DNA of 64,000 nt from the NCBI GenBank assembly GCA_946560065.1, contig CAMNUE010000011.1, positions 1 through 64,000 on the forward strand, written 5' to 3'. Under the pieces are notes generated by a model. The model did not search any database. It was not told where the DNA came from and was given only the letters and a program-made list of their open reading frames with translations. Both the position numbers and the translations under genes were made by a program. This DNA comes from an uncultured bacterium. Its GTDB lineage: Bacteria; Bacillota_I; Bacilli_A; RF39; UBA660. Positions 1-64,000 of this stretch are shown piece by piece. How positions within the stretch are numbered: position 1 is the stretch's first letter; every line of letters begins with the position of its first letter.

Positions 1-124
1 TCGTGGTATAATATTAATATAAATTTAGTGTTGACAAAACTTAGATAGTCAATTTTTAAGTAAATCACATTTTTGATACAATTAAAAGTAGAGAAAAAGC
101 ATAATTTGAAAGTGAGAAATAATC

Positions 125-223
125 ATGAAGAAAATACTATTTACGTGTGTATGTTGTGTTTTATATTTGTGAGGATGTAATGATCAAAAGCAAATTTTAA
201 TTATACAAATTAAGAACAAATAA
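125..223 (+). pseudogene. Decayed lipoprotein gene, in-frame UGA in lipobox
   Basis: An ATG at 125 opens a typical lipoprotein signal peptide (MKKILFTCVCCVLYL), then UGA at 170-172, then GCNDQK in the same frame. A lipobox would read L-x-G-C here. One base change from the Ser codon TCA to TGA would turn a canonical LSGC box into this stop, so the UGA looks like a nonsense mutation rather than a recoded Trp. The frame closes at 221-223 after about 16 more codons, so most of the mature protein is also missing. Nothing downstream continues it. Confidence 0.4.
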
Positions 224-306
224 AAAAATTAAAAAATACAGGAATAATTCTATTACTACTTAATTTTGTTTTTATTTCATGTTCGCAATATGAAATTAAT
301 TCTTAA
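220..306 (+). pseudogene. Second decayed lipoprotein signal peptide with lost start codon
   Basis: Read from an ATA at 220 the frame gives IKKLKNTGIILLLLNFVF followed by ISCSQYEINS and a stop. This is the charge-hydrophobic-Cys pattern of a lipoprotein signal (FISC lipobox). There is no ATG, GTG or TTG, and ATA is one base from ATG. It overlaps the preceding remnant by 4 bases. I read it as a remnant; a functional tiny protein is unlikely. Confidence 0.3.
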
Positions 307-418
307 GGTAATAGCTTTGCCTTAAAAAGAATATATATGATATAATAGTACTACAAAGAAATAATCCTCATAGAGCTGTTAATAAAATAAAAAGTACTGT
401 AGGCTAATTAATGTTATA

Positions 419-789
419 ATTGAAATAAAAGGAGAATTATTAAGAGAAATAGAAAAAATTCGTTGTGAAGCACAAGACAATGGAAATATAAATTGGGATG
501 AAGACTATTCATATTTCTGTGATTTTATTAACAGCTCATTATTTAAAGAGGATATTTTTACAAGTGAAGAAAAAAAGAGATAAAACTAATTATGTCTTAT
601 ATAAAAGAATGTGGTATGTATTCACAAAAATTCTATAATGTAGAAATTTCTGAAGATGATATTAATATGGAAAAAATTGCCTATACTAATGATAATTTAT
701 ATGACATCATTTGTGATAAAATAGGTAAATTACAAAAGAATCATCCACTTCCTCTAGCATACGAGAAAAACAATGACATTAAAAGATAA
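419..789 (+). pseudogene. Small hypothetical protein gene with one frameshift in an A-run
   Basis: Two adjacent frames join naturally. From 419 the frame reads IEIKGELLREIEKIRCEAQD... to FTSEEKKR and stops at 581-583. The next frame reads EIKLIMSYIKECGMYSQKFY... and stops at 787-789. The switch falls at the A7 run around 570-576, where one missing A restores TSEEKK-EIKLIM. The intact product would be about 123 residues, acidic and soluble. No start codon is visible upstream of 419. The family is not recognised. An open frame of 65 codons from the ATG at 592 is only the 3' half. Assembly error in the homopolymer is an alternative to true decay. Confidence 0.45.
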
Positions 790-909
790 TATGGGAAAGA
801 AAAGCAAAAAAATAGAAAAAGAAAGAATAAATGTTAGTAACTACAAAGTTAATTTAAATAAATATAAAATGTAAAATTAATAACAGTTATTTTAAAGGAG
901 ATAATTAAT

Positions 910-1341
910 ATGAATGAATTAAATACTTTAGAAAAAATAGTAGTATATTTCAAAAAAGTAAATTGTTATGGAAAAGAAAATTGTTGCTTCGTATGTAGTA
1001 CAATTCAGAGTACACAATTTGGTCTTATTGGTGCATTAATTTCTATGAAAAAGAATAAAAAAGTTATGGGTTATTTATTAAATAAAAATGAAAATGGAAT
1101 TTGTCTTATCCCTATAGTTGCAGAAACTATGACTAAAAACAAGATTGATCCAGATAATTATATTTTTATTAAAAATGAAGACATAGATAAAGTAATAATT
1201 AAAAATGAAGAAATAGGTTTTAAAAGAATTAAAATTTTATTAAAAGATAAGAATAAATATGTCTTAAAAGCTGCAAAAAGAATTATCAATGTCGATTATC
1301 ATAAAGAAAATTTAGATAAATTTATCGGAATGTATAAATAA
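910..1341 (+). CDS. Hypothetical protein, possible PH-like fold
   Basis: A 143-residue soluble protein with a good ribosome site (AAAGGAG, 9 bases before the ATG). It is Lys/Ile-rich, with alternating strands and a C-terminal helix (NVDYHKENLDKFIGMYK). This layout recalls the small bacterial PH-like proteins such as the one encoded at 7255, but I see no diagnostic motif and the resemblance is only in shape. Cys cluster near residues 19-29 (CYGKENCCFVC) could bind metal or be fortuitous. It lies 12-20 bases upstream of a small membrane-protein gene, so the two are probably cotranscribed. Function unknown. Confidence 0.65.
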   Translation: MNELNTLEKIVVYFKKVNCYGKENCCFVCSTIQSTQFGLIGALISMKKNKKVMGYLLNKNENGICLIPIVAETMTKNKIDPDNYIFIKNEDIDKVIIKNEEIGFKRIKILLKDKNKYVLKAAKRIINVDYHKENLDKFIGMYK

Positions 1342-1361
1342 TTTTAAAGAAGGTGAAAAAA

Positions 1362-1637
1362 ATGTATTCAATAATAATGGCTATAGTTATAATATTTTGT
1401 CTCAGTGGGATTTTATATATAATCAAAGAAAAATCATCATACAAAAATGATAATACAAGTACAAAAGAGGAGATAATTAATTATTTTAAAAAGCAGAAAG
1501 CAACAAATATTGAAAACGGAATTAAAACAAAAGACTTACCAGATTTCATTGCAAAAAGTTCATATAGATTATTAATGGTCCAAGATAAGACACTTATCTT
1601 TAAAAAAGGTAAATATTACTTAAATACAAATAAATAA
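1362..1637 (+). CDS. Small membrane-anchored hypothetical protein
   Basis: A 91-residue protein with one N-terminal hydrophobic segment (residues 3-20, YSIIMAIVIIFCLSGILY), then a basic, Lys-rich extracytoplasmic or cytoplasmic tail. I chose the ATG at 1362 because AGAAGG sits 7 bases upstream. The in-frame GTG at 1353 would have the same site abutting it. The segment lacks a clean lipobox and signal-peptidase site, so a single-pass anchor is likeliest. No family recognised. Confidence 0.6.
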   Translation: MYSIIMAIVIIFCLSGILYIIKEKSSYKNDNTSTKEEIINYFKKQKATNIENGIKTKDLPDFIAKSSYRLLMVQDKTLIFKKGKYYLNTNK

Positions 1638-1678
1638 AATAGTATATTATAAAAAGAAAAAGCAGAAAAGGAGTATAT

Positions 1679-1990
1679 ATGAAAATAATAACAGTATGCG
1701 GAAGCTATAAATACAAGAAAGAAATGATAGAGATAACAGAGATGCTAACTCTAAAAGGAAATTGCATGATAACCCCAAATGAATTAACAAAAACTAATAA
1801 AGATGCTTATACAGAAGAAGACATCTTAATGATTGACAAAATGCATAAACAAAAAATTAAAATATCAGATGCAATATTAGTAGTAGATGTAAGTGGTTAC
1901 ATCGGAAGCAGTACAAAAAGTGAAATTGAATATGCAAAGTCACTGAATAAAGAAATAATTTACTATTCAGATATAATAAAGGATTGTTAA
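1679..1990 (+). CDS. Nucleoside 2-deoxyribosyltransferase-like (SLOG-type fold) protein
   Basis: A 103-residue protein. It opens with ITVCGSYKYKKEM and later has ISDAILVVDVSGYIGSSTKSEIEYA, then LNKEIIYYSD. This is the pattern of the nucleoside 2-deoxyribosyltransferase/DUF4406-like Rossmannoid family, in which the first Gly-Ser loop and the GxxGxxTxxEI(E)YA helix form the nucleotide pocket, and the Glu in SEIEYA corresponds to the usual nucleophile. Such proteins hydrolyse or exchange N-glycosidic bonds, or sense nucleotides. The actual substrate cannot be told. AAAGGAG lies 7 bases before the ATG. Confidence 0.6.
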   Translation: MKIITVCGSYKYKKEMIEITEMLTLKGNCMITPNELTKTNKDAYTEEDILMIDKMHKQKIKISDAILVVDVSGYIGSSTKSEIEYAKSLNKEIIYYSDIIKDC

Positions 1991-2013
1991 TTTTAAAAAG
2001 AGAGAACTACAAT

Positions 2014-2194
2014 GTGAGTAAGAATCAAAAGAAAATTAATGACAGCATGGTCAATAAAACAGTTAAATCAGGTGTAACTTTCGGTAGTGCTCTTGACAGT
2101 AATTAGCTATAGTAATTGGCATTCAATAGGCTGGGCAATAATTCATGGATTAATGAGTTGGGTATATGTAATTTACTATATAATCAGATATTAG
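2014..2194 (+). pseudogene. Small hydrophobic protein gene with one-base frameshift
   Basis: From the GTG at 2014 the frame reads MSKNQKKINDSMVNKTVKSG-VTFGSAL and ends at 2104. Shifting by one base at about 2094 continues as TVISYSNWHSIGWAIIHG-LMSWVYVIYYIIRY to a stop at 2192-2194. Removing one A from CTTGACAGTA gives an uninterrupted 60-residue protein, with a basic N-terminus followed by one membrane segment. The conserved-looking WHSIGWAIIHG stretch shows the second half is real protein. The same gene type is widespread as a short uncharacterised membrane protein in Bacillota. Sequencing error is possible. Confidence 0.5.
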
Positions 2195-2249
2195 CCGAAA
2201 AATATCTTTTTTAAATAAATAATCTATTAATTAAAATTCTAACACTATG

Positions 2250-2255
2250 TTATAA
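2250..2255 (+). promoter_or_regulatory. -10 element (TATAAT) for the ChbG-like gene
   Basis: TGTTATAAT, an extended -10, lies 24 bases upstream of the start at 2279. The -35 region (TTAATT, 17 bases upstream) is weak. Confidence 0.5.
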
Positions 2256-2278
2256 TCTTATTGTTTGGAGGAATAATC

Positions 2279-3019
2279 ATGAAATTAATTATAAATGCCG
2301 ATGACTTCGGATTTTCAAAAAGTATTAACAATGGAATAATAGACGCTTATAAAGAAGGTCTAATCAGTTCCACGACAATAATGATAAATATGCCATATAC
2401 TTGTGATGCAATTTCCAAATGGAAGGAAAATTCATTACTTGGAATAGGACTTCATATTAATTTAACTCAAGGTTCTCCAATCTCAGATGATGTTAAATCA
2501 CTAGTAGATGAAAATAATGCTTTTCATAAACACAGAAAAATTGAAAATCAAGAAATAACTGTTACATATGAAGATGCCTATAAAGAAATAAAGGCGCAGA
2601 TTGAAAAACTCTTATCATTTGATGTAAAAATAGATCACTTAGACTATCATCATAATATTCATTTAAATCCTGCAATAAGAAAAGCCTTAAAAGATTTGGC
2701 AATAGAATACCAGTTGCCATTAAGAACAATTGATAATGATTTTAGAAAAGAAGTTAGAACTGACGGAATAAAAACTCCCGATGACTTTAGTTTTGATTTT
2801 TATGATGAAGGAGCTAAGTGGGAAAGTATTGTTAAGTTTGTAGAAAATCATAAAGATTGTAGTAGTCTAGAAGTATTAACACATTGCGGTTATATCGATG
2901 AAGATACCAAAGAAAGAACAGGCTACATTTTACGTGACGTTGAACTTAATGAACTAAGAAAATTAAAAGCTCAAGGTTTTTATGAACAACATAAATTAAG
3001 TAAATATAGTGACTTATAA
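2279..3019 (+). CDS. chbG: ChbG/YdjC-family carbohydrate deacetylase
   Basis: A 246-residue member of the YdjC/ChbG family, metal-dependent deacetylases acting on mono- or di-acetylated chitooligosaccharides and related diacetyl sugars. The family signatures are clear: INADDFG near the N-terminus (metal-binding Asp), GLHINLTQG at about residue 60, HLDYHHNIH at about 119-128 (metal-binding His) and LTHCGY at about 200. GGAGG lies 6 bases before the ATG at 2279, so the upstream in-frame ATG at 2261 is not used. There is no adjacent phosphotransferase or glycosidase, so the sugar is unknown. Followed 15 bases later by a small membrane protein. Confidence 0.85.
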   Translation: MKLIINADDFGFSKSINNGIIDAYKEGLISSTTIMINMPYTCDAISKWKENSLLGIGLHINLTQGSPISDDVKSLVDENNAFHKHRKIENQEITVTYEDAYKEIKAQIEKLLSFDVKIDHLDYHHNIHLNPAIRKALKDLAIEYQLPLRTIDNDFRKEVRTDGIKTPDDFSFDFYDEGAKWESIVKFVENHKDCSSLEVLTHCGYIDEDTKERTGYILRDVELNELRKLKAQGFYEQHKLSKYSDL

Positions 3020-3034
3020 AAAGGAGAAAATAAA

Positions 3035-3262
3035 ATGAATAAAACAAAAGCAATCATAATTGATTTTACAATACTAATTGTCTCAGCAATTTTCTTAGTC
3101 TTAGCATTTTACATAATCTATGAATTATTTCCAACATTACCTAGACTAGTACTTTTTTTAGTAATACTAGCATTGATTCCTATTTATTGGGGAACTGCTA
3201 TCCTTTCTATAATGGGAAAAAATACAATTGGACATAGAATTATCAATAAACACAAGAATTAA
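3035..3262 (+). CDS. Small two-helix membrane protein, RDD-like
   Basis: A 75-residue membrane protein with two hydrophobic segments (about residues 8-30 and 36-56), and a C-terminal GKNTIGHRIINKHK. The order helix - helix - GKTIGxRI resembles the core of RDD-family membrane proteins, but it is shorter than a complete RDD domain (about 120-150 residues). This is an inference from a short motif. Ribosome site AAAGGAG. Probably cotranscribed with the deacetylase upstream. Confidence 0.55.
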   Translation: MNKTKAIIIDFTILIVSAIFLVLAFYIIYELFPTLPRLVLFLVILALIPIYWGTAILSIMGKNTIGHRIINKHKN

Positions 3263-3302
3263 TTAAAAATAAAAACAACTTAATAAAAAGTAGGTGCTAA
3301 CA

Positions 3303-3767
3303 TTGAGAAGACTAACAAAACGTTTTATTATTAAAACACTAGAAAATTTGGAATTAAGTAACCCTCTAAGATATGAAAGATACTATATTAATAATACTTT
3401 AAGAACCCAGAAAAAAGGAAATTGCTATCAGAAAGAAATCCTAGATGAAGAAAATAATCTCCTTAAAAAAGAAGAGATTTCAGAAGAAGAATTTCATAAT
3501 TTAAAAGAATCATCATATTCTGAAATAATTAGAGATAGCTATCTATATTTAAAAGATAGTCGCATTTCAATCAAGAAGTATTTAGGAAAATATAATGGGT
3601 TATATAGAGTAGAGGTTACATTTACCTCAAAAGAAGAGGAAAAAAACTATCAAAAAGAAAATTGGATGGGAAAAGATATAACTAACTCACCACTAGCTTT
3701 TGATAAAGATTTAAGTAAACTAACAGAACAAGAATTTCAAGATGAGTTAACTAAGTACCTAAATTAA
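3303..3767 (+). CDS. CYTH-domain protein
   Basis: A 154-residue protein with the CYTH (CyaB/thiamine-triphosphatase) layout: N-terminal TKRFIIKTLE in place of ExExK, then LRYERYYINNTLRTQKKGN, then LYRVEVTFTSKEEEKNY, WMGKDITNSP and a C-terminal helix. CYTH proteins bind triphosphate groups and hydrolyse inorganic or nucleoside triphosphates. The ExExK metal-binding motif is degraded here (TKR), so catalytic activity is doubtful. I chose the TTG at 3303 because AGGTG is 6 bases upstream. The frame has no ATG in this region. Confidence 0.65.
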   Translation: MRRLTKRFIIKTLENLELSNPLRYERYYINNTLRTQKKGNCYQKEILDEENNLLKKEEISEEEFHNLKESSYSEIIRDSYLYLKDSRISIKKYLGKYNGLYRVEVTFTSKEEEKNYQKENWMGKDITNSPLAFDKDLSKLTEQEFQDELTKYLN

Positions 3768-3786
3768 AAAAATAATATATTACACT

Positions 3787-3808
3787 AATCCTTTTTAAGG
3801 ATTTTTTC
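3787..3808 (+). terminator. Intrinsic terminator
   Basis: Seven-base stem AATCCTT/AAGGATT with a TTT loop, followed by TTTT. Confidence 0.75.
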
Positions 3809-3904
3809 TTTGGAAATATCTTACATAATTGTAATATGTTGTAATGTTAAACAAACGATTTATTTTCCCTCTTATACTAAAATTAAATACATGGAGGAGA
3901 TAAT

Positions 3905-4240
3905 ATGAAAAGTAAAATATTAATAACATTAGGAGTAATTTTATTTTTTGTCATTTGTGGAGTAGGGATTTATCATATTGAAAATTATAATGAAACATAC
4001 TACACAAAAGTTGACAATACTAAGGTTGAAAAATTGCCTACCAGTGATTCTATGAAATATGAATATACTCTAACTAGCTATAACAAAAAAGGTTTTAAAA
4101 AAGTACTTAAATTTAAGACAAGTAGAAAACTACGTGATAGAGCCTATCTTTCTCTAGAAGTAAAAACTTTAGGAGTTCATAAATGGGCTGAAGTAGATTT
4201 TGATGAATTAACTAATAAAGTAAAAGAAAAATTAAAATAA
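3905..4240 (+). CDS. YxeA-family (DUF1093) secreted protein
   Basis: A 111-residue protein with one N-terminal membrane or signal segment (residues 4-22). The rest has the YxeA-family pattern: YYTKVDNTK, YEYTLTSYNKKGFKKVLKF, then RKLRDRAYLSLEVK and GVHKWAEVDFDELTNKV. The family has an OB-like fold and unknown function, and is common on the surface of Bacilli. GGAGGAG lies upstream of the ATG. The transglycosylase gene starts 13 bases later, so both probably share a message and an envelope role. Confidence 0.75.
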   Translation: MKSKILITLGVILFFVICGVGIYHIENYNETYYTKVDNTKVEKLPTSDSMKYEYTLTSYNKKGFKKVLKFKTSRKLRDRAYLSLEVKTLGVHKWAEVDFDELTNKVKEKLK

Positions 4241-4253
4241 TAAAGAATCTAAA

Positions 4254-4955
4254 ATGAAAAAAATCTTAAAAGTAATTATTCTAATTATGCTTATCCCAAT
4301 CTCTATTTGTCTATTTTTTCTAATAGATGGGTACATGTATTATCGAAAAGAAATCACAAAAATGTCAATAGAAAAGTTAATTGAAGAAGTTGAAAATAAA
4401 ATAAATTATTCCCCAATTGAGGATATACCTAAGATACACATAGACGCTGTAATTGCAGTAGAAGACCACAGATTTTATAAACATCATGGAATAGATTTAA
4501 TTGCTATATTAAGAGCAATCAAACACGATATAGAAGCGAGAAATTTTGCAGAAGGTGGCAGTACTATTACTCAACAAGTCGCCAAAAATAACTATTTTAC
4601 TCAGGATAAAACAATAAGAAGAAAAGTAGCAGAAATGTTTATGGCCTTCAAAATAGAAAATACACTAGAAAAAGATAAAATTCTAGAATTGTATCTAAAT
4701 ACAAGTTACTTTGGTTCGGGATACTATACGATTAAAGATGCAAGTCTTGGTTATTTTTCTAAGAACCTTCAAGAATTAAACTCAAATGAATGTATAATTT
4801 TAGCAGGAATTTTAAATGCTCCATCGGTATATAATCCAAATGATAATATACTTCTTTCAAAACAAAGAGAAAAGCAAGTACTTAACAAATTGATAAAATA
4901 CGATTATCTGACTAAAAGCGAAGCTAATAAAATTATTGAAGAGTCAAATAAATAA
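4254..4955 (+). CDS. Monofunctional peptidoglycan glycosyltransferase (GT51)
   Basis: A 233-residue GT51 enzyme that polymerises lipid II into glycan strands at the outer face of the membrane. One N-terminal membrane anchor (residues 4-25), then the family motifs: AVEDHRFYKHHGID at about 67-80 with the catalytic Glu, GGSTITQQVAKN at about 102, RKVAEMFMAFKIE, and LELYLNTSYFGSGYYTI. There is no transpeptidase domain, and the length fits monofunctional MtgA-like enzymes. The weak Shine-Dalgarno sequence suggests coupling to the YxeA-like gene. Confidence 0.9.
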   Translation: MKKILKVIILIMLIPISICLFFLIDGYMYYRKEITKMSIEKLIEEVENKINYSPIEDIPKIHIDAVIAVEDHRFYKHHGIDLIAILRAIKHDIEARNFAEGGSTITQQVAKNNYFTQDKTIRRKVAEMFMAFKIENTLEKDKILELYLNTSYFGSGYYTIKDASLGYFSKNLQELNSNECIILAGILNAPSVYNPNDNILLSKQREKQVLNKLIKYDYLTKSEANKIIEESNK

Positions 4956-4964
4956 AAAAAATTC

Positions 4965-4993
4965 TTACATGAAAAAAATATTTGTGCTAAAAT
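4965..4993 (+). promoter_or_regulatory. Promoter of the MATE-kinase gene
   Basis: TTACAT at 4965-4970, 17-base spacer, extended -10 TGTGC-TAAAAT at 4988-4993. Transcription would begin at about 5000, just before the structured leader. Confidence 0.65.
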
Positions 4994-5002
4994 TAATTAG
5001 TC

Positions 5003-5074
5003 AGACCCAGCAGAATATGCGTAGAAACGGACAATCGTTTTTACGCATTTTTTTATGCCCAAGTTGCTAGGTCT
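5003..5074 (+). promoter_or_regulatory. Structured 5' leader: nested stems with a terminator-like hairpin
   Basis: An outer stem pairs AGACCCAGCA (5003-5012) with TGCTAGGTCT (5065-5074): nine pairs and one mismatch. Inside it, 5017-5029 pairs with 5036-5048 in a 13-bp hairpin (one G-U pair, loop GACAAT), followed directly by T6 at 5049-5054. The inner hairpin alone is a good intrinsic terminator, and the outer stem closes just before the ribosome site AAGGAGG. This arrangement suggests attenuation or a ligand-sensing leader for the exporter gene. I cannot match it to a riboswitch class. Confidence 0.55.
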
Positions 5075-5095
5075 AGAAAAAAAGGAGGAGTAAAA

Positions 5096-7075
5096 ATGGA
5101 AAGTAACAATAAATATCTTGGAAAAGAAAAAGTTTCAAAACTGTTGTTGAAATTTTCAATTCCTTGTATATTATCATTACTAATAAGTTCACTATATAAC
5201 ATTGTTGATCAAATATTTATCAGAAATAGTGAACTTGGTTATTTAGGAAATGCTGCAACAAGTATTGTATTTCCGATTACAATTATTTCCGTTGCTTTTG
5301 CCTGGGCTATAGGTGATGGTTCTGCTGCCTTTCTTTCATTATGTCAAGGGAAAAAAGACACTAAAAATGCCCATATAGCAATTGGAAACGGAATCTTAAT
5401 TAACTTCATCATAAGTATTATCTTTGTTATATTAGGATTTATATTCATGAATAATCTATTGTTCTTATTCGGAGCAAGTAAAACAACACTTCCAATAGCA
5501 GTTGATTATTTTAGAATAATTTTGATATTTATTCCAGTTTATATGATGGAAAATGGAATGAATGCTATAATAAGAGCAGATGGAAGTCCAGGATTTTCAA
5601 TGGCTTCAACTCTAGTAGGAGCAATTACTAATATCATCCTAGATCCAATCTTTATTTTTGTATTTAAGTGGGGTATTGCAGGTGCTGCTTGGGCAACAGT
5701 TATCGGTCAATGTTTATCGCTAATAGTATCTATTATTTATTTTGCAAAACCAAAAACATTTAAATTATCTTGGAATAGTTTCAAGATGAATTTCGGAATA
5801 TTTAGCAATGTTATTAAGTTAGGGGTTTCTACATTCATAACACAAATGAGTATCGTAATTATTAGTTTAGTATGTAATATCATGCTTGCAAAGTATGGAG
5901 CTTCTTCAAAATATGGAGCAGATATTCCAATTGCTGTTATTGGTATTTGTATGAAAGTATTTACAATCGTAATTAATATTGCTGTAGGTATAATACTTGG
6001 AACCCAACCAATATTGGGGTATAATTATGGTGCTAAACAATATGACAGAGTAAGAAAAACATTTAAGCTTGTCATAATATCAACCGTTATTGTAAGTCTA
6101 ATTTCTATGGCTATATTTGAATTATGCCCCGAAATGATCATTAAAATATTTGGAACAGAGTCAAATCTATACATGGAATTTGCCACAAAGACATTTAGAA
6201 TTTTCTTATTCTTCATCGTTTTTACTTGTGCTATCAAAGTAAGTAGTATTTTCTTTCAAGCTGTAGGAAATCCAATCAAAGCATCAATTGTTTCACTAAC
6301 TCGTGATATAATCTGCTTTGTCCATCTAGTTATTATCCTACCTAATTTTATGGGAGTAGAGGGAGCGTTATATGCTGCTCCAATTGCCGACTTAATTGGA
6401 ATTATAATAACAGTAGTATTATTAGCGTTATTCTTTAGTAAATTAGGACATGAAGAAACAGTCACTTCAAAAGAAGAAACTAAGATATTAGAGAGTGAAA
6501 AAGGTGTCATTATTACAATTAGTAGAATGCATGGAACTCGTGGCAAACACATTGGTGAGTTAGTAGCTAAAAAACTAGGCATTCCTTATTACTATAAGGA
6601 ATTAGCTGCAATAACAGCAGAAGAGAGCGGTTTAGCTAAAGAATTTATCTCAAAAATGGATGGTGAAGGAGATGTCATTCACAATCTCTATTTAACAACT
6701 TCTCCAGCAAAATATGCTATCGAAGCTCAAGAGAAAGTCATCAAAAAGATAGCTTCTCACGGCTCATGTGTAATTGTTGGAAGGGCCGCAGATTATGTAT
6801 TAAGAAACAATAAAAACGTTGTTAAAATATTTATTTATGCCAACGAAGATTACAGAATTAAAAGCATTATGGAAATGTATGGAGATAACAAATCGACTGC
6901 TAAAAAGAATATTACAAAGTCTGATAAAAACAGAGCAAGTTACTATAACTTAATTTCTGGAAAAACTTTTGGAGATGTAACTAACTATGACCTATGTATT
7001 AATTCATCAGTCGGTACAGAAGAGACTGCCAAAACTATTTGTAATTTCTTAAAAAACAGAAACAAAAATAATTAA
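5096..7075 (+). CDS. MATE-family exporter fused to a cytidylate-kinase-like domain
   Basis: A 659-residue fusion. Residues about 1-455 are a 12-helix MATE/MOP transporter (start KLLLKFSIPCILSLLISSLYN, later RADGSPGFSMASTL and GTQPILGYNYGAKQYDRV), which would export cationic compounds using Na+ or H+. Residues about 468-655 are a cytidylate-kinase-like domain (VIITISRMHGTRGKHIGELVA, then YYYKELAAITAEESG, CVIVGRAADYVLR, VKIFIYANEDYRI). Its P-loop is modified from GxxGxGKS to SRMHGTRGKH but keeps the phosphate-loop Gly/Lys, so it probably binds a nucleotide. Its substrate is unknown. It may gate or energise the exporter. Controlled by the structured leader directly upstream. Confidence 0.85.
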   Translation: MESNNKYLGKEKVSKLLLKFSIPCILSLLISSLYNIVDQIFIRNSELGYLGNAATSIVFPITIISVAFAWAIGDGSAAFLSLCQGKKDTKNAHIAIGNGILINFIISIIFVILGFIFMNNLLFLFGASKTTLPIAVDYFRIILIFIPVYMMENGMNAIIRADGSPGFSMASTLVGAITNIILDPIFIFVFKWGIAGAAWATVIGQCLSLIVSIIYFAKPKTFKLSWNSFKMNFGIFSNVIKLGVSTFITQMSIVIISLVCNIMLAKYGASSKYGADIPIAVIGICMKVFTIVINIAVGIILGTQPILGYNYGAKQYDRVRKTFKLVIISTVIVSLISMAIFELCPEMIIKIFGTESNLYMEFATKTFRIFLFFIVFTCAIKVSSIFFQAVGNPIKASIVSLTRDIICFVHLVIILPNFMGVEGALYAAPIADLIGIIITVVLLALFFSKLGHEETVTSKEETKILESEKGVIITISRMHGTRGKHIGELVAKKLGIPYYYKELAAITAEESGLAKEFISKMDGEGDVIHNLYLTTSPAKYAIEAQEKVIKKIASHGSCVIVGRAADYVLRNNKNVVKIFIYANEDYRIKSIMEMYGDNKSTAKKNITKSDKNRASYYNLISGKTFGDVTNYDLCINSSVGTEETAKTICNFLKNRNKNN

Positions 7076-7088
7076 AAGTAAAAGTTAT

Positions 7089-7124
7089 ATTAAAAGGGTA
7101 AATGTTTTTACCTTTTTAATTTTG
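7089..7124 (+). terminator. Intrinsic terminator
   Basis: Fourteen-base stem (7089-7102 with 7107-7120, one G-U pair), loop TGTT, and a T-rich 3' arm. Confidence 0.8.
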
Positions 7125-7185
7125 AAAAAATATAAATCTAATATGATTAGAATGGTAGAAATATTAAATACAAATATTATATAAT

Positions 7186-7214
7186 TTTACATTTTTTATA
7201 CAATGATATATACT
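7186..7214 (+). promoter_or_regulatory. Promoter of the bPH gene
   Basis: TTTACA at 7186-7191, 17-base spacer, TATACT at 7209-7214. Confidence 0.6.
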
Positions 7215-7254
7215 AATATTATCATTAAGTTTTAGTAAGGAAGGTGTTAACAAT

Positions 7255-7644
7255 ATGGCAAATATTTCAACAGGAATTCATATGGATTCTAATTTTATGA
7301 ATTTAAAAGAAATTGATAAGAAAGAAGTACGTGAAGAGGTAGACGGATTACTAATAAGCGGCGAGAAGATTATCTATGCTTTTCAAACAATTAGAGACCA
7401 GGTGATTTTCACTAATAATAGAATCTTTGTAGTAAACGTAAAAGGTATAAGTGGTAAAAAAGTTGCTTATTTTTCTTATCCATATTCAAAAATTCAATAT
7501 TATGGAATAGAAACAGCAGGTCTTTTAGATATTGATAGTGAATTAATTGTTGCCTTTAGTAATGGTGAAATTTTACAGTTCGACTTCAAATCAAATGTTG
7601 ATATTAAAACTATAAGTTCAATGATTGCTAAATATATTATGTAA
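7255..7644 (+). CDS. Bacterial PH-domain protein (bPH_1)
   Basis: A 129-residue soluble protein whose whole length matches the bacterial PH family: SGEKIIYAFQTIRDQVIFTN, RIFVVNVKGISGKKVAYFSY, PYSKIQYYGIETAGLLD and SELIVAFSNGEILQFDF. The domain is a beta barrel thought to bind proteins or lipids. No enzymatic residues are expected. Monocistronic: own promoter and own terminator. AAGGAAGGTG lies before the ATG. Confidence 0.8.
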   Translation: MANISTGIHMDSNFMNLKEIDKKEVREEVDGLLISGEKIIYAFQTIRDQVIFTNNRIFVVNVKGISGKKVAYFSYPYSKIQYYGIETAGLLDIDSELIVAFSNGEILQFDFKSNVDIKTISSMIAKYIM

Positions 7645-7653
7645 AAAACAAAC

Positions 7654-7690
7654 AAAATAGAGAAAATTTACTTAATATTCTCTATTTTTT
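7654..7690 (+). terminator. Intrinsic terminator
   Basis: Stem AAAATAGAGAA (7654-7664) with TTCTCTATTTT (7678-7688), followed by TT. Confidence 0.75.
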
Positions 7691-7740
7691 CTGATATTCT
7701 GCTATAGTATTTATATGAACTAATTAAGAAGGAGAAGATT

Positions 7741-8376
7741 ATGGCATTTGATTATAAAAAAGAATATAAGGAGTTTTACATGCCAAAGAAAAAGCCAACT
7801 ATTGTAGAAATTCCAAAGATGAATTACATTGCAGTGAGAGGAAAAGGCAATCCAAATGAAGAAAATGGTGATTATAAAAATACTATAGGGTTATTATATG
7901 GTGTTGCTTATACTATTAAAATGAGTTATAAAGGTTCACACAAAATTGAAGGCTTTTTTGAATATGTTGTTCCTCCATTAGAAGGATTCTGGTGGCAAGA
8001 AAACACAAAAGGAATGGACTACAATAGAAAAGAAGATTTAAACTTTATTTCCATCATTAGATTACCAGACTTTGTAACTAAAGAAGATTTTATTTGGGCA
8101 AAAGAGGAAGCGACAAAGAAAAAGAAACAAGATTTTTCTAGAGTTGAATTTCTAACTTATGATGAAGGTGTTTGCGTTCAATGTATGCATAATGGTAGCT
8201 ATGATGATGAACCTACTACTACCAGATTAATGCATGAATACATGAAAGAAAACGGCTATGAATTAGATATAACTGACACTAGACATCACCATGAAATATA
8301 TTTAAGTGATCCAAGACGTTGTGATGTATCTAAATTAAAGACTGTCATTCGTCATCCAATCAAGAAAATAGGGTGA
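7741..8376 (+). CDS. GyrI-like small-molecule-binding protein
   Basis: A 211-residue protein of the GyrI-like (AraC effector-binding) family: PTIVEIPKMNYIAVRGKGNP, NTIGLLYGVAYTIKM, FEYVVPPLEGFWWQE and FLTYDEGVCVQCMHNGSYDDE, then a C-terminal RHHHEIYLSDPRR. Members bind or hydrolyse amphipathic small molecules, and this stand-alone form is common in Bacilli. GGAG precedes the ATG. It ends with UGA immediately followed by UAA, and the Cdd1-like gene starts 6 bases later, so the two form an operon. Confidence 0.85.
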   Translation: MAFDYKKEYKEFYMPKKKPTIVEIPKMNYIAVRGKGNPNEENGDYKNTIGLLYGVAYTIKMSYKGSHKIEGFFEYVVPPLEGFWWQENTKGMDYNRKEDLNFISIIRLPDFVTKEDFIWAKEEATKKKKQDFSRVEFLTYDEGVCVQCMHNGSYDDEPTTTRLMHEYMKENGYELDITDTRHHHEIYLSDPRRCDVSKLKTVIRHPIKKIG

Positions 8377-8382
8377 TAACTC

Positions 8383-8637
8383 ATGAAAACCAATTTAATT
8401 AAAATACCTAACGTTGGCAAAAGAACTAAAGAGTCTCTTATTAATATTGGCATAACTTGCGTTGAAGATTTAGCAGGAAAGAATGCCGAAGACTTATATG
8501 AAAAGGATTGTAAGGTAAAAGGATTCAAAGAAGATAGATGCCAACTATATATGTTTAGAATGGCCATTTACTATGCAGAAACTCCTAGCCCTGAACCAGA
8601 AAAACTAAAATGGTGGTATTGGAAAGACAAAGATTAG
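8383..8637 (+). CDS. Helix-hairpin-helix Cdd1-like protein
   Basis: An 84-residue protein of the Cdd1/pathogenicity-locus type. KIPNVGKRTKESLINIGI is a helix-hairpin-helix followed by CVEDLAGKNAEDLYEKDC and a C-terminal Pro/Trp-rich end (TPSPEPEKLKWWYW). HhH motifs usually contact DNA non-specifically. The real role is unknown. It is tightly coupled to the GyrI-like gene. Confidence 0.75.
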   Translation: MKTNLIKIPNVGKRTKESLINIGITCVEDLAGKNAEDLYEKDCKVKGFKEDRCQLYMFRMAIYYAETPSPEPEKLKWWYWKDKD

Positions 8638-8675
8638 CACTTAATAGAAAACTAAATAAAACCAACTAAGTCGTG

Positions 8676-8704
8676 TTGTAAAACTATTTAATTTATGATA
8701 AGAT
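8676..8704 (+). promoter_or_regulatory. Promoter of an orphan small RNA
   Basis: TTGTAA at 8676-8681, 17-base spacer, extended -10 TGA-TAAGAT at 8699-8704. The terminator at 8786-8818 lies about 100 bases downstream with no convincing ORF between. Confidence 0.6.
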
Positions 8705-8710
8705 TTGTCT

Positions 8711-8818
8711 AGATGAAGGAAACTTCCTCCAATAAAAAAGAGGAGCATTTATATATAGGTGAATGTCTCCTCCATATTTGGGTTTGACACTCTAATGCTT
8801 AAGAGTGTCTATTTTTTT
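8711..8818 (+). ncRNA. Candidate small RNA, about 105 nt
   Basis: A promoter (8676-8704) and a strong intrinsic terminator (GACACTCT 8786-8793 with AGAGTGTC 8802-8809, then a T-rich tract) bracket about 105 bases without a credible gene. Inside are a short hairpin (GAAG/CTTC, 8715-8726), a CCTCC at 8726-8730, GAGGAG at 8740-8745 and CTCCTC at 8767-8772. GAGGAG can pair with either pyrimidine run, so two structures compete. The unpaired CUCCUCC resembles an anti-Shine-Dalgarno, which hints at a trans-acting regulator of translation. The class is not recognised. Confidence 0.45.
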
Positions 8819-9196
8819 ATTGTTAAAACAAGTAAGATAAGTAACAGTAGATTTATGACGATAAGCTTTAAAAACTTTAATACAAAAGTTTTTATCCATT
8901 TTAATTCATTTAGAATGAGGATGACACACGATAATATAAATGTCCCTTATTTATATTATTCTGCGAAGTTTATTCTTTGTTCATAGATTAAAATAAAAAT
9001 AAAGAAATGCAATATTAAAAAATAAAGATATTCTATTAGGATAAAATTCAAATAATTACAGATTTAAATAACTAAATTCTTTAATTAAGTAAATTCGCGC
9101 AAGAAAAAATTGCTCAAAAAAAACATAGATGTCAAATAACTTTGATAGACTTTAATTGTACATTTAGTTAGACTGATAGCGGAAGGAGGAAAAAGT
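8819..9196 (+). other. Intergenic region without a recognisable gene
   Basis: About 375 AT-rich bases between the small-RNA terminator and the XRE regulator. It holds a weak promoter-like pair (TTGATA and TAGTTA, 17 bases apart, near 9141-9169) and the ribosome site GGAAGGAGG. An open frame crossing the terminator (8759-8986) has no ribosome site and biased composition, so I do not call it. Confidence 0.5.
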
Positions 9197-9913
9197 ATGA
9201 GTCTCTCAAAAAAAATTATCAGCATCAGAAAAGAAAATAATTTAAACCAAGAAAGTCTTGCCGAAGTTTTAAATGTGTCAAGGCAAACTGTTTCTAATTG
9301 GGAGAACAACAAATGTTATCCAGATATCGAAACTCTCATTTTGATTAGTGATAAGTTTGACCTATCTTTGGATACATTACTGAAAGACGATATGAAAATG
9401 ATAAAAGAAATTGATAAGAAGGTTGAGAAAAATTCTCAATTAAAAAAAATTATTATAGTCTTAAGTATTATTTTATTCGCAATCATATTCTTTTTAGTTT
9501 CTAAAAATTATATAGAGAAAACACAAAAAGAAAAAGATAACGTAAGATACCAAGAGATTATTAATAATTTAAATACCTTAGGTTTTTCAAAAAGAGATGG
9601 AATAGGCTTTTCTAAAATAAATGAAGCAGATGTTGAATATTCCATCTACTCAAAAATGCCAGGAGTCCTAGAGAAAGATATTTCTGCTAGAACAACAAAA
9701 GGAGATTTTTTAATTCTTGCTAGTTACAACGGCAAAAGAGTAGCAGTTACTTATGTTAATAATGAGAAAACAACTGTTTATTGTGATACTAAAGGTAACT
9801 TACTAAATGAAAAACAAAATAAAAATCATACAGAAGTCTACAATAGCCATAAAGCTAAAACTATTGAAATAGTTACCCGTATGGTAGAACTTGCAGACGC
9901 CGTTTATGAATAA
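9197..9913 (+). CDS. Membrane-anchored XRE-family regulator
   Basis: A 238-residue protein. An N-terminal helix-turn-helix of Cro/CI type spans residues 5-58 (NLNQESLAEVLNVSRQTVSN, then WENNKCYPDIETLI). One membrane helix follows at about 84-103, then a C-terminal domain of about 130 residues that would lie outside the membrane. This topology suggests a sensor that couples an extracellular signal to DNA binding. The C-terminal domain (GFSKRDGIGFSKINEADVEY, YVNNEKTTVYCDTKGNLL) is not recognised. Good ribosome site GGAAGGAGG. Ends in a strong terminator, so it is monocistronic. Confidence 0.8.
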   Translation: MSLSKKIISIRKENNLNQESLAEVLNVSRQTVSNWENNKCYPDIETLILISDKFDLSLDTLLKDDMKMIKEIDKKVEKNSQLKKIIIVLSIILFAIIFFLVSKNYIEKTQKEKDNVRYQEIINNLNTLGFSKRDGIGFSKINEADVEYSIYSKMPGVLEKDISARTTKGDFLILASYNGKRVAVTYVNNEKTTVYCDTKGNLLNEKQNKNHTEVYNSHKAKTIEIVTRMVELADAVYE

Positions 9914-9919
9914 AATTAC

Positions 9920-9950
9920 AAAGGTTAGTATTGTACTAATCTTTTTATAT
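9920..9950 (+). terminator. Intrinsic terminator
   Basis: Eleven-base stem (9920-9930 with 9934-9944, one G-U pair), loop TTG, followed by T-rich sequence. Confidence 0.75.
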
Positions 9951-10150
9951 TTTTTTATATATAAGGAAAGTGCGTTTTCAACTACAAAATAAAAAAATTG
10001 AATAGTGTAAATACTATTCCACTACAAATAAACCTAAGTATTTTCAGAGGTTTTGATTGGAAATGATGGACTACCACAATATGGACATTCCATTTTATAA
10101 GATTTTTTATTTATAAGATTTTGCTTTTTATTTGAGAAAAAATTAGCCCA

Positions 10151-10179
10151 TTGACAATAGAACAAATGTATTGTATATT
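10151..10179 (+). promoter_or_regulatory. tnpB promoter
   Basis: A consensus TTGACA at 10151-10156, 17-base spacer and TATATT at 10174-10179, 20 bases before the tnpB start. Confidence 0.7.
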
Positions 10180-10198
10180 GAGCTTAAGGGGGAATATA

Positions 10199-11329
10199 AT
10201 GTATAAAGCTTATAAGTTTCGATTATATCCAAATGATACTCAAAAGATGTTAATACATAAGATTTTTGGTTGCTATAGATTTGTTTATAATTATTTTCTT
10301 GATAAATGCAGATCATATGGATATATTAAAGCATTTGATATGTGTAATGAACTAAAAGAAATGTATGCAGATTATCCATGATTAAAAGAAGTAGATAGTT
10401 GTAGTTTGAGATGTGCTATCTTTAATCTTGAAGATGCATATAAAAATTTCTTTGCTAAAAGAGCAAGTTTACCAACCTTTAAAAGTAAATATAGAAGACA
10501 ATCCTATAGAACAAATTGTATTAAGAGTACTTATAAAGGTAGAGAATATAGTAATATACAAATCGATTTAATTAATAATAAAATTAAATTACCAAAGCTT
10601 GGTTTAGTTGATATTAGAGGATATAGGAACTTAGAAGTAATTAATGGTAACATTGTAAACGCAACAGTTATTAAAGAAACAACTGGTAAATACTATGTAA
10701 GTGTTGTAGTGGAAGAAATAGAGATACTAGAAAAGAAGGTTATCCCCACTAATATTGTAGGAATAGATTTAGGAATAAAAGACTTAGTAATAACATCTGA
10801 TGGAGAAAAATATTCTAATCCAAAAGAAATAACTAAACATGAGAAAAGATTAAAAAGAATTCAAAGAAAATTATCTAGACAAATAAAAGGAAGCAAGAAC
10901 TACTTAAAAACTAAAGAGAAGATTTCTAAAATTCATATTAAGATTAAAAATAGTCGCAAACATAATATAATAAAAATCGTAAATAAATTAGCTAGTGAAC
11001 ACGATATCATAGTTTCTGAAAAATTAAATGTAAAAGGTATGATTAAAAATCATAATCTTGCAAAAATGGTAACTGATGCTTCATTTAGTAAGATATGTGA
11101 ATTATTGAAATGGAAGACTAGGATAAAAGGAAAATATTACTATCAAGTAGATACCTATTATCCGAGTAGTAAAACATGTAGTAGATGTAGTGAGAAAACA
11201 GAAATAACAAATAATTTAAATATTAGAAACTGGGTATGTGAGAAATGCAAAGAAGAACACGATAGAGATATAAACGCGAGTATAAATATAATGTTTGAAG
11301 GATTAAGATTACATTATGGAATGAACTAA
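10199..11329 (+). pseudogene. tnpB: TnpB (IS200/IS605-type RNA-guided nuclease) with one in-frame UGA
   Basis: A 376-codon tnpB interrupted only by UGA at 10379-10381 (codon 61). N-terminal YKFRLYPNDTQKMLIHKIFG matches the TnpB start. The break reads MYADYP-UGA-LKEVDS, where TnpB relatives have Trp (YPWLKEVDS), so TGG to TGA explains it. Beyond it the RuvC residues are all present: GIDLGIKD, VSEKLNVKGM, and HDRDINASIN, plus the zinc finger CSRC/CEKC. The protein would be functional if the UGA were read through. No tnpA lies alongside. The strong promoter and GGGGG ribosome site are intact. A TTG at 10406 could restart translation but would remove the N-terminal region. Confidence 0.85.
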
Positions 11330-11450
11330 AAAATCGAAAAAAAGAAAAAATAATATAAAATACGGTGGCGACCATCGGAATTTAAGCCTGTGAAGAATGA
11401 AGGTTACTTCATCAGGGAAACAGGAAACTTGGGAGGTGACGACCAAGGTG
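11330..11450 (+). ncRNA. Candidate omega-RNA / right-end structure of the TnpB element
   Basis: Directly after tnpB there is a non-coding stretch with ordered stems. CCTGT (11387-11391) pairs with ACAGG (11420-11424) around a perfect ATGAAG/CTTCAT hairpin (11397-11402 and 11407-11412). A second stem CTTGG/CCAAG (11428-11432 and 11443-11447) follows. TnpB elements carry their guide scaffold (omega-RNA) across the tnpB 3' end to the right end, with a subterminal palindrome there. The element end would be shortly after 11447. The exact boundaries and guide are not determinable here. Confidence 0.45.
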
Positions 11451-11563
11451 AATAAAATCAATTTTTAATAGAAAATTTATTTTATTCTTCTGTTCCATAA
11501 GTATATCAAATCATGCTATACTTTAAATAAGTAAAAAGCTGATTTACTATTAGGAGGAACCTC

Positions 11564-12502
11564 ATGAAAAGTGTAATAAAAGTAAAGAATTTAACAAAAG
11601 AATACAAAACTTTAAAAGCTATTGATGATTTATCTTTTGAAGTTTTTGAAGAGGAAATTTTAGGTTTACTAGGACCTAATGGTAGTGGTAAATCTACAAC
11701 AATAAATTGTATATTATCACTCCTAAACTATAGTGGAGGGGACATTGAAATTTTTAATCAAAAAATGCAGCCTGATGCTTATGAGATAAAAAGAAAAATA
11801 GGTGTAGTCTTCCAAGATGTTGCTGTCTTTGAAGAACTAAATGTCTATGACAATATAGATTATTTTTGTGGTCTCTATATTAAGGATAAAGAAGAAAGAA
11901 AAAAATGCATTGCTGAAGCTATCAAACTAGTTGGGCTAGAAGATTTTACAAAGTTCTATCCTAAACAACTATCAGGAGGACTTCTTCGTCGCTTAAATAT
12001 TGCTTGTGGCATTGCTCACAAACCAAAGATAATCTTTTTAGATGAACCAACTGTTGCAGTTGACCCTCAAAGTAGAAACAACATTTTAGATGGAATTAAA
12101 GAACTACGTAAAAAAGGCGCAACTATCATCTACACAACTCACTATATGGAAGAAGTAGAAATATTATGCGATAGAGTAATTATCCTAGATAAAGGAAAAA
12201 TAATTGCAAGTGGAACAAATGATGAATTAAAAGAATTAGCACATATCGAAGAAAAAGTTACAGTAGAAGGTATTGACCTAAACGAAAAAAATCTAGAAAA
12301 AATTGAATACTTAAAAAATGTCGAAGATATCACTTATCTAGATAACACCCTAATAGTAACTTACCAAAAAGGAAAAAACAATTTAATTAAACTGATTGAT
12401 TTTCTAAAACAAGAAAACCTTGCTTACAGTAAGATTTATTCAGAAAGGCCAACTTTAAATGACGTCTTCCTAGAACTAACAGGAAAGGAATTAAGAGACT
12501 AA
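11564..12502 (+). CDS. ABC exporter ATP-binding protein
   Basis: A 312-residue ABC-2 type ATPase of the CcmA/NatA class that powers export by the two membrane proteins downstream. Walker A GPNGSGKST at residues 37-45, Q-loop VFQDVA, signature LSGGLLRR near 136-143, Walker B IIFLDEP near 155-161, and the switch His in TTHYMEE. The C-terminal extension (about 220-312) is typical of this class. AGGAGG precedes the ATG, and a -10 (TATACT, extended TG) lies at 11517. Its stop overlaps the start of the next gene (TAATG). Confidence 0.9.
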   Translation: MKSVIKVKNLTKEYKTLKAIDDLSFEVFEEEILGLLGPNGSGKSTTINCILSLLNYSGGDIEIFNQKMQPDAYEIKRKIGVVFQDVAVFEELNVYDNIDYFCGLYIKDKEERKKCIAEAIKLVGLEDFTKFYPKQLSGGLLRRLNIACGIAHKPKIIFLDEPTVAVDPQSRNNILDGIKELRKKGATIIYTTHYMEEVEILCDRVIILDKGKIIASGTNDELKELAHIEEKVTVEGIDLNEKNLEKIEYLKNVEDITYLDNTLIVTYQKGKNNLIKLIDFLKQENLAYSKIYSERPTLNDVFLELTGKELRD

Positions 12503-13695
12503 TGTTTATTCATAATTTTAAACACATGTTAAAAAGACTATTTAACGATAAAATGCTTATATTTTGGACTTTTGCCTTTCCACTTATTTTAGGAACTTTC
12601 TTTAGCCTAGCTTTTTCTAATATTGAAGAAGGAGAAAAGTTAGATATCATTAATATTGCAGTCATTAAAAATGAAGAGTATAAGAATAGCCCCATTTGGC
12701 AAGAAGCAATAAAGACACTTAGTGACAATAAAAATGAAGAAAGATTGTTTAATACGAAATATGTTAGTATAGAAAAGGCAAAAGAGTTACTCAGTGATGA
12801 AAAAATAACAGGCTACATTATTTTAGAAGATTCTCCTAAAGTAGTTGTACTAAGTAATGGTATTAATGAAACAATTATTAAACAAGTAACTGAAGAAATA
12901 AACGAGCAAGAAACAATTATTAACAATGTTGCTGACATAAAAATAAAAGAACATCTAAAAAATCAAAATGAAAAAATAGAAAATCCTGATATTTTCTATG
13001 CCTCAATTTACCAAGAAATAGCCGAAATAACCAAAAATAGTCAAGCTAACATAAAAGATACTTCAAGTAATAATCTAAGTTACACTATGATTGAATTTTA
13101 TACCTTAATCGCCATGACTTGTCTTTATGGAGGAATTCTTGGTATGGTTGCAATTAATCAATGTCTAGCTAACATGAGTAGTAATGGTAAAAGAGTAGCT
13201 GTAAGTCCTGCTTCAAAATCTAAACTAGTTATTAGTAGTGCTCTAGCTAGTTACTTAATTCAATTATTAGGAATTTTCTTGTTATTTATCTATACGATTT
13301 TTGTTCTAAAAGTTGATTATGGAAATAACCTTTTCTATGTAATAATTCTTTCTCTTACAGGTTGCTTTGCTGGTTTATCTTTAGGTATTGTCCTTGCTAC
13401 ATTATTAAAATCAAGTGAAAATGTAAAAACAGGAATTATCATTGCAGTTACCATGTTTGGTTGTTTCTTATCTGGAATGATGGGAATTACAATGAAATAT
13501 GTTATTGATAAAAATATTCCAATTCTTAATAAAATAAATCCAGCTAGTATGATAACAGATGGCTTATATTCACTTTACTATTATGATACATATGAAAGAT
13601 TTTTCTTTAATGTTGCAAGCCTTCTAATTTTCTCGTTTGTTTTACTACTATTAGCTAGTATTAGTTTAAGGAGGCAGAAATATGACAGTATTTAA
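12502..13695 (+). CDS. ABC-2 exporter permease 1
   Basis: A 397-residue ABC-2 membrane protein: one N-terminal helix (residues 17-37), a large extracytoplasmic loop (about 40-190), then five or six C-terminal helices with the GMMGITMKYV and NPASMITDGLYSLYYYD motifs typical of the family. It starts in the stop codon of the ATPase gene. The substrate could be a drug, lipid or peptide; nothing in the neighbourhood tells which. Confidence 0.85.
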   Translation: MFIHNFKHMLKRLFNDKMLIFWTFAFPLILGTFFSLAFSNIEEGEKLDIINIAVIKNEEYKNSPIWQEAIKTLSDNKNEERLFNTKYVSIEKAKELLSDEKITGYIILEDSPKVVVLSNGINETIIKQVTEEINEQETIINNVADIKIKEHLKNQNEKIENPDIFYASIYQEIAEITKNSQANIKDTSSNNLSYTMIEFYTLIAMTCLYGGILGMVAINQCLANMSSNGKRVAVSPASKSKLVISSALASYLIQLLGIFLLFIYTIFVLKVDYGNNLFYVIILSLTGCFAGLSLGIVLATLLKSSENVKTGIIIAVTMFGCFLSGMMGITMKYVIDKNIPILNKINPASMITDGLYSLYYYDTYERFFFNVASLLIFSFVLLLLASISLRRQKYDSI

Positions 13696-14830
13696 AACAT
13701 TCTTAAAAGTTCTCAATAAAGCTAAAACTCCAATTATCATGTATACTGTAATTTTAATTTTCTTCAGTGCCTTCAATATGCAAACGGCAGATACCACAAC
13801 CAATTTTACTGCCACTAAACCCGATGTTTTAATTATTAACAATGACGAAGAAAAAGGTCTTACCAAAAATCTAGTTAACTATATCAAAAGAAACAGTAAT
13901 ATCATCGATATTAAAAACAATGAAAACGCTATTAGAGATGCATTGTTTTACCGTGATCTAAATTATATAATTTATATACCAAAAAGCTTTCGAAATGATT
14001 TTCTAGCCAAGAAAAATCCAGAAATAAAAATAAAAAAGACAACTGACTACAACGCCAGTCTTGCCGAGATACAATTAGCACGATATATGAAAGTTGTAAA
14101 TACTTATCTAAAGTTTACAAGTAATGAAGAAGATTTGGTTAGAAGTATCAATAAAACACTAAAAAAGCAAACAGAAGTTGAAGTTGTTTCAAAATTAGAC
14201 ACTAACGCTCTAAGTAAAGCAACATTCTATTATAACTTTTTAAATTACTGTCTTCTAGCAGGATTCATCTATGTTATTTGTTTAATTTTATCTAGCTTTA
14301 AGGAAAAAAACATCCACAAAAGAACTATAATTAGTAGTATGAACTACAAAGAGTACAATCGAAAACTATTGCTCTCAAACGCCTTATTCAGTTTTATCTT
14401 ATGGCTATTTTACATTGTTCTTAGCTTCATAATTTTAGGTAGTATAATGTTCACACCTAATGGTCTAATTTATATTTTAAATTCCTTTGTCTTCTCACTA
14501 TGTGCCTTATCGATTGCTTTCTTAATAGGAAACACTATGAACAATAAGAATGCTATTAATGGGATTGTTAATGTTGTAGCCTTAGGAAGTTGCTTCTTAT
14601 GCGGAGCTTTTGTTCCAATGGAACTATTACCAGACTCAGTCTTAAAAATAGCTCATATTTTACCATCTTATTGGTATATAAAGACAAATGAATTATTAAA
14701 AACAATCGATAAGTTTAATTTAGAGACAATGAGTTCGATCTTTATAAATATGATAATCATCATAGTTTTTACTATTATATTTATAGTTATTACCAATATA
14801 ATCAGTTCTAAAAAACAAAAAATTGATTAA
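13682..14830 (+). CDS. ABC-2 exporter permease 2
   Basis: A 382-residue paralog of the preceding permease with the same layout: N-terminal helix, loop to about residue 185, then five or six helices and the late GAFVPMELLPDSVLKIAHILPSYWYI region. It overlaps the preceding gene by 14 bases, so translation is coupled. The two permeases probably form a heterodimer with two copies of the ATPase. Confidence 0.85.
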   Translation: MTVFKTFLKVLNKAKTPIIMYTVILIFFSAFNMQTADTTTNFTATKPDVLIINNDEEKGLTKNLVNYIKRNSNIIDIKNNENAIRDALFYRDLNYIIYIPKSFRNDFLAKKNPEIKIKKTTDYNASLAEIQLARYMKVVNTYLKFTSNEEDLVRSINKTLKKQTEVEVVSKLDTNALSKATFYYNFLNYCLLAGFIYVICLILSSFKEKNIHKRTIISSMNYKEYNRKLLLSNALFSFILWLFYIVLSFIILGSIMFTPNGLIYILNSFVFSLCALSIAFLIGNTMNNKNAINGIVNVVALGSCFLCGAFVPMELLPDSVLKIAHILPSYWYIKTNELLKTIDKFNLETMSSIFINMIIIIVFTIIFIVITNIISSKKQKID

Positions 14831-14934
14831 TTTTTTCTTGAAAGTCAGATGAAAGCCTAAATTGGTGTAGAATAAGTATGGAGATTTTATTCCTAAAAAA
14901 TAAGCTTTATTATTAAATTTATTTCAAAATGGAT

Positions 14935-14964
14935 AAGAGTAGATAGCCAATATCTATTCTTTTA
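14935..14964 (+). terminator. Terminator-like hairpin
   Basis: Eleven-base stem AAGAGTAGATA with TATCTATTCTT (one G-U), loop GCCAA, then TTT. It lies 104 bases after the last ABC gene and ahead of the radical-SAM pseudogene. Confidence 0.55.
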
Positions 14965-15052
14965 AATTACATATATTTCTTGGCTGATTGAACTTTTTTA
15001 CTACTCAGTTTTTTTATCATATAATAGACAATCAACAAAAGGGGGAAGAAAT

Positions 15053-15864
15053 ATGAGATTTGCTTTACATCAGTTAGTATTAGAAACTACAAGACGTTGT
15101 AATATTCGTTGTAAGCATTGTATGCGTGGAGAATCACAGAATATCAATTTAACCAAGGAGACAGTAACTCAAGTTTTAAATTATTTAGAATACAATTGAG
15201 TCTATTTGTTTTAATGGTGGGGAGCCAACATTTAATTCCGAAATCATTATCTACACAATCAATAAGATTATTGAAGAAAGTTTAGACGTTAGAGAATTAT
15301 TAATAGTTACCAATGGTCAAATTTTTAATAAAGAACTAGTTGAAGCATTTAATCGTTTTAATACTTATCGTAATCAAAGGGTAAAAAATTCCATTATTGA
15401 AAACTACGAAAATATTTTAAGTTCAGAGACCGTTGAAAGTATGATTAAAACAAATACTGACAAACATGTTAGAATTACTTTTTCAACTGATAAATACCAT
15501 AAGGATGTTAAGAAAAAAAGTGAAAGACGCTTATTACCAATATGCAAAAGGTTTAAAAATTACTGAAGCTCTTACTAAAAGTACCAAAAGAAATACTGGG
15601 GTTATTATTGGAAAATTAAGTCCTGGTATTATAATTACTGACTTCATCGTTAATGCTTTAGGTGAAAAAGAAAAAATTAATCTCTCAGAAAAAACTAAAA
15701 AAGCTTATAACATTTTAGGCGACTATCCAGACGTTGTTGCCGCTTTTCTATTTGAAGAAATATTAAGCACAAAGAATGGAGCTAAAATAGAGAGGCTAAC
15801 TAATGGAAAAGCAGCATCACGTTTCATTACTGCACCATTCAACAAAAGAGATTTCTTCAAGTAA
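15053..15864 (+). pseudogene. Radical-SAM protein pseudogene, two frameshifts
   Basis: The ATG at 15053, with a GGGGGAAG ribosome site, opens LVLETTRRCNIRCKHCMRG, a canonical CxxxCxxC radical-SAM cluster. The frame breaks at 15197. The next frame continues ESICFNGGEPTFNSE, the expected GGEP motif, and runs to DKYHKDVKKK. A third frame from about 15510 carries VKDAYYQYAKGLKITEAL to the stop at 15862. Each break is repaired by removing one A. The last 90 residues (ITDFIVNALGEKEKINLSEK onward) are not recognised. This enzyme would have been a small radical-SAM protein of unknown substrate. Confidence 0.7.
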
Positions 15865-15890
15865 TTCCAACAGTTTTATAACAAATGAAA

Positions 15891-15930
15891 AAAGAAAAGG
15901 AACACTCAAATGAGTCCTTTTTCTTTAAAA
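15891..15930 (+). terminator. Intrinsic terminator
   Basis: AAAGAAAAGGA (15891-15901) pairs with TCCTTTTTCTTT (15915-15926) with one bulged base. Confidence 0.6.
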
Positions 15931-15995
15931 AAAATAAAGAGTTTCTTTCTATTTGTATTTTCATGCTATAATTAAATTGATTAGGAAGTGGTAAC

Positions 15996-16712
15996 ATTAA
16001 AGAAGAAGTATTTGAAAATCTATTAATAAAAATCGGCAATTGCCAAAAATGTCGAAATTTGAAAACAAGAACCAAGGACTGTTCATTAATAAACTTTTAT
16101 AACAACCTAAACTTTGCTAAAAAAGTGCCCTCAATTTGGACTGATTGGTATCAAAGACTAGATGCCGAAATAATGATTATTGGTCAAGACTGGGGACCAT
16201 ATATAGACATGGAAAAATTAAATGAAAAGTACCAAGAAAATCAAACTCGAAATAATTGGAAAGAATTAATAGAAACAGAAAAGAGTCTTACTAAAAAGCA
16301 ATTAACTAATTTTATTAAAGTGTCATCAAATAACGAAGTAACAAACCTTGATAATTTTTATATAACAAATGCTATCATGTGTGCAAGACAAGGAATCTCT
16401 TATCGTGCAGATAATATTAATTTGAAAAAGTCTACTCTTAATTGTAAAGACTTTTTAGAAGAACAAATTACTATCGTAAACCCAAAAATAATCTTAACAC
16501 TAGGTTATTATCCATTGCTAGCATTAAGTGAAATATTTAATTTTGAAATCAAAACAACTTTAAAAGATTGCATAAAAAGTAATCCATATTTTAAAGTTAA
16601 AAGCTATACAATAATACCTCTATACCATCCAGTAGCACAAATAAAAAAAGAAGAGCAGCTATCACAGTATAAAAGAATTTGGACTCATTTGAAAGGAGAA
16701 GAAAATGAATAA
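15996..16712 (+). CDS. Uracil-DNA-glycosylase superfamily protein, probable ATT start
   Basis: A 238-residue protein of the UDG superfamily, which removes damaged bases, mainly uracil, from DNA. IMIIGQDWGP is the motif-A loop, TNAIMCAR and KIILTLGYYPLLAL are core strands, and PLYHP is the motif-B His loop. The N-terminal CQKCRNLK lies upstream of the first usual start (TTG at 16059, no ribosome site). It is preserved in frame back to ATT at 15996, which has AGGAAGTGG 4-10 bases upstream, so initiation at ATT (or a mutated ATG) is likely. Metal or Fe-S binding through the N-terminal Cys pair is possible. Confidence 0.7.
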   Translation: MKEEVFENLLIKIGNCQKCRNLKTRTKDCSLINFYNNLNFAKKVPSIWTDWYQRLDAEIMIIGQDWGPYIDMEKLNEKYQENQTRNNWKELIETEKSLTKKQLTNFIKVSSNNEVTNLDNFYITNAIMCARQGISYRADNINLKKSTLNCKDFLEEQITIVNPKIILTLGYYPLLALSEIFNFEIKTTLKDCIKSNPYFKVKSYTIIPLYHPVAQIKKEEQLSQYKRIWTHLKGEENE

Positions 16713-17454
16713 GAAAAAAATAATGACTGATATTGAAACACTTATAACTATGTATAATGCAAATAAATTAGGAGGAGAAATAATGCCAGAAGATGCAAAT
16801 CCTCACTTAGAATTAAGCAGTAAAGAAAATTATCTATATTACACACTTCCTATGGCTTTAAACTATCAAAGAAATTCTTATACTTTATGGGAAGCAGCAT
16901 TAAAAACATATAACGATCCAGAAACAAAATTCGTCTTCAATCCTAAAGAGTGTTTAGAACATGAATTTATTGAAGTTCAAAGAGCCCTTACTAAATACAA
17001 AGTAGCTCTTCAAAAAGATAAACAAACACAAATTTGGTTAAACCTATGCCAAACCTTTGTTGATTTCTACGATGGTGATATTAGAAAATTATTTATCAAT
17101 TTGGATGATGATGTTAATAAAATTAGAGATTTTATTCAAAAAGAAAATAGAAAGAAATTCCCATATTTAGCAGGAACAAAAATATGTAATTACTGGCTTT
17201 ACGTTATTTATCAATATACAGATAAAAGGTATAAAAATATCGAAGATTTAACAGTAGCTCCTGATACTCATGTTTGTAAGGCTACTTATAAATTAGGTTT
17301 AATCACTGAAGAGGAATTTAATTCATCGAATGTTCAACTAATCACAATCGAAAGATGGCAAGAACTATTTAAAGGAACTAAATACTGCCCAATTGATATA
17401 CACACTCCTCTATGGTTATGGAGCAGAAATGGTTTTAAAGAGCTAGAAAGATAG
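16705..17454 (+). CDS. Hypothetical protein, possible DNA-glycosylase relative
   Basis: A 249-residue soluble, helical protein overlapping the UDG-like gene by 8 bases. The family is not recognised with certainty. VAPDTHVCKATYKLGLITEE and CPIDIHTPLWLWSRNGF near the C-terminus resemble the end of HhH base-excision glycosylases (the D-T-H-V segment). The coupling to a UDG-like gene fits a repair role. The match is short and inferred from memory of the family, so treat the assignment as tentative. Confidence 0.55.
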   Translation: MNKKKIMTDIETLITMYNANKLGGEIMPEDANPHLELSSKENYLYYTLPMALNYQRNSYTLWEAALKTYNDPETKFVFNPKECLEHEFIEVQRALTKYKVALQKDKQTQIWLNLCQTFVDFYDGDIRKLFINLDDDVNKIRDFIQKENRKKFPYLAGTKICNYWLYVIYQYTDKRYKNIEDLTVAPDTHVCKATYKLGLITEEEFNSSNVQLITIERWQELFKGTKYCPIDIHTPLWLWSRNGFKELER

Positions 17455-17455
17455 A

Positions 17456-18097
17456 GATATTGTGCGATTAGCTTAAATAAATAAGGAAAATCTGTCTGAT
17501 GATGATATCCAAAATATTGTTTACCAAGGAATTGAAAATAGCGATAAAAATCCCACCTATGGCCTAGGTTTTGGAAACAGTTTGTTAATAGAGGAAAGAG
17601 TAAAAACTGCAGTTGAAGCCTATCAAAAAGGTAAAATTAAAAAATAGGCTTTACAGGTGGAGTTAGGAATCAAACAAAAGAAACTACTTCAGAAGCATTA
17701 CAAATGAAAAAAACTCACTATTAATAAAGGTGTGAAGCGAGAAAATATTATTGTTGAAGAGGATTCAAATAATACATTTGAAAATATTTCTAACTCACTA
17801 AAACTACTTCCAAAACTTTTAGACAGTTTAACAATTATTACTAGTGAGTTTCATCTGAAAAGATATTTAGGAGTTATCAAAAAAGACTATCAAAATTTAG
17901 GTATTATTACAATTTCATCAAAAGATGTTTTTTCAGACAACAATAATTGGTATCTCTCTGATTTAACTTGGAACTCAGGACGCAGTTTAGTAACCTTTGA
18001 AGCAAATACCATGATTAAATATGCCAAAGAAGAAAAAATCTCTGATTTTGATATTCCCAATTGTGACAAAGATTATCCAGTAAAAACAAAGTATTAA
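17456..18097 (+). pseudogene. YdcF-like (DUF218) pseudogene, several lesions
   Basis: Three frames together give a DUF218/YdcF protein. The first holds NLSDDDIQNIVYQGIE and GLGFGNSLLIEERVKTAVEA, ending KGKIKK-stop at 17645. The second holds IGFTGGVRNQTKETTSEALQ. The third, open to 18097, holds GVKRENIIVEEDSNNTFENI, TIITSEFHLKRYLG and NSGRSLVTFEANTMIKYA. At least one early stop (LA-TAA-INKE) and two frameshifts in A-rich runs disrupt it. YdcF-type proteins bind nucleotides or envelope precursors; this copy is dead unless the sequence is wrong. Confidence 0.75.
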
Positions 18098-18106
18098 AAC
18101 TTTATC

Positions 18107-18137
18107 AAAAAGAGCAGAAATATGTTCTTTTAATTTT
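18107..18137 (+). terminator. Intrinsic terminator
   Basis: Stem 18108-18116 with 18123-18131 (one G-U), loop GAAATA, followed by AATTTT. Confidence 0.55.
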
Positions 18138-18141
18138 ATCC

Positions 18142-18170
18142 TTTACAAGAACAAATGTTCGTATTATAAT
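18142..18170 (+). promoter_or_regulatory. Promoter of the radical-SAM repair operon
   Basis: TTTACA at 18142-18147, 17-base spacer, TATAAT at 18165-18170, starting the message about 10 bases before the ribosome site of the radical-SAM gene. Confidence 0.75.
18148..18161 (+). promoter_or_regulatory. LexA (SOS) box within the promoter
   Basis: AGAACAAATGTTCG sits entirely between the -35 and -10 boxes. It matches the Gram-positive LexA/DinR operator CGAAC-N4-GTTCG at every defined position but the first. LexA bound here would block RNA polymerase, so the operon should be induced by DNA damage. Confidence 0.75.
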
Positions 18171-18186
18171 GTAATTGGTGATTGCA

Positions 18187-19395
18187 ATGGATTTAAAAGA
18201 AAAACTAAGTATTTTAGCTGATAGTGCTAAATATGATGCTTCGTGTTCTTCGAGTGGAAGTAGCAGAAGAAAAGGAAATTTAGGTAATACTGCTATAGCA
18301 GGGATTTGTCATTCATTTGCTGCTGATGGAAGATGTATCTCACTTTTAAAAATTTTACTTACTAATTGTTGTATTTATGATTGCAAATATTGTCCAAATA
18401 GAAAGAGTAATAATATCAAAAGAGCAGTCTTTACCAAAGAAGAAATATGTACAATAACTATTAACTTTTATCGTAGAAACTATATTGAAGGATTATTTCT
18501 ATCATCTGGTATTATTAAGGATCCTGACTATACTATGAATTTAATGATTGAGACAATTAGTCTATTGCGTAATAGATTTCATTTTGGCGGTTATATTCAT
18601 GCTAAAGCAATACCTGGAGCGAGTGAATATCTTTTGAAAAAATTGGGTAGTCTAGTGGATAGATTAAGTGCTAATGTTGAACTTCCAACAGAATCAGGTT
18701 TGAAATTACTTGCACCAAATAAAGATGGGAGTAAAGTAGATAAGATCATGTCTTATGTCAATAGAAATAAAAGTAAGAAGTTTGTACCAGCAGGACAGAG
18801 TACTCAGATGATTATAGGAGCAACAAAGGAAACAGACCTTGATATAATGAACAAAAGCTCCAGTATGTACCAAACACATAACTTGAGAAGAGTTTTTTAT
18901 TCAGCGTATATTCCAGTAAATCAAGATAAGATGTTACCATCTCTAAAGACTCCACCATTGGTAAGAGAAAATCGCCTCTATCAAGCCGATTGGCTTCTAA
19001 GATATTACAACTTCAAAGTTGAAGACATTCTCGATAAAGAAAACCCTAATTTCAATCTCTTATTAGATCCTAAAGCCAACTGGGCTTTAAAGCACTTAGA
19101 AGAGTTTCCAAAAGAGATAAATACTTGCTCTTACAATGATTTATTAAAAATTCCTGGAATAGGAGTAGCATCAGCCAAAAGAATAATTGCCTCTAGATGC
19201 TACTTTAAAATAGATTTCAAAGACCTAAAAAAGATGGGAATTGTTTTAAAAAGAGCAAAGTATTTTATCACCTGCAACAACAAGTACTTTTCTGATTTCA
19301 GTTTCTTTAAAAAAAATATTATCGAGAAAAATTTAGTACTAGAAGATAAAATACCAATAACCACAAAAGTAGAGCAACTATCTCTTTTTCAATGA
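18187..19395 (+). CDS. Putative DNA modification/repair radical-SAM protein (TIGR03916-like)
   Basis: A 402-residue radical-SAM enzyme of the SplB-related putative DNA modification/repair family. The cluster motif is C62-IYD-C66-KY-C69. The N-terminal YDASCSSSGSSRR and GICHSFAADGRCISLLKILL are family signatures. The C-terminal LLKIPGIGVASAKRIIA (about residue 320-336) is a helix-hairpin-helix that would contact DNA. The start is ATG 18187, with GGTGA 5 bases upstream, not the TTG at 18175. The stop overlaps the next start (ATGA), the usual pairing with DUF4130. The LexA box supports a DNA-damage role. The exact lesion is unknown. Confidence 0.9.
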   Translation: MDLKEKLSILADSAKYDASCSSSGSSRRKGNLGNTAIAGICHSFAADGRCISLLKILLTNCCIYDCKYCPNRKSNNIKRAVFTKEEICTITINFYRRNYIEGLFLSSGIIKDPDYTMNLMIETISLLRNRFHFGGYIHAKAIPGASEYLLKKLGSLVDRLSANVELPTESGLKLLAPNKDGSKVDKIMSYVNRNKSKKFVPAGQSTQMIIGATKETDLDIMNKSSSMYQTHNLRRVFYSAYIPVNQDKMLPSLKTPPLVRENRLYQADWLLRYYNFKVEDILDKENPNFNLLLDPKANWALKHLEEFPKEINTCSYNDLLKIPGIGVASAKRIIASRCYFKIDFKDLKKMGIVLKRAKYFITCNNKYFSDFSFFKKNIIEKNLVLEDKIPITTKVEQLSLFQ

Positions 19396-20159
19396 AGAAA
19401 AGTAACTACATTTATCTCTACAACAAAGATTTCATTTCTCTTTTAAACTTAATAAAATATCTTTTAACTGACAAAATCTTACCAAACAATATTAAAGATA
19501 TTTCATATCAGCCTAATCTTTTTGAAGAGACACTAAATCTAGAAATTAAGCAAGATGATAAAGTTGTTCAAGAAATTATTTCAGCAACTAGTCTTAATAT
19601 TTTTAACACTATCTATAATATCTTTCTTTCAAATGAAAAAAATAAAGAAATATTAATTTTCTATTTTCTAATACACAGTTTGAAACATAAAAATAAAATT
19701 TTTTATATGCGTAACATTAGAAGTGTCCAAGAAGCCTTAAGAGTTTCTAAATATGTAGGACATGAAACTCATAAAATGAAAGGTTTTCTTCGATTTAGGG
19801 AACTAAAAGGGAAAGTATTGTACGCTGAAATGGCTCCAGAGAACAATATTTTATTCTTTGTTTCAAAACATTTTAAAAATCGCTTAAGAAATGAACTTTG
19901 GATAATTGAAGATACGAAAAGAGGTTTAATAAGCATCTACAACAAGAAAAAATTTACAATTGTTTCTTCTAAAGATTTTGTACTATTGGAAAAAGAACTT
20001 AGTGAAACAGAAGAAAATATCGAAGAATTGTGGAATGATTTTTATAAAACTATTGCTATCAAAGAAAGAACTAATAGTCGATGTCGTATGAACTTTATGC
20101 CAAAAAAATATTGGAAATATATAATAGAAATGAGGGATGAAATTGAAAAAAGTAATTAG
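19392..20159 (+). CDS. DUF4130 / TIGR03915-like DNA metabolism partner protein
   Basis: A 255-residue protein of the DUF4130 family, found next to the radical-SAM repair enzyme in many bacteria. Recognisable are VSKYVGHETHKMKGFLRFRE, LYAEMAPENNILFFVSKHF, WIIEDTKRGLISIYN and the C-terminal CRMNFMPKKYWKYIIEM. In some bacteria the domain is fused to a UDG-like domain, consistent with base repair. Translation is coupled to the upstream gene by a 4-base overlap and it overlaps the chaperonin gene downstream. Confidence 0.9.
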   Translation: MKKSNYIYLYNKDFISLLNLIKYLLTDKILPNNIKDISYQPNLFEETLNLEIKQDDKVVQEIISATSLNIFNTIYNIFLSNEKNKEILIFYFLIHSLKHKNKIFYMRNIRSVQEALRVSKYVGHETHKMKGFLRFRELKGKVLYAEMAPENNILFFVSKHFKNRLRNELWIIEDTKRGLISIYNKKKFTIVSSKDFVLLEKELSETEENIEELWNDFYKTIAIKERTNSRCRMNFMPKKYWKYIIEMRDEIEKSN

Positions 20160-21696
20160 TGGTCAGGAACTACAGGAAAAAATGAAAGATGCAGTAAATT
20201 TACTGTGTGATACTGTAAAAACAACATTAGGTCCAAAAGGAAATAATATCATTATTGATCATTCTGCATTTTCCCCATTCATAACTAATGATGGAGTAAC
20301 AATTGCTGAAAATATTGAAAGTGATGACCCAATAATAAATACCATACTAGAATTAGCAAAAGAAGCAGCAATTAATACCAATAATTTGGTAGGAGATGGA
20401 ACAACCACAACTTTAGTATTACTCCAGCAAATATACAATATTGGTAAGGAAGAAATAGAAAGTGGTAAAAGCCCTATAATAATAAAAAAAGAATTAGAAC
20501 AAGATTCAGAGATTATAATTTCAAAAATAAAAAATATTAGCAAAATACCATCAAGAAAAGATTTAGTAAATATTGCAACAACATCCGCAAACTCTGAAGA
20601 AATAGGAAAACTAGTGAGTGAAGCTTTTTTTAAAGTCAAATCAAAGGGTGCTATTAGAATTACAGAAAACAATAAAGCAGAAACAGAAATTATTTATAAA
20701 AAAGGTTATTATATTGAAACAATATTATCATCACCATATTTTTTGTTAAATAACTCAACGATAGAGCTAGATAACTCTAAAGTTTTATTATTTAATTCAT
20801 ACTTAGAAAGCATTGAAGAACTATCAATTTTTATAAACTACACTCTAAGAGAAAATAAACCATTAATAGTTTTAGCAGAGGATTATAGTGAATCACTTAT
20901 CAACAATATTTTAGCAATTAATAGTAATCAAAAAACTAAAATATATCTTCTTAAAATCCCAGAATATGGAATAAATAAAATAGAACTTTTACAAGATATA
21001 GAATTAATCACTGCAGGCAAGATAATTACAAATTCAAATGATTTAACATTAGATGTTCTAGGAGAGTCGGACAACATTAAAATTTCAGAAAAAGAAACAC
21101 GAATCTGTTTTACACCCTCGCATAAGATAGATGAAAAAATAAGTCAACTAAAACGGATAATTAACCAAGAGAACATGCTATTGTCGGAAAGTTTTGTAAG
21201 AAAAAGAATTTCAATGTTTGAAAATGGACTTGTTGACATTCTAGTAGGAGCACAAACAGCTACAGAACGGCGTGAAAAGAAAATGCGTTTCGATGATAGC
21301 CTCTGTGCCCTAACTACCTCATCAAAAGGAGTTGTTGTTGGAAGTGGAGTAGTGTTCTATAAAATACTAGATATCCTAGAGTCATCAAAACTATCATCTA
21401 ATATTCTTCAAGAAGCAATAAAAAAGCCATTTAAGCAAATTATGGATAATTCTGGTTTAGACAGCCAAAACATACTTGCAGAAATAAAAAATAAAGATTA
21501 TAAAGAAGTTTACAACGTGATAACTAGCACCTATGAAAATTGGAGTCAAACATCAATAATTGATCCAACAGAAGTAATCATTTCTTCATTAAAAAATGCA
21601 ACATCCATTGCTAGTATGCTTTTAACAACAACATCTTTGATAATCAATGAGTATCAAAATAATTCCCACAAAATAAATGATTTTACTGATTTATAA
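20143..21696 (+). CDS. Divergent GroEL-like (HSP60) chaperonin
   Basis: A 517-residue group I chaperonin homolog. Equatorial motifs are kept: KTTLGPKGNNIII, ITNDGVTIAENIE, NLVGDGTTTTLVLL (the GDGTTT ATP site with its Asp), and FDDSLCAL, which holds the Asp for ATP hydrolysis. The apical region (about 185-370) is highly divergent, the GGGVAL segment is VGSGVVF, and the Gly-Gly-Met tail is absent. No groES is adjacent. I prefer the TTG at 20143, which is 7 bases after GAGGG; the ATG at 20137 is the alternative. The gene overlaps DUF4130, so it belongs to the SOS-controlled operon. Confidence 0.85.
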   Translation: MKKVISGQELQEKMKDAVNLLCDTVKTTLGPKGNNIIIDHSAFSPFITNDGVTIAENIESDDPIINTILELAKEAAINTNNLVGDGTTTTLVLLQQIYNIGKEEIESGKSPIIIKKELEQDSEIIISKIKNISKIPSRKDLVNIATTSANSEEIGKLVSEAFFKVKSKGAIRITENNKAETEIIYKKGYYIETILSSPYFLLNNSTIELDNSKVLLFNSYLESIEELSIFINYTLRENKPLIVLAEDYSESLINNILAINSNQKTKIYLLKIPEYGINKIELLQDIELITAGKIITNSNDLTLDVLGESDNIKISEKETRICFTPSHKIDEKISQLKRIINQENMLLSESFVRKRISMFENGLVDILVGAQTATERREKKMRFDDSLCALTTSSKGVVVGSGVVFYKILDILESSKLSSNILQEAIKKPFKQIMDNSGLDSQNILAEIKNKDYKEVYNVITSTYENWSQTSIIDPTEVIISSLKNATSIASMLLTTTSLIINEYQNNSHKINDFTDL

Positions 21697-21703
21697 TAAG
21701 TAA

Positions 21704-21732
21704 TTACAATAATTTAATTTTAGTGCTATACT
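21704..21732 (+). promoter_or_regulatory. Promoter of the fabG-like gene
   Basis: TTACAA at 21704-21709, 17-base spacer, extended -10 TGC-TATACT at 21727-21732. Confidence 0.65.
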
Positions 21733-21787
21733 ATATTAGGAGCAAAGTATTTTGTTCTTCTAAATATCTACTAAAAGGAGGAGAAAT

Positions 21788-22525
21788 ATGCTAGAAGGTA
21801 AAGTTGCCATAATAACAGGCGGAACAAGAGGGATTGGTTTAGAAACGGTAAGGGTTTTCAAAGAAAATAAAGCCGAAGTAATTCTTTTTGGTTCAAAAGA
21901 AGAAACAGTTACTAAAGCTATTGACAACTTAAAAGAAGAAGGGATAGAAGCTACAGGATATTATCCTAACTTGAATAATTATAGTGAGATTGAAAATACT
22001 ATTAAAGAAATAGTTGATAAATTCGGGCATATTGATATTTTAGTGAATAATGCTGGAATATCAGCTAAAGAAAGCATTGAAAATACAACTAGTGAAGACT
22101 TCTCGAAAATTATGGATTTGAATGTCAAGGCGGTATTTAATATGACCAAAGCAGTGGTGCCATACATGAAAGAAAACAAAGGTGGAGTAATATTAAATAC
22201 TAGCTCAATGGTAAGTATTTATGGACAACCAGCAGGAGTAGGATATCCAGCTAGTAAATTTGCAGTAAATGGAATAACAAAATCTTTATCACGTGAATTA
22301 GCGTCATTTAACATTAGAGTAAATGCTGTAGCTCCAGGAATAACAAAAACAGATATGGTTACAGCACTTCCAGAAGAAATGATTGAACCACTTATCAAAA
22401 CAATTCCATTAGGAAGAATAGGCGAGCCGCGAGATATTGCTAATGCATTTTTATTCTTAGCAAGTGATTTAGCAAGTTATATAACAGGAAATGTATTATC
22501 GGTTGATGGGGCTGCGAGAAGCTAG
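21788..22525 (+). CDS. fabG: FabG-type short-chain dehydrogenase
   Basis: A 245-residue NAD(P)-dependent short-chain dehydrogenase. The nucleotide loop TGGTRGIG is at residues 10-17, NNAG in VNNAGIS near 88-92, catalytic Ser in NTSSM (139/140) and YPASK (Tyr153, Lys157). PGITKTDM and the C-terminal GNVLSVDGA are typical of 3-oxoacyl-ACP reductases. No fatty-acid genes are adjacent, so a different keto substrate is possible. AAAGGAGG precedes the ATG. The DUF362 gene begins 21 bases later. Confidence 0.85.
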   Translation: MLEGKVAIITGGTRGIGLETVRVFKENKAEVILFGSKEETVTKAIDNLKEEGIEATGYYPNLNNYSEIENTIKEIVDKFGHIDILVNNAGISAKESIENTTSEDFSKIMDLNVKAVFNMTKAVVPYMKENKGGVILNTSSMVSIYGQPAGVGYPASKFAVNGITKSLSRELASFNIRVNAVAPGITKTDMVTALPEEMIEPLIKTIPLGRIGEPRDIANAFLFLASDLASYITGNVLSVDGAARS

Positions 22526-22546
22526 AAAATAGAAAAGGAGATTTTT

Positions 22547-23425
22547 ATGGAAAAAGCAAAAGTTTATTTTATAAAGGATATTACCCCAGAAAATTTAGTA
22601 AAGATTTATGAAGCATTAGGAAAGGAATTACCAGGAAAAGTTGCTGTTAAGCTTCACTCTGGAGAAGAAGGAAATCAGAATTATTTAAAACCAGAATTCG
22701 TAAAGCCAATCATTGAAAAGGTAAATGGTACAGTAGTAGAATGTAATACAGCTTATGAAGGAGCAAGAAATACAACAGAAAAACATACTGCACTTATGGA
22801 AAAACATGGTTGGAGTAAATATTTTGATGTTGATATTTTAGATAGTGAAGGTCCTGATAAAGTTCTAGAAATAGAAAATGGAATAAGATTATCAAAAAAC
22901 TACGTTGGAAAAAATATTGATAACTATGACTCTATGTTAGTATTATCACATTTCAAAGGACACCCAATGGGTGGTTACGGAGGTGCACTAAAACAATTAT
23001 CAATAGGAGTTGCTTCTGGTCAAGGTAAAAATTACATCCATTGTGTTGGAAAATTTGGGAATTTTGATGATATGTTCAAAGTTGATCAACAACAATTCTT
23101 AGAATCAATGGCTGATGCAGCTAAAAGTGTTGTAGAGCATTTTGCTGGAAATATTGTCTATATTAATGTTATGTGTAACATGTCAGTAGACTGTGATTGC
23201 TGCGCAGTAGCAGAAGACCCATGTATGTCAGATATTGGTATTCTAGCATCAACTGATCCGATTGCAATCGACCAGGCCTGCATTGACTTAGTATATAATT
23301 CTAATGATAAGGGAAGAGACCATTTAGTAGAAAGAATCGAATCTAGAAACGGTGTTCATACAATTGAAGTAGCAGCAAGCTTAGGATATGGAACAAGAGA
23401 ATATGAACTAATTAATATTGCCTAA
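22547..23425 (+). CDS. DUF362-family protein
   Basis: A 292-residue DUF362 protein. VAVKLHSGEEGNQNYLKPEF, ECNTAYEGARNTTEKH, MLVLSHFKGHPMGGYGGALK and LSIGVASGQGK are the characteristic segments. Cys-rich CNMSVDCDCCAVAEDPCMSD (about residues 208-227) probably binds a metal or an Fe-S cluster. The usual C-terminal 4Fe-4S ferredoxin domain is absent. DUF362 proteins are redox-associated but have no firm activity. The gene forms a two-gene operon with the short-chain dehydrogenase, which suggests linked redox roles. Confidence 0.85.
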   Translation: MEKAKVYFIKDITPENLVKIYEALGKELPGKVAVKLHSGEEGNQNYLKPEFVKPIIEKVNGTVVECNTAYEGARNTTEKHTALMEKHGWSKYFDVDILDSEGPDKVLEIENGIRLSKNYVGKNIDNYDSMLVLSHFKGHPMGGYGGALKQLSIGVASGQGKNYIHCVGKFGNFDDMFKVDQQQFLESMADAAKSVVEHFAGNIVYINVMCNMSVDCDCCAVAEDPCMSDIGILASTDPIAIDQACIDLVYNSNDKGRDHLVERIESRNGVHTIEVAASLGYGTREYELINIA

Positions 23426-23430
23426 TTACC

Positions 23431-23457
23431 AAAGGTTATCATTGATAGCCTTTTTTT
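23431..23457 (+). terminator. Intrinsic terminator
   Basis: AAAGGTTATC (23431-23440) pairs with GATAGCCTTT (23444-23453), loop ATT, followed by T4. Confidence 0.85.
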
Positions 23458-23562
23458 AATTCAGTAATAAAACTTGAAAAAAAACAACTCTAGATTTATA
23501 ATAGCCACTAATTTCAAGAGCTACTAGACAAAACAAAAAAAGAAGAAAATAAGGTGAAATAT

Positions 23563-24246
23563 ATGGGGAAGATTATTTTTAATTCAAATGAAGAATTTCT
23601 AAACTATCTAAATAGAAATAAAATAGAAGAACTCGGAAGAGGTTCAGAAGGTGTTTGTTTCGCATCAACTGATGGAAATGCTATTAAAGTATTTGGTGAC
23701 GAAGATACATTATATGAACCATTTGATTTTTTAATAGAAAGAGATGTCTCATCAATAATTTTAGACACCGATATCAACATAAAAAATTTCTTATTCCCAA
23801 CTGACCTTTTTATAGTAAATAATATAGTTAGAGCCTACAAAACTCGTAAAGTTAAGAAAAATGTTTTTTCGGAAGAAGACTTTCTAGCAACAATAGACTA
23901 CCAAAGATTAATTAAAGCTTACTACGAATTTCTCGGTAAAGTTATTGAAATATCAAAAAAAGATATTCTTTTGTTTGACTTACCCTATAATCTTCTTTTT
24001 GATGGAAATAAACTATACGCAGTAGATACGCTCGATTATGTCAGAAGAAACAATCCGATAAAAAGAAATATAACTTTATTTCATACTGCAATAGAATCTG
24101 CTATAAACCAGGATTTAAAGTTACATGACATAGAAGAAGTGTCATTAACTAAAAATATCTCAATTGAAGAATTTTTTACTACAGTAAATATCAGAGTAGA
24201 AACTAGTAGTGATTATCAATATACAAAGAAATATCCGTATAGCTAA
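23563..24246 (+). CDS. Protein-kinase-like fold protein, degenerate
   Basis: A 227-residue protein with a minimal kinase-like layout: ELGRGSEGVCFA (glycine-rich loop), NAIKVFG (the VAIK-type Lys), LFDLPYNLLFDG in the position of the catalytic loop (Asp and Asn kept) and AVDTLDY in the place of the DFG Asp. It is short for a kinase and lacks the C-lobe signatures, so it could be a small-substrate kinase or a pseudokinase. AAGGTG lies 6 bases before the ATG at 23563. The in-frame GTG at 23554 is inside that site. Ends in a terminator that overlaps its stop codon. Confidence 0.65.
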   Translation: MGKIIFNSNEEFLNYLNRNKIEELGRGSEGVCFASTDGNAIKVFGDEDTLYEPFDFLIERDVSSIILDTDINIKNFLFPTDLFIVNNIVRAYKTRKVKKNVFSEEDFLATIDYQRLIKAYYEFLGKVIEISKKDILLFDLPYNLLFDGNKLYAVDTLDYVRRNNPIKRNITLFHTAIESAINQDLKLHDIEEVSLTKNISIEEFFTTVNIRVETSSDYQYTKKYPYS

Positions 24247-24262
24247 AATAGCTATACTTTTT
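24237..24262 (+). terminator. Intrinsic terminator overlapping a stop codon
   Basis: GTATAGCTA (24237-24245) with TAGCTATAC (24249-24257), loop AAA, followed by TTTTT. Confidence 0.85.
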
Positions 24263-24347
24263 ATTTTCCTAATAGTTTGATATAATTGTAGTTGGAATAA
24301 ACAAAGTATACTTATACACAAACCTTAATTGAAAGGGATGAAATAAT

Positions 24348-25250
24348 ATGGATAGTAATATGATTATTGAAAAAGAAAAAGAATTTATTGATAATGTCAG
24401 TAATCAACACAATTATGATAGTAACATCAGACATTTACTATATATCATAATACCAGCTTTCATAATAAAATATGGAATCCAGAAGGAAAAACTAATTTTA
24501 AATACTTTTAAAAACATTAAAATAATCAGTAGTAACAAAGAAAATAAAATAGTCAAAGCATATTATTCTAGTACGCTTAAATATCAAAATAATGAATATG
24601 TTATAAAAAGATATATGGTAATCCAAAACTATAACAAAATAAGTTTAGTAGATTTATTAGATAATTTAGTTCACGAATTTAATCATGCAATTAATTCTTA
24701 TAATAACGAAATGCGAGTTACTAATAAATATATTTACCTAAGAACAGGTCTTACATACCGTATCTATAAAAAAGAAGATTTATCGTTTGTTAAAAAAGAC
24801 CCTTCCTATCTTTTGGAAGAAATAATTAATACTAAACAAACAGAAGATATAATAAACGTAATTAAGAACTTCAATTCTCCCGATTCAGCAATTTCTAATA
24901 CAATTTATGCTATAAACAGTGAAACATATCATAAATACAATTCTAATTCATACTATTTAGAAGGTTATATCTGTAAGAAGATTCTTAACAATAAGACTTT
25001 CATCAAAACATTAGAAAATCTTCGCTTAGTTGGAGAAATATATGACATCAGTACTTGGTTTGATAATATTACAGGAGAGGAAAATAGCTATAAAGAATTA
25101 ATTAAACTCCTAAATGAAGTTTCAAATTTAGAATTTGAATATTCAAAAAAGAAATACTTTAAATCAATAACACTTGGTAAAATAAAAGATACTTCAACCA
25201 AAATAATACGTATAGTTGAAAAATTTAATAATAACGTCAATTATCGTTAA
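24348..25250 (+). CDS. Putative zinc metallopeptidase-like protein (HExxH)
   Basis: A 300-residue protein, no signal peptide. LVDLLDNLVHEFNHAINSYN holds HEFNH at residues 109-113, an HExxH zinc motif in a helix, and a later LLEEIINTKQTEDI could give the third ligand. The family is not recognised. It may act inside the cell or recognise a specific substrate. The stop is 46 bases before the murL start, with a plausible murL ribosome site in between, so cotranscription with murL-murD2 is likely but does not prove a shared role. A TATAAT with TG extension lies at 24281. Confidence 0.65.
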   Translation: MDSNMIIEKEKEFIDNVSNQHNYDSNIRHLLYIIIPAFIIKYGIQKEKLILNTFKNIKIISSNKENKIVKAYYSSTLKYQNNEYVIKRYMVIQNYNKISLVDLLDNLVHEFNHAINSYNNEMRVTNKYIYLRTGLTYRIYKKEDLSFVKKDPSYLLEEIINTKQTEDIINVIKNFNSPDSAISNTIYAINSETYHKYNSNSYYLEGYICKKILNNKTFIKTLENLRLVGEIYDISTWFDNITGEENSYKELIKLLNEVSNLEFEYSKKKYFKSITLGKIKDTSTKIIRIVEKFNNNVNYR

Positions 25251-25296
25251 AAAGTTAATTAAAAACATCAAGAACCTGAAAGGAATGAAAAAAATA

Positions 25297-26655
25297 ATGA
25301 ACAATCAAAATAAATTTATTGAATTAAGAAATAAATATCCAGAATTTATTTATGAAAAATATACTATTATATTTGATGAAACCAATATAAATATTAAATA
25401 TTACTTTACAATTCCAAATTTAGAGACGTTTACTCCAGAAATAAAGATATCGAAAGAATATATTAAAACCAACTACAATGAAGAATATTTAGATTATCTT
25501 GTTTTTCAAATAGGACTCATTGAATTAATCAGTTATTGTAAATGTACATGTTCTAAAAATATAATTATTAAAGCGAACTACATTGATGCAGAACAAATAA
25601 AATTCTTAAAGAAATTGTATTATAATGGCTTAGGAGAATTTCTTTATACCAACAATATAGTAGTAGAAGAGAAGAATTTATTTAATATTAGTTGTACCTT
25701 TCCAAAGAAAGACCTTCCAAAAATATCATACCAAGGTGAGGGAAATTTAATTAGTGTTGGAGGCGGAAAAGATTCTTGTGTTAGTCTAGAAATTTTAAAG
25801 AACGAAGAAAATAATTCCTGCTTTATTATCAATCCTAAAACTCCGTCCCTAGAAACATGCAAAAAAGCCGGTTATCAAGCCTCAGAAATAATCAAAGTCG
25901 AAAGAATTTTAGATAAAAAAATCATTGAATTAAATAAATTAGGTTATCTAAATGGTCATACTCCATTTTCATCTATAGTTGCTTTTATCTCATATCTATG
26001 TGCTTATCTTTTAGGAAAAAAATATATCATTTTATCAAATGAGAGTAGTGCCAATGAAGCAACAGTAAAAGGAACAAACATTAATCACCAGTATTCTAAA
26101 ACTTATGAATTTGAAAAAGATTTTACTGAATACATGACTAAATCAATTGGTTTAGATATAAAATATTTCAGTCTTCTTCGTGGTCTAAGTGAATTTAATA
26201 TTGCCAAACTTTTTTCTAATTATAAAAAATATCATCAAGTATTTAAAAGTTGTAATCTTGGTAGTAAGAATAAAGAATGGAACTGGTGCTGCAACTGTCC
26301 AAAATGTCTCTTTGTCTACATAATTCTTAGCCCCTTCCTAACAAAAGAAGAAAGAATAAATATTTTTACAGAAGAATTATATAATCGAGAAGATTTACTA
26401 AAGACATTTTTAGAAATACTAGGTTATAGTGAAACTAAACCATTTGAATGTGTTGGAACTTCAATAGAAGCAAGATACGCAGTCAGCCTAGTAATATCAA
26501 AATATCAAGGAAAATTACCATATCTTCTAGCTTACTACCAAAATAATTTTCCTTTAGAATTAGATGGCAAGAAAATATTAGAATATAACCCAGATAATAA
26601 TCTTGATGAATACTTTGATAATCTTGTAAAGAAAGAATTGATGAAATATGTATAG
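25297..26655 (+). CDS. murL: MurL: UDP-MurNAc-L-Ala-L-Glu epimerase
   Basis: A 452-residue homolog of MurL, which converts the L-Glu of UDP-MurNAc-L-Ala-L-Glu to D-Glu in an ATP-using reaction. Diagnostic segments are LISVGGGKDSCVSLEIL (PP-loop, residues about 152-168), YIILSNESSANEATVKG, NHQYSKTYEFEKDF and a CNCPKC cluster, then GTSIEARYAVSL. The next gene, murD2, provides the L-Glu ligase, the known partnership. I chose the ATG at 25297, 13 bases after AAAGGA. An ATG at 25285 abuts that site. Cytoplasmic. This route would replace MurI plus MurD; their presence elsewhere in the genome cannot be judged. Confidence 0.85.
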   Translation: MNNQNKFIELRNKYPEFIYEKYTIIFDETNINIKYYFTIPNLETFTPEIKISKEYIKTNYNEEYLDYLVFQIGLIELISYCKCTCSKNIIIKANYIDAEQIKFLKKLYYNGLGEFLYTNNIVVEEKNLFNISCTFPKKDLPKISYQGEGNLISVGGGKDSCVSLEILKNEENNSCFIINPKTPSLETCKKAGYQASEIIKVERILDKKIIELNKLGYLNGHTPFSSIVAFISYLCAYLLGKKYIILSNESSANEATVKGTNINHQYSKTYEFEKDFTEYMTKSIGLDIKYFSLLRGLSEFNIAKLFSNYKKYHQVFKSCNLGSKNKEWNWCCNCPKCLFVYIILSPFLTKEERINIFTEELYNREDLLKTFLEILGYSETKPFECVGTSIEARYAVSLVISKYQGKLPYLLAYYQNNFPLELDGKKILEYNPDNNLDEYFDNLVKKELMKYV

Positions 26656-27991
26656 AAAAATAATAAACAAATTAAAAGATAAAAAAATTGCTATTTTGGG
26701 TTTTGGTCGTGAAGGAAAATCAACCTATAAATTTATTAGAAAATATCTTCCTGAAAAAGAACTTACTATTCTAGATATAAATGAAATAAATATAACTGAT
26801 CAATATACCAATGTTATAACAGGAAAAACTTATTTAAAAAATCTAGACATTTATGATTTTATTATCAAAACTCCAGGTATTAGCCTAAAAGATATAAAAG
26901 ATTCAAATATTCTAAATAAAATCACCTCACAGTTAGAATTATTATTAGAAGTATATAAAGACAATGTAATTGGTATTACAGGTACAAAAGGTAAAAGTAC
27001 TACTTCATCGCTTCTTTATGAGGTGATAAAAAAGCAAAAAGAATCTGTCTATCTTTTAGGAAATATTGGTACCCCAGTTTTTGATAATATTGAAGAATAT
27101 AATAAAGATACAATTCTAGTAGTCGAAATGAGTTCTCATCAACTAGAATATATTAAAGTAAGCCCTCATATTGCTATAATTTTAAATCTCTTTGAAGATC
27201 ATTTGGATCATGCTGGTACTTTAGAGCACTACCATGCTAATAAAATGAATATTTTCAAATATCAAACAAAAAAAGACTATAGTCTTTATGCAGAAGATAA
27301 TTTCTATTTAAATGAAAGAATCAATAGTTATAATTATCAAGGTATTAAATATAGTATAAGATTTGATGATAAGTATCCAAAGAAAAATGGTGTTCAAATA
27401 CACGATAAAAATATTATCTTAAATGATGAAACACTTTACGAAGATAAAGATAGGTTTTTAAAAGGAGAGCACAATCTAAAAAATATAATGTTTGTAGTTA
27501 CAGTTGCTAAAATATTAGGCCTAGATTTAGAACAAGCAAGTCAGATTATTTATAAATTTAAGGGGTTAAAATATCGTATGGAATATATTGGGACATATGA
27601 TAATATTTCTTACTATAATGACACAATCGCAACAATACCAGAAGCTACAATTAACGCAATCAAAACAATTAAAAATGTTGATACATTAATATTCGGTGGA
27701 ATGGATAGAAAAATTGACTATAAAGATTTTATTCTATTTCTAAAAGCTTCATCCATTAATAATTTTATTTGTATGCCATCAACTGGTACTAAGATTGGAA
27801 AAATATTAGAAAGAGAAACTAAAAAAAATATCTACTTTGTAGATAATCTAGAAGACGCTTACAAAATTAGTAAAGAAAAAACAGAAAAAGATAAAAGTTG
27901 TCTTTTATCTCCAGCAGCTTCTAGTTATGAGTATTTTAAAAATTTTGAAGAAAAAGGGAAAATATTTGAAAGATTAGTAAAAAAAGGCTAA
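26648..27991 (+). CDS. murD2: MurD2: UDP-MurNAc-L-Ala:L-Glu ligase
   Basis: A 447-residue Mur ligase. The N-terminal Rossmann loop GFGREGKST at about 17-25, central ATP site GITGTKGKST at about 107-116, then EMSSHQLEYI, NLFEDHLDHAGTLEHYHANKM and the third-domain YYNDTIATIPEATINAI. The overlap of 8 bases with murL and the divergence from ordinary MurD indicate the L-Glu-adding MurD2 rather than the D-Glu-adding MurD. It makes UDP-MurNAc-L-Ala-L-Glu, the MurL substrate. Specificity is inferred from the pairing. Confidence 0.85.
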   Translation: MYRKIINKLKDKKIAILGFGREGKSTYKFIRKYLPEKELTILDINEINITDQYTNVITGKTYLKNLDIYDFIIKTPGISLKDIKDSNILNKITSQLELLLEVYKDNVIGITGTKGKSTTSSLLYEVIKKQKESVYLLGNIGTPVFDNIEEYNKDTILVVEMSSHQLEYIKVSPHIAIILNLFEDHLDHAGTLEHYHANKMNIFKYQTKKDYSLYAEDNFYLNERINSYNYQGIKYSIRFDDKYPKKNGVQIHDKNIILNDETLYEDKDRFLKGEHNLKNIMFVVTVAKILGLDLEQASQIIYKFKGLKYRMEYIGTYDNISYYNDTIATIPEATINAIKTIKNVDTLIFGGMDRKIDYKDFILFLKASSINNFICMPSTGTKIGKILERETKKNIYFVDNLEDAYKISKEKTEKDKSCLLSPAASSYEYFKNFEEKGKIFERLVKKG

Positions 27992-27996
27992 TAATC

Positions 27997-28025
27997 TTGA
28001 CTAAATATTTTCTTTTTATTATATT
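27997..28025 (+). promoter_or_regulatory. Promoter of the ClpX-like gene
   Basis: TTGACT at 27997-28002, 17-base spacer, TATATT at 28020-28025. Confidence 0.65.
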
Positions 28026-28048
28026 AATTCATACAGGAGGGTTATAGG

Positions 28049-29752
28049 ATGAGTAAAAAATACATCGCAACTGTGATGAATAAATTTTATGTTGGAGAAG
28101 ATTCATATATCTTCACAGCAAGCCATGTAATAATGGGAGAAATAATAGAAAATAATATATTTAAGGATCGAAATGGTAATGAATATGGACCGATGTTAAA
28201 TAGTGGAATGATTAAAACTGCTATTCCTTATTCTTACTTTAATCATATGGAAATTAATGATTTAGGAAAAGTAGTAGATAGTAAATTACCACTTAAAGAA
28301 CAAATTAGTGAGTATGAATATCTATCTAAGCAAATGTTTTACTATGTCGGGATAGTTGATGAAGATGTACCAGTCTGTATTCCGTTTAATCTAGCAGAGT
28401 TGAAGGATAAGAATGCCGAAGCAGTTTCAAAAGTAGATGAAAAGAATGAGTATAAATCAAACCCTGTAATTGATAGCGTAAATGGTGAAAATAAAGAACA
28501 AGAAGTATCCGAAGTTATTGAAGAAAGAGATTACAGCCTAGAAGATTTAGTAATTAAAGTAGTTCAGGGAGAATTCAGTCTCAAAGAACTTAAAAATCTA
28601 AGAAAAGACTTATTAGAAAATTATGAAGATTTAGAAAGTGCTATAGAAACTATTAATATTCAATTAGAAGCAAGCGAAGCAGGTACTTCTGCTGTAAAAT
28701 TAAAGGACTCTGACAAAGAGGATTTACCATATATAGATGTCGAAAATGATATTGATATTGAAGATTTATTTAATAAAGTAACAAAGACTTTAATAGCTCA
28801 AGATGAAGCTGCTCGCCGAGTTATTACTGAAATAGCTCGTAAAGAAATGCATCCTAAAAAGAAAAAAGAAGGGATTCTTTTAACAGGAAAAACAGGTGTT
28901 GGTAAGACAGAGCTAATGCGCTTAATTGCAAAATATTTAGATAGGCCTTTCCTTAAGATAGATTCAACACAACTAACTATACCTGGTTATACAGGAAAAG
29001 ATATTGAAGAATTTTTATGGCAGCTATATGTTCAATGTGATAACAACAAAGAAAAGGCAGAACAAGCTATTGTTTTCTTCGATGAAATTGATAAAAAAGC
29101 AACAGGAAAAAAAGAGGACGTTAGTGGGGACAGAGTTCTAGATGTCTTATTACCATTTATTGAAGGAACAAAATATGACGCTTGCTCTAATACTAAAAAC
29201 TCTACAAACAAAGTAGAAATTGATACCAGCAATATGATTTCTGTTTTCGGAGGTGCCTATACTGATGTCTATAAAGATTTAAAAGAAGAAAAACAAATGG
29301 GATTCAATGGTAACGTTGAACCAAAAGAGCGTAAAGCTACTCCAAGTGACTTTATAGAAAAAGGTCGTACCAAAGATGAATTCATTGGTAGGGTAGCCAT
29401 TATTAAATTAAAGGATTTAGATTTTGATGATATTAAGCGTCTTATGTTAGAGTCAGATGAATCATCACTAAAAATCCAAGAACAAATATTTAAAAAACTT
29501 GGTGTAAAAATAACATTTACTGATGGTTATGTTAATGCAATTGCCAAAGGTGCAGTCGACAGAAAGACAGGTGCTAGAGGATTAAATACAATTATAGACG
29601 AATCAACATGGGAAGCCTATGAAGAAGTATATAAAAAATCAAACCGAGGTAAATATAGTGAAGTTATTTTTGATGAAAAGACAGTCGAAGATTCTTCTCA
29701 CTACCAATTAGTAAAACGTAAAAAGGAAAATAAAAGCATTAGTCAAAGTTAA
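28049..29752 (+). CDS. ClpX-like AAA+ ATPase with a novel N-terminal domain
   Basis: A 567-residue AAA+ protein. The C-terminal half is ClpX/HslU-like: ILLTGKTGVGKTELMRLIA (Walker A near 279), TIPGYTGKDIEEF, IVFFDEIDKKATG (Walker B near 347), FIGRVAIIKLKDL and RKTGARGLNTIID (sensor 2, near 504). The first 130 residues form an unrecognised domain (MSKKYIATVMNKFYVGEDSY, then VGIVDEDVPVCIPFNLAEL), followed by an acidic linker. The ClpX zinc-binding domain is absent, so this is a specialised unfoldase rather than the housekeeping ClpX. Own promoter; AGGAGG before the ATG. Confidence 0.8.
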   Translation: MSKKYIATVMNKFYVGEDSYIFTASHVIMGEIIENNIFKDRNGNEYGPMLNSGMIKTAIPYSYFNHMEINDLGKVVDSKLPLKEQISEYEYLSKQMFYYVGIVDEDVPVCIPFNLAELKDKNAEAVSKVDEKNEYKSNPVIDSVNGENKEQEVSEVIEERDYSLEDLVIKVVQGEFSLKELKNLRKDLLENYEDLESAIETINIQLEASEAGTSAVKLKDSDKEDLPYIDVENDIDIEDLFNKVTKTLIAQDEAARRVITEIARKEMHPKKKKEGILLTGKTGVGKTELMRLIAKYLDRPFLKIDSTQLTIPGYTGKDIEEFLWQLYVQCDNNKEKAEQAIVFFDEIDKKATGKKEDVSGDRVLDVLLPFIEGTKYDACSNTKNSTNKVEIDTSNMISVFGGAYTDVYKDLKEEKQMGFNGNVEPKERKATPSDFIEKGRTKDEFIGRVAIIKLKDLDFDDIKRLMLESDESSLKIQEQIFKKLGVKITFTDGYVNAIAKGAVDRKTGARGLNTIIDESTWEAYEEVYKKSNRGKYSEVIFDEKTVEDSSHYQLVKRKKENKSISQS

Positions 29753-29798
29753 TATCCTTTTAATCCTTAGAATATAACAATAAAATTTCCAAAAAGTA

Positions 29799-29827
29799 TT
29801 GCATTTTGAAATTAATTTTGATACAAT
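29799..29827 (+). promoter_or_regulatory. tRNA-Met promoter
   Basis: TTGCAT at 29799-29804, 17-base spacer, TGA-TACAAT at 29822-29827. Confidence 0.75.
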
Positions 29828-29846
29828 CAATATGCAACTTGGAAAT

Positions 29847-29923
29847 GGCGCTGTAGCTCAGTTGGCTAGAGCAATCGGTTCATACCCGATAGGTCGTGAG
29901 TTCGAATCTCTCCGGCGCTACCA
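29847..29923 (+). tRNA. tRNA-Met (CAU), elongator
   Basis: A 77-base cloverleaf. Acceptor GGCGCTG with CGGCGCT, discriminator A and encoded CCA; anticodon arm ATCGG-TTCATAC-CCGAT gives CAU. It lacks the three G-C pairs and the 1-72 mismatch of initiator tRNA, and the sequence closely follows the Bacillus elongator Met tRNA, so it is the elongator. Transcribed alone. Confidence 0.92.
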
Positions 29924-29934
29924 TTTAAATAGTC

Positions 29935-29967
29935 ACAATCTCTTGTAATCAAGAGGTTGTTTTTTTG
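29935..29967 (+). terminator. tRNA-Met terminator
   Basis: ACAATCTCTTG pairs with CAAGAGGTTGT (one G-U), followed by T6. Confidence 0.85.
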
Positions 29968-30054
29968 TATAAAATATTTATAACAAGTCACTTTCTAGTA
30001 ATAAAAAAATCTGCTTCAACATATCATTAAGTTGATGACAGAAGGTGGATTCTT

Positions 30055-31029
30055 ATGTGTACTTGTATGAACTTTAAGACTAAAGATTACTATTTCGGAC
30101 GCACCTTAGACTTAGATTACAGTTTTAATGAAAAAGTAGTTGTCACTCCAAGAAATTATAAATTTAAATTAAAATTTGGTAAGGAATTTCATTCAAAATA
30201 TGCCTTTATTGGAGCAGCCACAGTAGTCGATGAATATCCATTATATGCAGAAGCAACAAATGAAAAAGGGCTTTCAATAGCTGCTCTTAACTTTCCAGAA
30301 AATGCTCACTATAATAAAGAAAACAAAGAAAAAATAAATTTGACTTCTTATGAATTAATACCTTGGATTCTTGGTAACTTCTCAAGTGTAGAAGAAGCTT
30401 GGTATTTGTTAAACAGTGTTAACATCGTTGATACATCATTTTCCAAAAAGATACCTGCCAGTCCTCTACATTGGATGCTTTGCGATGAAAATCATTGCCT
30501 TGTTTTAGAACCAATGGCAAATGGTTTAAATCTTACTTTTAACACTATAGGAATATTAACCAATAATCCGCCATTCTCTTATCATTTAACTAATATTAAT
30601 AATTATATAAATTTGACTCCAGATACCTGTAGTAATAGATTTTCTCCCAAAATTAAACTTACGACCTACAGTTTAGGCATGGGAGCAATCGGGCTACCTG
30701 GAGATAACTCATCAGGATCACGTTTTGTAAGAACAGCCTTCAATAAATTTAATTCAATAGTAGAAGATGATGAAGAAAACTCTATATCTCAATTTTTTCA
30801 TATTTTAGACAGTGTCTCAATTATTAGAGGAACCACTATGACTAAAGAAAAAGAGTGGAACGTTACTACGTACACTTGTTGTATAAATACTATAAAAGGA
30901 ATTTACTACTATAAAACATATAATAATAATCAAATTACAGCAATAAGATTAACTCCAGAAAATATTCATAATAGGAATTTAACTATTTACAATTTAGAAG
31001 AGCATCAACAAGTAAAATACATGAATTAA
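30055..31029 (+). CDS. Choloylglycine hydrolase / penicillin V acylase family enzyme
   Basis: A 324-residue Ntn-hydrolase that cleaves amide bonds such as those of conjugated bile salts or penicillin V. After Met removal the nucleophile is Cys2 (MCTCMNF). FGRTLDLDYSF supplies Arg16 and Asp19, TNNPPF the Asn at about 170, and GSRFVRTAF Arg223. EATNEKGLSIAALNFPENA and the LPGDNSSGSRF region are family signatures. The sequence alone cannot separate bile-salt hydrolase from penicillin acylase. No signal peptide, so it acts in the cytoplasm. Its presence fits a gut habitat. Confidence 0.88.
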   Translation: MCTCMNFKTKDYYFGRTLDLDYSFNEKVVVTPRNYKFKLKFGKEFHSKYAFIGAATVVDEYPLYAEATNEKGLSIAALNFPENAHYNKENKEKINLTSYELIPWILGNFSSVEEAWYLLNSVNIVDTSFSKKIPASPLHWMLCDENHCLVLEPMANGLNLTFNTIGILTNNPPFSYHLTNINNYINLTPDTCSNRFSPKIKLTTYSLGMGAIGLPGDNSSGSRFVRTAFNKFNSIVEDDEENSISQFFHILDSVSIIRGTTMTKEKEWNVTTYTCCINTIKGIYYYKTYNNNQITAIRLTPENIHNRNLTIYNLEEHQQVKYMN

Positions 31030-31052
31030 AACAAAATAATAGAAATAAACTC

Positions 31053-31081
31053 TTTTCATTTTCTAATTTTTGCGTTAAAAT
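31053..31081 (+). promoter_or_regulatory. tRNA-Gln promoter
   Basis: TTTTCA at 31053-31058, 17-base spacer, extended -10 ending TAAAAT at 31076-31081. Confidence 0.55.
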
Positions 31082-31095
31082 TAATATATCTATAT

Positions 31096-31170
31096 TGCCC
31101 TATAGCCAAGTGGTAAGGCAGTGCGCTCTGACCGCATTACGCGTTAGTTCGAATCTAACTAGGGCAGCCA
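31096..31170 (+). tRNA. tRNA-Gln (CUG)
   Basis: A 75-base cloverleaf: acceptor TGCCCTA with TAGGGCA, discriminator G, encoded CCA; anticodon arm GTGCG-CTCTGAC-CGCAT gives CUG, decoding CAG. An AT-rich genome usually relies on the UUG anticodon, so this is the extra isoacceptor. Transcribed alone, with its own terminator. Confidence 0.92.
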
Positions 31171-31179
31171 ATAGATATT

Positions 31180-31214
31180 AATCCGAGTTCTTTTTAGGCT
31201 CGGATTTTAATTTG
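31180..31214 (+). terminator. tRNA-Gln terminator
   Basis: AATCCGAG (31180-31187) pairs with CTCGGATT (31199-31206), then TTAATTTG. Confidence 0.75.
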
Positions 31215-31229
31215 TCTTCTCTTAAAAGA

Positions 31230-31263
31230 AAAAACTGCTGTAGAATAAACTACAACAGTTTTT
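31230..31263 (-). terminator. Terminator of the LCP gene (- strand)
   Basis: Fourteen-base stem (31230-31243 with 31250-31263, one G-U), loop of six, with T6 after it on the - strand. It overlaps the LCP stop codon. Confidence 0.8.
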
Positions 31264-33214
31264 ACTCATCAGGTTCCTTACTTTCACCTTTATCTTCTCC
31301 AGTAGAACTACCATCACCACCAGGAGGATTAGGCGAAGGACTAGGAGTAGGCGAAGGAGTAGGATTTTTATCACTATCCTTATCTTGATTTGAATCATCA
31401 CTATCATCAGTCTTATCGCTTTGGTTAGGATTATTCTTATCATCAACTTCATCTTTTATAACTTTATCATTATTTTCATTTAATACTTCATTCTGAATGT
31501 TATTGTAATTACTATTTTGAACATTACTAGGTCTATAGGTTGGAACAGATGAATATGTTTTACCTATATCTTTAGATGGAACAGAATGAGTATCTTTAAC
31601 ATTCGCAAGTTCTGAAGCATCTTGTTCAATATCAGGCCTACCACCATCTAAAACAGTTTTTATCTGAACTTTAGCATCTTCAATTGTTTTATTATCAGGA
31701 ATCATAACATATAAAGGTTGACTACCACCAGAATAAGTAGGTCGATTAGCATCACTTCCATCTAATGAAATTGAACTTATTTCAAATTTACCATTATTAT
31801 TTAATACATATTTAGCAATTTCTTGAATACTTTCATTTGAAATGTTTGTCAAGAACGTTCCCTCTAAAGATTTCAAAATTTTATTATACTTTAACAATAC
31901 TGATGGAGTAGAAGCTTTATTAATTACCGCTCTTAAGAATCTAGATTGGTTAATTCCTCTTTGTCTATCACCTTCAGCAAAATTCTTTCTTGCACGAACA
32001 AATTGCAATGCCATTTTTCCATCCGTTATATGATTGTAACCTTTACTAAAAGTATAACTATTTCCAATAGTTTGATCATAAACAGAAGTAGTAAAATCAT
32101 AATCACTATAAACATCAAGTGGTAACAAATATTCTACAGCCTTCATAAATGTTGTAAAGTTAAACTTAACATAATAATCAACTGAAACATCTAGCAAATC
32201 ACCTAAGCTACTCATTGCTTCTTCACTACCATATAAAGAAATATGCGTTAACTTATCATAAGCACCTTTACTAGATATATTAATATAATAATCTCTAGGT
32301 ATTGATAAAAGTAATATCTGTTTTGACTTCAAATTAACAATCATCAATAGATTAACATCACTTCTAGAAGTCTCACTAACAGAATCGGCATATGAGTCTT
32401 GACCGCTTACATATATTGCAAAACTTCCTTTTTCAAGGTCAATCTTCTTAGACTTCTTTGAATTATCAACTTTAATTTTAAAATTATAAATAGTTTTACT
32501 TTTAACATCAAAATCTTCAATGTTATCTAACATATTTTTTTCATCTTCCGAAACAAGATGATTACTACTATTATTATCTTGAATATCCGCAATACTTTCT
32601 TCTTCAGAAACATCATCAATTTCTAAATAAGAATCCATAATCATTAATGCATCAATCTCTTTAACTAATAACGCATTCTTTAATTCATTAATTGAAGAAT
32701 ATCCGATATATTCAACATCTACTTTTTTATTTAACTCTTTCTGAGCAGATTCATTATATTTATCATCTACATAATAACCAATTATTTTATCATCAATATC
32801 ATTAATTTTCTTATAATTAGAACTTTTTAATGCTAAAACCGAATAATTAATATATGAATTATTTTTAAACATATTATTCATCGATGAATAAACTTGTAAC
32901 AAAACTATACTAATAATTAAATAAGCAATTGACAACAGAACCGATAAAATACTAAGTGCAATCTTAGTTTTCTTACCTTTCCTTTTATACAAGAAAAACA
33001 AAACTAAGAAATCCACTACGCAAATAGAAAGTATTATAGGTATTAGAAATTTAACACCTAAAACTCCGATCTTTATAACTGTAAATATCAATAATATACT
33101 AAACAGTATTTGAATAAAACTTACATAAAATAATGGCTTTTTTAATAATGCTTTTAAATCTATCTTAAACTTTTTTTTATTTATATTATCATTTTTATCA
33201 TTTTTTTTCTTCAA
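31262..33214 (-). CDS. LytR-CpsA-Psr (LCP) family protein, large
   Basis: A 650-residue LCP enzyme, which transfers undecaprenyl-linked glycopolymers (teichoic acid, capsule) to peptidoglycan outside the cell. The core holds NLLMIVNLKSKQILLLSIPR (Asp/Arg phosphate site), DVYSDYDFTTS and KMALQFVRARKNFAEGDRQR. Unusual features are three or four N-terminal membrane helices (about residues 25-130) and a separate globular domain before the core. The C-terminal tail is acidic, Pro/Ser-rich and low complexity (PTPSPTPSPSPNPPGG). TTG at 33214, eight bases after AAGGAG, is the best start; the ATG at 33232 lacks a site. Confidence 0.85.
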   Translation of the reverse strand: MKKKNDKNDNINKKKFKIDLKALLKKPLFYVSFIQILFSILLIFTVIKIGVLGVKFLIPIILSICVVDFLVLFFLYKRKGKKTKIALSILSVLLSIAYLIISIVLLQVYSSMNNMFKNNSYINYSVLALKSSNYKKINDIDDKIIGYYVDDKYNESAQKELNKKVDVEYIGYSSINELKNALLVKEIDALMIMDSYLEIDDVSEEESIADIQDNNSSNHLVSEDEKNMLDNIEDFDVKSKTIYNFKIKVDNSKKSKKIDLEKGSFAIYVSGQDSYADSVSETSRSDVNLLMIVNLKSKQILLLSIPRDYYINISSKGAYDKLTHISLYGSEEAMSSLGDLLDVSVDYYVKFNFTTFMKAVEYLLPLDVYSDYDFTTSVYDQTIGNSYTFSKGYNHITDGKMALQFVRARKNFAEGDRQRGINQSRFLRAVINKASTPSVLLKYNKILKSLEGTFLTNISNESIQEIAKYVLNNNGKFEISSISLDGSDANRPTYSGGSQPLYVMIPDNKTIEDAKVQIKTVLDGGRPDIEQDASELANVKDTHSVPSKDIGKTYSSVPTYRPSNVQNSNYNNIQNEVLNENNDKVIKDEVDDKNNPNQSDKTDDSDDSNQDKDSDKNPTPSPTPSPSPNPPGGDGSSTGEDKGESKEPDE

Positions 33215-33353
33215 AATTTCAACTCCTTGCATTTAATAATTATATAATAATTTTCTATCATAAAAAAGTATTTTTTTAAATTTATCATTTTCTTTTACAT
33301 TAAAATGTTGTATCATAGGAATAGTTAATTGACATATAAAAAGAGGTGTAATT

Positions 33354-35006
33354 ATGACAGAAAACGAAAGAATTGAATTATCAAACTTATTATTTCCTAA
33401 TCTGGAACATGACAGAGATTATTATGAAAAATTATATCCAAAGAGAGATTTACCTGAAAATGCTATGGTTACTAGATATGGTCCAAGTCCAACAGGAAGT
33501 GTCCATTTAGGTAATTTATTCAGTGCTTTTTGTGATATGATTTATGCAAGACAAAGTAAAGGAGTTTTCTATTTAAGAATTGAAGATACTGATCAGAAAA
33601 GAATGATTGATGGTGGAATAGAAAATATTACTGGAGTTTTACATGGATTTAATATTTTGCCAAATGAAGGTTATAACTTTGGTGGAGAGTATGGCTCTTA
33701 TAGACAAAGTGAAAGAACTGAAATTTATCAAACTTATGTAAAAGATTTGATTATAAAAGGCTTAGCTTACCCATGCTTTATGACTGAAGAAGAACAAAAT
33801 ACTATTAAAGAGGAACAAGCTATTAATAAAGTTAAGATAGGAATTTATGGTCATTACGCAGTAGATAGAGATTTATCACTAGAAGAAGTTAAAGAAAAAC
33901 TAAATAATAATGAAGAATATGTAATAAGATTAAAAAGCCCAGGTAATGCGAAAAATACAATAGAATTTGTTGATTGTATTAAAGGCAAAATTAAATTTCC
34001 AGAACATGATGTTGACACAGTTTTGCTAAAAAAAGATGGAACACCAACATATCATTTAGCACATGCGATTGATGATCACTTAATGCATACAACACACGTT
34101 ATTCGTGGGGATGAATGGGTATCAAGCTTACCACTTCATTACCAACTATTCCAAATCTTGGGATTTGAGCCTGTCAAATATGCTCATATTGCTCCAATAA
34201 CAATAAAAGATAGAGAAACAGGAACAATCAGAAAAATTAGTAAAAGAAAAGATCAGTGGGCGGGAGTTAAGTTCTACGAAGAGGGTGGAATTCCAATAGA
34301 TGCACTACATCTTTACTTAGCAACAATTGCCAACACTAATTTCGAAGAATGGTATTTACAAAATCAAGATAAAAGTATTGAAGATTTTGAATTTTCTTTT
34401 GAAAAGATGGCAATCGGTGGGACAAGTTTTGACGAAGCTAAGTTTAATAATATCTGTAAGACATATTTTTCACGTAAAAGTGGAGAAGAAGTATTTAATG
34501 AAACTTTAGAATTCGCTAAAAAATACGATGCTGAATATGCTAAAATTTTAGATTCTAATAAAGAAGATATGATTAAATTCTTAAGTATCGAAAAAGATGG
34601 ACCAAGACCTCGTAAAGATATTTCTAAGTATAGTGATGTAAAAGAAGAATTCTCATATGCAATAGACGAAATCTTTGAAAAAGAAAACTATTCTAAACTA
34701 GATACAGATAAAATATATGATACTGAATTGGTTATTAATTACATTAATAATTGTCTAGATATAAATGTTACAAATGAAGAGTGGTTTAATAAAGTAAAAG
34801 AATTCGCAGTTGAAAATGGTTATGCTGCTAGCCCAAAGGACTACAAGAAAGACCCAGATTCATATAAGGGACATGTTGGAGACATTTGTGAAGCAATCAG
34901 AGTCATGATTACAGGTAGAAGACAATCTCCAGACTTATTTAGTATAATGAAAATCTTAGGAAAAAATCGAATTTTAAAAAGAGTTGAAAAATATATAAAT
35001 AGATAA
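33354..35006 (+). CDS. gltX: Glutamyl-tRNA synthetase
   Basis: A 550-residue class I aminoacyl-tRNA synthetase that charges tRNA-Glu. The HIGH-type site is GPSPTGSVHLGNLFSAF (about residues 43-59), YLRIEDTDQKR follows, KISKRKDQWAG (near 295) is the KMSKS motif, and DGTPTYHLAHAIDDHLM is typical of GluRS. The anticodon-binding half runs to the end. Divergent from the LCP gene. A small shadow frame inside (34327-34509) is not a gene. Possible charging of tRNA-Gln in organisms without GlnRS cannot be judged here. AGAGGTG precedes the ATG. Confidence 0.95.
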   Translation: MTENERIELSNLLFPNLEHDRDYYEKLYPKRDLPENAMVTRYGPSPTGSVHLGNLFSAFCDMIYARQSKGVFYLRIEDTDQKRMIDGGIENITGVLHGFNILPNEGYNFGGEYGSYRQSERTEIYQTYVKDLIIKGLAYPCFMTEEEQNTIKEEQAINKVKIGIYGHYAVDRDLSLEEVKEKLNNNEEYVIRLKSPGNAKNTIEFVDCIKGKIKFPEHDVDTVLLKKDGTPTYHLAHAIDDHLMHTTHVIRGDEWVSSLPLHYQLFQILGFEPVKYAHIAPITIKDRETGTIRKISKRKDQWAGVKFYEEGGIPIDALHLYLATIANTNFEEWYLQNQDKSIEDFEFSFEKMAIGGTSFDEAKFNNICKTYFSRKSGEEVFNETLEFAKKYDAEYAKILDSNKEDMIKFLSIEKDGPRPRKDISKYSDVKEEFSYAIDEIFEKENYSKLDTDKIYDTELVINYINNCLDINVTNEEWFNKVKEFAVENGYAASPKDYKKDPDSYKGHVGDICEAIRVMITGRRQSPDLFSIMKILGKNRILKRVEKYINR

Positions 35007-35020
35007 AAAAACAAAAGGAA

Positions 35021-35061
35021 AAATAAGAAAAGTTGCCTAGTTGACAGTTTCTTATTTTTTT
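35021..35061 (+). terminator. Intrinsic terminator
   Basis: AAATAAGAAA (35021-35030) pairs with TTTCTTATTT (35048-35057), followed by more T. Confidence 0.75.
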
Positions 35062-35087
35062 TGATTGATTTATTAACGATTTAGTGG

Positions 35088-35093
35088 TATAAT
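35088..35093 (+). promoter_or_regulatory. -10 of the capsule-kinase operon promoter
   Basis: TGG-TATAAT, an extended -10, 32 bases before the Wzz-like gene. The -35 (TGATTT, 16 bases upstream) is weak. Confidence 0.5.
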
Positions 35094-35125
35094 TGAAGCG
35101 TTAAAAAGGAGATGTGGTTTAAAAA

Positions 35126-35800
35126 ATGGAAGAAATTAATTTGAGAGAATTATTTGACTACTTCAAAAGTAAGATAACTTGGGTAATAATCGCCGTTATT
35201 CTAGTTATTGGTATTGGTAACATTGCCACAATAATTATGCGTGTTCCAATGTACAGAAGTAGTACTACAATTGTGCTAGTGAGTGAGAATAATACTGGAG
35301 ATAGTACCTACAATAGTAGTGAATTACAATTAAACAAGAACTTAGTAGGAACTTATTCAGAAATTATTAAGTCAAGAAAAGTCCTAAATGAGGTAATAAG
35401 TAACCTTGGACTTAGTTATTCAACTGTAGACTTATCAGAAAATATTAGCGTAGCAGCAGTTGAAAACACAGAAATTATTAGAATAACAGTAGCAGATGCT
35501 GATAATAAACAAGCAGCAAAAATTGCCAATGAGATAGCTAGTGTATTCATGACAGAAATTCAAAAATTCTATAAACTTAATAACGTATCTGTAATAGATA
35601 AAGCAGAAAATAGTTTAAATCCATATAATGTAAACTATATTAAAGATAACCTAATTTATCTAATTATTGGTTTAGCATTATCAAGCGGAGTAATATTTAT
35701 TATGTTCTATTTTGATACAACAATCAAAACTAGTGAAGAAATTGAAAATAAATTAGGATTAACAGTATTAGGTGTTGTTCCTAAGGTGGAAAGGAATTAA
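35126..35800 (+). CDS. Capsule chain-length regulator / tyrosine-kinase modulator (Wzz/CpsC-like)
   Basis: A 224-residue membrane protein of the Wzz/YveK class: two membrane helices (about residues 18-38 and 172-195) around an extracytoplasmic loop, with the Pro-rich EKAENSLNPYNVNYIKDNL before the second helix. It sets polymer length and activates the tyrosine kinase encoded next. RDNV-type kinase-contact residues are probably in the C-terminal tail. Its end overlaps the kinase's ribosome site region. Confidence 0.85.
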   Translation: MEEINLRELFDYFKSKITWVIIAVILVIGIGNIATIIMRVPMYRSSTTIVLVSENNTGDSTYNSSELQLNKNLVGTYSEIIKSRKVLNEVISNLGLSYSTVDLSENISVAAVENTEIIRITVADADNKQAAKIANEIASVFMTEIQKFYKLNNVSVIDKAENSLNPYNVNYIKDNLIYLIIGLALSSGVIFIMFYFDTTIKTSEEIENKLGLTVLGVVPKVERN

Positions 35801-35804
35801 TGTT

Positions 35805-36515
35805 ATGAAAAATAAAGATTTAGTTATAAATAGAAATCCGAAGTCATTATTTTCTGAATCTATAAGAAGTATTCGTACTAACTTAGCATTTTCTTCATTG
35901 GATAAAGAGGTAAAACTTATTATTAATACCTCACCAGAAGCCAGTGACGGAAAAAGCTTTGTAACAGCAAACTTAGCTGTAGCTTATGCTCAAGAAGGTA
36001 AAAAAGTCCTACTAATTGATGCAGACTTGCGTCGTGGAAGACAACATGAAATATTTGAAATTATGAATGTTACTAGTGGAGGATATTCAAATTTAATGTT
36101 AAACTTTAAAGATAACATCCCACTAGAAAAATATATATTCCCAACTTTTGACAAAAACATAGATTTATTACCTACAGGGCCTATGCCTCCTAATCCAGTA
36201 GAACTTTTAGCTAGTGAGAATAATAAACGCTTAATTGAAAAATTAAAAAGAAGATATGATTTAATTATTATGGACTGTGCTCCAGTAATAGGTTTAAGTG
36301 ATTCATTAATATTAGCAACAATGTCGGATATAAATATGCTTACAGTTTCCGTTAAGAAAACAAAAATGGAAAACTTAGAAAGGGCAAAGAAACAATTTGA
36401 ACAAGCAAATGCTAAAATAAATGGTGTTATCTTAAATAAAGCTCCAATGCAAGGAAATGGTTATTACAGTTATTATTACAACAATGAATATTATGGAGAT
36501 CAAACAGAAAAATAA
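35805..36515 (+). CDS. Bacterial tyrosine kinase (CpsD/YveL-like)
   Basis: A 236-residue BY-kinase. FSESIRSIRTNLAFS leads to the Walker A SPEASDGKSF (residues 43-52), Walker A-prime VLLIDADLRRGRQHE near 73-87, PTGPMPPNPVELL and Walker B LIIMDCAPVIG. The C-terminus ends in a Tyr cluster (GYYSYYYNNEYYG, seven Tyr), the autophosphorylation site. It works with the Wzz-like protein and the PHP phosphatase to control polymer export. The ATG at 35805 follows AAAGGAATT. The 3' end overlaps the phosphatase gene (TAATG). Confidence 0.9.
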   Translation: MKNKDLVINRNPKSLFSESIRSIRTNLAFSSLDKEVKLIINTSPEASDGKSFVTANLAVAYAQEGKKVLLIDADLRRGRQHEIFEIMNVTSGGYSNLMLNFKDNIPLEKYIFPTFDKNIDLLPTGPMPPNPVELLASENNKRLIEKLKRRYDLIIMDCAPVIGLSDSLILATMSDINMLTVSVKKTKMENLERAKKQFEQANAKINGVILNKAPMQGNGYYSYYYNNEYYGDQTEK

Positions 36516-37243
36516 TGAAAGATTTACACTCCCATATATTATATGGAATAGATGATGGTTCTCAGACAATTGAAGAATCAATTGCCATTTTAAAAGAATC
36601 AAAAAAACAGGGGATTGATGAAATAATTCTTACCCCACATTACATTGAAAATAGTAAATATAATTGTAATAATAAGAATAAGGAAGAATTATTTAATAAA
36701 TTAAAAGAAAGAGTTGAAGAAGAAAATATCGATATTAAAATTTATCTAGGAAATGAAGTATTTTTTACTGATAACTTTCTTAGTTTATTAAAACAAAAAG
36801 AAATAACGACATTAAATAATAGTAAATATATTTTATTTGAGTTTCCAATGGGACCAATTTATAATAACACATCAGAAATCATTTCCATTTTAATTAGTAA
36901 AGGATATACACCAATACTTGCTCATCCAGAAAGATATCCAAGATTTCAAGAACATCCTGAATTAGCAGAAGAATATTTAAGAATGGGTGTTCACATGCAA
37001 GGCAACTTTACTAGTTTATTTGGAAAATATGGAAGAACTTCAGAAAAAACTCTAAAATATTTATTAAAGAAACACTATATCAGCTTCTTAGGAAGTGATG
37101 TTCATCATGAAGTTAATTATTCAGCAAAAAAATTAGAAAAGAAACTTCTAAGAATTACTAAAGATAAAGAGTATGTAGCTGACTTAATGGGAAATAATTT
37201 TGATAAAGTTATTAATAAAGAAGAAATTGGAATACTAAGATAA
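36515..37243 (+). CDS. PHP-type tyrosine-phosphatase (CpsB/YwqE-like)
   Basis: A 242-residue manganese-dependent phosphotyrosine phosphatase of the PHP family that dephosphorylates the BY-kinase. Metal-binding motifs: DLHSHILYGIDDGS at the start, LTPHYI, LGNEVFF, PILAHPERYP and FLGSDVHHE. It starts inside the kinase stop codon, so the two are translated in step. A strong terminator follows, ending the first capsule operon. Confidence 0.9.
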   Translation: MKDLHSHILYGIDDGSQTIEESIAILKESKKQGIDEIILTPHYIENSKYNCNNKNKEELFNKLKERVEEENIDIKIYLGNEVFFTDNFLSLLKQKEITTLNNSKYILFEFPMGPIYNNTSEIISILISKGYTPILAHPERYPRFQEHPELAEEYLRMGVHMQGNFTSLFGKYGRTSEKTLKYLLKKHYISFLGSDVHHEVNYSAKKLEKKLLRITKDKEYVADLMGNNFDKVINKEEIGILR

Positions 37244-37251
37244 GCACAGAG

Positions 37252-37280
37252 ACACAAAACAACTAGTTTTGTGTTTTTTG
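37252..37280 (+). terminator. Intrinsic terminator
   Basis: ACACAAAAC (37252-37260) pairs with GTTTTGTGT (37266-37274), loop AACTA, then T5. Confidence 0.85.
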
Positions 37281-37290
37281 TTTTTATATC

Positions 37291-37319
37291 TTTAAATGAG
37301 ATAGAATTTGTACTATAAT
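37291..37319 (+). promoter_or_regulatory. Promoter of the radical-SAM operon
   Basis: TTTAAA at 37291-37296, 17-base spacer, TATAAT at 37314-37319. Confidence 0.65.
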
Positions 37320-37345
37320 ATTAATAGTAAAAAGGAGTATCGTTT

Positions 37346-39001
37346 ATGGGGAAAAATGTAAAAAGAGCAATTGCTGGACTTATACTAGTCGCTGCACTTT
37401 ATATTTGTGAAATTAGAGGAAGAAAAGTAGAAGAGTTGCATTTGATCATGCTTTTTGAATGTTTCTGTACCATTCATATGTCATTATTCGCATTACTTCC
37501 AATTTCTAAATTACTCGCAAAAGAAGGGGAACATAAAAAACTATTTTGGACTCTATTTTATATAAGAGTAATAATTCTTTTGTTAGGTAACAGTGTTAAT
37601 GCCTGGGTCACATTCATCGTCGATTTTATTTTAATTTTTGTTGGTGCATTTGCAGTTGTACCAGTACTCGCACTGATAAAAAAGAAGGATCCATTTACAG
37701 GAATAGCAAAAGAAAATATTGAATCAAGTCAATCAACAAGTGCCGCAGCAGTTACAGCCTCAAGTCAGCCTTTAGTAAATAAGATTTATAAATGTAGTAA
37801 ATGCGAAAAAGAAGTGGCTCTAGGTAATAAGTATTGTCCAAACTGTGGTACTGCCCTAACTGAGAATGACTATGTAGTAAAAGATTCAACTATTACCACT
37901 ACTGACGCCAGAGAAGGAACTCCATTCAACAAAGCAGAATATGATAATTATCTTTTTGGCGACATAAAGAAAGCAGCAGGATGTATCATCAAAGAAAATA
38001 TTGCAAAAAATCCTGAAAATGTTCATGCAACACTACCAATAATTGAAAAAAAGAAAAATACTATAACAATCGTTTTTTCAATCGCAATCACAATATTATT
38101 GATAATTTACTTTGCTTATCATATAAATTGGTTAATTATAGCTAGTTTTATAGGAATAATTATATATTTCCTTGTAATGAAAAATTACTCAATCGAAAAA
38201 CATCTTGTAAAAGAAGTAATAAGTAGACCATCAGAAAAAATCGACTATGTTATTAGTAGTACCTTATCTGGTAAAGTAGTTGATAATAGAAGAAATAAAC
38301 TACTAAGAACAGGAATTATCGTTCTTACAATTTCTCTTCAATTACTTTTATTTAATAAACCGCATCTAATTTACGAAAAAACAGATGGAGGTTATGCAGT
38401 TAGATATTATACAATTGGAATTTTAAAAAAAGATAGAGAGTTAAAAATTCCCAAAGAATACAATGGTGAACCAGTGGTAAGTATAAGAGGAAGTGTTTTC
38501 GCAAGAATTGGCTCTATAGAAAAAGTAACTCTTCCTAACACAATAAAAGAAATAAGAGGAGAAGCATTTATAGGATGCTATAACTTAGAATCAATAAATA
38601 TTCCAGATGGAGTTACAGAAATAAAAGGAAGTACTTTTGAAGGATGTTCAAGTTTAAAAAGCATAGATATTCCTAAAGGAGTAACAAGAATAGGTGGTTC
38701 AGCATTTAGAGAATGTACATCATTAGAAAAGGTAACAATTCCTAAAACTGTCATAGAAATTGGAAGTTCGGCATTTAGAGGAACTGCTATAAATAACGTT
38801 TGTGTCTCAATAAATGCCTCCATCAATGAAAGAGCCTTTAAAGATACAAACGCAAACATTGCATACCATGAATATGGTTGTGTTAATACAAATGGAAGTG
38901 GATATGGATATGGGTACGGTAATGAATATGAAAGCAATTATGGATTCGAGAATGAATACAATAACAACGAATACGGATATGATTACGACTATGAAAGATA
39001 A
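37346..39001 (+). CDS. Multi-pass membrane protein with zinc ribbon, BspA-type LRRs and Gly/Tyr/Asn tail
   Basis: A 551-residue mosaic. About four membrane helices lie in residues 5-110. A zinc ribbon follows (CSKCEKEVALGNKYCPNCG, near 150-168). Two or three more helices lie at about 235-335. BspA/LRR_5 repeats (about 370-500) repeat the pattern VTLPNTIKEI-GEAFIGC. The last 40 residues are low complexity: GSGYGYGYGNEYESNYG onward, rich in Tyr, Gly, Asn and Glu. The LRR part is likely on the outside. The tail immediately precedes a radical-SAM gene whose start overlaps this stop, so the tail is a candidate substrate. Family of the whole protein unknown. Confidence 0.8.
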   Translation: MGKNVKRAIAGLILVAALYICEIRGRKVEELHLIMLFECFCTIHMSLFALLPISKLLAKEGEHKKLFWTLFYIRVIILLLGNSVNAWVTFIVDFILIFVGAFAVVPVLALIKKKDPFTGIAKENIESSQSTSAAAVTASSQPLVNKIYKCSKCEKEVALGNKYCPNCGTALTENDYVVKDSTITTTDAREGTPFNKAEYDNYLFGDIKKAAGCIIKENIAKNPENVHATLPIIEKKKNTITIVFSIAITILLIIYFAYHINWLIIASFIGIIIYFLVMKNYSIEKHLVKEVISRPSEKIDYVISSTLSGKVVDNRRNKLLRTGIIVLTISLQLLLFNKPHLIYEKTDGGYAVRYYTIGILKKDRELKIPKEYNGEPVVSIRGSVFARIGSIEKVTLPNTIKEIRGEAFIGCYNLESINIPDGVTEIKGSTFEGCSSLKSIDIPKGVTRIGGSAFRECTSLEKVTIPKTVIEIGSSAFRGTAINNVCVSINASINERAFKDTNANIAYHEYGCVNTNGSGYGYGYGNEYESNYGFENEYNNNEYGYDYDYER

Positions 39002-40736
39002 CTATAAATTTATCCATTTATTATATGTTCCAACAATGGCATGTAATATGCAATGTAAATATTGTTATTTAGAAGATAATACTAAAGATGAATGGAATAA
39101 ATATAAAGCCCTGGAAACTTTAGTATACGCAATAAATAAATTAAAAAAGAGTAATGTTATTCCATTTAATATTTCTCTTCATGGAGGAGAAGTAACCACA
39201 TTATCAACAAAAGATTTTCATGATTTAATAAAATATATCAGTAGTTACTACAAAGATAATAAGCAATTAATTGAAGAAAACGGTTTTAGAGTAGGAACAC
39301 CCCATATAAAAACAAATCTATATAATCTTGAAAAACATCTTGATACCATTAAAGAATATAATGTCTCAATAAGTGGTAGTCTCGATTTGCCACTTAGTAT
39401 CCACGATAAATATCGTCTGACTAAAAATAATCAAAAAACTTTAGATAGAATTTTAGAAAATATAAAATTATTAGAAGATATTCCAAATAAAAAGAAAGTC
39501 TCAACTACTATATTTAAAGAACATTTTGATTTGGATAAAATAGTCGAAGATATCAAATATTTAGATAAAAATACTTGTCTAGATATGAATGATTTTAACT
39601 TTATGATTGGCTTTGATTATAACTCGAATGGACTCCTTCATCATATTACTGAAGAAGAACAAGTAGAGCTATTTAAAAGAATGCATGAAGAGTTCGATGG
39701 TACAAATTTAGATAGTGGAGTAAATGGAGCTTGGTTCAACGAATTTGGACCAGAATACTGCACCAACTGTGATAACTGCGGAGAAAAATTCTTTCTTTTA
39801 GAGAAGAATGGTGATATTTACTCATGTGTTCGCGGTCAAAAGAATAAAGACTTCTATTATGGAAACATCTATCAAGATAAAGTAGAAACTATCTTAAATA
39901 ACGCTAAAAATAAAATCTTTATTGCTCACAATCGTCAACCATTTAATCAAGAATGTGCAGAATGTAGATATCTCTATTTATGTAAAACTGGTTGTCCTTT
40001 TGTAAAAAATGCATATAAAAGTAACAAATCATATACTTGTCTTCTTCAACAAGAACTTTATAAAAATAGAAACTATCAAGAAGATGAGTATAATGATGAA
40101 AGTGTCTATAACTACATTAGTAAAATGCATCCAGATAGAATGAAAGAATATTATCCAGTAAGACCAAATAATGAATACAAATCTTTAGAAGAATTAATTA
40201 ATGAAGATCAAAAATTAAAATATATATATGATTCCAATTCATTTATTTTAGAAGTAGATGGAAAAGAATACAATTTAGAATCACAAATACTAAAAAAGAC
40301 CAGACAAATTATCTATTTAACAGAAAAATCTAAAATAAAAATATATCTAAAAAATAGTCTTTTAAATGAAGTTTGCGATTATCCAGATAACAATTCTTTA
40401 TACATTATGCTTTTAACAGGAGATTTAATAAAATATGGTGATGAGCAAAGAACAAAACAAGCTCATATAATGACACATCAAGTCTATAAAGGAGTATTAG
40501 AAAAGAATAATAGTTCCAAAGAAGGATTTTATGAATATGACTTAACAAGTGTTTTAAAAGAATACTATAGTTATATTTCTAAAGATAAACCTAATAACTT
40601 ATTCTTTACTACTAATGCTTTAAGAGATTATCATTATACAAAACAAAAAAATAATGCTTATTATCATATTGATGCAATCAATTTGCCATTTCAAAATATT
40701 GAATTTTATTATTTAGGAGGACTAAACAATGATTAA
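38991..40736 (+). CDS. Radical-SAM/SPASM enzyme, candidate peptide maturase
   Basis: A 581-residue enzyme. The cluster motif is C18-NMQ-C22-KY-C25 (ACNMQCKYCYLE); ISLHGGEVTTL replaces GGEP. Auxiliary clusters are indicated by CTNCDNCG, GDIYSC, CAECRYLYLCKTGC and a later C, the SPASM pattern of peptide and protein modifiers. The last 200 residues are an unrecognised C-terminal domain, possibly for substrate recognition. The gene overlaps both neighbours (11 bases upstream, 8 downstream), so it is tightly tied to two proteins with low-complexity tails. The ATG at 38991 lacks a strong site; coupling is likely, and ATG 38979 is an alternative start. Target and reaction unknown. Confidence 0.85.
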   Translation: MKDNYKFIHLLYVPTMACNMQCKYCYLEDNTKDEWNKYKALETLVYAINKLKKSNVIPFNISLHGGEVTTLSTKDFHDLIKYISSYYKDNKQLIEENGFRVGTPHIKTNLYNLEKHLDTIKEYNVSISGSLDLPLSIHDKYRLTKNNQKTLDRILENIKLLEDIPNKKKVSTTIFKEHFDLDKIVEDIKYLDKNTCLDMNDFNFMIGFDYNSNGLLHHITEEEQVELFKRMHEEFDGTNLDSGVNGAWFNEFGPEYCTNCDNCGEKFFLLEKNGDIYSCVRGQKNKDFYYGNIYQDKVETILNNAKNKIFIAHNRQPFNQECAECRYLYLCKTGCPFVKNAYKSNKSYTCLLQQELYKNRNYQEDEYNDESVYNYISKMHPDRMKEYYPVRPNNEYKSLEELINEDQKLKYIYDSNSFILEVDGKEYNLESQILKKTRQIIYLTEKSKIKIYLKNSLLNEVCDYPDNNSLYIMLLTGDLIKYGDEQRTKQAHIMTHQVYKGVLEKNNSSKEGFYEYDLTSVLKEYYSYISKDKPNNLFFTTNALRDYHYTKQKNNAYYHIDAINLPFQNIEFYYLGGLNND

Positions 40737-41094
40737 GAAAAAACCAGAGACCTATGAAGAATTAGTTTTAGTTAGTAATGTTTTAAAATTAAATAACTTT
40801 TATGATTTATCCCAAGAATTTATTGATGAAGCCTATGATTATTTAGTAGCCAATCCTGAAGGAAGAATAGATGCAACACAAACACAAATTGTTTTTAAAA
40901 ATAGCACCACAGGAAAAATTGATAAAATTTTTACTGTTGCCTTAAAATTTGTTAATTCAATTGATGGGATATCTTTAACTAAATCAAATATTGAGATAAT
41001 ACCACATTATGATCCAACCTCAAGTGGAGGAGGATATGGTGGTTCATCTTCTAATAACAATAACAACAATAATAACAATAACAACAATCATTAG
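40729..41094 (+). CDS. Small protein with GGGYGG-Ser-Asn12-His tail, candidate modification substrate
   Basis: A 121-residue protein. Residues 1-90 form an ordinary-looking domain (YEELVLVSNVLKLNNFYDLS, IVFKNSTTGKIDKIFTVALK). The end is SSGGGYGGSSS followed by twelve Asn and a terminal His. This resembles a leader-plus-core arrangement of ribosomally made, modified peptides and echoes the GYGYGYG tail of the gene before the radical-SAM gene. The Asn run is encoded by mixed AAC/AAT codons, so it is under protein-level selection or expansion of a longer unit, not a pure triplet repeat. Overlaps the radical-SAM stop. Confidence 0.75.
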   Translation: MIKKKPETYEELVLVSNVLKLNNFYDLSQEFIDEAYDYLVANPEGRIDATQTQIVFKNSTTGKIDKIFTVALKFVNSIDGISLTKSNIEIIPHYDPTSSGGGYGGSSSNNNNNNNNNNNNH

Positions 41095-41102
41095 GAGGAA
41101 AA

Positions 41103-42119
41103 ATGGTAACAGAAAAAGCTCAAGAAGAACGTTTGAAAAAATATGATATAAATATAAAAACAAAATATAAAGTAAATGATAATGTCTTAGAAAGAAATAC
41201 CGATAACTCTAAAAACGATAATATAATAAATGGAATAAGATTAGAGAAAGCTTATTACTGTCATGGTCAACTCCTAAAAAAAGAAAATATTTTCGACTCA
41301 AGAATACTTTATACCTATGAATCAACAAATGATGAGTTTATTTGTAAAAACTGTGGTAATAAAGGAACATTAGAAGAATTTGATGCTGGATGTCCTTATT
41401 GTCATTCTAATTATAATATTGATTTCGTAAACAAAGAATTAGGAAACAAACACTATTATGATCTTATTATGAGCGATAAAAGTTATCTAAAAAAAACATT
41501 CATAATCACACTGATTTTTTCATTTATAATAACAATATTTTATGTATTACCGAATAGCAGAACCTTCTATTTCTTTGATATTTTAAAGATACTTGGAGGA
41601 ACAGTTGTAATAAGTTTAATTCTTTTTCTAATATTTTATTATTTAGATGCAGTAATTCTTCTACCAAGTATCAAAAATAAAAAAGAAATTCAAAATAATA
41701 AACAAAAAGAATTTTGGAATCAAATGGAAAATGAAGGAATTGAAAAGAATAAATTCTATAATAATTTTAATTATAATCTAAGAAAATATTATTATAGTTC
41801 TAAAAATCCAAATATCATTGACTATGATATCATTGATTATAATGATTTTAAATCTAGTTATGAGAATAACAATCTCTATGTAACAGTTAATGTTGATGTT
41901 AGAATAGTAAGATTTGATAATAACAAAATAATTTCTAAAATAGAAAACAAATCATATTATCTTAAGAAAAATGATATTACTAAGGAACTAAAAGGAGAAA
42001 TTAACTACATTAAATGTCCAAGTTGTGGAGCAAGTGTAGATGCAACTAAAACCAAGTGTTCTTATTGTGGAACAGAATATAATTACCTTCAAGAATGGTA
42101 TTTAGAAAGAGAAATTTAA
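41103..42119 (+). CDS. Membrane protein with two zinc-ribbon motifs
   Basis: A 338-residue protein. CKNCGNKGTLEEFDAGCPYC (residues about 81-100) and CPSCGASVDATKTKCSYCG at the C-terminus form two C4 zinc ribbons on either side of two membrane helices (about 131-150 and 160-182). A Tim44-like or adaptor role is possible but the central domain is not recognised. AGGAGG, 5 bases before the ATG, places it as the last gene of the radical-SAM operon, ahead of a terminator. Confidence 0.75.
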   Translation: MVTEKAQEERLKKYDINIKTKYKVNDNVLERNTDNSKNDNIINGIRLEKAYYCHGQLLKKENIFDSRILYTYESTNDEFICKNCGNKGTLEEFDAGCPYCHSNYNIDFVNKELGNKHYYDLIMSDKSYLKKTFIITLIFSFIITIFYVLPNSRTFYFFDILKILGGTVVISLILFLIFYYLDAVILLPSIKNKKEIQNNKQKEFWNQMENEGIEKNKFYNNFNYNLRKYYYSSKNPNIIDYDIIDYNDFKSSYENNNLYVTVNVDVRIVRFDNNKIISKIENKSYYLKKNDITKELKGEINYIKCPSCGASVDATKTKCSYCGTEYNYLQEWYLEREI

Positions 42120-42130
42120 TTCTCTTTTTT
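42106..42130 (+). terminator. Intrinsic terminator
   Basis: AAAGAGAA (42106-42113) with TTCTCTTT (42120-42127), loop of six, then TTT. Confidence 0.7.
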
Positions 42131-42234
42131 GCTGGAAATTTGTAAATAAGTAATAAAATTATAAAAAATGTGTAAATTATGTGAATATTATGCTATAATT
42201 AAGAGGATTTCCGTAAAAAAATAAGGATTACCTA

Positions 42235-42262
42235 TTGCAAATATAAAAAAATGTGATATAAT
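42235..42262 (+). promoter_or_regulatory. Promoter of the priming glycosyltransferase gene
   Basis: TTGCAA at 42235-42240, 16-base spacer, extended TGA-TATAAT at 42257-42262. A second extended -10 (TATGC-TATAAT) lies 70 bases upstream. Confidence 0.65.
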
Positions 42263-42315
42263 ATATACCACGTTATAAAAGGGGTTTATAAGTAACGGCG
42301 AAAGGGGTATTGGAG

Positions 42316-42993
42316 ATGAAAACTAAGAGGGAATTGGTTGAAAAAAAGAAAAGTGCAACAGAAAATAAGCAATTATTATATATTTTTATCAAAAGAACAT
42401 TTGATATCATTTGTGCACTAGTTGGATGTGTATTTTTACTTCCAATAATTGTTCTAGTTAAAATTTTATATATACTTACTGGTGATTTTAATAGTATTTT
42501 CTTTACTCAAAAAAGAATTGGTATTGATGGAGAAGAATTCAATTTTTTTAAATTCAGAACAATGGTACCTAATGCAGACGAAATATTATTTGATACTTTA
42601 AGGCAGGACAAGATATTAGCAGAGGAATATCAAAAAAATAAAAAGTTAAAGAACGATCCACGTATTACAAAAGCAGGTAAAATATTAAGAAGAACTTCTC
42701 TAGATGAATTACCACAATTAATAAATGTATTAATTGGTGACATGTCTATGATTGGAAATAGACCTTATATTCCTAGAGAAAAGAAAGATATGGGTAAATA
42801 CTTTGATGATATAGTAAAGACTAAACCAGGAATAACAGGGTATTGGCAAGTAAGTGGACGCGAAAACGCTTCGTTTAAGAAACGTTTAGAATTAGAAAGT
42901 TATTATTCTAATCATAGAAGCTTATGGCTTGATATAAAGATATTTTTTAAAACTTTTAAAGCTGTTCTAGGAGGACATGGAGCGGCTGAGTAA
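42316..42993 (+). CDS. Priming sugar-phosphate transferase (undecaprenyl-phosphate)
   Basis: A 225-residue polyprenyl phosphate sugar-1-phosphate transferase, which puts the first sugar of the repeat unit on undecaprenyl phosphate at the membrane. One N-terminal membrane helix (about 23-48) and the family motifs FFKFRTMVPNADE, DELPQLINVLIGDMSMIGNR and KPGITGYWQVSGR. The Tyr, Asp and Arg needed for catalysis are in place. I chose the ATG at 42316, preceded by GAAAGGGG. Own promoters and a terminator: it is a separate transcript. Confidence 0.9.
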   Translation: MKTKRELVEKKKSATENKQLLYIFIKRTFDIICALVGCVFLLPIIVLVKILYILTGDFNSIFFTQKRIGIDGEEFNFFKFRTMVPNADEILFDTLRQDKILAEEYQKNKKLKNDPRITKAGKILRRTSLDELPQLINVLIGDMSMIGNRPYIPREKKDMGKYFDDIVKTKPGITGYWQVSGRENASFKKRLELESYYSNHRSLWLDIKIFFKTFKAVLGGHGAAE

Positions 42994-43002
42994 TAAACAA
43001 CA

Positions 43003-43052
43003 CAAAAGTAACATCTGAGTATTCAATATTACGACGTTACCGATGTGTTTTT
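43003..43052 (+). terminator. Likely terminator hairpin
   Basis: ACATC near 43009 pairs with GATGT near 43043, followed by T7. The interior holds smaller palindromes. Confidence 0.5.
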
Positions 43053-43100
43053 TTATTAAAAGAAAACAAGAAAATATTATGCTTTATTAAGAAAATTTGT

Positions 43101-43106
43101 TATAAT
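43101..43106 (+). promoter_or_regulatory. -10 of the glycosyltransferase operon
   Basis: TGT-TATAAT, extended -10, with TTATGC about 18 bases upstream. Eighty bases of leader precede the first gene. Confidence 0.5.
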
Positions 43107-43188
43107 ATTGAGTAGAGTAAGTATAGAAGTATGAACATATATAAAATTAATATCGTATGATTTTTCAATTTTAGAAGGAGTAGTAATT

Positions 43189-44304
43189 ATGAAAAAAGAA
43201 AAACCGATACGTATAGCTCATATAATCGGTAAATGGGTTGGCGGTGGAGTCGAAGCTGTTGTTATGAATTATTATCGCAATATTAATCACGATAAAATAC
43301 AATTTGATTTTATTTGTGATTCTGATTCTACAAATATTCCATATGAAGAAATAGAAAAGCTTGGTGGCAAAATAATTTTAGTTCCGCCATATCAACATGT
43401 TTTCGCATATCAAAAGAAACTAAAAGAAGTCTTTTTAGAAGGAGAATATAAGATAGTACATTCTCACATTAATGCTTTATCTGTTTTTCCATTGCATGCA
43501 GCTAAAAAGGTTGGAATACCAGTAAGAATCGCTCATAGTCATTCGACAACAAACAAAAAAGAATGGAAGAAAAATCTATTGAAGCAAATTTTAAGACCAT
43601 TCTCAAAAGTTTACGCAACAGATTATATGTGTTGTTCAGAGTTAGCTGGAAGATGGTTATTTGGAGATAAAACATATGACCAAGGTAAAGTTTACTTATT
43701 GAATAACGCAATAGATCTAGAAAAATTTGCATACAACGAAAAAATAAGAAAATCAAAAAGAAAAGAACTAAAAATAGATGATGAAACACTAGTAATTGGT
43801 CATATTGGAAGATTTGTAGCACAAAAAAATCACACATTTCTTATAGATGTTTTTAATGAATTACACAAAAAAGAAAAAAATTCAGCACTAATTTTAGCTG
43901 GACAAGGACCATTAATGGAGGAGATAAAAGATAAAGTTAATAAGTTAGGTTTATCTGATTCAGTAAAATTTCTAGGACAAAGAAATGATGCAAATGAATT
44001 ATACCAAGCATTTGATGTGTTCTTATTACCAAGTTTGTATGAAGGTTTAGGTATGGTTGCAGTAGAAGCACAATGTGCAGGTAATTACTGCATTTGCTCA
44101 ACTGAAGTACCATCAATTGTAAAGATGACAGAGAATATTGAATTTTTAAGTCTAGCAGACAATGCAGATAAATGGGTAGAAAGAATACTTGCTACTACGA
44201 ATAAAAAAAGAGAAAGCCACATAAAAGAAATTAAAGATTGTGGCTATGACATAAAAACAGAAGTTAAATTACTAGAGAAAAAGTATTATAGTTTTAAGAA
44301 GTAG
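43189..44304 (+). CDS. Glycosyltransferase family 4 (EpsF-like)
   Basis: A 371-residue GT-B enzyme transferring a sugar to the growing capsule unit. IAHIIGKWVGGGVEAVVMNYYR, KIVHSHINALS, IAHSHSTTNKKEWKK, CCSELAGRWLFG, NNAIDLEKFAYNE and LPSLYEGLGMVAVEAQ are the expected segments. The donor cannot be predicted. It is a close relative of the enzyme encoded at 46708, sharing the CSELAG and LPSLYEGL regions, and may be a duplicate. Confidence 0.9.
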   Translation: MKKEKPIRIAHIIGKWVGGGVEAVVMNYYRNINHDKIQFDFICDSDSTNIPYEEIEKLGGKIILVPPYQHVFAYQKKLKEVFLEGEYKIVHSHINALSVFPLHAAKKVGIPVRIAHSHSTTNKKEWKKNLLKQILRPFSKVYATDYMCCSELAGRWLFGDKTYDQGKVYLLNNAIDLEKFAYNEKIRKSKRKELKIDDETLVIGHIGRFVAQKNHTFLIDVFNELHKKEKNSALILAGQGPLMEEIKDKVNKLGLSDSVKFLGQRNDANELYQAFDVFLLPSLYEGLGMVAVEAQCAGNYCICSTEVPSIVKMTENIEFLSLADNADKWVERILATTNKKRESHIKEIKDCGYDIKTEVKLLEKKYYSFKK

Positions 44305-44312
44305 GTGAAATA

Positions 44313-46688
44313 ATGAAAAAGGTTGGAATAGTGTCTTGTTATTTTAAGAATAATTATGGAAGTTTACTCCAAGCTTATGCAAGTAAAAAAATCTTAGATA
44401 ATAATAATATTTTAAACGAAACTATTGCAATAGAAAAAAATAAAGATTTTTCTAAAGGAAAGAGAAAATACTATTTATCACAAATATTCAATTTTAATTT
44501 TATTAAATCCAAATTTGGAATGATAAAACTAAAAATAGATAAAAAATTAAATAAGAGCTTAGGAAAAAATATCAAGATAAGAGATAAAAAATATGAGGAA
44601 TTCAAGAAAGAGTTTAACTTATCAAGGTCATGTCTTGATTATAAGGGTTTAAAAGAATTAGCTGCAGAAAAGTATAGTGATGTAATAGTAGGGAGTGATC
44701 AGTTATGGTTACCTGTTAATGTGGTTGCCGACTACTATACATTAAATTGGGTTCCAGAAAATATAAATAAAATCTCATATGCAACCAGTTTTGGAGTATC
44801 AAGTATACCAAAAAAATACACAGAACAATACTCAAAGTTTTTAAAAAGAATAAATCATTTATCCGTAAGAGAAGAAAGTGGAGTTAAACTAGTAAAAGAA
44901 ATAACACAAATTGATGCACAACTAGTATGTGATCCAACTATTCTCCTAACAAAAGAAGAATGGGAGAGTATCTCAATAAAAGACAGGATTATAAAGGATA
45001 AATACATTTTTTGTTACTTTCTTGGATCAAATATTGAACATCGAAAATTTGCTGAAAGATTAAAGAAAGAAACAGGATGCAAAATTGTATCACTAAACCA
45101 TGCAGACGAATATGTAAAATATTCAGATTTATTTGCTGACTTCACGCCTTATGATATAGGTCCAAAAGAATGGATTAACTTAGTTAAAAATGCAGAATAC
45201 ATCTGTACAGATTCATTCCATGGCACAGTTTTTTCTATTCTTTTTAATAAAATATTTTTTGATTTCAGAAGACACAACAATAAAAATAAAAATTCAACTA
45301 ATAGCAGAATAGACTCCCTGTTAAACGTTGCTGGAATCAGTAAAGAAAGAATTCTATCAGGAAATGAAGATATTAAAGAAGTATTAAAATATGAAATAGA
45401 TTATCAAAAAGTAGATAAGAATATAAGCGTGTTTAGAGAACAATCGAAAAAGTGGCTTTTAGATTCAATAGAATGGCAAAAGGATGAAGAAAGTAAATAT
45501 ATAAAAATAACAGACAAAGAGATGTGTTCTGGATGTACGGCTTGCGCCAATATATGTCCCAAAGATGCTATTGAAATGGTAAGAGATGAGGAAGGGTTCT
45601 TATATCCTAAAGTCAACAAAGATAAATGCATTGATTGTGGACTTTGTAAAAAAACATGTCCTATGATAAATCATAAGGAACACCATGAATTTGAACAAAA
45701 AGCATATATCTTTCAAAATAAGGATGAACAGATAAGGTTAGAATCAACATCAGGAGGAGCATTCACTGCAATTGCAGAAGAAATCATAAATTCAAACGGA
45801 GTTGTATTTGGTGTAGCTTTTGACAAAGATTTTAAAGTTAAACACACATATGCTACAACAAAAAAAGAATTAGAAATATTTAGAAATAGTAAGTATGTAC
45901 AGAGTGATCCAAATGAAACATTTACTAAGGTTAAAGAATTTTTAACATCCGGAAAAAAAGTTTTATTTAGTGGTACATCTTGCCAAATAGCAGGGTTAAA
46001 ATCTTTTCTCAAAAAAGACTATGAAAATTTACTATTAGTTGATGTTGTATGTAGAGCAGTTCCTTCACCATTAATGTGGGAAAAGTATTTAGAAGTACAA
46101 AAAAAGAAATATCTGAATCCTAAAAAAATATTCTTTAGAGAAAAATATCATGGGTACAAATATTCTAATATGAGCATCTACGGACAAAATAAAGACTATC
46201 ATCGTGGAATAGATTCAGATCCATATTTAAGAGCCTTCTTTTCGAATATTTGTGATAGACCTTCTTGTTATACATGTAAATTCAAAACTCAGTATAGAGA
46301 AAGCGATTTAACAATCTGGGATTGTTTTAATATAGAAAATTTCAATTCTAAATTAGATGATGATAAAGGTACAACAAGAATATTATGTCATACAAAAAAA
46401 GGAATGGATATGGTTAAAAAAATTGCTGCAAAACATACCTGTGAAGAAATAAATGTAAAGCAAGCTTTATCAGACTTTAATGGGATTTTTTCTAAAGTAA
46501 ATTACAACTCCAGAAAAGCAGAATTCGTAAAAGATATGAATTCAATATCTTCAGAAGAATTATTCGAAAAATATTTTCCAGATACAGTAAAAGTAAAATT
46601 AGAAAGAACATTAAGATCATTTCTATTAAAGACAGGATTGTATAAAAAAATAATTAGTTTTGGTAAAAAAATAAGAAAAAGAACATAG
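44313..46688 (+). CDS. Polysaccharide pyruvyltransferase fused to an FrhB-type Fe-S flavoprotein domain
   Basis: A 791-residue fusion. Residues about 10-365 are a polysaccharide pyruvyl transferase (YGSLLQAYASKKIL, VGSDQLWLPVNVV, CTDSFHGTVFSILFN). A 4Fe-4S ferredoxin-like segment lies at about 402-455 (CSGCTACANICPKD and CIDCGLCKKTCP). The rest (about 470-740) is an F420-hydrogenase beta-like domain (SGGAFTAIAEEII, FSGTSCQIAGLKSFL, CDRPSCYTCKFKTQYRESDL). The combination occurs in capsule loci and suggests a redox-linked sugar-ketal modification. F420 use is unproven. Starts 8 bases after the GT4 gene. Confidence 0.85.
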   Translation: MKKVGIVSCYFKNNYGSLLQAYASKKILDNNNILNETIAIEKNKDFSKGKRKYYLSQIFNFNFIKSKFGMIKLKIDKKLNKSLGKNIKIRDKKYEEFKKEFNLSRSCLDYKGLKELAAEKYSDVIVGSDQLWLPVNVVADYYTLNWVPENINKISYATSFGVSSIPKKYTEQYSKFLKRINHLSVREESGVKLVKEITQIDAQLVCDPTILLTKEEWESISIKDRIIKDKYIFCYFLGSNIEHRKFAERLKKETGCKIVSLNHADEYVKYSDLFADFTPYDIGPKEWINLVKNAEYICTDSFHGTVFSILFNKIFFDFRRHNNKNKNSTNSRIDSLLNVAGISKERILSGNEDIKEVLKYEIDYQKVDKNISVFREQSKKWLLDSIEWQKDEESKYIKITDKEMCSGCTACANICPKDAIEMVRDEEGFLYPKVNKDKCIDCGLCKKTCPMINHKEHHEFEQKAYIFQNKDEQIRLESTSGGAFTAIAEEIINSNGVVFGVAFDKDFKVKHTYATTKKELEIFRNSKYVQSDPNETFTKVKEFLTSGKKVLFSGTSCQIAGLKSFLKKDYENLLLVDVVCRAVPSPLMWEKYLEVQKKKYLNPKKIFFREKYHGYKYSNMSIYGQNKDYHRGIDSDPYLRAFFSNICDRPSCYTCKFKTQYRESDLTIWDCFNIENFNSKLDDDKGTTRILCHTKKGMDMVKKIAAKHTCEEINVKQALSDFNGIFSKVNYNSRKAEFVKDMNSISSEELFEKYFPDTVKVKLERTLRSFLLKTGLYKKIISFGKKIRKRT

Positions 46689-46707
46689 AAGCATAGGAAG
46701 TGAAATT

Positions 46708-47820
46708 ATGAGTCAAATAAAAGTATTACAAGTTGGACTATCTTACAAAGTTGGAGGTATAGAAACTTATTTAATTAACTATCAAAAACAGTTAGATAAA
46801 ACAAAAGTAAGTTTTGATTATATCAACGTATTTGAAAGAGCGAAAAAAGAGTTCTTTTATGAAGAGTTGTGCAAATATTCTAAGGTTTATACATTGCCTG
46901 ATTACCGCAAACATCCTATAAAGTTCACTAAGGAATTAATAAAATTAAATAAAGAAGAACAATATGATGTATTCCACTATAACATGAATTCAGCTTGCTA
47001 TCTTATTCCATTATTAGCTGCAAAAATGTGTAAGATAAAAGTAATAATAGCTCATTCTCATAATTCATCAAGTGATAAAGGTTTACTAAAGAAAATACTA
47101 CATAATTTCAATAAAAAAATTATACCATTATTTGCAAATACTTATTTTGCATGCTCAGAATTGGCAGGGGCTTGGTTCTTTAATAAAAAAATAAGAAAAT
47201 CAGAAAATTATTACATTATAAATAATGCAATTAATCTAGAAAAGTTCACTTATGAAGAAACTGTTAGAAAGAAAAAAAGAACAGAACTCGGCATATCAGA
47301 TGACACCATTGTTATAGGACATGTTGGAAGTTTCAAAAAACAAAAAAATCATGAATTCATTATAGATATATTTAATGAATATCATAAAAAAAATCCTAAC
47401 TCAAAACTGTTATTAGTAGGAATTGGACCATTATTTGAAAATGTTAAGGAAAAAATAAATAATTTAAAAATGAATAATTCAGTAATTTTATTAGGACAGA
47501 GAAGTGATACTGCCAATCTATACCAAGCAATGGATATTTTCCTATTGCCAAGTTTATACGAAGGACTACCATTAGTGGGAGTGGAAGCCCAAGCTGTTGG
47601 ACTAAAATGCTTTTTCTCTGATGTAATAACGAAAGAAGTAAACATTTCTGATAACGTCACATATATACCATTAAAAGATAGTGCAAGCGAATGGGCAGAG
47701 CAAATTTTAAATGCAAATTTAACTAACAGAAAAAGTGTTGATGCAAGCAAATTTGATATAAAAGAAAATGCTAAAAGATTAGAAGAGATATATTCTAAAT
47801 TAATGAAAAAAAGTAGGTGA
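46708..47820 (+). CDS. Glycosyltransferase family 4
   Basis: A 370-residue GT-B enzyme, close in plan to the one at 43189: GLSYKVGGIETYLINYQKQL, DVFHYNMNSACYLI, IAHSHNSSSDKGLLKK, CSELAGAWFFNKK, NNAINLEKFTYEE and LPSLYEGLPLVGVEAQ. The paired genes flank the pyruvyltransferase fusion, so they probably act on adjacent linkages. Ends with UGA directly followed by UAA. Confidence 0.9.
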   Translation: MSQIKVLQVGLSYKVGGIETYLINYQKQLDKTKVSFDYINVFERAKKEFFYEELCKYSKVYTLPDYRKHPIKFTKELIKLNKEEQYDVFHYNMNSACYLIPLLAAKMCKIKVIIAHSHNSSSDKGLLKKILHNFNKKIIPLFANTYFACSELAGAWFFNKKIRKSENYYIINNAINLEKFTYEETVRKKKRTELGISDDTIVIGHVGSFKKQKNHEFIIDIFNEYHKKNPNSKLLLVGIGPLFENVKEKINNLKMNNSVILLGQRSDTANLYQAMDIFLLPSLYEGLPLVGVEAQAVGLKCFFSDVITKEVNISDNVTYIPLKDSASEWAEQILNANLTNRKSVDASKFDIKENAKRLEEIYSKLMKKSR

Positions 47821-47824
47821 TAAA

Positions 47825-48916
47825 ATGCTAACATATGTAATCATGATTTTGATTTCTATCCTAATGGCACTCATAGCACAAAATTTGAAAAGACAATACG
47901 AAGCCAAAAAAGAAAAAAGTACAAAAGCATTATATAGAATATTTTGCCTGGCGTCATTTTTACCACCATTCTTAATTTCTGCATTTAGAGCATATAGTAT
48001 TGGAACCGACACATCTGGAACATATTACAATATGTACTACAATGTTTTAAATGGATTTGGCGGAATGAGAGATGTGGGATATGGATTTATAAATAAACTT
48101 GCAATAATGCTCTTTGATGATTACAGTGGAGTTTTAATACTAACATCATTGATATTCTGTGGGATATCATTTAAATGTATCTTTTCCGAATCAAAATATC
48201 CTGTGCTAAGTGTTATACTATTTTTTGCAACAAACGTATATTTTATTTCAATGAACATGATAAGACAAAGTATAGCGATTTCGCTATTTATGATGTCTAT
48301 ACCACACATCAAAAATAAATCATTATTTAAATTCTTAATTTTAAACATAATTGCAACAAGCATACACACAACAAGTATTATCTACATAGCTCTTTATTTC
48401 TTATTACAAAGAAAATTAAAGATTAAAACAATTATAATTGTATGTATTTTAACATCATTGTTTACAAGTTCGTTAGGAATGGCAGTAATAAAATTACTGT
48501 CAGGAATTGGATATTTTAGAAAATATTTTGCTTGGTATTTATCATCAAGATTTGTAACTGGTCAGTTAAATTTATTTAGTCTTTTGATAAATATTTCCAT
48601 ATTGCTATTTCTATTTTATATCCATAAGAGCGCAAAAGAAGATAAAGATTACAATATTTTGTTATGGTTAGAAACTTTAGCAACTTTAAGTCTATTATTT
48701 TCTGCCTACATACCACTAATGCAAAGAGTTTCTTGGATGTTCTCCTTTGCACTATACATATATTTACCAAAAATGTTTGATTACATTAAAAAGCCAAAAG
48801 CAAGAATTGTTATTAAGCTTGCTGTCATATTCTGTTTTATAGCATATATGACATTAACAATATTCGTTAATGGATACAATGAAGTTGTACCATATGTTAG
48901 TCGATTCAAGTGGTAA
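47825..48916 (+). CDS. EpsG-family polysaccharide polymerase
   Basis: A 363-residue membrane protein with about ten helices and the EpsG/Wzy-type pattern PPFLISAFRAYSIGTDTSGT, GYGFINKLAI, FISMNMIRQSIAISLFM and IHTTSIIYIALYF. It would link repeat units at the outer face of the membrane. Starts 4 bases after the previous stop, with AGGTGATAAA as a weak site. Confidence 0.85.
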   Translation: MLTYVIMILISILMALIAQNLKRQYEAKKEKSTKALYRIFCLASFLPPFLISAFRAYSIGTDTSGTYYNMYYNVLNGFGGMRDVGYGFINKLAIMLFDDYSGVLILTSLIFCGISFKCIFSESKYPVLSVILFFATNVYFISMNMIRQSIAISLFMMSIPHIKNKSLFKFLILNIIATSIHTTSIIYIALYFLLQRKLKIKTIIIVCILTSLFTSSLGMAVIKLLSGIGYFRKYFAWYLSSRFVTGQLNLFSLLINISILLFLFYIHKSAKEDKDYNILLWLETLATLSLLFSAYIPLMQRVSWMFSFALYIYLPKMFDYIKKPKARIVIKLAVIFCFIAYMTLTIFVNGYNEVVPYVSRFKW

Positions 48917-49285
48917 TTAATAAAAAATGATGCATAGAAAAGTTAATTCATGCAAAGTCAGTGGTATTTACAAAAAATATTTAATTTATGAGGAATTTCC
49001 AGTTTTTCTCAAGACGAAACCTCTTCACTTTTACATAGTGTAGGTATTAGCATTTTTTTATCATACACATAAGTAACGTGATAATTAAATATTAATTGTA
49101 AATATATTTAAGGGAATGTATTTGGAAAATAGTTGTAGCAACAACTAAATAATTGTGTCAATATATCCATTAATAAAGGAGTCTAAGAAAATTCGGCAAT
49201 TTATAAAAAGCCACATGTAAGAAGAAAAAAGTAATAAAAAAATATACTGACAATATCTATGAAAATGATAAGGAAGGTAATGAAA
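48917..49285 (+). other. AT-rich intergenic region inside the capsule locus
   Basis: About 370 bases without an ORF. It holds a small perfect palindrome (TAGTTGT-AGCA-ACAACTA, 49130-49147) and no clear promoter. It may contain a remnant of a lost gene or the 5' region of the next transcript. I see no other structure. Confidence 0.5.
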
Positions 49286-50308
49286 ATGAAAGATAGAGTT
49301 TCTATAATAATTCCAGTATACAACTGTAGTAAATTTTTAAATAAGTGTATGGAGTCAATTCTAAATCAAGATTATACAAATATTGAAGTAATACTTGTTA
49401 ATGATGGTTCTACAGATGATAGTCTTAAAATTTGTGAAAAAATTCAAGAAAAAGACTCAAGAGTAGTAGTTATAAATAAAGAAAACGGTGGGGTTTCTTC
49501 GGCTAGAAATGAGGGACTAAAAAACGCAACAGGAGAGTACATTTTTTTTGTCGATGGGGATGATTATATAGATTTAGATTGTATAAGAAAGTGTATGGAA
49601 ATAATAAAGGAAAAAAATCTTGATATATTAAAATTTAGTTACGTAAAAGAATTAAGTAAAAAAATAAAAAGAAAGTACCAATATTCTGTCCCAGTAAACA
49701 AAAAAATAGAAAAAAAAGATTATAAGGAAGAACTATACCCATATGTATTCACTACAAATGACTTCTGCAATGTAACCATCTCCATAATAAAAAGAAATAT
49801 CATCGGAAACACAAAATTTAAGTTAAATACTTTAATAGGGGAAGATTTCTTATTCTTTATCGAGTGTTTAAACCAATCAAATAATATTTATTTCGTTAAT
49901 GATTGCTTTTATCATTACATAGTAAATGAAGAAAGTGCTACACACAATTTCAGCAAAGAAAAGAGCGTAAAAAAACTTTCAGACTCATTGTTTGTCAATA
50001 CAGAAATTAATGAAATATTATTAGAAAAAAAATATGATAGTAACGAAAAATACATCTATAAATGTAATGACAGTATATTTAATAATTTGCAAGTTTGTAT
50101 CATGAACAATAATTATAACATGTATTCAAAATATATTGATGACTTAAATAAAAATGATTACTTACAGAAAAAATTGAACGAAATTTATCAATATTTAGAC
50201 AAAAATGTTAGAAAATTACTGCAAAAACAAAAGTTAGAATTTTACAAAATCAAAACAAAAACTAGAATTAAAACCTGTATTAAAAAAATTGTATCCAAAA
50301 CAAAATAA
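49286..50308 (+). CDS. Glycosyltransferase family 2
   Basis: A 340-residue GT-A inverting transferase. VSIIIPVYNCSKFLNKCMES opens it, VNDGSTDDSLKIC binds the nucleotide, NGGVSSARNEGL follows, and FVDGDDYID holds the DxD-type metal site. The C-terminal 150 residues are Lys-rich and divergent. The ATG at 49286, eight bases after AGGAAGG, is preferred over the ATG at 49280 and 49259. It likely adds a sugar on the cytoplasmic side. Confidence 0.85.
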   Translation: MKDRVSIIIPVYNCSKFLNKCMESILNQDYTNIEVILVNDGSTDDSLKICEKIQEKDSRVVVINKENGGVSSARNEGLKNATGEYIFFVDGDDYIDLDCIRKCMEIIKEKNLDILKFSYVKELSKKIKRKYQYSVPVNKKIEKKDYKEELYPYVFTTNDFCNVTISIIKRNIIGNTKFKLNTLIGEDFLFFIECLNQSNNIYFVNDCFYHYIVNEESATHNFSKEKSVKKLSDSLFVNTEINEILLEKKYDSNEKYIYKCNDSIFNNLQVCIMNNNYNMYSKYIDDLNKNDYLQKKLNEIYQYLDKNVRKLLQKQKLEFYKIKTKTRIKTCIKKIVSKTK

Positions 50309-50322
50309 GGAGATTGATAACA

Positions 50323-51399
50323 ATGAAAAAAGTATTCCTAAAAGCATATTACAAAAATAACCTTGGAGATGATTTATTTCTTCACATAGTTTCAAATCGA
50401 TATAAAAATAAATTTTATGCAATTTGTAGTCCTAAGTATGGATATCCTAATAGATTCAATAATATAAGTTTTAATAAGTCTTTTCTGAGGTATTACATTT
50501 ATAGGACACTAGAAAAAATAATGAAAAAAAACTGGATACTTGAATCAAAAAACATATCAAAAAGCGATATTATTTTATCAATTGGAGGATCAATATTTAT
50601 TGAAGAAAAAAATAATAGTATGGAAGAAATGAAAAGAAAATACAGTATCTATAAAAAGAACATTCCATATTGCATATTGGGTGCAAATTTTGGGCCTTTC
50701 TATAATGATTTCTATAAAGAATATATTGATAATGAAATATTTAATAAAGCAGAGGATGTTTGCTTTAGGGATAGTTATTCATATGATTTATTTAAGCAAA
50801 ATCCTAAGGTAAGACAAGCAGCAGATATTGTGTTTTCCTTAGACACATCACATGTTAACTTAACTAATTCTAATAGAGTTGTATTCTCGATAATTGAATG
50901 TCGAAACAGATTCTCTAACGAAATAGCCAAAATGTATGAAGATAAAATGATAGAATTAATAAATTATTTTATCAAACTAGGATACAATATTACATTAATG
51001 TCTTTTTGCAAGGCTGAAGGGGACGAAGATGCTATAAACAGAATACTTAAAAGAATTAACTCAAAAACCGATAATATAGACAAATACTTTTATAACGGAA
51101 ATGTCGATGAGGCATTGAATGTTCTAGGAAAATCTAAGATAATTGTAGGAAGTAGATTTCATGCGATGGTTTTAGGAATGCTTCTTGAAAAAAGTATTAT
51201 TCCAATAATTTATAGTGATAAAACTTTAAATTTACTTGATGATGTCGGATATAATAGCATAGTGTTTGATATAAGAAAAGCAGAGCTAATTAGTCCATTA
51301 AAAATCGATTCAAAGGCTTTGGACTATAGAGTTGATGTATCAAAACAAAAAAAAGATGCTATTAATCAATTTAAAATACTTGATGAATTATTAAAATAA
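50323..51399 (+). CDS. Polysaccharide pyruvyl transferase family protein
   Basis: A 358-residue pyruvyl-transferase family protein. VFLKAYYKNNLGDDLFLHIV at the start, DIILSIGGSIFIEE, YCILGANFGPF, DVCFRDSYSYDLF and IVGSRFHAMVLGMLLEK match the family. It would transfer pyruvate from PEP to a sugar, or act as a related transferase. This is the second member in the locus, besides the fusion at 44313. ATG 50323, ten bases after AAGGAG, was chosen over the TTG at 50314. Confidence 0.85.
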   Translation: MKKVFLKAYYKNNLGDDLFLHIVSNRYKNKFYAICSPKYGYPNRFNNISFNKSFLRYYIYRTLEKIMKKNWILESKNISKSDIILSIGGSIFIEEKNNSMEEMKRKYSIYKKNIPYCILGANFGPFYNDFYKEYIDNEIFNKAEDVCFRDSYSYDLFKQNPKVRQAADIVFSLDTSHVNLTNSNRVVFSIIECRNRFSNEIAKMYEDKMIELINYFIKLGYNITLMSFCKAEGDEDAINRILKRINSKTDNIDKYFYNGNVDEALNVLGKSKIIVGSRFHAMVLGMLLEKSIIPIIYSDKTLNLLDDVGYNSIVFDIRKAELISPLKIDSKALDYRVDVSKQKKDAINQFKILDELLK

Positions 51400-51417
51400 A
51401 AGTGGGGTAGATTAGAA

Positions 51418-52833
51418 ATGAATCGAAGTAAAAAAATGCTAAAAAACACATTCATTATTACAATAGGAAAAGTGTGCACTCAACTAATAACATTTTTATT
51501 GCTACCATTATACACTAGTGTTTTATCCACAGAAGAGTACGGAACAGTTGATTTATTAAACACAATAGTAACCTTATTAATTCCGATAGTAACATTCCAA
51601 ATTGAGCAAGCAGTATTCAGAGAATTAATAGAAGCTCGAGATTCTCTCAGCAAAGAAAAAAAGATTATATCAACATCTATATTCACTGTAATTATTCAAT
51701 GTGTCATTTATTCATTAATATTTTTTATTGCCTATAAATATTTAAGTAACCGCTACAAATTATATCTCTTTATCAATGTAATAACAGCAATATTTTCTTC
51801 ATTGTTTCTACAAATATCTAGAGGATTAGGAGATAATAAAAAATATGCTGTTGGTAGTTTTATAAGTGCTGCCTCTACAATAATATTAAACGTAACTTTT
51901 TTGGTTATAATTAAATTACGTGTTGATGGGATGCTACTAGCTACTATGTTAGGTCAAATTATAAGTTGTATCTACCTGTTTTTATCTCTAGGAATGAAAA
52001 AATATATATCCATCAAATCATTCAGTAAAAAAATGGGGATAAGTTTATTAAAATATTCCATTCCTTTAATACCAAATCAAATATCTTGGTGGATTTTTAA
52101 TGTTTCTGATAGAGTTATAGTTTCTTATATATTAGGTGTTGGAAAAAATGGAATATTATCAGCTGCAAGTAAGTTTTCATCTGTATATATAATGGCTTTC
52201 AGTATTTTTAACATGAGTATAACAGAAACTATAGTAGCACACATAAAAGATAATGATATTCAAGATTATTTTAATAAAGTATTTAATACTATAACTATGC
52301 TTTTTCTATCATTATGCATACTAATAATTTCATGTATGCCTATAGTGTACCCAATACTGATAAATCATAAATTCGGAGAAGGTTTTACCCTAGTACCAAT
52401 ACTTTTGATTTCCTCATACTTTAACGTAATTGTATCATTAATTGGAATAATCTATATTGCACACAGAAATACTAAAGCTGTTGCTAATACATCAATATAC
52501 TCAGCATTAATAAATATTATTTCCCACCTCGCTTTAATAAAATATATTGGTCTGTATGCAGCTACAGTATCAACTTTTCTGTCATTCTTTACTATGACTA
52601 TATACAGATTATATGATATACGAAAAAAATATTTTCTGATAAAATTAGAAAAAGTCAAATTAACTATAGGAATGTTACTTTTAAGTCTAGTTACTATTAT
52701 ATATTATTTAAATAATTCTATAATAAGTATAATCACGCCTTTTATAACACTTGTAATATTAGTTATTATAAACAAGAAAAGCATTTTAAAGTCAATAGAT
52801 ATAATAAAAAAAGAAAGACTTGTAAAAAGATAA
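51418..52833 (+). CDS. Wzx-type polysaccharide flippase
   Basis: A 471-residue protein with 12-14 membrane helices in the MOP/Wzx family: KNTFIITIGKVCTQLITFLL, LYTSVLSTEEYGTVDLLNT, YSIPLIPNQISWWIFNVSDR and AVANTSIYSALINI. It flips the undecaprenyl-linked repeat unit to the outer leaflet, for the EpsG-type polymerase to join. Follows the pyruvyl transferase by 18 bases. Confidence 0.9.
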   Translation: MNRSKKMLKNTFIITIGKVCTQLITFLLLPLYTSVLSTEEYGTVDLLNTIVTLLIPIVTFQIEQAVFRELIEARDSLSKEKKIISTSIFTVIIQCVIYSLIFFIAYKYLSNRYKLYLFINVITAIFSSLFLQISRGLGDNKKYAVGSFISAASTIILNVTFLVIIKLRVDGMLLATMLGQIISCIYLFLSLGMKKYISIKSFSKKMGISLLKYSIPLIPNQISWWIFNVSDRVIVSYILGVGKNGILSAASKFSSVYIMAFSIFNMSITETIVAHIKDNDIQDYFNKVFNTITMLFLSLCILIISCMPIVYPILINHKFGEGFTLVPILLISSYFNVIVSLIGIIYIAHRNTKAVANTSIYSALINIISHLALIKYIGLYAATVSTFLSFFTMTIYRLYDIRKKYFLIKLEKVKLTIGMLLLSLVTIIYYLNNSIISIITPFITLVILVIINKKSILKSIDIIKKERLVKR

Positions 52834-52966
52834 TGAAATTTTTCTTTATTACTAATGCTACCACTAATTAAGACAATATTAATAAAATCAGGAATTAAAT
52901 TTAATTAATAATAAAATATAAGTTAAATTTAATTTACAAAATAAATAATATAATGAGGTGAAAAAT

Positions 52967-54025
52967 ATGAAAAGAATTACTTACATCGATATAGCACGTG
53001 CCTTTGCAATAATATTTATAGTGATTGGCCATACATTAGTTCATTCACAACATTGTTCTTTAGTTTTTAAATTTTTGTACAGTTTTCATGTGTTGTTGTT
53101 TTTTATATTATCAGGTTATACTTTTAAAATTAAAAAAGAAAAATTTTTAATCTATGTAAAAAATAAATTTATTAGAATTATGATTCCATATTTTGTTTGG
53201 GCGTTATTATTTTTAATACCTTATATGCTGTTTGGTGGAACAGTAGAGGAATCAATTGGTACCTCTTCATCTTTTGATTTAAAAACCCAAATAATTAATA
53301 TATTATATGGAAATGGAAATATGTCAGCTTTAAAGCAAAATAGTTCATTGTGGTTTTTGCCAGCACTATTTACAATGGAAATAGTGTATTATTTTGTAAT
53401 AAACTTAATAAATAAAAATAGGAAACTTCAAATTCCAGTATTAGTAATTTTGCTTGCGCTTAGTTATATAACCAATATGTTTTTTCCGATTATTTTACCT
53501 TGGGGAATTAATACAGTATTAGAATTAGGAATATTTTTTTATGTAGGATATTTATTAAGATATCACAATATTTTTGATAAGAAATCAAAACTATGTGACA
53601 ATAGTTGTATAACATTTATACTAACGATTGGATTACTTGCATGTTTTTTGAATAATCACAATGTATCATGTATAGAGTATGAATATGGAAATTTTACACT
53701 AGCATTAATTTCAGGTCTAACATTATCCATTTTTACTATTTATATTGCATACTTAATAAATAAAAACAAATTTTTAGAGTATATTGGACAAAACACAATG
53801 GGAATACTAGTTTTCCATAAGCTAATTATATTAGTTTTTCAAACAAAATTGGGTGTAATATCTAGTATGTTAGAAAACAGTAATATAGTAATTGAAGTAC
53901 TATTAACAATAGTCATAACATCTTTATCAATTTTCTTTTCCCTAGTAGCAACAGAAATTACAAAGAAAATTATGCCTTGTTTAGTTGGTGAAAAAATGGA
54001 AAATAAAATTCCAAAACATAGTTAG
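52967..54025 (+). CDS. Acyltransferase family 3 membrane protein
   Basis: A 352-residue membrane protein with about ten helices. ITYIDIARAFAIIFIVIGHT (catalytic His), LFFILSGYTFKIK and WFLPALFTMEI match the acyltransferase-3/NolL-type family that O-acetylates surface sugars. GAGGTG lies 7 bases before the ATG at 52967; the in-frame GTG at 52958 is part of that site. It is separated from the flippase by 133 AT-rich bases, and is the last gene of the capsule locus. Confidence 0.85.
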   Translation: MKRITYIDIARAFAIIFIVIGHTLVHSQHCSLVFKFLYSFHVLLFFILSGYTFKIKKEKFLIYVKNKFIRIMIPYFVWALLFLIPYMLFGGTVEESIGTSSSFDLKTQIINILYGNGNMSALKQNSSLWFLPALFTMEIVYYFVINLINKNRKLQIPVLVILLALSYITNMFFPIILPWGINTVLELGIFFYVGYLLRYHNIFDKKSKLCDNSCITFILTIGLLACFLNNHNVSCIEYEYGNFTLALISGLTLSIFTIYIAYLINKNKFLEYIGQNTMGILVFHKLIILVFQTKLGVISSMLENSNIVIEVLLTIVITSLSIFFSLVATEITKKIMPCLVGEKMENKIPKHS

Positions 54026-54052
54026 AAATCAAAAATCTAATTATGTTTTTAT
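54013..54052 (+). terminator. Intrinsic terminator
   Basis: AAAACATAGTTAGA (54013-54026) pairs with TCTAATTATGTTTT (54036-54049, one mismatch or wobble), then more T. Overlaps the acyltransferase stop codon. Confidence 0.75.
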
Positions 54053-54099
54053 TTTATATTCAAGAGAAAAATGATAACATATAAAAAAGGAGTAATTTT

Positions 54100-54996
54100 A
54101 TGAAAGAATATTATATTGATTTAGGATCATCTACAATAAAAGTATATGAATACGAAGAAAAATTAAAGTTAATTGAAGAACATTCGATATACTTTAAAAA
54201 TGATTTTGATTCTATGAAAGGAATCAGCAAAACAAATTTAGAAGAGTTGTGTTCTTATTTTGAAACACTTACAAAGAAATACAATTTTAAATATGAAAAC
54301 ACTCATATCTATGTAACAGGAATTTTTAGAAATTTATGTTATCAAAAGAAACAAGAAATGGTCAAACTATTTAATGACAAATTTGACTTATACTTCAATA
54401 TTATTAGTCATGGAATTGAAAATTATTATTTGGGTAAAGCAATGGCTAATGATTACAATAATAAAAAAGTATTAATTATTAATATGGGTGGAAAGACTAC
54501 CGAGTTAGTTACTTTTGAAGGAGATAAGATTACTGATACTAAGAATTTAGTAATTGGAGTTGCTGATTTACTTAACAACTTCTCTAAAGTCAATGAGCCA
54601 AAGAGTGGTAATACAATTGAAGAGATGGATAAATTTGTAGAAGAAAAAATAGCCGATTTAGAACTAGCTAATGACTACGATTGTGCAATCTTTACTGGTG
54701 GAGAAGAGAGATTCGAATTACTAACAGATTTCAATTTAGTAGAAAATACTTTGTTTGACGACGGAATTCATAAATATATGCTTAGTTTAGAAGATTATAT
54801 TTCAGGAACAGAAAAAGTATTTTATGATTTCACATTAGAAGATTTATATAAATTAATGCCAGAAAATCCAAAATGGATGGATGGAGCTAGAGCAGGAGCA
54901 ATCATCCCATTAACATTATTTAAGAAGGCAAATGTTAAATGGATAATTCCATCAGATTTAAATTTAATCAATGGAGTTATTAACGATTCAAAATAA
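54100..54996 (+). CDS. Ppx/GppA-like ASKHA protein
   Basis: A 298-residue protein of the Ppx/GppA exopolyphosphatase class in the actin-like ASKHA fold. DLGSSTIKVYEYE forms phosphate-1, VTGIFRNL the segment with the catalytic Glu position (here Gly-Ile-Phe-Arg), INMGGKTTELVTF phosphate-2 and IFTGGEERF the adenosine motif. It is shorter than Ppx (about 500 residues), resembling the N-terminal two domains alone. It may hydrolyse polyphosphate or (p)ppGpp, or be a divergent relative; the family is fairly clear, the substrate is not. Confidence 0.75.
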   Translation: MKEYYIDLGSSTIKVYEYEEKLKLIEEHSIYFKNDFDSMKGISKTNLEELCSYFETLTKKYNFKYENTHIYVTGIFRNLCYQKKQEMVKLFNDKFDLYFNIISHGIENYYLGKAMANDYNNKKVLIINMGGKTTELVTFEGDKITDTKNLVIGVADLLNNFSKVNEPKSGNTIEEMDKFVEEKIADLELANDYDCAIFTGGEERFELLTDFNLVENTLFDDGIHKYMLSLEDYISGTEKVFYDFTLEDLYKLMPENPKWMDGARAGAIIPLTLFKKANVKWIIPSDLNLINGVINDSK

Positions 54997-55009
54997 CTCG
55001 TTTTTTCAC

Positions 55010-55037
55010 AAATCACAATTCAGTGATTTTTCTTTTT
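55010..55037 (+). terminator. Intrinsic terminator
   Basis: AAATCAC (55010-55016) with GTGATTT (55023-55029), loop AATTCA, then TTCTTTTTT. Confidence 0.75.
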
Positions 55038-55078
55038 TAGAAAAAACTATATAAAAACAATTTATTTAAAAACAACTC

Positions 55079-55107
55079 TTGAATTATTTGAAATGATAAT
55101 ATATGAT
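55079..55107 (+). promoter_or_regulatory. Promoter of the DUF6338-PurA-like module
   Basis: TTGAAT at 55079-55084, 17-base spacer, TATGAT at 55102-55107, 23 bases before the first start. Confidence 0.55.
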
Positions 55108-55130
55108 AATAAAAATCAATGGAGGTTTTT

Positions 55131-55787
55131 ATGGAAATAAGTGAGTTATTAATAAGAATTTTGATTTTATTGTTACCAGGAATATTGGGAACATTTATCA
55201 TAGAATCATTAGTAAGCAAAAGAAAATTTAGCAACAGAGACTATTTGGTCTCAGTGATTTTAATTAGTTTTTCATCTTATGCTGGATTATTCTTGTTTAA
55301 AAATATTTTAAACTTATTAAGAGAAGGAATAAATCACATGAATGTAGAAAAAGTTGTATTTTTCCAAGCTCTAGTAGACAGTAATACGAGTATAAATTTT
55401 TACGAAGTAGCAGAAACATGTTTCATTTCAATAATAATCAGCTTAATAGTAACAATTTTAATAAACAAAGGATTGTATTATGGATTATTTAGAAAAGTGA
55501 ATATAACGAGAAAAACCGGTAATGATCCTTGGAATGACTTATTCGAAAATAATACAAAAGGTATAAAGTCATATGTATATATAGTCTATCCAGTTGAAGA
55601 TAGAGTGTATGGAGGATGGGTAAATGCTTACTCTCAAGATTCTGAGAATCCAGAATTATTATTGTCAAACGTAATAGTAACAGAAAACAAGGATAGAGGA
55701 AATGTATTATATAATATGGACAAATTATATCTAAAATTGGATAAAGATATAATAATAGAAATAGTTGATAAGGAGGAAAGTGACTAA
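55131..55787 (+). CDS. DUF6338-like membrane protein
   Basis: A 218-residue protein with three membrane segments (about 7-25, 40-60 and 100-120) and a C-terminal soluble domain: NDPWNDLFENNTKGIKSYVY, VYGGWVNAYSQDSENPEL and LYLKLDKDIIIEI. The W-D-x-F, R-V/Y-G-G-W pattern fits the DUF6338 family, small membrane proteins of unknown function. AATGGAGG is 5 bases upstream of the ATG at 55131. It is the first of four genes spaced closely (2 bases to overlap), so the module is one transcript. Confidence 0.7.
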   Translation: MEISELLIRILILLLPGILGTFIIESLVSKRKFSNRDYLVSVILISFSSYAGLFLFKNILNLLREGINHMNVEKVVFFQALVDSNTSINFYEVAETCFISIIISLIVTILINKGLYYGLFRKVNITRKTGNDPWNDLFENNTKGIKSYVYIVYPVEDRVYGGWVNAYSQDSENPELLLSNVIVTENKDRGNVLYNMDKLYLKLDKDIIIEIVDKEESD

Positions 55788-55789
55788 AA

Positions 55790-55969
55790 ATGGAAAATAA
55801 ATTTCACCAAAATAATAAGAAAAGTACCAAAGTAATGCCTAGCTTTAAAAATTATAATCTTAATAAAAATGTTCCAAATGATAAGAAAACACCAAAGCCA
55901 CCAGGAGCAAATAGCCATAAAATTTCAAACAAAGGAGTAGAAGAAAATGTACAAAAAAATAATGAATAG
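55790..55969 (+). CDS. Tiny basic protein with PKPPG motif, first of two
   Basis: A 59-residue ORF with AAGGAGG 13-19 bases before the ATG, overlapping the preceding stop by no more than 3 bases. It is polar, Asn/Lys-rich, with DKKTPKPPGANSHKISNKG in the middle. The same TPKPPG(A/G) string recurs in the next ORF, which is strong evidence that both are translated. No membrane segment. Not in any family I recognise. Position between a membrane protein and a nucleotide-enzyme paralog suggests a substrate, activator or structural peptide. Confidence 0.65.
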   Translation: MENKFHQNNKKSTKVMPSFKNYNLNKNVPNDKKTPKPPGANSHKISNKGVEENVQKNNE

Positions 55970-56078
55970 AATTGATTCGAATATAATAACTGAAAATGCA
56001 AATCCAAATAAAAAACCACAAAAACCAACTCCCAAACCACCAGGTGGTGAATCGAAAAATAACAATACGGGAGAATAG
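55947..56078 (+). CDS. Tiny basic protein with PKPPGG motif, second of two
   Basis: A 43-residue ORF overlapping the first by 23 bases in another frame, with GGAG about 10 bases before the ATG. It ends NPNKKPQKPTPKPPGGESKN and NNTGE. The shared TPKPPG motif makes it a relative of the upstream protein. The PurA-like gene starts 2 bases after its stop. Function unknown. Confidence 0.65.
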   Translation: MYKKIMNRIDSNIITENANPNKKPQKPTPKPPGGESKNNNTGE

Positions 56079-56080
56079 AA

Positions 56081-57232
56081 ATGAAAAGAAACGTCTACGC
56101 AATAATCGATGGTCAAGCAGGTAGTTGTGGTAAAGGAAAGGTAATAGGGCAGTATGCTCTTGAAAATAATATTGATGCTGCTATAACAAATTGTATGCCT
56201 AACGCAGGACATACATTTGTATCTAATGGCAAAAAAAGAGTTTTTTGTAATATACCAGTCTCATCAGTAAATGAGAATACTGAACTTTTTATTGGACCAG
56301 GATCAGTTATAGATATGAATTCTTTGGAAAGAGAATATGAAGAAAATAAAGATATCTTAGAAGGAAGAGAGATAATCGTTCATCCACTAGTACCATTAAT
56401 CAAAGAAGAACATATATTAAGAGAAAAACAAGAAATAAAAACAGGCTCTACTTTTAAAGGGTGTTGTGCCTGTCAAACAGAAAAAATGATGCGAGGTCCT
56501 GAAAATATTTTCTTTAAAGAATATAAAAATATTAAAGCAACAGATAACTATTACAAAAGACTACAGTACCATTTAAAAAATTCAGATTATATCTTACTAG
56601 AAGGAGCACAAGGATGTGATTTGGATATGAATCATAGTCGTCATTATCCTAATACAACCTCTCGGCAAGTAAGTGTTGCTCAAATGTTAGCCGATTCAGG
56701 AATATCCCCATTATACTTCAAAGATGCAATTATGGTAATTAGACCGTTTCCAATCAGAATTAGTAATGAAATCTATGATGGAAGCAAAATATATAGTGGT
56801 GATTATGGTGAAAAAAACTCCGAACTAACATGGAATCAAATTAATATAGGCTCATATTTAGGACAATATCCCAGTGTTATAACAGAAGAAGATGTTGAAG
56901 AATATCAGGACTTAGCAGATGATTTGACAGAACACACAACAGTTACTAAAAAAATTAGAAGAATATTTGACATCGATATAGAACTACTAAAAAGAAATAT
57001 CGAAATAAATACACCAGCAGAGATTTATCTAAACTTCTTTGAGCAATTAGATTCTAGTTATAGGAATCTTCATGGAGTATACACTGGTAGTGATGGAATC
57101 TATATAGATAAATATCGTCGTGAATACTTATCTTGGTTAGAAGAAGAGTTAGGGGTTTCAATTACTATGCTAGGAACAGGGCCAGATTTAAATCATTATA
57201 TAGACAGAAGACAATATGTAAAAAAAAGATGA
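56081..57232 (+). CDS. Adenylosuccinate-synthetase paralog, PurZ-like
   Basis: A 383-residue relative of PurA, which joins Asp to IMP using GTP. The P-loop is DGQAGSCGKGK rather than WGDEGKGK, so the catalytic Asp is Ser, as in PurZ. NAGHTF (His) is kept, as are LEGAQGCDLDMNH, YPNTTSRQVSVAQML, the Arg loop TTVTKKIRRIFDID and GTGPDLNHY. The guanine-recognition T-K-L-D is NFFEQLD, so GTP specificity is lost. It is shorter than PurA (about 430) and similar to PurZ. It probably makes an Asp adduct of another nucleotide. No phage genes are near. It ends the DUF6338 module. Confidence 0.8.
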   Translation: MKRNVYAIIDGQAGSCGKGKVIGQYALENNIDAAITNCMPNAGHTFVSNGKKRVFCNIPVSSVNENTELFIGPGSVIDMNSLEREYEENKDILEGREIIVHPLVPLIKEEHILREKQEIKTGSTFKGCCACQTEKMMRGPENIFFKEYKNIKATDNYYKRLQYHLKNSDYILLEGAQGCDLDMNHSRHYPNTTSRQVSVAQMLADSGISPLYFKDAIMVIRPFPIRISNEIYDGSKIYSGDYGEKNSELTWNQINIGSYLGQYPSVITEEDVEEYQDLADDLTEHTTVTKKIRRIFDIDIELLKRNIEINTPAEIYLNFFEQLDSSYRNLHGVYTGSDGIYIDKYRREYLSWLEEELGVSITMLGTGPDLNHYIDRRQYVKKR

Positions 57233-57238
57233 CACTAT

Positions 57239-57260
57239 AACAGACATTAGTCTGTTTTTA
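57239..57260 (+). terminator. Intrinsic terminator
   Basis: AACAGAC (57239-57245) with GTCTGTT (57250-57256), loop ATTA, then TTT. Confidence 0.8.
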
Positions 57261-57278
57261 ATATATTCAAATATATGT

Positions 57279-57306
57279 TTGATAAAATATAATTCTATAG
57301 TATAAT
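57279..57306 (+). promoter_or_regulatory. Promoter of the DUF2130 gene
   Basis: TTGATA at 57279-57284, 16-base spacer, TATAAT at 57301-57306. Confidence 0.65.
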
Positions 57307-57333
57307 AAATATGTATAATGAAAGGAGAGAAAA

Positions 57334-58845
57334 ATGAACGAAATTAAATGTCCAAACTGTGGAACTGTTTTTCAAATAAATGAAACAGACTACGATAAAG
57401 TAGTTAAACAAATAAGAGATAAAGAATTCGAAAAAGAATTAAAAATAAGAGAAACTCAACATAAAGAAAGTGAGGAAGCTGCTGTTAAGATAGTGAAAGC
57501 TAACCTAGAAAAAGAAACAGCTTCTAAACTAAATGAAAAAGATATTGAAATATCAAAACTTCAACAAGAACTAAAATCTAAAGAGGAACAAGTTAAATCT
57601 GAATTAGAAAAGAAACATTTAGAAGAACTTAATAAAAGTCAAACAGAGATAAATGAACTAAAAAATAGAATTGAATCAATTACTCGTGAAAATAAACTTG
57701 CTATAAAAAATATCGAAACTGAAAAGGAAAAAGAAGAAGTAAAAAAAATAGGTGAAAAAGAACAAGAAATAACTAAACTACAAAATGAATTAAAAAACAT
57801 CGAAGAACAAACTAAAAATCAATTAGAAAAGAAATATACAGAAGAACTTACAAAGAGTCAAACAGAAATAAATGATCTAAAAAACAAAATTAAATTACTT
57901 GATTCTGAAAATGCTCTTGCCATTAAAAATGCCGTTACTGAAAAAGACAATGAAATAACAATTCTAAGTAGTAAACTTGAATCTAATAAAACAGAATATT
58001 TATTAAAAGAAAAGAGTATTAAAGAAAATTACGAAGAGAAAATAAAAAATAAAGATGAGCAAATTGCTTATTATAAAGACTTTAAAGCTCGTCAATCTAC
58101 TAAGATGATTGGTGAATCATTAGAGCAACATTGTCATACAGAATTCAATCGTATTAGACCTTTATTTAAAAATGCTTACTTTGAAAAAGATAACGATGCC
58201 AAAACTGGCTCAAAAGGAGACTTTATTTTTCGAGATTTTGATGATGATAAAACAGAAATTACTTCAATTATGTTCGAGATGAAAAATGAAGCAGATGAAA
58301 CTAGTACAAAACATAAGAATGAAGATTTTTTTAAAGAATTAGACAAAGATAGAAAAGAAAAAAATTGTGAATATGCAGTATTAGTATCACTTCTAGAAAT
58401 AGACAATGAATTTTATAATACTGGAATAGTTGATGTCTCACACCGTTATCCAAAGATGTATGTAATTAGGCCTCAATTCTTCATTCCTTTAATTACTTTA
58501 ATTCGTAATTTAGCAATGAATTCTTTAAAATATAAAAAAGAACTTCAAGTAATTCAAAATCAAAATATTGACATTTCTCATTTTGAAGAGAATATGGCCT
58601 CATTCAAAGAAGGCTTTGGCAGAAATTATCGCCTAGCCAGTGAGAAATTTAAAAAGGCCATTGATGAAATCGATAAAACAATTGATCACCTTCAAAAAAC
58701 AAAAGACGCCTTACTATCAAGCGAAAACAATCTTCGTCTTGCTAACAATAAAGCTGAAGATTTAACTATCAAAAAATTAACTACTAATAGTCCAACTATG
58801 GCTGAAATGTTTACTGAACTAAAAAATAATGATAAAGCAGCTTAA
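57334..58845 (+). CDS. DUF2130-family coiled-coil protein
   Basis: A 503-residue protein. A short N-terminal zinc-ribbon half (IKCPNCGTVFQINETDYDKV), a long coiled coil (about 30-255, with two near-repeats EINELKNRIESI and EINDLKNKIKLL), then the DUF2130 domain: RQSTKMIGESLEQHCHTEFN, DAKTGSKGDFIFRD, TSIMFEMKNEADETSTKHKN, YAVLVSLLEIDNEFYNTGI and YVIRPQFFIPLI. The domain has a nuclease-like fold core (GD-F, E-K) but is uncharacterised. Soluble. The GNAT-like gene follows 12 bases later. Confidence 0.85.
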   Translation: MNEIKCPNCGTVFQINETDYDKVVKQIRDKEFEKELKIRETQHKESEEAAVKIVKANLEKETASKLNEKDIEISKLQQELKSKEEQVKSELEKKHLEELNKSQTEINELKNRIESITRENKLAIKNIETEKEKEEVKKIGEKEQEITKLQNELKNIEEQTKNQLEKKYTEELTKSQTEINDLKNKIKLLDSENALAIKNAVTEKDNEITILSSKLESNKTEYLLKEKSIKENYEEKIKNKDEQIAYYKDFKARQSTKMIGESLEQHCHTEFNRIRPLFKNAYFEKDNDAKTGSKGDFIFRDFDDDKTEITSIMFEMKNEADETSTKHKNEDFFKELDKDRKEKNCEYAVLVSLLEIDNEFYNTGIVDVSHRYPKMYVIRPQFFIPLITLIRNLAMNSLKYKKELQVIQNQNIDISHFEENMASFKEGFGRNYRLASEKFKKAIDEIDKTIDHLQKTKDALLSSENNLRLANNKAEDLTIKKLTTNSPTMAEMFTELKNNDKAA

Positions 58846-58856
58846 GGGAGAAAAAT

Positions 58857-59306
58857 ATGAAGTTAGATAATTTTCATTTAGAAGAATATGATATGACCAG
58901 CCCAATTCATAAAACAGTTGTTATTGAGTTAGAAAATGACAGAGACGGAAAATACTATTTAGGCAATCTAGAATACCAAATAGAAGAAATTAATAAACTA
59001 AGAGAAAATGATATAATAAACCAAGCATACATAGCTTTTTATAATGAAGAAGCAGTTGGATATATATCATTAATTTATAAAGAAAATCGTTATGAAATAA
59101 GTTATGGAATTAGACCAAAATATCGAGGAGAACATTTAGGCGCCTTACTTCTTCAAGAATTCTCAGAAAAGGTATTTGAAGACAATAATAAAATAAATGA
59201 ATTGGCTCTAATGATTTGTAATCAAAATACTAGTAGTAAGAAAACAGCATCCTTAGCAGGATATAGGAAAGAGACCTCAACAAAACACATTCAGAAAAGA
59301 CTGTAG
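58857..59306 (+). CDS. GNAT-family acetyltransferase-like protein
   Basis: A 149-residue protein with the GNAT order: INQAYIAFYNEEAVGYISLI, then YEISYGIRPKYRGEHLGALL (the acetyl-CoA pyrophosphate loop, RxxxxG) and ELALMICNQNTSSKKTASLA. It would acetylate an amine or protein N-terminus. The substrate is unknown. Twelve bases after the DUF2130 gene. Confidence 0.75.
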   Translation: MKLDNFHLEEYDMTSPIHKTVVIELENDRDGKYYLGNLEYQIEEINKLRENDIINQAYIAFYNEEAVGYISLIYKENRYEISYGIRPKYRGEHLGALLLQEFSEKVFEDNNKINELALMICNQNTSSKKTASLAGYRKETSTKHIQKRL

Positions 59307-59392
59307 CAAAATTTTATATTAATTCCTTCCCTTTTTATTGATTTCTAAGAAAAAAAGCTTTAGAATATTTAGGCATAGAAGGAGTGTTAAGA

Positions 59393-60160
59393 ATGAAACC
59401 AAAATTTAAATTTAACAATAGTCAACAAGAAAAGAAAGAAGAAAGTTATAAAAATGATATTAAAGCAGAATTGAAGAATAACAGTATTGTTTTATCTTTT
59501 GCCTTATCAATAATAGTAATTGGAATTATTTCAATCTTTTATAAAAATAGTAATACCTTACTAATAGGAATTGCAATCAGCTCACTTTTACTCACAATTA
59601 TTCAATGTGTCGGTAATGGAAATACAATGTTAAATATTTTTCCAATCTTTACAATGCTCATATTTGGTTTTTTTCCAAAAACAATCGAAAGCATTCCAGG
59701 AATAAACATTTTATTAAAAGAAGCCTACTGCAATCTAATCATCTTTATCGCATTTTCACTAACTTTTCTAACTCAGTCTTATAAGAATGTAATATTTAAA
59801 CATAAGATAGAGCAAGCAGGAATTGAGTACAATAAAGAAAAAAACAAGATGATTACTGCTCAATTAGAAATAATCAAAAACATTAAAATAAAAGCCTCAA
59901 AAATTAAAACTATTTCTGAGGAAAAAGGATTATATGACTTAAAGTTTAATAAAGCCATAAATGATCTTAATGAATACGTTGAAAATGAAACTTTCATTAA
60001 TAATGTTAAATCAACTTTAATAAACAAAGGTAGTGAAGATCAAAAAAGCACTTTTAATATCGAAGAAGTAGAAGAATCCATTCTTTTAAACAGTGGTGTA
60101 GCAAGAAGACAAATCAATGCTACAAAAGAAAAAGAAGAAGAGGAATTAGTTATTGAATAA
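59393..60160 (+). CDS. Hypothetical membrane protein with coiled-coil C-terminus
   Basis: A 255-residue protein with four membrane helices (about 30-48, 54-72, 80-96 and 108-126), then a long charged helix-rich tail (IEYNKEKNKMITAQLEIIKN onward). ATG 59393, eight bases after AAGGAG, was chosen over the TTG/GTG upstream. No family recognised. Confidence 0.6.
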   Translation: MKPKFKFNNSQQEKKEESYKNDIKAELKNNSIVLSFALSIIVIGIISIFYKNSNTLLIGIAISSLLLTIIQCVGNGNTMLNIFPIFTMLIFGFFPKTIESIPGINILLKEAYCNLIIFIAFSLTFLTQSYKNVIFKHKIEQAGIEYNKEKNKMITAQLEIIKNIKIKASKIKTISEEKGLYDLKFNKAINDLNEYVENETFINNVKSTLINKGSEDQKSTFNIEEVEESILLNSGVARRQINATKEKEEEELVIE

Positions 60161-60187
60161 AAGCAGTCTTTAATGACTGCCTTTATC
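60160..60187 (+). terminator. Intrinsic terminator
   Basis: AAAGCAGTC with GACTGC-CTTT (one bulge), loop TTTAAT. Confidence 0.6.
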
Positions 60188-60216
60188 TTGTTCTAAAAGG
60201 TTATTTGTGATATAAT
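60188..60216 (+). promoter_or_regulatory. Promoter of the second LCP gene
   Basis: TTGTTC at 60188-60193, 17-base spacer, extended TGA-TATAAT at 60211-60216. Confidence 0.7.
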
Positions 60217-60236
60217 TCTAGACATGAGGTGATAAT

Positions 60237-61709
60237 ATGGGGTTAAATAGTAAAGAAGAAAAAAGAAGAAAAAAGTCATTCACAAGAATTATAAAACACA
60301 AAGCATTTAGAAAGAGAAATATTTTCAGTGTTGTAAGTATTGTCTTAACAATAATCTTAATAATATTTTTATCAATCATGGACATCCTTCCTTTGAAATA
60401 TAACTTATTGATATCATTAACTTTAATAGTAATAGATTTAATAAGTATCTTACTAATAAACGTTCATAGAAAGATAGTCTTAAAAATAATTGGAACACTT
60501 ATTATGATATTATCAATCGTAGGAAGTGTCTTCGGAATTTATTACGCCAATAGTACTAATAAATTTATTAGTAAATCATTTGTTTCAAAAGATATATATA
60601 CAAAAAATACCTATTATGTTTTAGCAAAAAAATCTGCTAACTTAACTAAAAATGATATTAGTGGCAGTGTCGCAACATATAAAGAAACAACAAATCTTGA
60701 CAAAGCAATCAAAAAACTAAATGATAAATATAAAATATCTGAGCAACAATACACTGATATTGGAGAGATGTTTAATAGTCTAAATTCTGATACCAATAAA
60801 TTTATGCTAATTGAAAAATCATCATATGAAATTGTTTTCTCAATAGACACTACATTATCTAAAGATGACTATGACGTCATTTTAGAGTTAGATGTCTTTA
60901 CAAAAAAGAAAGCTAATACCAATATCAGCACTGATAAATTTAATATCTTTATTGGTGGAACAGACTTTGCTGGCTTAATGGACTTTAATATGATTGTTTC
61001 AGTTAATATGAAAACACATCAAACAGTTCTTACATCAATACCAAGAGATTATTACATAGAAGTAGCTGGAAAAGATGGACGATATGATAAATTAAGTTTC
61101 ATGAATGCTTATGGAGCAGATGTTAATAAAGAGTCGTTAGAAAAATTATTTGGAACAACTATTGATTATAGTTTGACAATCAATACAGATAGCCTTGTAA
61201 CAGTAGTTGATCATCTTGGTGGAATAGAGTTCTGTAGTGATTATGATTTTACTACAACTCATGCATTAGTTAATAACACTTATAATGACGCAGGACGCAA
61301 ATTACATGTAAGAAAAGGTTGTCAACAACTAAATGGTATAGAAACTCTAACAGTAGCAAGAGAGAGAAATGCTTTCCCTGGACGTGATAGAGTAAGACAA
61401 GAAAATTGTCAAAAAATAATTTTATCAATCTTCAAGAAATTAGTTAGTACTGATACCATCTTACATTATAATGAAACATTAAATACATTAGGATCATTAT
61501 ATGATACAGATATTCCTAAAGAAATAATAACTGATATAGTAAAAGATATCTTAAGTAATGGAAATAATTGGAATATTCAAACACAATCAGTAGATGGTGT
61601 TGACGGACATGATAAAGTCCACTTATCAAATATGGTAGATTGGGTTATGTACCCAAATGAAGAAACAGTAACTGCTGCCAGTAACACAATTCAAGAAACG
61701 CTAAAATAA
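60237..61709 (+). CDS. LytR-CpsA-Psr (LCP) family protein, second copy
   Basis: A 490-residue LCP ligase attaching glycopolymers to the wall. Like the copy at 31262, it has three membrane helices at the N-terminus (about 30-100) instead of one, and an extra domain of about 120 residues before the catalytic core. Core motifs: FNIFIGGTDFAGLMDFN, VSVNMKTHQTVLTSIPRDYY, EFCSDYDFTTTHA, RKGCQQLNGIETLTVARERN and PGRDRVRQENCQKII. The C-terminal tail is short. GAGGTG before the ATG. It likely acts on the capsule made by the 35-54 kb locus. Confidence 0.9.
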   Translation: MGLNSKEEKRRKKSFTRIIKHKAFRKRNIFSVVSIVLTIILIIFLSIMDILPLKYNLLISLTLIVIDLISILLINVHRKIVLKIIGTLIMILSIVGSVFGIYYANSTNKFISKSFVSKDIYTKNTYYVLAKKSANLTKNDISGSVATYKETTNLDKAIKKLNDKYKISEQQYTDIGEMFNSLNSDTNKFMLIEKSSYEIVFSIDTTLSKDDYDVILELDVFTKKKANTNISTDKFNIFIGGTDFAGLMDFNMIVSVNMKTHQTVLTSIPRDYYIEVAGKDGRYDKLSFMNAYGADVNKESLEKLFGTTIDYSLTINTDSLVTVVDHLGGIEFCSDYDFTTTHALVNNTYNDAGRKLHVRKGCQQLNGIETLTVARERNAFPGRDRVRQENCQKIILSIFKKLVSTDTILHYNETLNTLGSLYDTDIPKEIITDIVKDILSNGNNWNIQTQSVDGVDGHDKVHLSNMVDWVMYPNEETVTAASNTIQETLK

Positions 61710-61739
61710 AATTAGTGATGAAATTTACGAGGTGATTAT

Positions 61740-62219
61740 TTGAACTGGAAAAAACTAATTGTTGTGTTTCTTATCATTAGTTGGTGCGGAGTAATCTTTT
61801 ATGCATCAAGTAGAACCAGCGATGAAAGTAATAGTGCAAGCAAAAGATTAGTTTATAACGGTCTAAGCATTACACTAAAAATAACAAATAAATTAAAAAT
61901 TACAGATATAGAACTTACAGAATCTAATTATAAAATAATAGTTGATAAACTAAACTATCCTTTAAGAAAATGTGCTCATGCAACAGTATACTTTATTCTT
62001 GCAATCTTGATATTCATTTTCTTAAAATTAGTTGGCTTAAAGCGAGGGTTAGCTTTCCTCATTGCTATAATTTTCTGCTTTATCTTTTCCTTAACTGATG
62101 AATATCATCAAACCTTTGTCGATGAGAGAACTGGACAATTTAGTGATTGTCTAATTGATACAACTGGTTCAATTATTGGAGCAGGAATACTATGCTTATT
62201 TTCAAAAAAGAAACAATAA
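61740..62219 (+). CDS. VanZ-like membrane protein
   Basis: A 159-residue protein with four membrane helices. LRKCAHATVYFILAILIFIF, then SLTDEYHQTFVDERTGQFSD and CLIDTTGSIIGAGI are the VanZ-family segments. Family members alter glycopeptide or lipid tolerance, but this one is far from VanA clusters. TTG at 61740 is the start, 7 bases after GAGGTG; the frame has no ATG nearby. Likely cotranscribed with the LCP gene. Confidence 0.85.
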   Translation: MNWKKLIVVFLIISWCGVIFYASSRTSDESNSASKRLVYNGLSITLKITNKLKITDIELTESNYKIIVDKLNYPLRKCAHATVYFILAILIFIFLKLVGLKRGLAFLIAIIFCFIFSLTDEYHQTFVDERTGQFSDCLIDTTGSIIGAGILCLFSKKKQ

Positions 62220-62222
62220 ACT

Positions 62223-62255
62223 AAAATTTCTATCATTATGATAGAAATTTTATTG
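62223..62255 (+). terminator. Intrinsic terminator
   Basis: Thirteen-base perfect stem (62223-62235 with 62239-62251), loop TTA, T-rich 3' arm. Confidence 0.85.
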
Positions 62256-62281
62256 TGTCACAACAAAATATATGTTAGAAT
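62253..62281 (+). promoter_or_regulatory. Promoter of the 62315 gene
   Basis: TTGTGT at 62253-62258, 17-base spacer, TG-extended TAGAAT at 62276-62281. Confidence 0.6.
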
Positions 62282-62314
62282 AAAAAACACTTTTAAGGGG
62301 AAGAGGGGATAAAA

Positions 62315-63463
62315 ATGAATGATGATAAGTTTATCGATATTATTGCAAGTGTAGCATTAGGAGAAAGTGTTTCCCAACTACCAATTTATTTTCTTATAGG
62401 AAATGGAAATGCCTTTCTATATATTGCTGCAACAATAGCCTCAGCAATAGTATCAGGTCCAATCATTTATCATACAGTCAGAAAAATTCGTAAGAAAAAA
62501 CAAGAAGAAGACATAAAAAGATTCAACTGTGTTCAATTAGCAATAAAAGGACTCCATGAACTAGAAACTGAAGATAAACTAAAAGTTAACCAAGAGACAG
62601 TTAACTTTTATAAGAAAATAACAGATGCTCTTCAAGAAGAGACACTTGAGTTAAGTACACCAGATGTTTGTACACTAAATGACTTAATTTATTTAATAAA
62701 TGCAAATTACTACTACGAAATTGCAGAAAATACAGAATTAGAAAGAGACGACGTGATAGAAAGAATTATTCTTCAAGCAATTCTTCACCTAAAACATACA
62801 TCAAAAACATCGATAAACAGTAAAGATATTGAAACAATTATTAATAATTGCTTCTTTATAAAAGAAAATACTAAACATGACATTATAGAAGAATTTAACT
62901 CATCAGCTGTTGACTTTAATGGTTGGGTTCAACATGGAGTAGAAAATCGCTACATAGGAACAGAAAAAGCACAAGAAGAAATGAAAAAATCTGGTTCTCA
63001 AATTGCCTTTGATGTAAACAACATAGAACATTATAAGATGTTAATAGAAGGACTTACTGCAGGAGAATCTTATCTTAGAGAATATGGAAACATTGATAAC
63101 ATAGAATGGGATTATGAACTTTTAAGAGAAGTATTTTCTATAATGATAAATAAATTTAAACCAGAATTAAAACGATTACAGTTTGAAGATGGCTATTCTG
63201 AATTTAATATTGCTAGGAGTTACTTCCATAACATTATGTGCTATGCTGTTATGAATCAAAAGGCAGTAGTAGATTATCAGTCTATGCTAGCAACCTTTAA
63301 AGATTGGGATTACCTACCATTCAAAATTAAATTTGATATGGCAACAACCATCATCGATACCCTTAATTTAGAAGATATAAAACATCCATATCTTCTAGCA
63401 ACAGGTAAAAAAATAAAACCAAGAGAAAAAACAAAGATATATCATTTTCCAGAAAATAATTAA
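62315..63463 (+). CDS. Hypothetical protein with N-terminal membrane hairpin
   Basis: A 382-residue protein. Two membrane helices (about 7-28 and 33-52) are followed by a basic stretch and about 310 soluble, mainly helical residues (IKGLHELETEDKLKVNQETV, FNGWVQHGVENRYIGTEKAQ, EFNIARSYFHNIMCYAVMNQ). I recognise no family or catalytic motif. Preceded by its own promoter, followed by a terminator: monocistronic. Confidence 0.7.
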   Translation: MNDDKFIDIIASVALGESVSQLPIYFLIGNGNAFLYIAATIASAIVSGPIIYHTVRKIRKKKQEEDIKRFNCVQLAIKGLHELETEDKLKVNQETVNFYKKITDALQEETLELSTPDVCTLNDLIYLINANYYYEIAENTELERDDVIERIILQAILHLKHTSKTSINSKDIETIINNCFFIKENTKHDIIEEFNSSAVDFNGWVQHGVENRYIGTEKAQEEMKKSGSQIAFDVNNIEHYKMLIEGLTAGESYLREYGNIDNIEWDYELLREVFSIMINKFKPELKRLQFEDGYSEFNIARSYFHNIMCYAVMNQKAVVDYQSMLATFKDWDYLPFKIKFDMATTIIDTLNLEDIKHPYLLATGKKIKPREKTKIYHFPENN

Positions 63464-63471
63464 GAGAAAAT

Positions 63472-63500
63472 AAAAGCACTGTTAGCTTTTTTTCTTTTGT
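63472..63500 (+). terminator. Intrinsic terminator
   Basis: AAAAGC (63472-63477) with GCTTTT (63485-63490), loop of seven, then TTT. Confidence 0.65.
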
Positions 63501-63537
63501 ATAATTGTTTTATTGTGTCAAAAAAAGTAAAGTTTCG

Positions 63538-63566
63538 TTGAAAAAAAATTTTCGATTGGTTATAAT
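63538..63566 (+). promoter_or_regulatory. parE promoter
   Basis: TTGAAA at 63538-63543, 17-base spacer, TATAAT at 63561-63566. Confidence 0.7.
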
Positions 63567-63598
63567 AAACTATAGTGAAATATTAGGAGTGATAAAAT

Positions 63599-64000
63599 AT
63601 GGCAGTAAAATATGATTCAACATCGATAAAAGTATTAGAAGGATTGGAAGCTGTGCGTAAAAGACCAGGTATGTACATAGGGTCAACAGATAAAAGGGGA
63701 CTTCATCATCTAATATGGGAAATTGTCGATAATTCGGTTGATGAAGCTATAAACGGCTATGGTGATTACATCAAAATAACTCTTCATAAAGATAAATCGG
63801 TAAGTGTAGAAGATCATGGACGTGGAGTTCCGACAGGAATACACGAAACAGGGAAATCAACACCAGAAGTTATTTTTACAGTACTACATGCAGGTGGAAA
63901 ATTTGAAAGTGATGGTTATAAAGTATCAGGAGGTCTCCATGGAGTAGGTTCATCAGTAGTTAATGCTTTATCAAAATGGATGGAAGTAACTATAAAAAGA
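63599..64000 (+). CDS. parE: DNA topoisomerase IV subunit B, partial (5' end)
   Basis: The first 134 codons of a GHKL-type topoisomerase ATPase subunit, cut by the window edge. [40 protein letters not shown] (ATP/Mg site with Glu and Asn), [13 protein letters not shown] and [20 protein letters not shown] follow the family. The [10 protein letters not shown] region and the [10 protein letters not shown] loop fit ParE slightly better than GyrB, but the two cannot be separated securely from this segment. AGGAG lies before the ATG at 63599. Confidence 0.85.

Follow-up and report, generated by a model that had tools for sequence, protein, structure and literature searches.

Radical-SAM/SPASM enzymes are a main source of new peptide chemistry, and in cyclophanes the side-chain carbon of Asn is known to serve as a cross-linking position. 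In anSMEcpe, D277, directly after the third AuxI Cys, is the catalytic base. The anSMEs (TIGR03942; anSMEcpe, PDB 4k36-4k39), which oxidize Ser or Cys, were by score and fold the closest characterised relatives of the enzyme reported here. In RiPP pathways a coded precursor, with a conserved leader region and a distinct C-terminal core, lies beside the maturase, and SPASM maturases so placed include DynA, PapB, GrrM, XyeB, YhhB, HxsB and others in NCBIfam. In the TvgB/TvgA poly-cyclopropylglycine system one radical-SAM enzyme repeatedly modifies a repetitive core, the core there consisting of TVGG repeats on a different precursor, with Val chemistry; the main text contains neither 'NNN' nor 'asparagine' (PMC9062424). 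No described SPASM member with a homopolymeric Asn target, and no poly-Asn radical-SAM system, was found in the open literature, subscription journals falling mostly outside the search. Within the literature checked, the locus described here encodes a SPASM-enzyme/precursor system whose presumed target is unprecedented.

The window (the whole stretch of 64,000 nucleotides that was analysed) carried four genes on the + strand between 37346 and 42119, and all four open reading frames, annotated initially as overlapping or abutting, were confirmed. Gene 1 (37346..39001, +) encoded a membrane protein with a zinc ribbon (residues 149-171), a C-terminal BspA-type LRR domain (residues 379-501) and a variable Gly/Tyr/Asn tail. 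Gene 2 (38994..40736, +) encoded a radical-SAM/SPASM enzyme of 580 aa, and gene 3 (40729..41094, +) a 121-aa putative carrier (precursor) in which a folded N-terminal domain precedes a disordered tail. Gene 4 (41103..42119, +) encoded a membrane protein whose ends resemble zinc ribbons and in which hydropathy showed two hydrophobic segments. Genes 1 and 2 overlapped by 8 nt from ATG 38994, the enzyme stop (40736) overlapped the start of gene 3 (40729) by 8 nt, and gene 4 began 8 nt past the stop of gene 3. An enzyme start at 38814 (640-aa ORF) was rejected as a spurious 5' extension, homology beginning at residues 1-5 counted from ATG 38994. A promoter-like site (TTTAAA-17-TATAAT, 37291..37319, +) matched by consensus only, and a terminator-like hairpin (37248-37278) lay upstream of it. 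Such promoter-like sites were no more frequent across the region than in shuffled sequence, so the single promoter that had been proposed for the cassette is present as a candidate site and is plausible only. In this genome the cassette was flanked by capsule/exopolysaccharide genes, with Wzz, an AAA_31 kinase-like gene and CpsB upstream and a sugar transferase and a glycosyltransferase downstream.

Gene 2 matched Pfam Radical_SAM (PF04055, 1.1e-10) and SPASM (PF13186, 2.6e-5), both above the cut-off, and its assignment to this class, made at first from the sequence, held with the invariant Cys motifs and an anSME-like fold. The CX3CX2C motif of the AdoMet-binding [4Fe-4S] cluster (C17, C21 and C24; 39042..39065, +) was invariant. 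So were the eight SPASM Cys ligands for two auxiliary clusters (C256, C262, C278, C321, C324, C330, C334 and C349; 39759..40040, +), in members from gut bacteria and from phages alike (gut and phage enzymes below). Eleven Cys were thus invariant in both groups, 3 for AdoMet and 8 auxiliary, and no spare invariant Cys remained; one extra near-conserved Cys was Ser in some members. A weak viperin-like PADLOC match (E 3.9e-6) was accounted for by the common radical-SAM core, and a defence role was rejected.

An AF2 model of the enzyme (pLDDT 88.8) placed residues 5-362 in an anSME-like core (VIA-align Z 26.2, rmsd 3.6-3.8, 322-332 residues aligned) with the same 3+8 Cys layout. The enzyme differed from the anSMEs in its score against TIGR03942 (91.7 against a cut-off of 349.45 bits), in its Asn-tailed partner and in an extra C-terminal domain of about 210 residues. 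C278 was followed by V in gut enzymes or H in phage enzymes and then by invariant R and Q; the residue after the third AuxI Cys is D in anSMEcpe, and with the base position occupied by V or H the anSME chemistry cannot be transferred. The enzyme also scored far below every curated NCBIfam cut-off for the SPASM RiPP maturases, and no NCBIfam equivalog (June 2026) reached its cut-off for a gut or a phage enzyme. It did match, over nearly its full length including the C-terminal domain, phrog_1802, a phage 'radical SAM domain-containing protein' family, residues 12-571 aligning with positions 49-549 of 556 (E 6.4e-40). The Campylobacter phage enzyme described below matched the same profile almost end to end; this PHROG carries neither a function nor a substrate.

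The C-terminal domain (about residues 363-575; 40080..40718, +) was present in gut and phage members and marks the enzyme family. It had been described at first as an unassigned domain of 200 residues; it spanned about 210 and had no strong match among PDB sequences (one weak match, 2kjg, E 0.0055). Structure matches of the full-length model were filled by the core domain, and among 392 genomes of the phylum the domain was found in no other protein. Many of its polar residues were invariant (YGDExRxK, TTxxxRxxHYxKxxxN, YH and LPF), within the motifs YGDExRxK..H and TTxxxRxxHYxKxxxN[AG]xYHxxxxxLPF. From these a carrier- or tail-binding role, or a part in the active site, may be inferred.

Gene 3 had no Pfam match. 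In the AF2 prediction of its product, two helices and five strands make up the folded part (pLDDT 92-97, about residues 11-90), and the tail is disordered (pLDDT 52-62); the fold had no PDB match and no Foldseek match below E 0.48, and no hydrophobic export segment was found in the protein. The tail, SSS-N12-H as initially annotated (41044..41091, +; Asn codons 41053-41088), is the presumed target and was the only near-invariant part of the family. The N-terminal domains of the precursors had diverged to 25-58% identity with that of the window while the Asn run stayed near-invariant. Gut tails consisted of a Ser/Gly-rich linker, mostly a Ser-Asn or Gly-Asn junction, a terminal run of 3-20 Asn residues (mostly 9-20) and one closing residue from the set R, N, H, G, S and A. 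Ser was found in nearly all of them, and many had no aromatic residue near the run. The GGGYGG segment, which had been taken as part of the tail, was dispensable, Ser/Thr/Gly followed by Asn being the sole universal feature. Elsewhere in the genome of the window, eight or more consecutive Asn codons occurred at one place only, and that place lay within an unrelated protein.

From 84,980 species genomes scanned, 80 enzyme loci were kept, with 50-75% identity over nearly the full length, in Bacilli, Clostridia, Bacteroidales, Eggerthellaceae and two UGA=Gly (SR1-like) genomes. Among gut bacteria the cassette covers at least four phyla, with Bacillota, Bacteroidota and Actinomycetota represented as well as UGA=Gly genomes; one of its carriers, Lachnospiraceae bacterium GAM79, has a complete genome. 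No further enzyme was detected at E 1e-30 in two genome samples, 395 from the class and 392 from the phylum, so its occurrence is sporadic. In the tree the two UGA=Gly loci nested inside the Bacilli and the Eggerthellaceae loci stood beside the Clostridia, which was read as horizontal transfer. These two loci (L051 and L053) contained 5 and 11 in-frame TGA codons, respectively, at the columns where Gly was commonest, several of them invariant. Code 25 gave intact neighboring genes, as in SR1/Gracilibacteria, and the two precursors could be read through only with TGA=Gly, ending in N16-N17 and R. As a genome-wide probe phrog_1802 matched many SPASM enzymes through the core alone, and it was kept out of all counts.

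At the 80 loci, clustering of the neighbors recovered the LRR gene 71 times, the small gene 70 times and gene 4 45 times. The LRR gene and gene 4 are therefore both cassette members, gene 4 an optional one that was missing from about 20 loci. Frame-by-frame inspection revealed an Asn-tailed small protein behind the enzyme in 73 of 81 loci. Enzyme homologues lying apart from any tail protein were sought, as the initial annotation had proposed, and the pairing withstood the search: the Asn-tailed protein directly followed the enzyme in 75 of the 76 loci that could be tested, those left out (L013, L029, L058, L059 and L087) being on contigs that end before or within the tract. The lone exception, L037, showed a one-base frameshift relative to its twin contig L038 from the same MAG. 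Among 889 distinct C-termini in the fetched gut loci, 59 ended in five or more Asn, and all 59 adjoined this enzyme. Of 99 genomes around that of the window, 10 had the enzyme, and these same 10 were the ones with the Asn-tailed protein, a coincidence with a chance of 1 in 1.6e13 if the genomes are treated as independent, which they are not.

No relative turned up in viruses scanned with the gut profile A1. With tblastn, one enzyme homologue was found on a plasmid record and one on a phage record, both from Campylobacter; the Campylobacter homologue had 34.5% identity over 97% coverage and the same C-terminal domain. Some members of the Campylobacter Mu-like prophages (CMLP1/CJIE1-type) carry this phage branch of the enzyme near a tail-fibre gene, the enzyme sitting two genes behind the fibre. 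The enzyme-linked fibres had 11 distinct C-termini, all with Ser/Thr/Gly/Cys followed by 2-5 Asn (SGSTNNNNY and variants, SGATNNNNY, LGSSNNNNY, STGNNF, SMGNNF, SMGNNS, SSGNNF and YSCNNNNN). About four types of fibre body could be distinguished among them, and the sharing of one ending by differing bodies argues that the ending is selected with the enzyme. Other fibres matched them at 70-97% identity in the N-terminal part (about 170-240 residues) but came from contigs without the enzyme; these never ended in this way, their endings being VSFMELR, NLNRGHV, ATILNVR, LPNMLL and YFKELR. The pattern [STGC]-N2+-X was seen in 11 of the 247 distinct C-termini in the phage loci, all of them enzyme-linked fibres; since the phages are related and the fibre modules are inherited in blocks, the C-terminal modules together with the enzyme and its neighbor gene, these counts overstate independence. 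That neighbor, a 211-aa unannotated protein encoded between fibre and enzyme (phrog_10241), co-varied too and might, as a guess, be a fibre chaperone. A link between a radical-SAM enzyme and the modification of tail fibres was not found in the open literature.

The 121-aa protein is very probably the substrate carrier of the enzyme, its C-terminal Asn run being modified or recognised, and the Asn tail is with high likelihood the region acted on. That the C-terminal Asn run of this protein is modified after translation by a dedicated radical-SAM/SPASM enzyme was assigned a probability of about 0.78. In the mechanism proposed, the enzyme would recognise the carrier, in the gut cassette through the folded N-terminal domain of about 90 residues, and the disordered Ser/Gly linker and Asn run would be fed into the active site, where the Asn residues would be modified one after another. 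The likeliest single chemistry for each cycle would be hydrogen-atom abstraction at an Asn side-chain carbon, then an oxidation by two electrons that pass through the auxiliary clusters, which are fully ligated. The outcome would be dehydrogenation, oxidation or a bond between neighboring Asn residues, not epimerisation; oxidative Asn chemistry of this kind is put forward tentatively, the other outcomes together carrying somewhat more weight. The SPASM RiPP maturases differ in needing an aromatic or Cys partner, which the gut Asn tails do not offer. Cys was absent from the tail of the window and from the listed gut tails, so the core thioether donor of sactipeptides and ranthipeptides is missing, and the first-position aromatic residue of three-residue cyclophane peptides was not seen among the residues that end the runs.

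The modified tail would remain attached and form a surface or binding tip of its carrier, not be freed as a small peptide, because no conserved peptidase or transporter gene lay nearby and because the phage carrier is the tail fibre itself; the chances that the product stays carrier-bound were judged even. The main competitor is a classical RiPP pathway, in which the 121-aa protein would comprise leader and core and the modified Asn-rich core would be cut off and exported as a bioactive peptide. The placing of a precursor beside a SPASM maturase fits this description, as do its leader-like domain, which is conserved, and its short C-terminus, which is invariant. No dedicated or conserved peptidase or exporter was found within 6 kb, however, the next neighbor family being common to only 7 of 81 loci, and the fibre that carries the phage tail is a structural protein. 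Such a pathway was considered unlikely, though a serious candidate; the enzymes required could be encoded elsewhere. Slightly under even odds were given to a more far-reaching reading: a new enzyme family that puts a hitherto undescribed modification along homopolymeric Asn at the extreme C-terminus of whole proteins, on the small gut carrier in several phyla and on the receptor-binding tips of phage tail fibres, and that would be a system for modifying protein tips, not a small-peptide pathway.

Evidence against the tail Asn as target comes from the residues beside it: the enzyme could act on the Ser, Gly or Thr adjoining the run, with Asn serving for recognition or feeding only, in an anSME-like oxidation of Ser. 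The relationship to the anSMEs favors this, as does the Ser, Thr, Gly or Cys that precedes the run and the near-universal Ser of the tails. The residue before the run varies among S, T, G and C, however, leaving Asn as the sole feature kept, and runs of up to 20 residues suggest that Asn itself matters; modification of the neighboring residue was rated improbable.

Epimerisation of alternate Asn residues to D-Asn, giving a beta-helix-like rod of the polytheonamide type, was thought distinctly less probable again. Polytheonamides contain many D-Asn, and homopolymeric Asn would suit an iterative epimerase. In the known radical-SAM epimerases the hydrogen-atom donor is a free Cys, and no conserved free donor of the kind in PoyD, OspD and EpeE was present; the restriction of invariant Cys to the 3+8 cluster set speaks against a Cys-donor mechanism. 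EpeE also matched the structure clearly less well (Z 14, compared with 26 for the anSMEs), and the runs showed no preference for even or odd length (33 and 32).

The initial annotation had named the tails of both the LRR protein and the 121-aa protein as substrates, with the LRR and zinc-ribbon proteins as putative anchors or exporters of the product; in the version weighed here the cassette would cross-link both tails at the surface. For the 121-aa protein the proposal is supported by the tail in 75 of 76 loci and by the coupling in phages. The BspA-LRR membrane protein itself was recovered as described, gene 1 matching LRR_5 (6.9e-32) and Zn_Ribbon_1 (4.8e-6) and having about 6 hydrophobic segments, the zinc ribbon lying after the fourth of these and before the fifth, and the LRR domain at the end. 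Its end in the window (GYGYGYG...NNNEYGYDYDYER) speaks for the two-tail idea, and GY- or Y/N-rich ends were shared by 8 of 66 LRR homologues with a length of 330 aa or more. Most lacked such a tail and many stopped right after the LRR domain, so the Gly/Tyr/Asn tail was rejected as a family-wide second substrate and cross-linking of both tails appeared very unlikely. By the positive-inside rule the ribbon would lie inside and the LRR domain outside. Gene 4 closes the operon with its two hydrophobic segments as first described, but its zinc-ribbon character is less certain, Pfam giving weak zinc-ribbon matches only, the best just under the cut-off. From gene order, the LRR and zinc-ribbon membrane proteins of the gut cassette may hold, display or sense the tail.

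A functionless, slippage-prone microsatellite, suggested by varying run lengths and by MAG contigs that end inside the tract, was refuted by the strict coupling to the enzyme, the absence of the tail from all other proteins in the fetched loci, its retention across phyla and a change of genetic code, and the irregular codon mixture of the runs (476 AAT and 328 AAC of 804, AAC being commoner than among the 3118 Asn codons of the enzyme genes at the same loci, 2463 AAT and 655 AAC), which shows that the run is kept at the protein level.

No curated family and no open paper describing an Asn-tail modification system was found, and the coupling of enzyme and Asn tail suggests an unstudied chemical modification of protein tips. 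Since two unrelated carriers show this coupling, the substrate can be read off the sequence and put to a direct test. Radical modification of phage tail-fibre tips, if it occurs, would add a new layer to phage-host recognition. Profile A4, built on the C-terminal domain, reached one further and more distant phage contig (L196), in which a 34-aa ORF ending in TNNSNH lay upstream of the enzyme, separated from it by a single 200-aa gene; as a third Asn-tail context for the enzyme this is suggestive only.

The cassette genes are carried in two fetched gut loci (L051 and L053) by MAGs that read UGA as Gly, and the in-frame TGA codons of the enzyme and precursor fall at sites where Gly is the commonest or an invariant residue. 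Since the enzyme of both loci was placed within the Bacilli in the tree, their sequences suggest that the cassette genes were transferred and then adapted to the new code. In the window's genome, a capsule/exopolysaccharide locus (window 31262-46688) with genes for LytR-CpsA-Psr, Wzz, a kinase, CpsB, a sugar transferase and a glycosyltransferase is interrupted by the cassette.

Several MAG contigs (L015, L027, L029, L033, L038, L045, L060, L061, L065 and L087) end inside, or a few bases from, the C-terminal Asn tract of the precursor encoded directly behind the enzyme, as if assemblers break there; tails missing from draft genomes can be artefacts.

The phage homologues of the enzyme are directly adjoined on their upstream side by genes for uncharacterised proteins of about 200-211 aa, at L196:5926-6528 in the more distant phage contig and at L103:7351-7986 in Campylobacter. 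The latter protein (phrog_10241) was present in the Campylobacter phage loci only together with the enzyme.

Elsewhere in the window's own genome, a gene for a 271-aa membrane protein is followed directly by a SagD/YcaO-like gene scoring 180.8 bits against TIGR03604, below the cut-off of 219 (L155:874-2942, corresponding to about 2817-4885 of contig C18). The membrane protein carries an internal N8 run, zinc-ribbon-like Cys pairs and an N-terminal poly-Cys stretch, TPTCGCCCCCCCCCIVSTFATAS, which resembles thiazole-forming precursor cores, and the pair is possibly a second homopolymer-core system in this genome.

Follow-up and report, generated by a model that had tools for sequence, protein, structure and literature searches.

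The locus at positions 55,131 to 57,232 of the window (the whole 64,000-nucleotide stretch of DNA analysed) is probably a junction between two units that evolve independently, one a cassette encoding a DUF6338 membrane protein plus its mini-proteins, the other a unit built around a PurZ-like enzyme. The cassette separates a Ppx/GppA-like gene from the PurZ-group gene, and in relatives these two genes adjoin one another with only 14–24 nt between them. Insertion of the cassette at this point seems to have given rise to the present arrangement.

All four open reading frames of the locus were confirmed, each on the forward strand. The first (55131..55787) encodes the DUF6338 protein of 218 residues, which scores 29.9 bits against PF19865, above the Pfam gathering cut-off of 26.5. 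Two in-frame ATG codons, at 55119 and 55131, could start this protein and the Shine-Dalgarno sequence belongs to that at 55131. Next come mini-protein 1 (55790..55969; 59 residues containing KKTPKPPG, basic and free of cysteine) and mini-protein 2 (55947..56078; 43 residues containing KPTPKPPGGESK), the start of which overlaps the end of mini-protein 1. Both have proline-rich tails and good Shine-Dalgarno sites. The fourth gene (56081..57232) encodes a bacterial PurZ-group enzyme of 383 residues with Ser15 at the position of the PurA catalytic aspartate. It scores 189 bits against phrog_1211 and 198.5 bits against the NCBIfam PurZ model (NF038379), and because the latter score is below the curated cut-off of 300 bits we call the protein PurZ-like or PurZ-group rather than PurZ. 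Upstream of the cassette is the Ppx/GppA-like gene (54100..54996, forward strand; 298 residues, ASKHA fold), which gives 30.8 bits with PF02541 and 48 bits with TIGR03706, the cut-off of which is 307.

A terminator-like, U-tailed hairpin follows the Ppx-like gene (55014..55042, forward strand; fold z-score −3.5, unflagged by the consensus scan). The consensus scan gave a promoter-like TTGAAT-17-TATGAT sequence 5' of the DUF6338 gene (55079..55107, forward strand) and a terminator-like hairpin 3' of the PurZ-like gene (57239..57256, forward strand; −10.5 kcal/mol). These three elements make a single four-gene transcript running from 55079 to 57256 plausible. The preliminary description had depicted a tight gene set with one promoter and one terminator. 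The genes and their spacing are as it reported, whereas promoter-like sites occur across the region in the number expected by chance.

Other parts of the window gave observations of their own. A 640-residue radical-SAM/SPASM-like open reading frame followed by a 121-residue protein ending in GGGYGGSSSNNNNNNNNNNNNH (38814-41094, forward strand) resembles a RiPP-type peptide-modification pair. The genes for a radical-SAM helix-hairpin-helix protein (18175-19395) and for the small partner of that protein (19392-20159) are directly followed by that for a GroEL-like paralogue of 519 residues (20137-21696, forward strand). A TnpB-like transposon protein having zinc-finger CxxC motifs is encoded at 10406-11329 (forward strand).

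The case for two units rests on co-occurrence. We fetched 80 bacterial PurZ-like loci from genomes of gut Bacilli and Clostridia. A profile search that recovered five of five known DUF6338 loci as positive controls found no DUF6338 gene within about 6 kb of any of these 80 other PurZ-like loci. When whole genomes were considered, one of 40 PurZ-like genomes carried DUF6338, on a separate contig, a frequency not clearly above the background of about 1%. DUF6338 is rare in the phylum and family of the window, with 2 of 392 genomes scoring over the cut-off and 3 of 386. Conversely, an adjacent PurZ gene was absent from 10 of the 11 DUF6338 loci. The four genes had been proposed to form one integrated module that makes or uses an unusual nucleotide or nucleotide-peptide signal. 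Their tight spacing and plausible common transcript fit that proposal, as does the fact that the single DUF6338-positive genome (G825) is the home of the closest PurZ relative (L098). Moreover, the cassette and the PurZ-like gene of the window may share a transcript and might thus be linked functionally at this locus. However, the counts given above are those of genes that travel separately, both locus by locus and genome by genome. We consider a single module very unlikely; the accessory system of four genes failed the co-occurrence check, and the suggested nucleotide-peptide adduct found no support.

In contrast to its lack of association with PurZ, DUF6338 has a constant neighbor. The two other DUF6338 genes found in the family of the window, which belong to two other genera, lack PurZ, and in each case the end of DUF6338 is overlapped by a proline-rich mini-protein that comes next. 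A fixed criterion was applied, namely an open reading frame of 38–95 residues that starts between −50 and +20 nt from the DUF6338 stop codon and has at least four prolines among its last 32 residues. Ten of ten DUF6338 genes have such a partner, versus none of 360 further genes in the window genome and three of 79 genes of two GC-rich plasmids. Note that these ten loci had already been seen when the criterion was drawn up and that only the eleventh (L153), a DUF6338 gene found later and below the Pfam cut-off, was a blind case; it obeyed the rule. The overall tally is 11 of 11 DUF6338 genes versus 3 of 439 control genes (Fisher p ~1e-19), and the 11 genes span the Bacilli, Alphaproteobacteria, and Gammaproteobacteria. 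On the plasmids of Methylobacterium, Agrobacterium, Acidiphilium, Vibrio, Pantoea, Citrobacter, and Oceanimonas the mini-protein open reading frame starts from −47 to +8 nt of the DUF6338 stop codon, and in three of these (Acidiphilium, Pantoea, and Citrobacter) it is annotated as a hypothetical protein.

The mini-proteins of the 11 loci are 40–91 residues long and start no more than about 50 nt from the DUF6338 stop codon. They lack cysteine, are poor in hydrophobic residues and are mostly basic (one is acidic, with a pI of 4.9), and they often end in a PP-x-K-type tail. Across lineages their sequences barely align; those of the Alphaproteobacteria share an EGYxxKGG core. Searches of Pfam, PHROG, NCBIfam, and PADLOC gave no family match for either mini-protein of the window. 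The description of the mini-proteins as unexplained was fair, but their pairing with the PurZ-like enzyme was not, for they belong to DUF6338. A precedent comes from Pseudomonas stutzeri ATCC 14405, in which a DUF6338 operon encodes three proline-rich small proteins (SEPs) of <50 residues that were detected directly by mass spectrometry (PMC10433244). Those proteins were considered to be confined to the species and evolution of new genes was suggested (PMC10433244). The P. stutzeri operon resembles the present loci in having DUF6338 followed by several short proline-rich proteins. The difference is that comparable mini-proteins are now seen in Bacilli, Alphaproteobacteria, and other Gammaproteobacteria. 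Short, variable, mostly unannotated sequences lacking family matches could be spurious open reading frames. This seems extremely improbable given the 11 of 11 versus 3 of 439 tally, the Shine-Dalgarno sites, the common proline tail, the alphaproteobacterial core, and the three analogues seen as proteins. As a separate observation, the C-terminal tail (PTPSPTPSPSPNPPGG) of a LytR-CpsA-Psr-like protein of the window (31262-33232, reverse strand) resembles the mini-protein tails.

The structure model of DUF6338 has helices at residues 3-27, 35-65, and 90-112 followed by a five-stranded Sm/LSm-like barrel (~147-212), although the model, built from an alignment of three sequences, is of low overall quality (pLDDT 73, pTM 0.48). 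The defining elements of the Sm/LSm fold, an N-terminal helix plus a five-stranded barrel, are both present in the model. When residues 129-216 were compared with known structures all 50 of the 50 matches listed were Sm/LSm proteins, the best having a Z score of 9.3 and an rmsd of 2.7 over 77 aligned residues, whereas Foldseek alone gave a weak match (E 2.6e-3). The three helices are predicted to be transmembrane and the charge pattern suggests that the barrel is cytoplasmic. DUF6338 thus resembles Sm/LSm proteins (for example, SmAP, 5MKL, and the LSM14–4E-T peptide complex, 6F9W) in its predicted barrel and N-terminal helix, but differs from them in having three N-terminal transmembrane helices and a short proline-rich partner. 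In the MscS mechanosensitive channels a cytoplasmic Sm-like beta-domain comes after three transmembrane helices, a layout like that of DUF6338, although DUF6338 lacks the C-terminal alpha/beta domain. Kinship with MscS was rejected upon HHalign comparison with 12 MscS homologues, which gave probabilities of 0.6-1.5%.

The overlapping or adjoining start of the mini-protein gene and the constancy of the partner argue for a co-translated complex. In such a complex DUF6338 would be a membrane-anchored Sm/LSm-like protein, probably oligomeric (a ring), and its cytoplasmic barrel would bind the co-translated mini-protein through the P-x-P-P tail, the mini-protein acting as a regulatory or stabilizing subunit. 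The pair would be spread by mobile DNA as an accessory trait, most likely a protective one. Binding of PxxP peptides is not known to be a general property of Sm-like barrels, which counts against this reading. We hold only tentatively, at rather less than an even chance, that the cassette encodes a membrane-anchored, mini-protein-bound Sm/LSm-like protein carried on mobile DNA as an accessory trait.

The DUF6338 copies of other bacteria were reached through a weak link. A tblastn search of plasmids and phages with the window DUF6338 found nothing, and the proteobacterial set was opened by a match, at E = 5, between L115 and an annotated Methylobacterium DUF6338 protein. Scans of viral contigs found no DUF6338 relatives, and the search of E. 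coli genomes gave a 119-base match in two strains and nothing else. Many of the copies are on plasmids, beside an integron marker or in a conjugative-element region. Since these mobile settings are often beside defense-type genes, a protective role is the leading guess. An anti-phage function had been suggested for the locus; the neighbors of other DUF6338 copies lend this circumstantial support, whereas PADLOC had no model matching any of the four window proteins.

A more specific proposal is that DUF6338 and its mini-protein form a toxin-antitoxin or abortive-infection device. The membrane protein would damage the cell once it was freed from the mini-protein or received a trigger through it. 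In addition to the mobile settings, several neighborhoods are of defense type. On a Citrobacter plasmid (L123 1338-2983) genes for a ThsB-like TIR protein, a caspase-family protein, and a small protein lie just 5' of DUF6338; the literature on TIR and caspase proteins, when searched, gave nothing specific to DUF6338. Multiubiquitin, ThiF, DUF6527, and UvrD genes are near the Agrobacterium copy, ADP-ribosyltransferase/RES genes are near the Pantoea copy, the Vibrio copy is in an integron-type cassette, and AAA ATPases and a HipA-like kinase are found among DUF6338 neighbors. However, the neighbors vary from locus to locus, such genes are abundant on plasmids in any case, and PADLOC gave no match. 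Moreover, P. stutzeri in normal growth expresses its mini-proteins well whereas DUF6338 is undetected (PMC10433244), which does not fit such a device. We regard the device as a candidate, albeit an unlikely one.

The second unit centers on an enzyme that is PurZ-like rather than PurA-like, as first described. The substitution of serine for the catalytic aspartate in GSCGKGK is invariant in 48 relatives and is also present in the phage PurZ sequences. Alignment likewise bore out the absence of the TKLD guanine motif and the retention of His44, Arg138, and the TTVT and RR elements. In the tree the window enzyme falls within a 40-row clade (support 100/99) that takes in phage PurZ together with an enzyme of a Bacillus phage, with PurA and PurZ0 outside. 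The 36 bacterial PurZ-like rows form their own clade (100/99), and the order among the phage 140 enzyme, PurZ, and the bacterial rows is poorly supported (80/14). Of the phage PurZ relatives, that of Bacillus phage vB_BpsS-140 (L144 7962-9083) is the most similar to the window enzyme (32%). One metagenome-assembled genome (BRZ_NS__bin73) contains two PurZ-like copies (L055 and L086) that represent the two branches of the clade and may be a contamination or a true pair.

Nearly all of the published dGMP, aspartate, and ATP contacts are retained. The S-2L PurZ residues that contact dGMP, aspartate, and the ATP phosphates (PMC8342488) include G22, S23, N49, A50, T132, R146, Q190, V241, and T273-T276, which correspond to G14, S15, N41, A42, T124, R138, Q177, I227, and T286-T289 of the window enzyme, the one change being isoleucine for V241. 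N305 and F306 of the ATP-base pocket are kept (N318 and F319), and S-2L Q308 corresponds to position 321, which is glutamate in the window enzyme and glutamine in >90% of the relatives. A PurZ-specific insertion precedes W251. The structure model is good (pLDDT 88) and fits archaeal PurA and phage PurZ to a similar degree. It shares the fold of the phage PurZ structures (phiVC8, 6FM1/6FKO; S-2L, 7ODX), with a TM score of ~0.76 by model length and 0.84 by target length, together with the serine, the TTVTK..RRVF loop, the insertion before E-x-T-W, and the dGMP and ATP-phosphate contacts. Unlike these proteins, which are ~31-34% identical to it, the window enzyme belongs to a bacterial chromosomal clade that lacks Z-cluster neighbors, has Ppx-like or Nudix partners and mostly lacks PurB. 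PurZ0 of Gordonia and Arthrobacter phages (7VF6) has the same fold and length class but falls outside the clade of PurZ and the bacterial enzymes. The short archaeal PurA (5K7X), the best Foldseek match, is also of this fold and length class, but has the PurA aspartate.

The recurrent neighbors of the PurZ-like genes resemble phosphohydrolases of two kinds. A Ppx/GppA-like gene lies 14–24 nt upstream at 28 of the 80 loci, and the Ppx-like gene just before the window cassette is its orthologue (76-81% identical to the others). A Nudix gene is present at 26 loci, adjacent in most and fused to the PurZ-like gene in seven. The fused Nudix domain is MTH1-like (E 3e-29) and the separate Nudix proteins are MutT-like. 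Ppx-like and Nudix genes were found together at none of the 80 loci and 26 loci have neither, some of these being on cut contigs. At the locus of a congener (L073) the partner's place is taken by a protein with HD, RelA/SpoT-type HD_4, and AAA domains. These partners recall MazZ (DUF550) of the Z-genome phages, which converts dGTP to dGMP and thereby feeds PurZ (PMC8342488), in that a nucleotide phosphohydrolase is encoded beside PurZ, but here the partner is a Nudix protein (MTH1-like or MutT-like) or is Ppx/GppA-like. The presence of varied purine or guanosine-phosphate hydrolases in one position would be in keeping with guanine monophosphate as the compound supplied to the enzyme. The partners (Ppx/GppA-like, the L073 HD_4 protein, and MutT-like Nudix) might all act on (p)ppGpp, an idea with which the data are compatible.

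The remainder of the classical pathway is mostly missing. No PurB or Lyase_1 match was found in the window genome (G000) or in any of the 36 genomes of the genus, although 14 of 14 named controls were positive. PurB-like matches of >180 bits occur in four of the 40 PurZ-like genomes, exceeding the cut-off in two of them, and weak lyase matches occur in a further two, such that PurB is missing from 34-36 of the 40. PurA over the model cut-off is missing from 33. The window genome carries an ordinary full-length PurA (G000:C1:323619-324863, L001; 588 bits), although the searches of this genome and of its genus found no adenylosuccinate lyase. The scarcity of PurA and PurB in the carriers makes classical Z synthesis unlikely, and a succino-nucleotide, if made, would probably not be converted to 2-aminoadenylate by the known route. 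Note that the carriers have reduced genomes and thus the absence of PurA and PurB may be a trait of the lineage that is not linked to PurZ. A plasmid of Rhizobium leguminosarum (L114 4360-9242) encodes FolE, a PurA-like protein, PurB, QueE, QueC, and IMP dehydrogenase, an arrangement that resembles a deazapurine-nucleoside pathway.

Two conventional roles for the enzyme were weighed. The gene could be a stray from a Z-genome phage or support bacterial 2-aminoadenine DNA, as its grouping with phage PurZ and its retained pocket might imply. We judge this highly unlikely, because a pattern scan of 2.9 million viral contigs found no member of the bacterial clade, the 36 tree rows form a well-supported clade of their own, the gene clusters of the PurZ-like loci contain no recurrent dATPase, MazZ, or polymerase neighbor, and PurB is missing from the host as well as from 34-36 of the 40 carriers. 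Replacement of PurA in ordinary AMP synthesis would explain why 33 carrier genomes lack a PurA over the cut-off. We give it scant credence, since the catalytic aspartate is serine throughout, a PurA is encoded elsewhere in the window genome, and lack of PurB means that no AMP would result. The reading that we favor, at somewhat short of an even chance, is that the enzyme is an ATP-dependent ligase of aspartate and a guanine (deoxy)nucleoside monophosphate. A partner phosphohydrolase, Nudix or Ppx/GppA-like, would supply the guanine (deoxy)nucleoside monophosphate and the ligase would link aspartate to its 6-position. Because PurB is mostly missing the succino-nucleotide would be the end product, which would remove or tag a guanine nucleotide with no step to 2-aminoadenine DNA.

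Taken jointly, the two readings are doubtful, but would have the following consequences. DUF6338 and its obligatory proline-tailed mini-protein would constitute a mobile two-component system that crosses phyla and has not been described before, its membrane-tethered Sm-like ring being under the control of a disordered peptide translated together with it. Independently of this, a PurZ-type ligase of gut Bacilli and Clostridia lacking PurA and PurB would make a succino-guanine-type nucleotide end product that serves in sanitation, depletion, or as a signal. DUF6338, a widespread family of unknown function, gains a constant partner, one for the most part overlooked by annotation pipelines, and an orphan proteomics observation made in one Pseudomonas becomes a general and testable rule. 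PurZ, known so far mainly from Z-genome phages, is now seen in bacterial chromosomes with the rest of its pathway mostly missing, which raises the question of what purpose an aspartate-guanine-nucleotide ligase serves without PurA or PurB.
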